DNA from: a virus | IMG/VR virus record: IMGVR_UViG_3300046787_000445 | Location: 1-26,305 of that record | Reading direction: 5' to 3' (one strand) | DNA: 26,305 nt | Notes under the pieces: generated by a model | The model's input: only the letters and a program-made list of their open reading frames with translations | What the model was told of the DNA's origin: nothing | The model's database searches: none | Translations under genes and position numbers: made by a program | In this document: one piece after another, positions 1 to 26,305 of the stretch | How positions within the stretch are numbered: the stretch's first letter is position 1 | How the letters are laid out: each line of letters opens with the position of its first letter

Positions 1-1
1 T

Positions 2-1387
2 AATCCAACACAAACTACAATATTTTACGATTCAAGAGTTAGTGGGGCAGTTATCGGTAAAACATTGTATTACGATAATTCGGGATGTCAAAAGGTACTT
101 AACGGTTACTACACAATTTCAGGAACATCACCATATAGAACATTTTACCATACAACAAATGGTGTTATTGATGGTATCCATACAATGGCAACATCAGGAA
201 GTACCGAAACGAACACGAGTCAACCAATAATAACAACCAATAAAGATTACTCAAGTAATTGGTATTATAATGGTATGAACAAAACCGCATTGAATAATTA
301 CACCGATAATATTGAATCGATAAGCAGTTTTGACCCAAATTCACTATATACGGATTCATCATTAAAAAAAGGATTTATTAAAACCCCAATAACTTTAGAC
401 GATTTTCAATTATATACTAATTTTACTGGAACAACATATGATGAGGCCCCGACAGGGTGGTATAGACCATTAATTGATTGGATTTCAAATGAATCGTTCT
501 ATTATTATAACACAGAAACAATAACCTTAGATATTGAAGAATATTGCGCATACACTGGAAATACGGTAACCACAAGGGGATTTTACGTGGTAGGTAAATC
601 AAGTGGAGTTTTAACTCCAACACCTAATCCGGTAACAATGGTTGTTAAGGTTTATACTACAGGTGATGTACTAACAGGAACATTTAATGTTACAACAAAT
701 ACATCAAATGCAAGAACGTTTGTTAATTACGGTAGTCAGGTTTTATTAAATGAATCAGTAACAAGTATTGTTATTGATTCTATTACATCAACTAACCCAT
801 TTAATAAGGTAACCTATACCGTTGGAACCTCAACTGTCTGTGGTCCAATTACAACACCAACGGCAACAAACACACCAACACCTACCGTAACCCCAACACC
901 TACACCAACCATGCTACCGGTTTCTGGTTTAACATGGACAACTTCAACAAACACAGTTGGTGTTGCGGGTTGTACAGATGCCGGATGGTTAATCACTAAT
1001 GGAAATGCAAGTATAAGATATAACGTATCCGATTCTGCGAATTGTGGAGGTACTTGTAGTGCAACTCAAACAGGGGTGGCAACTGCAACAATAACCGTAG
1101 GGTCGGCAAATACGTATTTAAATATTGATTTCGACGGTATTGGAGAAAGAGAATCCTCCGCCTATGATAAAATCACATTTAAATTAGATGGAACTCAAAT
1201 TGCCGACGCACACGCACCTGGAGGTAGTTTAGGTTGTTTAATGGGGCCAGTTGTTAAGACGTACCAAGTACCTGGACCATATTTATTATTGGCGAATTCA
1301 GTACACACATTAAGAATTGATTTTACTACGTTAGATGGTTTATACCATGTAGGGTCGTACTATCAAGTAGATTTAAGTTTCACATAA
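2..1387 (+). CDS. Tail fibre/adhesin-like virion protein, 5'-truncated by the window edge
   Basis: The frame is open from base 2 with no stop, so the true start lies upstream; the TTG at 65 is only an internal codon. About 461 residues are visible. The protein is rich in Thr, Ser, Asn, Gly and Tyr and poor in charge, as is typical of extended beta-structured phage fibres. A short Thr-Pro linker (bases 851-910) separates the N-terminal part from a C-terminal beta-rich domain of about 155 residues with several Cys and the acidic segment DFDGIGERESSAYD. The next gene starts 25 bases downstream and shares the Thr-Pro linker style, so both probably belong to the same host-recognition assembly. No enzymatic motif is seen. 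The role in adsorption is inferred from composition and neighbours, not from a recognised family. Confidence 0.75.
   Translation, partial: NPTQTTIFYDSRVSGAVIGKTLYYDNSGCQKVLNGYYTISGTSPYRTFYHTTNGVIDGIHTMATSGSTETNTSQPIITTNKDYSSNWYYNGMNKTALNNYTDNIESISSFDPNSLYTDSSLKKGFIKTPITLDDFQLYTNFTGTTYDEAPTGWYRPLIDWISNESFYYYNTETITLDIEEYCAYTGNTVTTRGFYVVGKSSGVLTPTPNPVTMVVKVYTTGDVLTGTFNVTTNTSNARTFVNYGSQVLLNESVTSIVIDSITSTNPFNKVTYTVGTSTVCGPITTPTATNTPTPTVTPTPTPTMLPVSGLTWTTSTNTVGVAGCTDAGWLITNGNASIRYNVSDSANCGGTCSATQTGVATATITVGSANTYLNIDFDGIGERESSAYDKITFKLDGTQIADAHAPGGSLGCLMGPVVKTYQVPGPYLLLANSVHTLRIDFTTLDGLYHVGSYYQVDLSFT
851..910 (+). repeat. Short Thr-Pro linker repeat
   Basis: Low-complexity ACA/CCA-rich DNA encoding alternating TPT, TNTPTPT and TPTPT units, about 20 residues. 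It separates two beta-rich parts of the fibre-like protein and matches in style the longer linkers at 1694-2083 and 8194-8490. Confidence 0.85.
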
Positions 1388-1412
1388 AATAAAAAAACAG
1401 ATAACTATATAA

Positions 1413-3629
1413 ATGAGATATTTTAACGTAAGGATTGACATAGGTGAGTCGAACAGTATTTTCAGTATTTATTACGATACCGTTGATTCAGGTCACCATG
1501 CGTTAATTTTTGACCCATTAGGAAGTACATTAAACGCCACTGGTTTAACTTACACACAATTAACGACAGGTGTTGGTGTGACAATTGAAATACCAAGTAG
1601 TGCAACGTCTATTGTTATTGATAGTTCACCTGAAGCATTTTGTACTGAAATTTTTGCGGTTAATGACCCAACATATACGATTTTTATAGGTAATCCAACA
1701 CCAACACCTACAACAACTGTTACAGTTACCCCAACTCAGACACCGACACCATCGGTGACTGCAACTCAAACGCCAACCCAAACGCCAACAAATACTGTTA
1801 CCCCATCGGTGACTGCAACTCAAACGCCAACAGAAACGCCAACCCAGACACCTACGAATACCGTTACACCAACAGTTACACCAAGTGTTACTGCAACTCA
1901 AACACCAACAAATACACCAACAAATACACCTACAAATACGGTTACCCCAAGTGTTACTCCATCAGTTACGCCAACACAAACAGCAACACAAACACCTACA
2001 CCATCTGTGACGGCAACTGTTACACCATCGATAACACCAACAAACACCGTCACACCTACAAAAACACCAACACCAACACCAACATATCCTGCACTTACAG
2101 TTATTGTAACTTCATTTAGTCAACAATCATGTTATAATGTAAATGATGGTTCGTTTACATTATCCGCATCTGGAGGTAACGGTGCACCTTATGAGTATTC
2201 AAAAGACGGGTCAACTTGGCAAACGTCAACAACGTTTACAGGATTGGTACCGGGTACATATACAGGTTACGTAAGAAACAATAACAGAGTGGGAACAGTT
2301 GCTAGTGTCTTTGTTGGGGATACAACAAGAAGTGCACCATCAGGAACTGTATCTAATGTTAACATATTATGTAATGGAGATTCTACAGGATCAATCACGT
2401 TACAAAACCCAACAGGTGGACAAGGTGGACCTTATGCAACTAAACTAACAACATCAGGCGGAACTGTTCTTTTTGCATATTCTAACATAGGTGGAACATC
2501 AAGAACTTACTCAACTTTAGCTGCGGGTTCATATATTTTATACTTAAAAGACGTTACAAGTCCCGAATGTTCTGTTCAGTATCCAATAACAATCACACAA
2601 CCAAGTGCGGTGGGAGTAACATTGTCAGGAAGTATAACTTACCCAACATGTTATAATACGAACGATGGTTCCGTTACAGTTACAGGTTCAGGTGGAGTAA
2701 CACCATACACATATAGTGTTGACGGTGGCACATATCAATCAAGTGCAACATTTACATCATTAAGTCCAACATCTCATGTATTCCGTGTTAAAGATGCTAA
2801 TGGTTGTGTGTCACCATCACCATATACCGCGAATTTAACTGTTACGGCACCAAATGCAACGATAACTGTGGATTCTAATGTAAGTTGTAACGGAGGTTCA
2901 AATGGTTCGATTACCGCATCAAGTCCATTCGGTGGTCAAAGTGGAGCATATACTGTGGCAATTGACAACATTAGTGGTACATACTTCTCATTCCCTAAAA
3001 CGTTCTCAAGTTTAACCGCAGGTACTCACACAATTTATGTGAAAGACGTTAACGGATGTATAGCATCATATAATAGTACAATAACTCAACCAACATTGAA
3101 CGTTGCATCAATTACTAACGTTGTCGGTGCAACTTCAGGAAATAACGGTTCATTAACGTTAACATCAACTGGTGGGGTGTTTAATAAAACTTATAGATTA
3201 TATAGAGATACCGCATCACCATATACTACAGGTTGTGGGGACACTTTAATTAACACATATACATCAATTACTTCAGGTTCACCTTCAGTTAACGTAACTG
3301 GTTTGGCATGTGGATACTACTGTTTAGAAGTGACAGACGCAAACGGTTGTGTGGTTAATAGTGGATTAGTTGAAGTCCCATGTCAACAAGCGGCAACGTC
3401 ATATTGGTTAGCGGACGTTTATAATTGTACATCATGTGGAACAGTTCAAGAGGCTGACGTATTAGTTGCCTTTACAGGTTCAGCAACGGGAATACCTAAT
3501 AGATACTATAACGCACTTAACGGACCGGATGGTAATGTTTATAGATTAAAAATAGAGGCTAGTCCGGGTGTTGCGTACTTAATTGGAGGTCCGGCGTACA
3601 CGGCATGTTCATCTGGTTGTCTGGTGTAA
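1413..3629 (+). CDS. Tail fibre/adhesin with Thr-Pro linker and SprB-like repeats
   Basis: A 738-aa protein in four parts: an N-terminal domain of about 93 residues (probable virion attachment); a Thr-Pro-rich linker at residues 94-224; five Ig-like units at about residues 226-660; and a C-terminal cap of about 80 residues ending in ACSSGCLV. The units carry the SprB-repeat signature, a Cys then NG or NDG, a short beta strand and GG, as in [32 protein letters not shown] and [13 protein letters not shown]. SprB repeats are known from Bacteroidota surface adhesins, including the gliding adhesin SprB. In a phage tail module they most plausibly form a receptor-binding fibre shaft that mimics or derives from host surface proteins (inference). 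The start ATG follows the previous stop by 25 AT-rich bases. No signal peptide is seen, consistent with a virion protein rather than a secreted one. Confidence 0.85.
1694..2083 (+). repeat. Long Thr-Pro minisatellite-like linker
   Basis: About 130 codons of TPT, TQTPT, TNTPT and [10 protein letters not shown] units. Some are near-identical at the DNA level: a 29-bp stretch at 1749-1777 recurs at 1803-1831, exactly 54 bases (18 codons) later. Such in-frame repeats can change length by slippage or recombination without breaking the gene. Threonine density would also suit O-glycosylation, which is untested. Confidence 0.9.
2089..3390 (+). repeat. Five SprB-like Ig-fold repeat units
   Basis: Tandem protein repeats of about 80-99 residues, approximately at 2089-2337, 2338-2604, 2605-2850, 2851-3093 and 3094-3390. 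Each opens with a variable strand, then the C..(N/D)G(S/T) motif and GG, and ends with a strand such as YVKDVNGC or FRVKDANGC. Unit 5 lacks the first Cys ([16 protein letters not shown]). Sequences are divergent, so this is an old repeat family, not a recent duplication. Confidence 0.75.
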
Positions 3630-3668
3630 TATAACGACATTAAAAATCCCTTTATTTAGAATATATTA

Positions 3669-3700
3669 ATCCTTATATTATTTAAAAATAATCTAAGGAT
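3669..3700. other. Near-perfect intergenic palindrome (hairpin)
   Basis: ATCCTTA at 3669-3675 pairs with TAAGGAT at 3694-3700, and ATTATTT at 3677-3683 pairs with AAATAAT at 3686-3692. One T/C mismatch and a 2-base loop remain. It sits in the 94-base gap between the SprB-repeat fibre gene and the next structural gene. It lacks a following U-tract, so it may be an mRNA processing or stabilising hairpin, a weak terminator or a protein-binding site. Confidence 0.7.
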
Positions 3701-3723
3701 ATTTACTAGTATATTATAATTTT

Positions 3724-4245
3724 ATGTCTGATTCGTTTGGTAGTATGTCATTTTTCGTCCCTTCTTTCCCAAAAGAAGGTGAATCCCAGTCGGGTATAAC
3801 TCAAAATTATTTAACAGATTTAGACTATACACCACATACAGGTACAACGGCATTTACAGGAACAACATTTTTTACTGCAATTGGTCAAAGTAAAATTTCT
3901 GAATTAAAGAAATACGGAACCAATGATTATAGTGGGGTTACTGTTAATATTGACGGTACAAGTGGGTATACCATAGATAATGTCACCTATTTAGATCACC
4001 CTGACGGACATACAATTTATACCGGACACACATCAGGTTTCACTCAAGAATCAATCATTAACAATGTATTAACAAGGAATGAACATTTCTTAGGATTTGT
4101 AGAGCAACCAAGAGTCTATTCGGATATTTTTGTTGAAAGAGGTAAACAAGGTGTTATGGAAGTAAACCTAAGATTAGGTGAAATAGATAATATGGGAGAA
4201 TTAAGTGTCTATGGTAATGGATATTATAAAGTTAAAAAACAATAA
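3724..4245 (+). CDS. Unidentified structural protein, 173 aa
   Basis: Not recognised as a named family. It is a soluble protein rich in Thr, Gly and Tyr, with several TGTT/HTGTTAFTGTT-type stretches like those in the neighbouring virion proteins. The C-terminal third is more conserved-looking (FVEQPRVYSDIFVERGKQG, then NMGELSVYGNGYYKVKKQ). No transmembrane segment or signal peptide is seen. It lies between fibre genes and baseplate genes, 25 bases before the next gene, so a small baseplate or tail component is the likely role (from context). It starts at ATG 3724 after an AT-rich leader with no Shine-Dalgarno sequence. Confidence 0.75.
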   Translation: MSDSFGSMSFFVPSFPKEGESQSGITQNYLTDLDYTPHTGTTAFTGTTFFTAIGQSKISELKKYGTNDYSGVTVNIDGTSGYTIDNVTYLDHPDGHTIYTGHTSGFTQESIINNVLTRNEHFLGFVEQPRVYSDIFVERGKQGVMEVNLRLGEIDNMGELSVYGNGYYKVKKQ

Positions 4246-4270
4246 GATTTATATTTATTAATAAAAAAGA

Positions 4271-5188
4271 ATGGCAGTAGGATCATATGGTATTATAAGA
4301 CCGGCAGACGTATCACCCGCAGACGTTGATATATTTTATCACCACGTTTCGGGTAGAACATCAACCGCAGAAGTTACGTTAAAAAAATTAACGGCAACAG
4401 AAGTATTAACACCCGTTTTTCACAACGAAGAAACGACAACAGAATCAACTGCACAAAATGTTGAGATTTTAGGTGGTTTATATAATCTAAAATTAAAAGC
4501 GGATGATTTTTCTGAGTTAGGAATCTACACTTTACATATTAGACCAAAACAAATTAGAACCGCAATTACAGATTGTGGTGTGTTAGCATCATTACCTTCA
4601 GTTAGAGGTTTAATTGTTGATATTTCCACAGTAACCGAAGGTGATAGAAATAAATTTACACCTCAAGGATTAGTTGGATATAGAATCGAATACTTAAACA
4701 CTGCGAATAATCAAAAGGTACCTAACTTCTATAGAGTGGTTACTTCATCTTTCTATTGTAAACCAATTGTTTCAAATTTAACAAATACAACGGATAAGGC
4801 CATTCGTTATCAATACACTGACCAAACATCTAATTTAATGTTTTTAACGGTAACACCAAGTTCTTCACCATCAAGTAGACCAAACGTAGTTCCGTTTATC
4901 GGTGAACCGGGTCAAAAAGTAATTTTAACTAACACATATTTCAATCCAACTACGATTGAAATTGAAATGGTTGAACACGATGCGTCTACATTGGCACACG
5001 CACTTTACGGTAACCAAACTAAAGCAATTACTCCGGGTATCTACACAATTTACGATAATAACAATAACATCTATAAACAATACAACTTATACGAAGTTAA
5101 AGACCAATTTAATGAAACACTTTACGAAGTTCGTGAAGAAAGAGATAATATTGATGAAACTTTAAACTTAGATAACATAACAGGATAA
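4271..5188 (+). CDS. Unidentified structural (baseplate/tail) protein, 305 aa
   Basis: No family was recognised with confidence. The protein is soluble and beta-rich, with a compact N-terminal half ([20 protein letters not shown], later [13 protein letters not shown]) and a C-terminal acidic helical tail ([17 protein letters not shown]). Its stop codon overlaps the ATG of the next gene by one base (TAATG), implying translational coupling with the 1178-aa baseplate protein. The shared operon and composition support a baseplate or tail-wedge component. The start ATG at 4271 follows an A-rich leader (AATAAAAAAGA). Confidence 0.75.
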
Positions 5189-8100
5189 TGGCAGTAGTAA
5201 AACACAAAGTACCAAGTCAACTTGGAAATGCGGGTGGAACATTTAGTGATAGTTTAGTTGGTAACCAAATTACTGACGGTACTAGTCAATTGACTAATAC
5301 TAACTTCGCCATTGATAAAGTTATACCTGAGAAAGACAGTAAAGATTTTAAAACATCTCCATTCTCTGATTTTTTTACTTTAGATACATTAAAAGAAGAA
5401 GTTGACGCACCTACCACAAAGGACGGGGACCCAACAAAAAATGAAAAAATTAAATTTAAAGGAAGTAAAGACGACGCTAATAAATCGTTGTTTGGTTCAT
5501 TAAAACAAAGATTACAAGTTTCTATTGGGAAAATTATTAATAAATTTCCCGCAAGTATGTTAATTGACGGAACATCCCCAACAAGTATTGTTGAGAATAC
5601 CGCCGAAAATGTCACATACGATTCGGTAACTAAAACAACACGATTTAGTATTAATCAGACGTTGGTATTTAATCCATTTGATATTGTCTTGACTAAACCA
5701 CAAAGTAATACGTTACTACAAAGTGAGAACAATATTAGAAATCTTTATTCATCATACACCAAATATGTTCTAGATTTTAATGGTGGTACATTTGACGTTG
5801 TTACATATACCGAACCAAATACAAGTGGTGACGTTTTCTTCAAAGTTAAAGGAGAACCATTTGTTGGTTTAACTGGTGTTACAGATAATTTTTTAATAAG
5901 ACCTAATGATGCAATTACTGAAGAGTTCTTCAATAATTTAGATGATTTAGAAACGTTATTATTAAACCGTGAAACAAGTCCAAAATATACCGCAACATTT
6001 AAAGTTCCAAGAGAAAGTTTTGATAAAACATCTACCGACTTAACCGACATTGAAGTTAGTTGGCCAGTATCAAGAGATGGTTGGAACATACAGATTATTG
6101 GTTTAGGTTATGACGAATTTCTTTATAACTTAAGTGCAATTGCTGATGAAATCGACATCTATAAATCAAATTTAGTTGTTAGATTTCTAAGTGCACCTCA
6201 ATTGTTTGAATTCGATACCGAAGAAAAAAAGGGTGAAACAATATTCCAATTATATGGTCAAAGTTTTGACAGGGTAAAAAAATACATCGATAACATTGCG
6301 TTCATGAGAAACGTTAGTTATGATGGTGTTAACAACGTACCGGACATTTTACTAAAAAATCTTTCGGAAACTTTAGGATTATCTACCGTTAACTTATTCG
6401 ATGAAAAAACATTAGAAGACACATTATATAGTAGACAAGACGCGAATTACCTTGGTGTCTCAATTGGTAAAACGTTAATTGAATCAGAACACGAATTCTA
6501 TAGAAGAATTTTAGTGAATTTAGCACATTTATATAAATCAAAAGGTACACGTTCATCAATTGAATTCTTTTTGAAATTTTTAGGTGCACCTGAACCAATC
6601 ATTAACATAAGCGAATATGTTTACAACGTAAAATCATTACCTAAAAATTTATCAGTACAAGATGATTTATATGATTTAATCCAAGGAAATAAAATTGACG
6701 TAACAATAACAGGGTTTACCGAAAGTACATACACATACCTAACAGGATTTACAACCGGTTCAACAACTTTATCGAGAACCGATTACCCTATTGACGAAAA
6801 TAACCTACCAAGGAAAGTTACAAACATTGATAGTGATATATTCTTCCAAAAAGGTTCAGGTTGGTACGATTTAACATTGAATCATAGGTCACCTACTGTT
6901 ATCGATACCGATAAATCAAGTGGTACGTTTATTAACGGAGAATTTGTTTTAACTGGTAGAACAAAAACAATTAAAACAAAACCAAAAGACTTTACTTACG
7001 GTGAAGATTATTTTGATAATTTTAGAACATTACCAGGTTTAGATTACGGTTTTGAACTTGAATCAAAAATAGATAATAAAAAAGTTAGTATTACTGACAA
7101 TGAAGACGAATCTAAGTTAATTTTAAATAGAAAAAACATTACCGTTCATTTAGATTCGGCAAATGCGGTTAACTATGACATTTACCGTCAATCAAGAAAC
7201 TTAGGTGTGAGTGGAGCCACCTTCGGTGATTTACCACCACAAAGTGAATTCTCATTTGCGGAATTCCTTGGTAACGTATTAAGTAAAACTATAAAAAATT
7301 CAAGTACCGTAAGATACAAAAACAATTATATTGATTTAGAAAATGTCTATTCAGATTATATTAATCAAATAACAAATAACGGTTACGTACCGTATAATTT
7401 TATTTCGGTAACTGAGTTTGTTAATAAAATGAGCCCATATTGGGTTCAAGTACTTGACCAATTTATACCTGCAACGACATTATGGACAGGTGGTAATTTA
7501 ATACAGAACGGTAAATTCAGTAGGTCAAAATACAAATATAGAAAACCATGTCAATTATTTGAAATGGTTGATGACGTTTACCCTGAACCAAGTTTCTCAA
7601 CGTACCTTAATGAAATTTTGAATGATTCCGACACCGGATTTCAAACATTATTAGGTGATAACGGTAAAGACGGTTATTTCAAATTAATGCCGTTATTTAA
7701 AATTGACGGAGTAAATTATTCGGGAACGACAAGTAACTCATCAACATATGCATTATTAAGTGGATTCACATCTAACACAGGAACAACAGTAGAAAACGCT
7801 AAATTATATTACGTTTCAGGTGATACTAATTGTATGGAACCAATCCCAACTACTGGAACAACAACACCTGGATTTGACGCTTATTGTATCGACGAGGTGA
7901 CGTTAAAGTATTTGTGGAAAAAAGCAATCATTGGAACTATAGATTATGTAAATAACAATTCGGGGTATACAAGGAATAGTGTAGGTAAAGATAACACATA
8001 CGGTGAAGAAATAGGTGTATCTGCGATTACAGGTACAACAGTTACAGAGGACATTTTATCATATGAATTTTTCTACGATAAAGACGGAAAGGAAAAAATA

Positions 8101-8724
8101 AGATTCAAATCGTTTAAATACGGAACAAATAATTGTACTGTAATGAAATCATTTGATTTCCAAATTGCTTTACCTATCAATTTTGATGCGGTAACGCCAA
8201 CTCCTACACCTACCCCAACACAAACTCCAACTCAGACCCCAACACAAACTCCAACACAAACTCCAACGAATACACCTACACCGACAGAAACGCCGACTAA
8301 TACCCCAACACCGAGTGTTACACCGACAGAAACGCCGACTAACACACCTACGCCGACTAACACTCCAACAATAAGTGAGACGCCGACTAACACTCCAACT
8401 CAAACACCAACGAATACACCGACACCAACTGATGACCCAATACCGTCACCAACACCAACGAATACACCAACACCAACGAATACACCAACCAATATTGTAA
8501 CTAACTATTTAATTGAGGATTGTTTAACTGCGGAATATTATAATATTGAAAAAACGTATGTTAAATCACTTTACGATGTTATTGAATATCAAATTGGTGT
8601 CCCTGGAGTAGGTATTAAACGATGTGGAACCATAATAGATGAAAATTTCGTAGGTACTGCAGATGCCGTATTCTATAGTTCAATTCAAAGGGATTGTGGT
8701 GACACTATACATTGTCCGTCATAA
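5188..8724 (+). CDS. Large baseplate/tail protein with Thr-Pro linker and Cys-containing tip
   Basis: A 1178-aa multidomain virion protein. Residues about 405-480 contain a segment, including [20 protein letters not shown] and [13 protein letters not shown], that resembles the phage tail protein I/baseplate-wedge helical region, in which a KGT motif precedes a hydrophobic helix ending in G. The middle is beta-rich. Residues about 1003-1101 form a Thr-Pro linker, followed by a terminal domain of about 75 residues ending [11 protein letters not shown]. The last domain recalls the cap of the SprB-repeat fibre in length, position and Cys placement, so it may be a receptor-binding tip carried on the baseplate. 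It overlaps the upstream gene by one base. Wedge assignment is moderate confidence; the virion role is firm from size, context and composition. Confidence 0.75.
8194..8490 (+). repeat. Thr-Pro linker repeat in the baseplate protein
   Basis: About 99 codons of TPTPT, TQTPT, TNTPT, TETPT units, with recurring DNA blocks such as ACGCCGACTAACAC and CCAACACAAACT. It joins the structural body of the 1178-aa protein to its small C-terminal domain. It is the same low-complexity type as at 1694-2083, although the third-base choices differ, so it is not a recent copy. Confidence 0.9.
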
Positions 8725-8751
8725 AATAAAATAAATTAATAATTAAAATAT

Positions 8752-10836
8752 ATGAGCTTTTTAAACAGTAACAATTCCGAATATCTTTCAGCAAGAATAA
8801 CCCAAAAGGGTAGAAATGCCATTGCTAAAGGTGATTTTAAAATAAGTTACTTCACAATTGGGGACTCCGAATATAATTACGATTCACTGTTTTCGACAGT
8901 TGAACAAGGCGTATTAACACCATTTGATAAAGATATTCAAGTAAAATACCCATTAAAGTTAGACAATACCAATATTAGTGGAACCACAATATACGGTATT
9001 CCAATTGTTGCAAGTCAACCCGAAACAATAAGAAATGTAATGGGACCAGCGGGATTTGTTTCTAATTATAAGACATATAATTTAAGTGGAAATACAGGAA
9101 CAACTATAGAATGTTTAACAAACGAAATGGATATTGATGAATTAGATGGAACATCACAAATCACTGTCCCAATTTCAACAGGAACAACCTATCAAGATTG
9201 TGGTTATATTACTATTGTTTTTAATACTTTTGATACGTCAGGAAATTCAACATTAATTTCAGGAGTAACAAATAGTGTTATTTATAAAATCACAGGTGTA
9301 ACGACGGGGGCAACAACCGAAACACTATTTTTAGATAGAAACACACCGGATTTAACAGGACTTAGCGGTTCGGTTAGTGTTGTTTGTAATAGTTGTGAAA
9401 TGGAATTTGACACCTCTGGTGACGTTGACACAACTTGTATACCACAATTACCTGATACTGACGCACAACACAACCCATGGACCTTAAACGTTGTTTGGGG
9501 ACAAAAACCAATAGGGTTTGATGTGAGTGGTACAGATGAATCCTTATCGGGTTTCACAAGTAACAAATATACGTCAACAAAAGAATTTTTAGGGTATGGT
9601 AAATCTACGGGTCAAGTAACAAATACCGGTACAACATACACTAACACATACGATGAAGTAATTACTTTATCACCTGAAGAACAAAAATGTATTGCAATAA
9701 TTCACTATTCAGAAATTGGTGATATAGTAAATGACCCTGACAGATTTTTTAAATATGATGACTACATTAGCACATCGACTGGTAATACGATTACTGCCGA
9801 CAATAGTGACGACTATGAATTTTTTGAGGTTTATATTCCTTTTTTAGTTTACCATAGAAATACAGGTAACACGTTAGGTGCAATTTTCCATATGAGTGAT
9901 TCGGATAAAACAATCATATCAAGTGTAAATAATAACCTACACATAACATACCGAGATTTATTAGATGAACAAGACTTACCGGTTGGTAAAGTGTTCCAAA
10001 ATAATAAGTTAATAGTATTTGACGACCAAGAAATTGTTGCGGCCTTAGATTATAAATCAAATAGAAGGTACACATTACCCGCACCTAAAATTAGTTTAGT
10101 ACCTACAGATACCAGTGCCTCAAATTCAATAATGAGTGGAACTACAGGACAAACAATGTTTGTAACGTACGCTTTTGAATATGTTGGTGATACATCATTG
10201 AATGGTTTACCATGTAATTATTTTACAAAAATTACAGGTACAACAACACCGTCGAACGTAACTATCAAATTCGACACAGATGAATTCCAAAATTTAAAAA
10301 CAATTTTTGGGGAAGTTACTGAGGGATTTATTGCAAATAAATTTCACATATTAGCTCAAAGAATTGACGAGACAGATAGTGACAACCTACCTAACCCTAA
10401 TAATTGGGTTAAAATGAACTATACAATCGAAGCGGGAGGTGATAACTCTTCATTAATTGACCCAATTGGATTAAGAGACGTTACATTTACAATTGACAAG
10501 ACTAAGTATGATGCGGGAACAACATTTGACTTAAATACACATTTAGGTGATGTTTACTCAGGTTCAACAACGTTACCACAATTCGGTGATGAACAACCAT
10601 TTGCGGGAAGTGTTAAATTAGTTAGGGCGACTGACATTGAGGAGATGAAATTCTTTATTAACTTACCGTCAGGTAAATTCTCAACGTCACAAAATCCAAC
10701 GTATGTTTCGGGTAACCCAAAAATTACCGAAGTGGCTTTACTTAATTCAAATAAAGATGCGTTAGTTATGGCGAAAACAAGTAAACCAATAACAAGAACA
10801 GGTACACAGGTATTTGCGGTTAAACTTGATTTCTAA
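8752..10836 (+). CDS. Putative virion protein, 694 aa
   Basis: Not assigned to a named family. The N-terminus is distinctive (ARITQKGRNAIAKGDFKI, then YFTIGDSEYNYDS) and looks like a conserved virion-attachment or assembly domain. The remainder is Thr/Gly/Asp-rich beta structure with many TGTT stretches like the other structural genes here. A CNSCEMEFDTSGD segment lies near residue 215. The C-terminal region (about residues 560-694) is more ordered and ends TGTQVFAVKLDF. No membrane segment or catalytic motif is seen. It is the last gene of the structural block, 27 bases after the baseplate gene and 37 bases before the RuvC-like gene, so it is probably part of the late operon. Confidence 0.75.
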   Translation: MSFLNSNNSEYLSARITQKGRNAIAKGDFKISYFTIGDSEYNYDSLFSTVEQGVLTPFDKDIQVKYPLKLDNTNISGTTIYGIPIVASQPETIRNVMGPAGFVSNYKTYNLSGNTGTTIECLTNEMDIDELDGTSQITVPISTGTTYQDCGYITIVFNTFDTSGNSTLISGVTNSVIYKITGVTTGATTETLFLDRNTPDLTGLSGSVSVVCNSCEMEFDTSGDVDTTCIPQLPDTDAQHNPWTLNVVWGQKPIGFDVSGTDESLSGFTSNKYTSTKEFLGYGKSTGQVTNTGTTYTNTYDEVITLSPEEQKCIAIIHYSEIGDIVNDPDRFFKYDDYISTSTGNTITADNSDDYEFFEVYIPFLVYHRNTGNTLGAIFHMSDSDKTIISSVNNNLHITYRDLLDEQDLPVGKVFQNNKLIVFDDQEIVAALDYKSNRRYTLPAPKISLVPTDTSASNSIMSGTTGQTMFVTYAFEYVGDTSLNGLPCNYFTKITGTTTPSNVTIKFDTDEFQNLKTIFGEVTEGFIANKFHILAQRIDETDSDNLPNPNNWVKMNYTIEAGGDNSSLIDPIGLRDVTFTIDKTKYDAGTTFDLNTHLGDVYSGSTTLPQFGDEQPFAGSVKLVRATDIEEMKFFINLPSGKFSTSQNPTYVSGNPKITEVALLNSNKDALVMAKTSKPITRTGTQVFAVKLDF

Positions 10837-10873
10837 GCTTTACAATTATTCATTTTTAATTTAACTTTTGAAT

Positions 10874-11503
10874 ATGAGTATAGATGTAAAAATTGACGTA
10901 AAATTTAAGAACAAGCCAAAAATTTTAGGATTGGATATTTCAACTAAAACAATTGGATGGGCCCTATTTGATATTTCAGGGTCTAAATTATTGGAGCTAA
11001 CTCACTTTTCTCCAAAAATTAAACCTCAACCCGAGGATAAAATTGAAGAATTGATTAAGAAAGCCGATGCTTTCAAAAAACAATTAGAAGATTATAAAGA
11101 CGTGGGAATAACTCGTGTCATTATTGAAGAACCATTGTTACAATCTAATAACATTTATACCGTAGGTACGTTATTAAGATACAATACTTTAATTCTGAAA
11201 GCGTGTTATGATGTGTTAGGTGTTTTACCTACATTTATCTCAACATATAATTCAAGAAAACATGCGTTTCCTGATTTAGTTGGTCCGAACGATAAAGGTC
11301 GTAATGTTTTATTCGGTGGTTATCCTAAAGACATAGATAAGAAACACGTAATTTGGGAACACGTTAATAGTGTTTGTCCTGATATCAATTGGTTATACGG
11401 TAAAACGGGTAACTTAAGAAAAGAGAATTACGATATGGCAGATGCTGCTTGTTGTGTTATAGGATATGTTAACATGACTAAATTAGAAAATACAAAAAAA
11501 TAA
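10874..11503 (+). CDS. RuvC-like Holliday junction resolvase (RNase H fold)
   Basis: A 209-aa nuclease with the RuvC-type acidic pattern: D21 in ILGLDISTKTIGWA (first strand), E85/E86 in RVIIEEP (strand 4) and D187/D190 in YDMADAACCVIGY (last helix). Enzymes of this fold cut four-way DNA junctions with two metal ions, and phages use them to resolve recombination intermediates and debranch DNA before packaging. It precedes the primase/nuclease/SbcCD block, which fits a recombination-dependent replication role. I chose ATG 10874 over the in-frame TTG at 10868 because other genes here use ATG. The central insert (TYNSRKHAFPDL, GGYPKDIDKKH) is typical of phage versions rather than bacterial RuvC. 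A terminator follows 84 bases after the stop. Confidence 0.85.
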   Translation: MSIDVKIDVKFKNKPKILGLDISTKTIGWALFDISGSKLLELTHFSPKIKPQPEDKIEELIKKADAFKKQLEDYKDVGITRVIIEEPLLQSNNIYTVGTLLRYNTLILKACYDVLGVLPTFISTYNSRKHAFPDLVGPNDKGRNVLFGGYPKDIDKKHVIWEHVNSVCPDINWLYGKTGNLRKENYDMADAACCVIGYVNMTKLENTKK

Positions 11504-11555
11504 CCAATAAAGATTTCCATTTGTGAAATTTTTGTTGTATAATTAAAATAGGACG

Positions 11556-11577
11556 GGACATGTAGTAATACATGTTT
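11556..11577 (+). other. Stem-loop in the non-coding stretch before the primase
   Basis: ACATGTA at 11558-11564 pairs perfectly with TACATGT at 11569-11575 around a GTAA loop, extendable by two G-U pairs at the base. It is ten bases upstream of the terminator hairpin. The 166-base gap (11504-11669) holds no ORF; the two hairpins together could be a small terminated RNA or the 3' end of the upstream transcript. Confidence 0.65.
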
Positions 11578-11586
11578 AGTTGGTGT

Positions 11587-11620
11587 GAAAGGGGGAGTGG
11601 TGTTCCCCTTTCTTTTTTTT
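11587..11620 (+). terminator. Intrinsic (Rho-independent) terminator
   Basis: GAAAGGGG at 11587-11594 pairs perfectly with CCCCTTTC at 11605-11612, extended inward by G-U and A-U pairs, and is followed at once by eight T (11613-11620). This is the strongest terminator-like structure in the window. It would end transcripts coming from the structural genes and the RuvC-like gene, separating them from the primase operon. Confidence 0.9.
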
Positions 11621-11627
11621 ATAACTC

Positions 11628-11655
11628 CTCACATTTTTTTTTCTCACATTTTTTT
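11628..11655 (+). repeat. Tandem CTCACAT-T(n) repeat in the primase leader
   Basis: Two adjacent copies of CTCACA followed by nine and seven T lie at 11628-11642 and 11643-11655, just before the primase start. This gives a strongly pyrimidine-rich leader. Function unknown; it could be replication-linked, regulatory or simply slippage. Confidence 0.6.
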
Positions 11656-11669
11656 CTTATTATTATACC

Positions 11670-12611
11670 ATGGTGAATCAAAAAGTTGATTATTCGGGTG
11701 TAGTTGATATCTTAGAAGATATCTTAGGTGAACCAAAACTTCACAATGACTACAAAGGACAAATATCCTTTGATTGTCCTGTGTGCTCATATGATATTAA
11801 AGAATTAGACCACGGAGACGGTAAAGGTAATTTAGAAATAAACTACCACAATAGTGTGTTTAAGTGTTGGTCATGTTCTGAAACTCACGGAACCCATGGA
11901 TCACTTTATAAATTAATAAAGAAACACGGTAACAAGAAACAACTTAAGAAATACGAAATTTTAAGACCTGACGAGAACGAAGAAAATTCAAAACGAACGT
12001 ACAAACAGGTCAAATTACCAAAGGAATTTATCGCATTTAAAGATGTTAGTGCCGGATTAAAACTAACCCCACAATATAGACAAGCATACAATTATATTAA
12101 AAAACGAAACATTACGGAAGAAATGTTACTTAGATATAATATTGGGTTTTGTTACACCGGTGAATATGAGAATAGAATTATCATACCATCATATGACGAA
12201 AACAAATATTTGAATTATTTTATTGCAAGGTCTTACTTGGTAAAAACAAAATTAAAATACAAAAATCCCGAAGCACAAAAAGAAATTATTATATTCAATG
12301 AATACCTTATTGATTGGAACGAAACGGTTTATATTGTTGAAGGGGCTTTCGATAGTATATTCATACCAAATTCAATACCTATGTTGGGTAAGTTTATGAG
12401 TGAACACCTATTCAATAAATTATATGATAATGCAAAAAAAATTATAATAATATTAGACCCCGACGCTTACGGTGACCAAGAAAGATTATATCATAAATTA
12501 AATTGTGGTAAATTAATGGGTAAAGTGTGGTCACTTAAATTAGAGGGCGATAAAGATATTGCAGATATCCAAGGGGACATCAGTGGATATAAAATAAAAC
12601 AAATTGATTAA
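11670..12611 (+). CDS. dnaG: DnaG/T4 gp61-type DNA primase
   Basis: A 313-aa primase with an N-terminal zinc-binding domain (C36-P-V-C39 and C66-W-S-C69) and a C-terminal TOPRIM domain. E224 lies in YIVEGAFDS, and D263 and D265 in IILDPDAYGD, the metal-binding residues of the TOPRIM fold. DnaG-type primases make RNA primers for lagging-strand synthesis and usually act with a replicative helicase, which is not in this window. At about half the length of bacterial DnaG and lacking its C-terminal helicase-binding domain, it is closer to the T4 gp61 size class. It starts at ATG 11670, right after a terminator and a pyrimidine-rich leader, and the next gene begins one base after its stop, so it probably heads the replication operon. 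No clear promoter was found. Confidence 0.88.
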   Translation: MVNQKVDYSGVVDILEDILGEPKLHNDYKGQISFDCPVCSYDIKELDHGDGKGNLEINYHNSVFKCWSCSETHGTHGSLYKLIKKHGNKKQLKKYEILRPDENEENSKRTYKQVKLPKEFIAFKDVSAGLKLTPQYRQAYNYIKKRNITEEMLLRYNIGFCYTGEYENRIIIPSYDENKYLNYFIARSYLVKTKLKYKNPEAQKEIIIFNEYLIDWNETVYIVEGAFDSIFIPNSIPMLGKFMSEHLFNKLYDNAKKIIIILDPDAYGDQERLYHKLNCGKLMGKVWSLKLEGDKDIADIQGDISGYKIKQID

Positions 12612-12612
12612 C

Positions 12613-13470
12613 ATGAATTTAAACGACATCTCATTAGAGATTAAAGACCTATTAGAACAAAGAAGGAAAGAACTTGAATTAACATTTATTGAAGATTCAC
12701 ACATTTATTACATGAAAGATTTAGACGGGACGGTTAAGAAAAATTTCCCTTCCGTATCTAAAATTGTACATAAATTCCATAAGTTTTTTGATGCATCGGC
12801 AATGGCATTAAAGATGTCAGGTGGTGACCCGGTTGCTCAACAAAAATTATTAGCTGAGTGGAAAATGGCGGGTGACTTATCTACCAATATGGGTAGTAGA
12901 GTTCACTATGAATTAGAAAAAGATACCATTGGTAGATTTGGTAACTACAAAGACGTTAGACAACCTATATTCGAAATTAACGACGAACAACAACGTAAGA
13001 GTGACAATATGATTAAGGCAGGAAAAGAGTTCCTTGACTTAATGTTAGAACGTGGTGCGGTCTTATTAGACACCGAGGCAGTACTTGGTGACCCCGAAGA
13101 ACAATATACAGGACAGCCGGATAAAATATGGTTAATGATGAATAAACAAAAAGATAATTTTGGGTTTGTAACCACAGATTGGAAAACAAACCAACCAAAA
13201 AACTTTGAAGTTCATCATTATACGGGTAAATTATTCCCACCATTTGATAATTTTCACGATAATGCGTTAGGTCACTATTATCTACAACTTCCCCTATATG
13301 GTAGGTTATTACTTAAAATGTTAAAGGGCACAAAATTCGAAAATACAAAATTATTGGGAAATGTTATTGTTTTATTAAAAGAAGATGGTACCTTTGTCGA
13401 GTATAAAGTTCCGCCACAAATCAGTAGTACGATTTTAACGATGGATTTAAAAAACTATATTAAGAGATGA
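12613..13470 (+). CDS. PD-(D/E)XK nuclease, RecB/Cas4-like exonuclease
   Basis: A 285-aa protein with a PD-(D/E)XK nuclease core: H98 in GSRVHYELEKD, E155 in DTEAVLGD, D170 in TGQPDKIWL, and D189-W-K191 in VTTDWKTNQ. The D..D-x-K triad and upstream His are typical of lambda exonuclease/RecB-like and Cas4-like nucleases that degrade DNA ends. No Cas4-type Cys cluster is seen. ATG 12613 is preferred to the in-frame TTG at 12604 because it follows the primase stop by one base. Its last bases overlap the start of the SbcD gene (ATGA), so end processing and the SbcCD complex are translated together. A role in recombination-dependent replication or host DNA breakdown is inferred. Confidence 0.85.
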   Translation: MNLNDISLEIKDLLEQRRKELELTFIEDSHIYYMKDLDGTVKKNFPSVSKIVHKFHKFFDASAMALKMSGGDPVAQQKLLAEWKMAGDLSTNMGSRVHYELEKDTIGRFGNYKDVRQPIFEINDEQQRKSDNMIKAGKEFLDLMLERGAVLLDTEAVLGDPEEQYTGQPDKIWLMMNKQKDNFGFVTTDWKTNQPKNFEVHHYTGKLFPPFDNFHDNALGHYYLQLPLYGRLLLKMLKGTKFENTKLLGNVIVLLKEDGTFVEYKVPPQISSTILTMDLKNYIKR

Positions 13471-14285
13471 TAAAAAAAATTATACACATTGCCGATTTAC
13501 ACATCCGTACGTTCCAGTTACATGATTTATATCGTGAGCAATTTGAAAAACTAATTGACGAAGTTAGTAGACTGTCAACTAAATGGACAGAAGAAGGATT
13601 GAAATGGGAAGAGATTAGAATCGTAATTGCAGGTGACATTGCACATCAGAAAATTAATATTTCGAACGAACAGTTATTATTAACAAGTTGGTTTTTAAAC
13701 GAACTATCACAATACGGTAAAGTTGTTATCATACCAGGTAACCACGACTTCTTAGAGAATAACATTCAACGTATCGATAGTATTACTCCAATTGTTGAAT
13801 TAATAAACAATAAGAACATTGCATATTACAAAGATAGTGGTGTTTATGAAGATGAGAATATTAATTGGGTGGTGTATTCATTATACCAACATAACGTTAG
13901 ACCTGATTTTGTAAAAGAAGAAGGTAAGTTTCATGTTGGATTATTCCACGGACCCATACAAGGATTATCAACTGATATGGGGTTCACATTTGAAGATGCG
14001 TACGACCAATTAAATTTTGTTGACTTAGACTTATTATTATGTGGTGACATTCATAAACGACAAACTTTCACATTACCCGGAGGAGGTAAAGGTGTTATGA
14101 TTGGTTCCTTAATACAACAAAATTTCGGGGAAACAGTTAAACATCACGGTTACGGAGTTTATGATGTTATTAAAGACGAATACGACTTTATTGATTTACA
14201 AAACGACCAACCATTTCTCCATTTTGAAATAACAGACATTAAAGATATTGAAAATGGAAAAGAAGTTCACCTTAACCTTGGATAA
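13467..14285 (+). CDS. sbcD: SbcD/T4 gp47-like nuclease subunit
   Basis: A 272-aa calcineurin-like metallophosphoesterase carrying all metal-site motifs in order: D10-L-H12 (IADLHI), G56-D57 (AGDIAH), G91-N-H-D94 (PGNHDF), H161 (LFHGP) and G193-D-I-H196 (CGDIHK). With SbcC/gp46 it forms the Mre11/Rad50-type complex that resects double-strand ends and is required for recombination-dependent replication in T4. The length fits phage gp47 (bacterial SbcD is longer). The start ATG overlaps the stop of the preceding nuclease gene by four bases. Its SbcC partner is not next door but 1.4 kb downstream, after three other genes. Confidence 0.92.
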   Translation: MIKKIIHIADLHIRTFQLHDLYREQFEKLIDEVSRLSTKWTEEGLKWEEIRIVIAGDIAHQKINISNEQLLLTSWFLNELSQYGKVVIIPGNHDFLENNIQRIDSITPIVELINNKNIAYYKDSGVYEDENINWVVYSLYQHNVRPDFVKEEGKFHVGLFHGPIQGLSTDMGFTFEDAYDQLNFVDLDLLLCGDIHKRQTFTLPGGGKGVMIGSLIQQNFGETVKHHGYGVYDVIKDEYDFIDLQNDQPFLHFEITDIKDIENGKEVHLNLG

Positions 14286-14784
14286 GGAATTTATTCAATT
14301 CTGTGAGTTAAATAAAATTACCGACATTAATAAAAAAGCAACGGAAACCTTCAATCGAGGGTTTTCTTTGTTAAAATACGGTGAAACTCCAAATGGGGTG
14401 ACTAACGTTACGGAAAAGATAGTTGAAAAGATTATTGAAGTGCCCGTTGAAGTGATTAAGGAAAAGATAGTAGAAAAGATTATCGAGGTTCCCGTTGAAG
14501 TCATAAAAGAAATTAGAGTTGAAGTACCAGTTGAAGTTATTAAAGAAGTTTTAGTAAAAGGAGACACCAAGGTAGTAACTAAAGAGGTTATAAAGGAAGT
14601 CCCTATTGAAAAGGTAATATTCGACACATCTAAAGAAATTGCCAAGGATAAGGAAATTGAAACTTTAAAAATTGAAAACGATAAATTAAAATCCGATTTA
14701 GATAAAATCACATCCTCATTAAATAAATTTAACAAGGGTACATTCATGAAGAATAGCGATTTAGGTTCACTATATAGTGAATAA
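14254..14784 (+). CDS. VPVEV-repeat, coiled-coil protein inside the SbcDC cluster
   Basis: A 176-aa protein without a recognised family. Residues 1-45 form a small compact helical region (FIQFCELNKI, then ATETFNRGFSLLKYG), possibly a DNA- or protein-binding motif. Residues about 54-99 are 16-residue repeats of the type EKIVEKIIEVPVEVIK, followed by shorter EVPVEVIKEV units. Residues about 130-160 form a charged coiled coil, and the tail ends SDLGSLYSE. ATG 14254 is preferred over the TTG at 14248. It overlaps the sbcD end by 32 bases, which suggests coupled translation. Its position suggests an accessory factor of the nuclease complex or a structural spacer, but this is inference only. Confidence 0.8.
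   Translation: MEKKFTLTLDKEFIQFCELNKITDINKKATETFNRGFSLLKYGETPNGVTNVTEKIVEKIIEVPVEVIKEKIVEKIIEVPVEVIKEIRVEVPVEVIKEVLVKGDTKVVTKEVIKEVPIEKVIFDTSKEIAKDKEIETLKIENDKLKSDLDKITSSLNKFNKGTFMKNSDLGSLYSE
14413..14550 (+). repeat. 48-bp direct repeat encoding EKIVEKIIEVPVEVIK
   Basis: Two 48-base units (14413-14460 and 14461-14508) encode the same 16 residues with several synonymous differences. A third, shorter unit (14509-14550) encodes EIRVEVPVEVIKEV. Synonymous drift with protein identity suggests selection on the repeat, not a fresh duplication. Confidence 0.85.
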
Positions 14785-14816
14785 TTTGGTATTATGGGAT
14801 TTTTTCTCTATATTAT
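14785..14816 (+). promoter_or_regulatory. Possible Bacteroidota-type promoter
   Basis: TTTG at 14785-14788, 20 bases, then TATATTAT at 14809-14816, compared with the Bacteroidota consensus TTTG-N19/21-TAnnTTTG. The -7 element matches imperfectly. It lies 18 bases before the membrane-protein start at 14835 and would drive that gene, the next one and SbcC. Confidence 0.4.
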
Positions 14817-14834
14817 CCAAAACAATATAAACAT

Positions 14835-15155
14835 ATGGTAACATTATTTCTTTGGATTTTTATTGCATACGGATTTACGTCCATTCTTGTATGGGGAAGT
14901 ATTTTCGAAAGTACAAGAGCGTTCATTGCAAGAAAATCAAAATTTTTTGGTACACTAATCAGTTGTACATTATGTACTTCGACATGGGTAGGATTCTTTA
15001 TGTCGATTGTACTCGGTTCACCCACACAAACAATATTTACCGCACATGATTTACCATGGGTAGTTTGTATATTCTTTGATGGGATGTTTACCGCAGGAGC
15101 CGTTTGGGCTATAAATGCTGTCGTCGAGTTTTTCGAGGAGAGTAGGATTAAATAA
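14835..15155 (+). CDS. Small membrane protein with CxxCxxxWxG motif (DUF1360-like)
   Basis: A 106-aa hydrophobic protein with three likely membrane segments (about residues 3-20, 40-60 and 72-95). The motif SCTLCTSTWVGFF after the first loop resembles the C-x-x-C-x-x-x-W-x-G of DUF1360-type small phage and bacterial membrane proteins, whose function is unknown. The Cys pair could be redox-active or bind metal. It follows a possible promoter and precedes the next gene by 6 bases. Membrane location contrasts with the DNA-processing neighbours; a role in tethering replication to the membrane or in superinfection exclusion is possible but not shown. Confidence 0.78.
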   Translation: MVTLFLWIFIAYGFTSILVWGSIFESTRAFIARKSKFFGTLISCTLCTSTWVGFFMSIVLGSPTQTIFTAHDLPWVVCIFFDGMFTAGAVWAINAVVEFFEESRIK

Positions 15156-15161
15156 AATTTA

Positions 15162-15737
15162 ATGGCAAAATTAAAACGCACAAGTTATGATGACACACTT
15201 GTAAGAGAGTTCATCATCAAATTTTGTGATGAAAAATGGTCCATGAAACTTAAATCTAATGATGAATTATATAAAATCGACTTGTTAGGGGTTGATGATT
15301 TATTGTTAGGGGTTGAAGTTGAACATGGAAAATGGGAAGGAAATTTTTGGGAGAATGACAATTATTCACTAATTTCGGAGCAGAAATTCAGAACAATTAA
15401 CATTCCCGGTAGAAAAGAAAAGTATTTTTTACCCGAAAACACTGTAAGAAGTAAAGTAACTGACAATTTAAGTTACCAAAAAAACATCTTCATGAGAACC
15501 AATAAAGATTTTACACAAGTGATTGTAATAAGGTCAAATACGGTTAGGGATAAAAATAAAATGGTTAGAACACGATTCCAACCAAAGAACAGTAATGAAG
15601 TTGAGAATTGGTTATCTTTTAGACGTGAAGACGTTGAGACGTACACATTAATCGACGGAACTTTTGTTTTAGAACAAGTAGAAAAAACTAACATATTAAA
15701 AAAATTATGTCGCAGACTAACCCATTTATTAAAGTAA
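15162..15737 (+). CDS. Unidentified protein, possibly restriction-nuclease-like fold, 191 aa
   Basis: No family recognised with confidence. The N-terminal half contains D40 in YKIDLLGVDD, then LLLGVEVEHGKWEG with E52, E54 and K57. This spacing of an acidic residue followed by a hydrophobic strand with E-x-E..K is reminiscent of PD-(D/E)XK nucleases but not a clean match. The rest is basic and mixed alpha/beta (IFMRTNKDFTQVIVIRSNTV). It is soluble with no signal peptide. Its last 31 bases overlap the start of SbcC, so the two are likely translated together. A nuclease or DNA-binding helper for SbcCD is plausible; a purely structural explanation is also possible. Confidence 0.75.
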   Translation: MAKLKRTSYDDTLVREFIIKFCDEKWSMKLKSNDELYKIDLLGVDDLLLGVEVEHGKWEGNFWENDNYSLISEQKFRTINIPGRKEKYFLPENTVRSKVTDNLSYQKNIFMRTNKDFTQVIVIRSNTVRDKNKMVRTRFQPKNSNEVENWLSFRREDVETYTLIDGTFVLEQVEKTNILKKLCRRLTHLLK

Positions 15738-18049
15738 CGTGGCAAGACGTTCCTGAAAATTTTACACCTGAGAAAATCAGAAGAGTAAAGTCGTACTTCC
15801 AAGAAAAATATAAATCTAAGAATGTACAAGTGATTACAAAAACATTATCACAAGTACAGGATACTAGATTAAAGTCATTGGAGGTGTCTGATAATATTCT
15901 TGACCAAGAATACCAAAAAACATTAATGAAAGATTTCATCAAAGAAAATGAAATTAACATTAAGTGGGAACTTGTTGATAGATTAGATAGTAAAGTAAAT
16001 GCACAAATTGACAAACTTAACGAAAATAAAGTTCGATACAATAAGTGGTCAATTAAAAAAATTAGTTTCTCAAATTTCCTATCATTCGGTGAAGATAACG
16101 TAATTGACTTCACCAATTTAGATGGTATCACCGTTGTTGAATCAACACCTAAAAACTTTGGGGGTAAATCGACATCAACGGTCGATCTTCTAATGTTTTT
16201 GTTTTTCAACTCAACAACTAAAACCAAAACAAATTCTGAAATCTTTAATAGATTTACCGATAAAGATGAAGTTAGTGTTACGGGTGAAATCACAATTGAT
16301 GGGGACGATTATGTAATTGAAAGAAAGACATTAAGAAAAAAATCGAAATCAGGTGACTATACAGTAACCAATAAATTGGAATTCTATAAAAAGAAAGACG
16401 ACGGTACAATTGAGAATTTATCTGGAGAACAAAGAAGAGAAACCGAAGCGTTTATTGCATCGGCAATTGGAACACAAGAAGATTTCTTATCTACCATATT
16501 AACCACCGGTTATAATTTAGAGGAGTTAATCGAATCTAAACCAACGGCACGTGGACAAATTCTAACAAAGTTTTTAGGTTTAGAAAGTCTAAAGGCGAAG
16601 GAAGAAACCGCAAAGGAAATTTATAATGATTGGAGTAGAAAACTAATTTCCAACACATATAATACCGCTCAATTAACTTTAGATAATGAAAAGTACACAA
16701 CGAGTATCGACGATTCGAATGACACGATAAAAGAATTAAACATTGCATTATCTGATTTTGAAAAAGAATTAAAAAGATTAGAATCGAGAAGAGATGAAGT
16801 ATTATCATCACGTAATAATGATGTTGATAAAGAATTAATCAATACAAACCCTACATTACTTGAAAGAGAAATTGCCGATTTAGAAAAACTAAAATTAGCA
16901 AGTAAAGTTCAATCTAATGAGATTAAAGTTGTTGAACCTTCAAAATATTATGATGAAGATGACCATGGACAACTTAAGACGGAAATGGGAGAACATTCCG
17001 CTAATATATCGGCATCTAAATTTGTAATCAAAGAAAAAGAAAAATTAATCACTCAATTAGTTGAAGGGGTAAACTGTCCAACATGTCATAGACCGTTAGA
17101 CCAAGTTGACCACACTGATGAGATTAATTCTTTGAAGAAAGAGGTTGAAAATTTACAAACGGAAATCGATAAGGATGAAATTACTTTAGGTAAATTAAAA
17201 ACAAAATCTGATGAATTTGAGACCTTGAAAACGGAATTTGACATTTACGAAAGAAACAAACTTCGTAAAGAAAGATATGAGTTGGAAGTTGAACAAAAAC
17301 AATTGGAAATTAATATTAAACAATTACGTTTAGATAGATACGAAGACAACAAAAAGAAACTTGAAGAAAATCAGAAGATTGATGCTGAAGTAATGGCGTT
17401 GAGAACTAAGTTGGAAACCGTAAATGGTGACATTAGACAATCAACAACCAACATTGAAAAACATGTGGGGAACATTGCAAACATGAAAGAGAAGATTTCC
17501 ATCAACGAAGATTTAATGAAGAAAATTAAATCGGAAGAAGAATTATTGGCAGTGTTTAAAATTTACCTTACAATTTACGGTAAAAACGGTATCTCTAAAG
17601 TAATCCTTAAAAATATGGTTCCACTGATTAATCAGGAATTATATCGTTTATTGGTTGATAGTTGTCACTTTATTTTAGAGATGAACATTAACGATAGAAA
17701 TGAAGTTGAGTTCGTAATGATTGATACAGAAACGAGAGTAATAAAACCTTTAAATTCAGGTTCAGGTTACGAAAGAACAATATCATCATTGGCACTTAGA
17801 AGTGTATTGACCAAAATCTCATCTTTACCGAAACCAAACATTGTTGTAATGGACGAGGTGTTCGGTAAGATTGCGGATGAAAATTTAGAAATGGTTGGTG
17901 AATTCTTCAAAAAAATTAAGAATTACTTCGAACATATCTTCGTTATATCACATAATTCTTTAATACGTAACTGGTCGGATAACCTGTTTATGGTGAAAAA
18001 AGAAGAAAACGTATCATCTATCGATTATATTACCACAAAAATTTCTTAG
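15707..18049 (+). CDS. sbcC: SbcC/Rad50/T4 gp46-like ATPase subunit with N-terminal extension
   Basis: A 780-aa ABC-type ATPase of the SMC/Rad50 class. The ATPase N-lobe begins near residue 115 (IKKISFSNFLSFGED) and the P-loop is PKNFGGKST (148-156). Long coiled coils flank a zinc hook C457-P-T-C460. The C-lobe has the signature LNSGSGYERT (682-691), Walker B VVMDEVFGK (D716, E717) and the H-loop VISHNS. It partners SbcD, using ATP to open DNA ends for resection. Two oddities: about 110 residues precede the ATPase domain, which T4 gp46 lacks, and the P-loop has Pro and Phe where the Rad50 type (GxNGxGKS) has Gly. The gene overlaps its upstream neighbour by 31 bases. Confidence 0.92.
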   Translation: MSQTNPFIKVTWQDVPENFTPEKIRRVKSYFQEKYKSKNVQVITKTLSQVQDTRLKSLEVSDNILDQEYQKTLMKDFIKENEINIKWELVDRLDSKVNAQIDKLNENKVRYNKWSIKKISFSNFLSFGEDNVIDFTNLDGITVVESTPKNFGGKSTSTVDLLMFLFFNSTTKTKTNSEIFNRFTDKDEVSVTGEITIDGDDYVIERKTLRKKSKSGDYTVTNKLEFYKKKDDGTIENLSGEQRRETEAFIASAIGTQEDFLSTILTTGYNLEELIESKPTARGQILTKFLGLESLKAKEETAKEIYNDWSRKLISNTYNTAQLTLDNEKYTTSIDDSNDTIKELNIALSDFEKELKRLESRRDEVLSSRNNDVDKELINTNPTLLEREIADLEKLKLASKVQSNEIKVVEPSKYYDEDDHGQLKTEMGEHSANISASKFVIKEKEKLITQLVEGVNCPTCHRPLDQVDHTDEINSLKKEVENLQTEIDKDEITLGKLKTKSDEFETLKTEFDIYERNKLRKERYELEVEQKQLEINIKQLRLDRYEDNKKKLEENQKIDAEVMALRTKLETVNGDIRQSTTNIEKHVGNIANMKEKISINEDLMKKIKSEEELLAVFKIYLTIYGKNGISKVILKNMVPLINQELYRLLVDSCHFILEMNINDRNEVEFVMIDTETRVIKPLNSGSGYERTISSLALRSVLTKISSLPKPNIVVMDEVFGKIADENLEMVGEFFKKIKNYFEHIFVISHNSLIRNWSDNLFMVKKEENVSSIDYITTKIS

Positions 18050-18073
18050 TTTAAAAATAATCACATATATTTG
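18042..18073 (+). promoter_or_regulatory. Bacteroidota-type promoter for clpP
   Basis: TTTC at 18042-18045, a 20-base spacer, then TATATTTG at 18066-18073, a perfect match to the Bacteroidota -7 element TAnnTTTG with a near-consensus -33 element. The clpP ATG lies 21 bases downstream. The -33 element overlaps the end of sbcC. Confidence 0.65.
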
Positions 18074-18093
18074 TACCATAAAATAAATTAATT

Positions 18094-18765
18094 ATGACAC
18101 CAAACGATTACAAAGGTTTCGGTCTTTTCGCTAAAGACCATGGTATTAGTTCATTGAACTTAGATTACCACATGAAAAAAATTGAAAGTAGTATGACACC
18201 ATATGTCCTTGAAGAGAGACAAATGAATGTTACACAAATTGACGTATTTTCTCGTTTAATGCTGGAAAGGATTATTTGGGTTGCGGGTGAAGTTAATGAC
18301 CATATGTCTACCGTTGTTCAGGCACAATTGATGTTCTTGGATAGTTTAGATAATAATGACATTACAATGCACATCGACAGTCCAGGTGGTTCAGTTAAGT
18401 CAGGACTTTCAATGGTTGATGTTATGGATTATATTAAATCTGACATTAGAACAATCAACACGGGTATGGCAGCATCAATGGGGTCCGTACTATTAGGTGC
18501 GGGAACTAAAGGTAAACGAGGGTCTTTAAGATTCTCACGTACCATGTTACACCAATCAAGTGGTGGATTTAGAGGTAATATTCAAGATGCCAAAATCGAC
18601 ATGATTGAATGGGAAAAATTAAACAACACACTATTTGAACTTTTGGGTGATTATTGTGGTAAATCTGCGGAGACCGTTAAAAATGACGCATCGAGAGATT
18701 TGTGGTTATCTTCGGACGACGCATTGGCTTACGGTATCATCGACGAAATAGTTAAGAAAAAATAA
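18094..18765 (+). CDS. clpP: ClpP-like serine protease
   Basis: A 223-aa ClpP homologue with the full catalytic triad: S128 in NTGMAASMGS, H153 in TMLHQSSGG and D202 in DASRDLWLS. The spacing (25 and 49 residues) is the same as in E. coli ClpP. MHIDSPGGSV matches the oxyanion/substrate strand. ClpP forms a tetradecameric barrel and degrades proteins fed by a Clp ATPase; no ATPase gene is in this window, so it would use a host unfoldase or act in virion maturation. The N-terminal 40 residues are longer than processed ClpP and may include a propeptide or altered axial loop. It has its own promoter-like sequence and is followed by another at 18768, so it may be transcribed separately. Confidence 0.92.
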   Translation: MTPNDYKGFGLFAKDHGISSLNLDYHMKKIESSMTPYVLEERQMNVTQIDVFSRLMLERIIWVAGEVNDHMSTVVQAQLMFLDSLDNNDITMHIDSPGGSVKSGLSMVDVMDYIKSDIRTINTGMAASMGSVLLGAGTKGKRGSLRFSRTMLHQSSGGFRGNIQDAKIDMIEWEKLNNTLFELLGDYCGKSAETVKNDASRDLWLSSDDALAYGIIDEIVKKK

Positions 18766-18767
18766 GA

Positions 18768-18798
18768 TTTGGTTGATTCTTGTTTGTCTTTATATTTA
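18768..18798 (+). promoter_or_regulatory. Bacteroidota-type promoter for the spanin-like cassette
   Basis: TTTG at 18768-18771, a 19-base spacer, then TATATTTA at 18791-18798 (consensus TAnnTTTG with the last base changed). The next ATG is at 18814, 16 bases downstream. Confidence 0.6.
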
Positions 18799-18813
18799 TA
18801 ATAAAAACTAAAT

Positions 18814-19149
18814 ATGAAAACAAACAAGACTACAATCCTATTAGTTTTGATTGCTTGTTTAGCGGCGTACATTATTTTTCAGAACCAAGGTATTAAAACT
18901 GACGTGGAGGGATACAATGCAAAAATCGATTCAATTCAACACGAAGTTGATTCGGTTTACACCGTAAACAAAGAAATTGACAATCAAATCGAAAAAGTTG
19001 ACAATCATATTATTAACGTTGATAAAGACGTTGAAAATGTGACGAAAAACATAACTATTATTAAAAACAACACAGATGAAAAAGTTAATACTATTACCAC
19101 TATTGGTAATGTTGAGCTTGAGCAGTTATTCTCAAACAGATACAACTAA
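18814..19149 (+). CDS. Small membrane-anchored coiled-coil protein, inner-spanin-like
   Basis: A 111-aa protein: a short basic N-terminus, one membrane segment (about residues 6-23, ILLVLIACLAAYIIF), then a long periplasmic-type coiled coil (about 30-95) and a terminal ELEQLFSNRYN. N-in single-pass topology with a coiled coil is the architecture of inner-membrane spanins (Rz-type) that help disrupt the outer membrane at lysis, and Bacteroidota hosts have an outer membrane. The last 74 bases overlap the next gene in a different frame, as is common for spanin pairs. The identity as a spanin is inferred from architecture and context, not from a recognised sequence family. Confidence 0.72.
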   Translation: MKTNKTTILLVLIACLAAYIIFQNQGIKTDVEGYNAKIDSIQHEVDSVYTVNKEIDNQIEKVDNHIINVDKDVENVTKNITIIKNNTDEKVNTITTIGNVELEQLFSNRYN

Positions 19150-19492
19150 ACAGGACACAACTAAGGTAATATTACCAACAAGAGTAGCAAGGTTAGCTTT
19201 CCAAGATTTACTTCGTTATGACGGTGCAAAATTGGAGATAGTTGAGTTGAATAAAGTTATTGGATTAAAAGACCAACAAATTACTTTATACAAAGAAAAA
19301 GACACACTTAAAACTCAAAAAATTGGTAATTTAGAATTAATCATTACTAAAAAAGACCAACAATTTGATTTAGAAAGAGAGAAATCAGAAAGTTTATTAA
19401 AAGAACTTAAAGCCCAAAGAGCTAAAACATTTCTTTATAAAATTGGTTCATTCGTAGCGGTGATATCAACGTCTTTATTCTTATTAAAGTAA
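19076..19492 (+). CDS. Secreted coiled-coil protein with C-terminal membrane segment, lysis-cassette candidate
   Basis: A 138-aa protein with a typical Bacteroidota signal peptide (MKKLILLPLLVMLSLSSYSQ, cleavage after about residue 19), then VILPTRVARLAFQDLLRYDG, a coiled coil (about 55-115) and a C-terminal hydrophobic helix (GSFVAVISTSLFLL). There is no lipobox Cys, so it is not a classical outer-membrane-lipoprotein spanin. A secreted rod anchored at its C-terminus could still be a spanin variant or a cell-envelope protein. It starts 74 bases inside the previous gene in another frame and is followed two bases later by the next gene, forming a three-gene membrane cassette. Confidence 0.72.
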   Translation: MKKLILLPLLVMLSLSSYSQTDTTKQDTTKVILPTRVARLAFQDLLRYDGAKLEIVELNKVIGLKDQQITLYKEKDTLKTQKIGNLELIITKKDQQFDLEREKSESLLKELKAQRAKTFLYKIGSFVAVISTSLFLLK

Positions 19493-19493
19493 A

Positions 19494-20129
19494 ATGAAAA
19501 AATATTTTGATGTTCGTAATGTCGTTATATTAATACTATTGGTAATTGCCCTTTTGGAATTTATTAATCCAAAAGGGTTAATGCCAAATAGAACAGTATA
19601 CGTTCCAAAGGTAGATTCAATACCATATGCGGTACACGATACCGTTTTGGTTGATAGTTTAGTGGAAGTTGAAGTTCCGGTGGAGGTTGAGGTTCCTTAC
19701 GAAGTTAAAGTACCGACATATATTGCCGTTGACACAAATAATATTTTGAAAATGTATTATGTTAAAATACCATATAAAGATGTATTAACATTACCCAATA
19801 ACCTTGGGACGGTTTCAATCACTGATACAATATCACAAAATAAGGTCGTTAATCGAAAATTCGTTAGTAACATTAAACAAAAAATAGTTAAAGACACGGT
19901 ATATCAGAAAGAACCATTTAAAACACAATTTTTTTATGGAGTTGATGGTGGATTTAATAAAGTTAACGTCGTTTCACATCTTGGTTTAGGTGTTATGATT
20001 AAAACAAAAGACGACAAGTTATTTCACTTAGGTGTTGGAGTCGCCAATCGATTAACCGATAATACAAATGGTTCTTTTACACCATATCTTAACGGTGGAG
20101 TTTATTGGAGAATAGGAAAGAAAAAATAG
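19494..20129 (+). CDS. Membrane-anchored protein with VEVPVEV repeats and beta-rich C-terminus
   Basis: A 211-aa protein: an N-terminal membrane segment (about residues 10-24, VVILILLVIALLEFI), a periplasmic linker with repeated VEVEVPVEVEVPYEVKVP at about 57-75, a middle beta region, and a C-terminal 70 residues with alternating hydrophobic residues (VDGGFNKVNVVSHLGLGVM, then GVGVANRL, YLNGGVYWRIGKKK) suggestive of a small beta-barrel or sheet. No family recognised. It is the third gene of the cassette that begins at 18814 and starts two bases after the previous stop. A cell-envelope role around lysis is inferred. The same VPVEV repeat motif appears in the unrelated protein at 14254. Confidence 0.75.
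   Translation: MKKYFDVRNVVILILLVIALLEFINPKGLMPNRTVYVPKVDSIPYAVHDTVLVDSLVEVEVPVEVEVPYEVKVPTYIAVDTNNILKMYYVKIPYKDVLTLPNNLGTVSITDTISQNKVVNRKFVSNIKQKIVKDTVYQKEPFKTQFFYGVDGGFNKVNVVSHLGLGVMIKTKDDKLFHLGVGVANRLTDNTNGSFTPYLNGGVYWRIGKKK
19549..19577. other. Perfect 10-bp inverted repeat inside a coding region
   Basis: CCCTTTTGGA at 19549-19558 and TCCAAAAGGG at 19568-19577 with a 9-base loop, 55 bases into the gene at 19494, at the end of its membrane segment. It would form a stable mRNA hairpin. There is no U-tract after it, so termination is unlikely. Confidence 0.7.
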
Positions 20130-20140
20130 TTTTAACCATT

Positions 20141-20156
20141 TACTAGCACACTAGTA
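20141..20156 (+). other. Hairpin touching a start codon
   Basis: TACTAG at 20141-20146 pairs with CTAGTA at 20151-20156 around a CACA loop; the final A of the 3' arm is the A of the ATG at 20156. It could reduce or time translation initiation of that gene. The stem has only six pairs, so the effect may be modest. Confidence 0.5.
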
Positions 20157-20599
20157 TGAAGACATTTATATTATTTTTATTCGGTATGTTCGAAGATCAT
20201 GAAGACATAGAGTTCTTCTGTACCGAAATATTAGGTGACACCCCCGTCATCAAAACAGTGAGATATGTCATTGAAAATTCCCAAAACGTTATTGTAATTT
20301 TTGATTCGGAAGTGGACCATAAAACACTTTCAACCGAATTATTTTCGGTATTATCTAACGATAATATCAAATTTTACTTTATATTTGAGCGAGATAATTT
20401 AGTAACAGCACATTTACCAAAGGAGGTGAGAGATTTCATTTTTAAACCTGTTACTGCGGATAAAATGTTAACTATAGAATATCAGAAAACGGATAACCCA
20501 ATATTGGATTTAGACCAACTTTTAGATAAAATTGAAAAAATGGGAATAGAGAGTCTATCACCCGAAGAAAAAAACTTCTTAGATAATTTTGACAATTAG
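20156..20599 (+). CDS. Unidentified small protein with a C-terminal IEKMGIESLSPEEKNFL motif
   Basis: A 147-aa soluble protein of unknown family. The first 95 residues alternate strands and helices (KTFILFLFGMF, then NVIVIFDSEV, then IKFYFIFERD), compatible with a ferredoxin-like alpha/beta sandwich. The last 30 residues (LDQLLDKIEKMGIESLSPEE, then KNFLDNF) resemble a short helical motif found at the C-terminus of various Bacteroidota proteins, such as some rhomboid-family proteins, where a KI..G..SL...E..FL pattern is common. This suggests a host-derived interaction tail. The start codon is partly inside a hairpin, and the sigma-factor promoter begins within its 3' end. Confidence 0.75.
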   Translation: MKTFILFLFGMFEDHEDIEFFCTEILGDTPVIKTVRYVIENSQNVIVIFDSEVDHKTLSTELFSVLSNDNIKFYFIFERDNLVTAHLPKEVRDFIFKPVTADKMLTIEYQKTDNPILDLDQLLDKIEKMGIESLSPEEKNFLDNFDN

Positions 20600-20619
20600 A
20601 ATTATTTTACGTATCTTTA
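20588..20619 (+). promoter_or_regulatory. Bacteroidota-type promoter for the sigma-factor gene
   Basis: TTTG at 20588-20591, a 20-base spacer, then TATCTTTA at 20612-20619 (TAnnTTTG with the last base changed). The sigma gene ATG is 33 bases downstream. A host-readable promoter here would let the phage sigma factor be made before it is needed. Confidence 0.6.
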
Positions 20620-20651
20620 CCAAACAAGTCCAAATACATTAAAAAAACACC

Positions 20652-21464
20652 ATGAAGAAATCCGTTATTATTAACACCGAGGAAATTAATCAATACATTA
20701 AAGATATCCGTAAGGTTCCGGTTATCACACATGAAAGACAAGAGGAAATATTTGTTCTATTAAAGAATAAAAAAATCTCTAAAGAAGAAAAAAAGAAACT
20801 ATTTGACGAATTAGTAGTCGGTAATTTACGATTCGTTATCTCAGTTGCAAAAATGTACCAAAATCAAGGATTGGACTTACTTGATTTAGTTTCGGAAGGA
20901 AACATTGGACTTATGAAGGCAGCCGAAAGGTTTGACCCATCGAGTGGTTTTAAATTTATCTCATATGCGGTGTGGTGGGTAAAACAATCGATGATTGCAT
21001 CATTAAATGAAAATGCAAGAACAATACGTATCCCATCGAACTTAGTTCAGGAGTTACAAAAACAAAGAAAAACTGAAGTTAGTCCCGAGGACAATTTCTA
21101 TCTTACTCAAAGTAACGACGATAGTAACGTTAATAATTTACCATATTGTGTCGGTTTATATAAACAAATAAACGAAGATGGTGACCAATTAATCGACTTA
21201 ATACCAAATAAAAATGCCGACAACCCTGAAGACATTTTTAATACACCTGAAGAAATTAAAAAGAAGGTGAATGCGATGTTGAGTATATTAGATGATAGGG
21301 AAAAAGTTATCATTGAAAGATACTACGGATTATCGGGAATCGAATCTAATCTTGACGATTTAGGTGAGGAATTCGGATGTACAAAAGAAAGAATAAGACA
21401 ACTTAGAGATAAGGCAATCAAGAAACTAAGAAACGAGAGTTTCGGACTACTAAACTATTTATAA
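20652..21464 (+). CDS. Sigma-70 family RNA polymerase sigma factor, RpoD-like
   Basis: A 270-aa sigma factor: region 1.2 (about 8-40, INQYIKDIRKVPVITHERQE), region 2 (about 48-128, with NLRFVISVAKMYQNQGLDLL, SEGNIGLMKAAERFD and ISYAVWWVKQSM), a shortened region 3, and region 4 (about 200-262), whose helix-turn-helix is NLDDLGEEFGCTKERIRQLR. It is nearly as long as Bacteroidota primary sigma factors, which also lack region 1.1. Region 2.4 is similar to primary sigmas, but the region 3 linker is divergent. It would bind host core RNA polymerase and redirect it, most likely to phage late genes (inference). A host-type promoter precedes it and a small membrane gene follows 13 bases later. Confidence 0.93.
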   Translation: MKKSVIINTEEINQYIKDIRKVPVITHERQEEIFVLLKNKKISKEEKKKLFDELVVGNLRFVISVAKMYQNQGLDLLDLVSEGNIGLMKAAERFDPSSGFKFISYAVWWVKQSMIASLNENARTIRIPSNLVQELQKQRKTEVSPEDNFYLTQSNDDSNVNNLPYCVGLYKQINEDGDQLIDLIPNKNADNPEDIFNTPEEIKKKVNAMLSILDDREKVIIERYYGLSGIESNLDDLGEEFGCTKERIRQLRDKAIKKLRNESFGLLNYL

Positions 21465-21477
21465 AAACAAAAAAATT

Positions 21478-21759
21478 ATGAAAAAATTCATTCAAACAAA
21501 CTTTACTAATATCGTATTAGCGATTGCGGTACTTGGACTATTAAAAAGTTGCGGAGACGGAAGAGAATTAACTAAAATCAGAAAAGAGGTAACAGAATTG
21601 AGAGATTCTACGTACAGTAAAAAAGAACTTGACATTAGATTACAAGTGGAAGGTTTAAAATCTGAAAAAAGAATGATACAATCTTCAGATAGAAAAATTC
21701 TTGACGTTAATAGACAAACTCAAATTGACGAAGAAATTAAAAGATTAGAATCAAAATAA
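21478..21759 (+). CDS. Small membrane or lipoprotein-like coiled-coil protein, 93 aa
   Basis: A basic N-terminus, a hydrophobic segment (about residues 9-23, IVLAIAVLGLLKSC) ending at C25 in a loose lipobox (LLKSCGD), then a charged coiled coil (about 30-93). It may be a lipoprotein or an N-terminally anchored membrane protein; the lipobox is not strict (Lys at -2). It begins 13 bases after the sigma-factor stop and precedes the next membrane gene by seven bases, so the three are probably one operon. The short length and coiled coil make an envelope or lysis accessory role possible. No family recognised. Confidence 0.7.
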   Translation: MKKFIQTNFTNIVLAIAVLGLLKSCGDGRELTKIRKEVTELRDSTYSKKELDIRLQVEGLKSEKRMIQSSDRKILDVNRQTQIDEEIKRLESK

Positions 21760-21766
21760 GATACAG

Positions 21767-22786
21767 ATGAAACATTGGATTAATAAAAATTATAAAACAC
21801 TAATCGTAGCGGCGTTCCTGATTCCTATCATGACCGTTGCTGTAGTGTCGATTTCTCACGTTACTAAATGGTATGGTATATCTAATCCCATGTCATGGTC
21901 GATTTATTTATCGGTAGGTATTGAAATTGCTGCGTTATCAGCATTAGCAGCGATATCTGCAAACATGGGTAAAAAGGTTTATTTTCCATTTGCAGTTGTA
22001 ACTATAGTACAATTTATCGGTAATATATTCTTTGCATATTCATATATTGACATCAACTCGAAATCATTTAAGGATTGGGTTGAATTAGTCTCACCTATAT
22101 TAGAAATCATTGGAGTTGACCCTACTGACCCTATTGGACATAAAAGATTCTTAGCATTCTTCGCTGGTGGTATGTTACCAATTATTTCATTATCTTTCTT
22201 ACATATGTTAGTTAAATTTACTGAAGAAGATAGAAAAAGTGAAATTATACATGACATCGATGACAAACTAAACAATAAAGTAGAAGCGTCTGAAATCATT
22301 AGTGAAGTTTCTCGTTTAAGGTTATCCGATGAGGATTTAGAAATATTGGCTAAACATTTGGAAAACCCATTACCACCTAATGAACATTTAAAATCTGCAG
22401 CTAAAAAGTATCAAGAAAAGAATGAACCAAGTGAGGCTATTACATCAACACCAGAAGTAGTAAGTGACGTAATTGAAGAAGAAGTGTACCCAAGCTTATC
22501 TGACGAAGAAATAATGGAAATGAACCAACAAGAATACGAAAGAACTCTTGACGTACCTGAAGATGAATTTGACGGGTTCGTACCTGAACCATTTGCAACA
22601 CCGGAAGAAGTTGAAAAATTTAATATTGACAACCTTGATAAAACATTAGAAATTGTTAACGAAGAAATCGATAACAGTAACGAACCGATTTATCAATCTG
22701 AAACCAAAGAAATTGATGAGATTATCAACGTTGTTGATAATGCCATGGACGAATCTCCAAAAGAGGAAGAAGAAAAAAAAAAGTAG
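21767..22786 (+). CDS. Four-helix membrane protein with acidic tail; zero-frame product of a probable frameshift
   Basis: A 339-aa protein with four likely membrane segments (about 10-31, 43-66, 70-92 and 128-150), then a long acidic cytosolic-type tail (about 155-339) rich in Glu and Asp and ending PKEEEEKKK. No family recognised. The frame ends at TAG 22784, immediately after the heptamer A-AAA-AAG (22777-22783). The -1 frame is open for another 100 codons (to the stop at 23085) without an ATG until 22864. A -1 frameshift would therefore yield a 439-aa product with an added Pro-rich extension. Alternatively the 10-A run contains an assembly error and the gene is simply longer. Confidence 0.78.
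   Translation: MKHWINKNYKTLIVAAFLIPIMTVAVVSISHVTKWYGISNPMSWSIYLSVGIEIAALSALAAISANMGKKVYFPFAVVTIVQFIGNIFFAYSYIDINSKSFKDWVELVSPILEIIGVDPTDPIGHKRFLAFFAGGMLPIISLSFLHMLVKFTEEDRKSEIIHDIDDKLNNKVEASEIISEVSRLRLSDEDLEILAKHLENPLPPNEHLKSAAKKYQEKNEPSEAITSTPEVVSDVIEEEVYPSLSDEEIMEMNQQEYERTLDVPEDEFDGFVPEPFATPEEVEKFNIDNLDKTLEIVNEEIDNSNEPIYQSETKEIDEIINVVDNAMDESPKEEEEKKK
22777..22783 (+). promoter_or_regulatory. Candidate -1 ribosomal frameshift site
   Basis: A-AAA-AAG in the reading phase X-XXY-YYZ of the gene at 21767, identical to the heptamer used by E. coli dnaX, directly followed by the zero-frame TAG stop. The -1 frame continues for 100 codons (GTA at 22783 onward, stop at 23083-23085). The A run is 10 bases long, so a sequencing or assembly indel is the main alternative. 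Confidence 0.55.
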
Positions 22787-22808
22787 AAAGTAAATATAAC
22801 TTTTCCAA

Positions 22809-22860
22809 TGTAGGTACTCACGTTCCAGTTTTCTATAAATTTGGTCCTGGAGTACCTACA
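22809..22860. other. Perfect 11-bp inverted repeat downstream of the slippery site
   Basis: TGTAGGTACTC at 22809-22819 and GAGTACCTACA at 22850-22860 with a 30-base loop, which can also form an inner CCAG/CTGG pairing. It begins 25 bases after the slippery heptamer, further than the usual 5-9 bases for a stimulatory structure. It could still slow ribosomes, or serve as an operator or processing site. Confidence 0.7.
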
Positions 22861-22863
22861 ATT

Positions 22864-23085
22864 ATGCCTGACCCTACCCCGTCACCAACACCATCACCTG
22901 AAACCGACGAATTGTATTGGGAAAAAGATGACGTTAATCCAAATCAAGTAATTTATGATTTGGAAAATAATCAAACTATCATACCTCAATCCGAAGACGA
23001 AATTACCATAACACCGACAATTAATTCGGTACCACAAATTAAAGTGAGAAATGTTAGTGATACACAATATAGAAACAATCGATAG
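22864..23085 (+). CDS. Pro-rich segment, probably the -1 frame extension of the upstream membrane protein
   Basis: From ATG 22864 this encodes 73 residues (PDPTPSPTPSPETDELYW, then acidic sequence with VIYDLENNQTIIPQSEDE). The same frame is open back to 22741 with protein-like sequence before the ATG (SNVGTHVPVFYKFGPGVPT), which argues that the real unit is the frameshifted continuation from 22783 rather than a separate small gene. The PTPSP stretch recalls the Thr-Pro linkers of the tail proteins. It overlaps the amidase-fold gene by 35 bases. As a free-standing gene it has no recognised function. Confidence 0.5.
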   Translation: MPDPTPSPTPSPETDELYWEKDDVNPNQVIYDLENNQTIIPQSEDEITITPTINSVPQIKVRNVSDTQYRNNR

Positions 23086-23668
23086 TCAGAAATTAAAAAT
23101 CAGTAAAAGAAAGACTAAAAAAACACAAATTTTACTTTTTGACACTCAAAGAAGGGTCGACGATTATGTAAATAAAATAAAGTACCGTAGAAACGGTAAC
23201 TACGACGACGTTCCACATTTTATCGTTAGTAAATTAGGTATGGTGTATCAGTTATTTGACACCAACCATAATTCTAATACGTTTAATGACCCCAAAATTG
23301 ACAATAGAATGATTAAAATTGCAATTGAGAACTTGGGTTGGTTAAACAAGAATACTATCACTGGTGTCCTTAATAATTGGATTGGTGACCCATATCGAGC
23401 GGAACCCTATATAAAAAATTGGAGAAATTATTATTTTTGGGACAAATATAACGACGACCAACTAAATGCACTATCTAAACTATGTGATAAATTGTGTATC
23501 GACCACGATATTTTTAAACAAACGGTTCCATCACAAGGATATATTGAAAAGATATCAAATTTCAAAGGGATTGTATGTAAATCCAACTTTTCAAGTATTT
23601 ATACAGATATAAACCCTTCATTCAATTTTAGGGTATTCTTTAACAATCAAAATGAAAACGAAAACTGA
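23051..23668 (+). CDS. N-acetylmuramoyl-L-alanine amidase-like (amidase_2 fold) protein with altered metal ligands
   Basis: A 205-aa protein whose order of elements matches the T7-lysozyme/PGRP amidase fold: ILLFDTQRR (first strand), VPHFIVSKLGMVYQLFD (about 54-70), MIKIAIENLGW (about 87-97) and GIVCKSNFSSIYTDINPSF (about 173-191). In active family members the first strand carries a zinc His (HH or HC), replaced here by F30-D31; the second His of the GIxxHS motif is replaced by C176; the third ligand position may be D186. H56 is kept. It may be a remodelled enzyme or a peptidoglycan-binding pseudo-amidase. Context, after envelope genes and before virion-like genes, fits lysis or a tail-associated wall-binding role. 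No signal peptide. Confidence 0.65.
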   Translation: MLVIHNIETIDSQKLKISKRKTKKTQILLFDTQRRVDDYVNKIKYRRNGNYDDVPHFIVSKLGMVYQLFDTNHNSNTFNDPKIDNRMIKIAIENLGWLNKNTITGVLNNWIGDPYRAEPYIKNWRNYYFWDKYNDDQLNALSKLCDKLCIDHDIFKQTVPSQGYIEKISNFKGIVCKSNFSSIYTDINPSFNFRVFFNNQNENEN

Positions 23669-24170
23669 CTACGACGTAACTAAGAACATGTTAAAAACCA
23701 TAAGAACTTTAACTGAATCTAAGTTATCCAATAAAACCATTAACGAACAATCAGAACCGATTACTCCATTAATCAATAAAACTGAAGAAGAACAAAACGA
23801 CGACATCACGGTTATTAACGATGTGGACGTTAAGTTAGTTTCCAGTGATGAATCAGATATGAAATTATCTGACCAACAAAAGGGAGGTATTTCACAGATA
23901 ATTGACGGATTTAGACAGCAAGTATCTCAAATCGTAGATTTTCACCCTGGATTCACAATAACACAAAATCAAATTAGATTAGACGGTTCAATAACTGAGT
24001 TAGATATTGATTTTGTTTTCATTGCAGGTGACGAAAGTGGTATTTACATCAACGCCGATATGTTAAAGTTAGAACAAGACACTGCAACGATGTTAGAAAA
24101 ATTGGCTAAATTCGAGGAAACTTACAAAACGTCAATGGATCCGTTAATAACTTATAGAAAAAACAACTAA
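23652..24170 (+). CDS. Unidentified protein, possible prohead/virion component, 172 aa
   Basis: Overlaps the amidase-fold gene by 17 bases. The first 30 residues form an amphipathic helix with an LxE-type end (MLKTIRTLTESKL), followed by an acidic, low-complexity linker (about 31-75) and an ordered domain (about 76-150: IIDGFRQQVSQIVDFHPGF, then IRLDGSITELDIDFVFIAGD). The N-terminal helix ending in LTE resembles the leader-peptide cleavage sites ((I/L)-x-E) of T4-like prohead proteases. It is followed two bases later by a small gene, so these genes form a tight operon. The virion role is inferred; no family recognised. Confidence 0.75.
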   Translation: MKTKTDYDVTKNMLKTIRTLTESKLSNKTINEQSEPITPLINKTEEEQNDDITVINDVDVKLVSSDESDMKLSDQQKGGISQIIDGFRQQVSQIVDFHPGFTITQNQIRLDGSITELDIDFVFIAGDESGIYINADMLKLEQDTATMLEKLAKFEETYKTSMDPLITYRKNN

Positions 24171-24172
24171 CC

Positions 24173-24412
24173 ATGGCATTAACCGACCAAGATAAAAGAG
24201 AAATCGAAAGAATCACCAAAAAAGAGATTAAAGACTTTATGGATTCAACTCAAGCACATAGAATTGTTGTAAAAACAATACAAGATGAGTTGGGTACTAA
24301 AAGAATTGACGATAAAATTGTCGACCTATCAACTAAAGTTGTGGTTGAATTATTTAAAACCTTATGGCAAAGAAAGTCATTTTGGGAAAGTTCTTTAAAA
24401 TCAGTTAAGTAA
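24173..24412 (+). CDS. Unidentified small helical protein, 79 aa
   Basis: A mostly alpha-helical, charged protein (DKREIERITKKEIKDFM, then VDLSTKVVVELFKTLWQRKS) ending in an aromatic segment (FWESSLKSVK). No membrane segment, signal peptide or recognised family. Its stop overlaps the next ATG by one base (TAATG), and it begins two bases after the preceding stop, so it is translated as part of a packed run of four genes. A small virion or assembly factor is plausible from context. Confidence 0.72.
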   Translation: MALTDQDKREIERITKKEIKDFMDSTQAHRIVVKTIQDELGTKRIDDKIVDLSTKVVVELFKTLWQRKSFWESSLKSVK

Positions 24413-24972
24413 TGACAAAGAAAGACTTACAGGAAATAATTTCTAAAAACTCACCTAAGAAAGGTAAGGAAACAACAAAAGAAGTGGAAACCACTGAACA
24501 AACCACAGCAGGTGATGCTGGTTCGTTTGAGGGTCCTGCGTTTAGTGATGTAATTAAAAGACCAATTTCCAAAATACACAATTCAACAATCAAAGAAGAG
24601 GAAGAAGTAGATGAGGCAACCGATGCAAGTTCATCGGGGTCATTTGATGTACCCCTATTTGGTAAAACAACAAAAGGTGGACGTAAAGACCCATTGAAAA
24701 TTGACGGTCCGAGTAGTATTGGACAAAGTAGAGCGGTTAAAGATAAAAAATTTCCTAAATGGGGAGGACCAAAGGGAGTTTACATTAAAGTTAAAGAAAA
24801 ATGTAAAAAATTCCCATACTGTAACCAAGGAGATATTAATTCAATTGAATTACTTGAAATTGAAGGTTTAAAAGAAACAATTCTTGAGACATCTGAAAAA
24901 TATGGGGTTCCATATAAAGAAATCGAAAAAATTGTATTAAATGACATAAAAGAGATATTTATTGAGATATGA
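24412..24972 (+). CDS. Unidentified protein with disordered N-terminus and conserved-looking C-terminal domain, 186 aa
   Basis: Residues 1-115 are low-complexity and rich in Thr, Glu, Lys, Ser and Gly (for example SGSFDVPLFGKTTKGGRKDP), probably disordered. Residues about 118-186 form a compact domain beginning GGPKGVYIKVKEKCKKFPYC and ending IEKIVLNDIKEIFIEI, with two Cys (CKKFPYC) and a run of helices. No recognised family. The final ATGA overlaps the start of the next gene by four bases. The disordered-plus-helical layout and neighbours suggest a virion assembly or head-associated role, not shown. Confidence 0.74.
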   Translation: MTKKDLQEIISKNSPKKGKETTKEVETTEQTTAGDAGSFEGPAFSDVIKRPISKIHNSTIKEEEEVDEATDASSSGSFDVPLFGKTTKGGRKDPLKIDGPSSIGQSRAVKDKKFPKWGGPKGVYIKVKEKCKKFPYCNQGDINSIELLEIEGLKETILETSEKYGVPYKEIEKIVLNDIKEIFIEI

Positions 24973-26285
24973 AAGTAAGTGAATTAAATACAATTATAGA
25001 AAATACCATTTTTAACGAGATTAAGAAAGCAATTCTTGCCGAATCTGAAATGGACACTAACGAAATGTACCATGTAACCTGTGAAGGTGAACCGGTAATG
25101 ACATGTAAAACTGAAGAGGAGGCACAGGAACATGTTGATTTATTAAAAAAAGACCACCCGGGAAAACAATTTATTATTGAGAAAGTGAAATACGAATCAC
25201 ACGATGATATGTTAGATAAATTGGACGAAATGGGAGAACAATTAGAAGAAAAAGAAAATACAAATATGGAAAATACAAACCCTAAATTCAAATCTCTTGC
25301 CGAAGCACTTCTTCACGCAAAAAATAATGGACATAAAAAAGTTAAAATAAACGGTGAACGTTTTGACGTTGATGAGTGTTGGAAACAAATGGAAGAAGAA
25401 GAACTTTCAGGTAACCAAGATAAAATCGACGCAGACGACGACGGTAAAATAACTGCAAAGGATTTCGAAATTCTTCGTGGAGAGAAAGAACAAAATGAAG
25501 AAGAAGACTGTCAGGAATGTGGTAGTCAAATGGAAGAAGATTTTGATTTTGGTGCTGACGTAAGAAATCTTAAAGTTGCTCCGAATAAAGAAGGAGAAGT
25601 TTCTGAAGAAAAGGAGTTATGTAACGAATGTGGTTCTGAAATGAAAGAAGGTATCTGTAACGAATGTGGAGATAAAAATATTCAAGAATCAAAAAAGAAA
25701 ACTGTACGTATGAACAAACAAGAGTTGACCAATTTTATCACTAAAATGGTTAACGAATCTGTTCCTGGGTTGGATATCACAAAAAAATCAAAAGTTGAAA
25801 GTGGTAAAGAGAATAAAGAAAACTTAACTAACGTTGATAAAAAAATCAAAGATTATTTATCAATCCCTGGTAGTAGTAACCCTGAATTCCCTGAACAAAA
25901 CAAAAAAGGTGAAAAAGTTGCGGTTAACAACACTGAAGAAGAAGATATCTTTGTTGCTGACAATAGAGGTAGAGGTTTAGAAAATTTAGAATATGACCAC
26001 GAACCATCTAAAGCATTTAAAGATAGATTAAAATTAGCAATAAATGGTGACCCAACTATGGGTAACAGTCAAGAGTGGGCTAATGTTGTTCCAACAGATA
26101 ACGGTGAGAAACTTGAAAAAGAAATCGAAAGAAAATCAAAAGAGAAGAAAGAAGAGCCACGTTATAAAAAAGAACCTACACCAACTAAAGAAGTTAATGA
26201 ATCTAAAATTAACTTAGATAATGTGGTAAGTGAGGAAATCGAAAAGATGAAAAAATTAACATCATACGATAAGAAAACTCAATAA
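24969..26285 (+). CDS. Acidic protein with EF-hand loop and CxxC zinc knuckles, possible prohead/virion protein
   Basis: A 438-aa acidic protein. It opens with an amphipathic helix (MKVSELNTIIENTIFNEIKK, then AILAES). A small domain with C38 and C46 follows. An EF-hand-type loop lies at residues 154-165 (DADDDGKITAKD) with acidic or hydroxyl residues at positions 1, 3, 5, 9 and 12. Three CxxC motifs follow: C181/C184 (CQECG), C218/C221 (CNECG) and C230/C233 (CNECG); the last pair could form a zinc ribbon. The C-terminal part (about 310-385) contains ADNRGRGLENLEYDHEPS and GDPTMGNSQEWANVVPT, then a charged helical tail. ES-type ends recur (LAES, VNES, VNES). It overlaps the preceding gene by four bases. 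A calcium- and zinc-binding scaffold or virion role is inferred. Confidence 0.78.
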   Translation: MKVSELNTIIENTIFNEIKKAILAESEMDTNEMYHVTCEGEPVMTCKTEEEAQEHVDLLKKDHPGKQFIIEKVKYESHDDMLDKLDEMGEQLEEKENTNMENTNPKFKSLAEALLHAKNNGHKKVKINGERFDVDECWKQMEEEELSGNQDKIDADDDGKITAKDFEILRGEKEQNEEEDCQECGSQMEEDFDFGADVRNLKVAPNKEGEVSEEKELCNECGSEMKEGICNECGDKNIQESKKKTVRMNKQELTNFITKMVNESVPGLDITKKSKVESGKENKENLTNVDKKIKDYLSIPGSSNPEFPEQNKKGEKVAVNNTEEEDIFVADNRGRGLENLEYDHEPSKAFKDRLKLAINGDPTMGNSQEWANVVPTDNGEKLEKEIERKSKEKKEEPRYKKEPTPTKEVNESKINLDNVVSEEIEKMKKLTSYDKKTQ

Positions 26286-26305
26286 TATCTTTTTTTTAAT
26301 TCTTT

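Follow-up and report, generated by a model that had tools for sequence, protein, structure and literature searches.

A conserved A-run joins a phage membrane protein to a -1-frame extension ending at the endolysin gene, probably by programmed transcriptional slippage

Introduction

Cases of programmed transcriptional slippage have been described in bacterial dnaX, type III secretion genes, IS elements and RNA viruses. A run of nine in Thermus thermophilus dnaX yields long and short products, and nine A or T residues are enough for efficient slippage of bacterial RNA polymerase (PMC5009743). Slippage in Shigella spa13 governs spa32: there, as in mxiE, the slip gives a C-terminal extension whose end overlaps with the beginning of the following gene, and in spa13-spa32 the expression of that following gene depends on slippage (PMC5009743). 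Bacterial IS elements that use transcriptional slippage show an A9-type run with frame fusion, and an argument from avoidance by length was made for them (PMC1088944). Two phage systems also bear comparison, namely the methyltransferase gene of Campylobacter phage CPt10, a single mutated gene with a poly-A frameshift for which slippage was suggested (PMC2853527), and lambda G/GT, in which a conserved -1 ribosomal frameshift gives a minor longer protein. No conserved, lineage-wide programmed transcriptional slippage in DNA phages was found in the literature searched.

The locus described here lies in the window, the whole 26,305-nt stretch of viral DNA that was analysed. The arrangement in the majority of its members, with an unslipped short and a slipped long product, resembles that of Shigella spa13 and mxiE (PMC5009743). 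Unlike spa13-spa32, which are secretion genes of a bacterial plasmid, it belongs to phages and its next gene encodes an endolysin, the dependence of which on slippage we infer. Four relatives that are fused in a single frame (L018, L021, L034 and L037) are closer to T. thermophilus dnaX, as off-frame stops would end their slipped products (PMC5009743), although in most members the order is reversed, the unslipped product being the short one and the slipped product the long one, and the gene is a different one. With lambda G/GT the locus shares a conserved -1 frameshift in a phage and a minor longer protein, but it encodes a membrane protein rather than a soluble chaperone, stands beside sigma factor and endolysin genes rather than next to the tape measure gene, and probably depends on run length instead of a heptamer with signals. 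No transposase is involved, unlike in the IS elements, the setting being a phage membrane/endolysin locus, and in contrast to CPt10 the site is conserved across a phage lineage. The kind of mechanism is already known; within the literature searched, novelty lies in the phage setting, the mobility of the cassette and its geometry relative to the endolysin.

Methods

Relatives were collected from IMG/VR scans, many of them on contigs of 50-335 kb. Removal of duplicates left 47 distinct slip loci, comprising the window and 46 others (38 with the membrane anchor termed A and nine with anchor B), a set that includes close relatives and does not represent 47 independent events. Avoidance of A-runs was assessed using synonymous-codon shuffles of 421 other genes from slip loci. 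A match in the run census (A10, L249) was discarded because the run is intergenic, lying between two genes. When the region was searched as DNA against INPHARED phages, there was no match.

Results and Discussion

The membrane-protein gene and its A-run

The membrane-protein gene sits between the sigma factor and endolysin genes, the window upstream of it carrying a sigma-70-type factor and further phage genes. Its last codons are GAA AAA AAA AAG TAG, so the A-AAA-AAG heptamer followed by TAG that an earlier note on this DNA had described was read as claimed, within a run of ten As (Table 1). The -1 frame is likewise open across the junction, reading KKKVESKYNFSNVGTHVPVFYKFGPGVPT... up to a stop at 23083-23085, and the growth of the product from 339 to 439 aa given in the earlier note was reproduced by computation. 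In shuffled sequence, a -1 ORF of this length after the run is rare (P ~0.0005). An SD-like (Shine-Dalgarno) site was found at one of 23 window genes only, a scarcity from which we presume a Bacteroidota-like host.

Table 1. Coordinates of the features of the locus in the window
Feature	Position	Strand	Remarks
Membrane-protein gene, zero frame	21767..22786	+	Short isoform, 339 aa
Multi-helix membrane anchor	~residues 1-155 of the 339-aa protein		AlphaFold2 model and homologues
Tail segment like the toxin-neutralising C-terminal part of TacA-type (DUF1778) antitoxins	22283..22417	+	PF08681
A10 slippage run (putative), GAA AAA AAA AAG	22773..22782	+	Counterpart in 47/47 slip loci
A-AAA-AAG heptamer within the A10 run	22777..22783	+	Exact form in 5/47 sites only
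-1-frame extension, 100 codons and stop, readable only after a slip	22783..23085	+	pN/pS 0.39; LYWEKDDVNPNQVIYDLENN
Zero-frame TAG immediately 3' of the run	22784..22786	+	In relatives, stop 0-12 nt past the run
Stable hairpin inside the extension coding sequence	22809..22860	+	z -3.5; not conserved
Endolysin gene (Amidase_2)	23051..23668	+	ATG within the final 35 nt of the extension frame

Two repeat-bearing regions were also observed elsewhere in the window: large structural-type ORFs with long Thr-Pro repeats (TPTPTPT) at 65-8724, and an ORF at 14248-14784 built with IIEVPVEVIKE repeat units.

Conservation of the run and of the frame change

The slip loci come from dozens of uncultured lake phages, often very large, and the resolution of their core tree is too low for a count of gains and losses. 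All 47 share a common layout, with a run of A9-A11 (A9 in 2, A10 in 33 and A11 in 12), a zero-frame stop 0-12 nt further on and an extension in the -1 frame of 34-152 aa (median 80); a run of at least nine A or T, a mark of programmed slippage, is therefore kept in every homologue of the set. The +1 frame past the run closes after 4-40 codons (median 26). Comparison of homologues for a slippery site or a fused frame thus gave a conserved run, an extension conserved in frame, and four relatives fused in one frame, and the programmed frame change between membrane protein and extension that the earlier note had proposed is upheld by the conserved run and extension frame and by the ATG at 22864, which is not conserved. 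The frame change is real, conserved and programmed.

A sequencing or assembly indel in the homopolymer, which would make the locus one longer ORF or two ordinary genes, had been named in the earlier note as the competing explanation. It is hardly credible: A10 runs are prone to error and four homologues are single ORFs, but the same register is seen in 47 distinct loci from many metagenomes with a conserved stop immediately past the run, and these loci, together with the identical run length in exactly recurring contexts, exclude it. Two ordinary genes are further opposed by the extensions themselves, most of which contain no ATG, and by the part before the first start, which is equally constrained.

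Phase variation, in which replication slippage would alter the genomic run length so that phages toggle between short and long forms, is very improbable and was rejected since run length is constant in recurring contexts: in all 43 contexts that recur exactly, a single run length is seen (for the L061 type, in 12 contigs). Long A-runs are liable to mutate, L196 (A10) differs at the run from its near relative L197 (A11), and four relatives are fused in one frame; against this, 47 of 48 unfused loci share the same 'short' register, and the fused relatives keep A9-A10 and differ in sequence beyond one A. The L196 and L197 loci (about 3893-3926) are near-identical, the one-A difference placing L196 in another register, and they are the sole close pair that differs in run length. 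A second A9 run was observed earlier in the same tail of some slip genes (L015:5491, L078:4629, L081:4662 and L090:4640). A slip there would end the protein shortly afterwards, possibly giving a third isoform.

Selection on the extension

ATG is absent from 38 of the 47 extensions, and ATG, GTG and TTG are all absent from six, so that at least these six could be made solely via a frame change. Pairwise pN/pS was 0.35 in the tail and 0.39 in the extension, with 0.40 in that part of the extension which precedes the first possible start. The extension is accordingly kept by purifying selection, including the portion ahead of any start codon, and the mark of programmed slippage found here is an extension conserved at the protein level (pN/pS 0.39-0.40) without a start of its own (38 of 47 without ATG). 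Separate expression of the ORF beginning at 22864, which the earlier note had set against a frameshift, was rejected because its ATG is not conserved among homologues.

The segment LYWEKDDVNPNQVIYDLENN of the window's extension was found again in relatives. Across members, conservation is seen in the segment LYWE.DD.NPNQVIYDLENN and in RNVGN..RR, the second of these lying where the frame overlaps with the endolysin start and owing its conservation partly to double coding. A Pro-rich extension, as the earlier note had put it, holds for some members only and is not a general property; in some members the extension has a PTPSPTPS stretch that resembles the Thr-Pro repeats of the window at 65-8724. 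Among L061, L079 and L088, synonymous divergence is 0.03-0.10 in the extension compared with ~0.6 in the neighbouring tail, which suggests that the extension-endolysin part has recombined or is under additional constraint.

Polymerase or ribosome

In the 421 other genes, observed and expected numbers of runs were 298 and 333 for A7, 52 and 106 for A8, 7 and 43 for A9, and 0 and 32 for runs of at least ten; runs of at least nine As, 7 observed against 76 expected, are thus counterselected elsewhere, a further mark of programmed slippage. Runs of A6 were not depleted, and those of A7 hardly, in any phase, so that avoidance depends on length, is alike in all phases and has its onset at 8-9. Consistent with this, KKK elsewhere in the genes of these phages is spelled as nine As in 1 of 188 cases. 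In-frame heptamers in other genes were not avoided (A-AAA-AAG, 75 observed and 74 expected; A-AAA-AAA, 102 and 117). Avoidance based on length, together with this tolerance of heptamers, indicates that it is run length, not the heptamer, that is dangerous to these genomes. All 47 sites carry at least nine As, and the codon after the first in-frame A-AAA-AAA is AAN in 47 of 47 against a background of 17%. Avoidance by length in every phase and at least nine As at all sites point to RNA-polymerase slippage, the same length argument having been used by Baranov et al. (2005). As replication slippage also adds to avoidance (PMC1088944), we infer, rather than observe, that the polymerase slips and not the ribosome, and the same applies to the slip rate and to the coupling of the endolysin discussed below.

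Programmed -1 ribosomal frameshifting at A-AAA-AAG or A-AAA-AAA, like that of E. coli dnaX and possibly stimulated by a hairpin, is an unlikely explanation. The direction is always -1, and every site has an in-frame A-AAA-AAA (the window also has A-AAA-AAG), but the former is inherent in any run of nine As, and at least nine are present at all sites though seven would do. The inverted repeat that the earlier note had placed after the run exists as a stable hairpin in the window; however, it starts 26 nt past the run, lacks conservation among relatives and is probably not part of the mechanism. When 42 stretches downstream of the run were folded, there was no conserved structure at a suitable spacing (mean z -0.23 compared with -0.37 for control stretches), and RNA structure was rejected as a stimulator. 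An upstream Shine-Dalgarno-like stimulator of the dnaX type was judged unlikely, 22 of 23 window genes being without such a site. Avoidance of the heptamer in ordinary genes, which would support ribosomal frameshifting without strictly defining it, was not seen. A ribosomal slip at X-XXY-YYZ with a stimulator, the form in which the frameshift had been proposed earlier, was therefore set aside, A-AAA-AAG occurring in 5 of 47 sites only. A caveat to the polymerase reading is that the window itself has A-AAA-AAG then TAG as well as the hairpin, and since every run of at least nine As holds an in-frame A-AAA-AAA, some ribosomal slippage at the same site is possible.

Transcriptional rather than ribosomal slippage is most likely, judging from these sequence comparisons, and as a whole the locus is very probably best explained by the A10 run acting as a programmed transcriptional-slippage site that gives a short and a long isoform. 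RNA polymerase, probably the host enzyme and possibly with the phage's own sigma factor, would slip on the run and insert an extra A, or remove two, in a fraction of the mRNAs. The unslipped mRNA would be translated into the 339-aa membrane protein ending just after the run, while on the slipped mRNA the downstream frame would be in register and the 439-aa form with its C-terminal extension would be made. Gene callers split these genes, which is a warning for annotation.

Geometry of the endolysin start and the fused relatives

In 46 of 46 slip loci with the endolysin ATG located, the extension stop lies at -38 to +21 nt from this ATG, whereas in the slip loci the zero-frame stop lies 102-417 nt upstream of it. 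Coupling by slipped mRNAs is the simplest functional reading of an extension stop near the endolysin ATG and a zero-frame stop far upstream, and this geometry suggests that endolysin translation, too, is coupled through slippage, in the manner of Shigella spa13-spa32. Less certainly than for the two isoforms, ribosomes on slipped mRNAs would reach a stop overlapping or adjoining the endolysin ATG and the others would stop 102-417 nt earlier, by which slippage might set the amount of endolysin through translational coupling. Alternatively, the endolysin could be initiated independently of upstream translation. In the fused relatives, as in almost every relative that lacks the extension, the single frame likewise runs up to the start of the endolysin gene.

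In the fused relatives (L018, L021, L034 and L037) the membrane-protein gene reads straight into the C-terminal part in a single frame. All four retain A9-A10 runs, and owing to off-frame stops downstream a slip would shorten the protein by 34 to 253 residues. As these relatives keep the run while a slip would truncate the product, it seems to be the two-isoform output, and not one register, that is under conservation. More distant anchor-A relatives have a shorter tail without the extension; a run of at least nine As is present in 5 of 44 loci of this extension-free class, one of the five (L084) being a slip locus cut by the contig end.

Membrane anchors, tail and the module

The AlphaFold2 model of the membrane domain is a helical bundle (mean pLDDT 79.5), with helices at residues 9-35, 41-64, 68-93, 99-114 and 122-169 of the window's anchor; the remainder of the 339-aa protein is a long, acidic cytoplasmic tail, probably disordered. 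Compared with PDB folds the model gave no match, matching only uncharacterised phage proteins, and the domain had no relative in genome contigs and one weak relative among phage records (LR756500.1). No holin family of Pfam, PHROGs or NCBIfam was matched, nor any PDB fold at E<=0.001; from the position of the gene, a holin role is possible. PADLOC found nothing.

The Pfam family PF08681 was matched by the window's tail with an E-value of 2.8e-6, above the curated cut-off, at profile positions 36-80, and by 16 of 16 members scanned, including L018, L199 and L015, the last with the best E-value (4e-8). Weak matches of the tail to PDB chains were to KacA/TacA, DUF1778. The toxin-neutralising C-terminal segment of TacA-type antitoxins is thus present, with a membrane anchor in place of the N-terminal ribbon-helix-helix, and no adjacent partner GNAT toxin gene was found among the neighbouring genes scanned. 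A role of this segment in countering GNAT toxins is possible from its sequence likeness.

Tail, slip site, extension and endolysin occur as a module behind the unrelated anchor B in nine loci (hhalign probability against anchor A, 0.2%). Relatives of anchor B are found in Flavobacterium, Xanthomonas, Stenotrophomonas, Pelagibacter and Microcystis phages, usually with a different C-terminus; whenever the tail behind anchor B is the one seen with anchor A, slip site, extension and endolysin are found as well. We tentatively suggest that RNA-polymerase slippage forms an exchangeable cassette at the lysis locus, setting the isoform ratio and endolysin translation, which would have moved between anchors and had its register inverted in some lineages while its two-isoform output was kept. 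Were this so, lysis would depend on the error rate of the polymerase. Slippage, if confirmed, would recur in dozens of phages directly upstream of the endolysin, surviving both anchor swap and register inversion, and would add an extra layer of control to phage lysis loci.

Anchor B itself (L199:2445-3176, matches H2-H13) is a membrane and coiled-coil protein annotated only as hypothetical, and it occurs in the unrelated large phages Flavobacterium immuto, XacN1, Mosig, RAS14 and Mel-JY01. One anchor-B gene with a different tail has an A9 run near its zero-frame stop (L276:3851-3859), past which the usual C-terminus (WINDQNAVNYW) is recovered in the -1 frame; this run is either one error or a slip site independent of the others.
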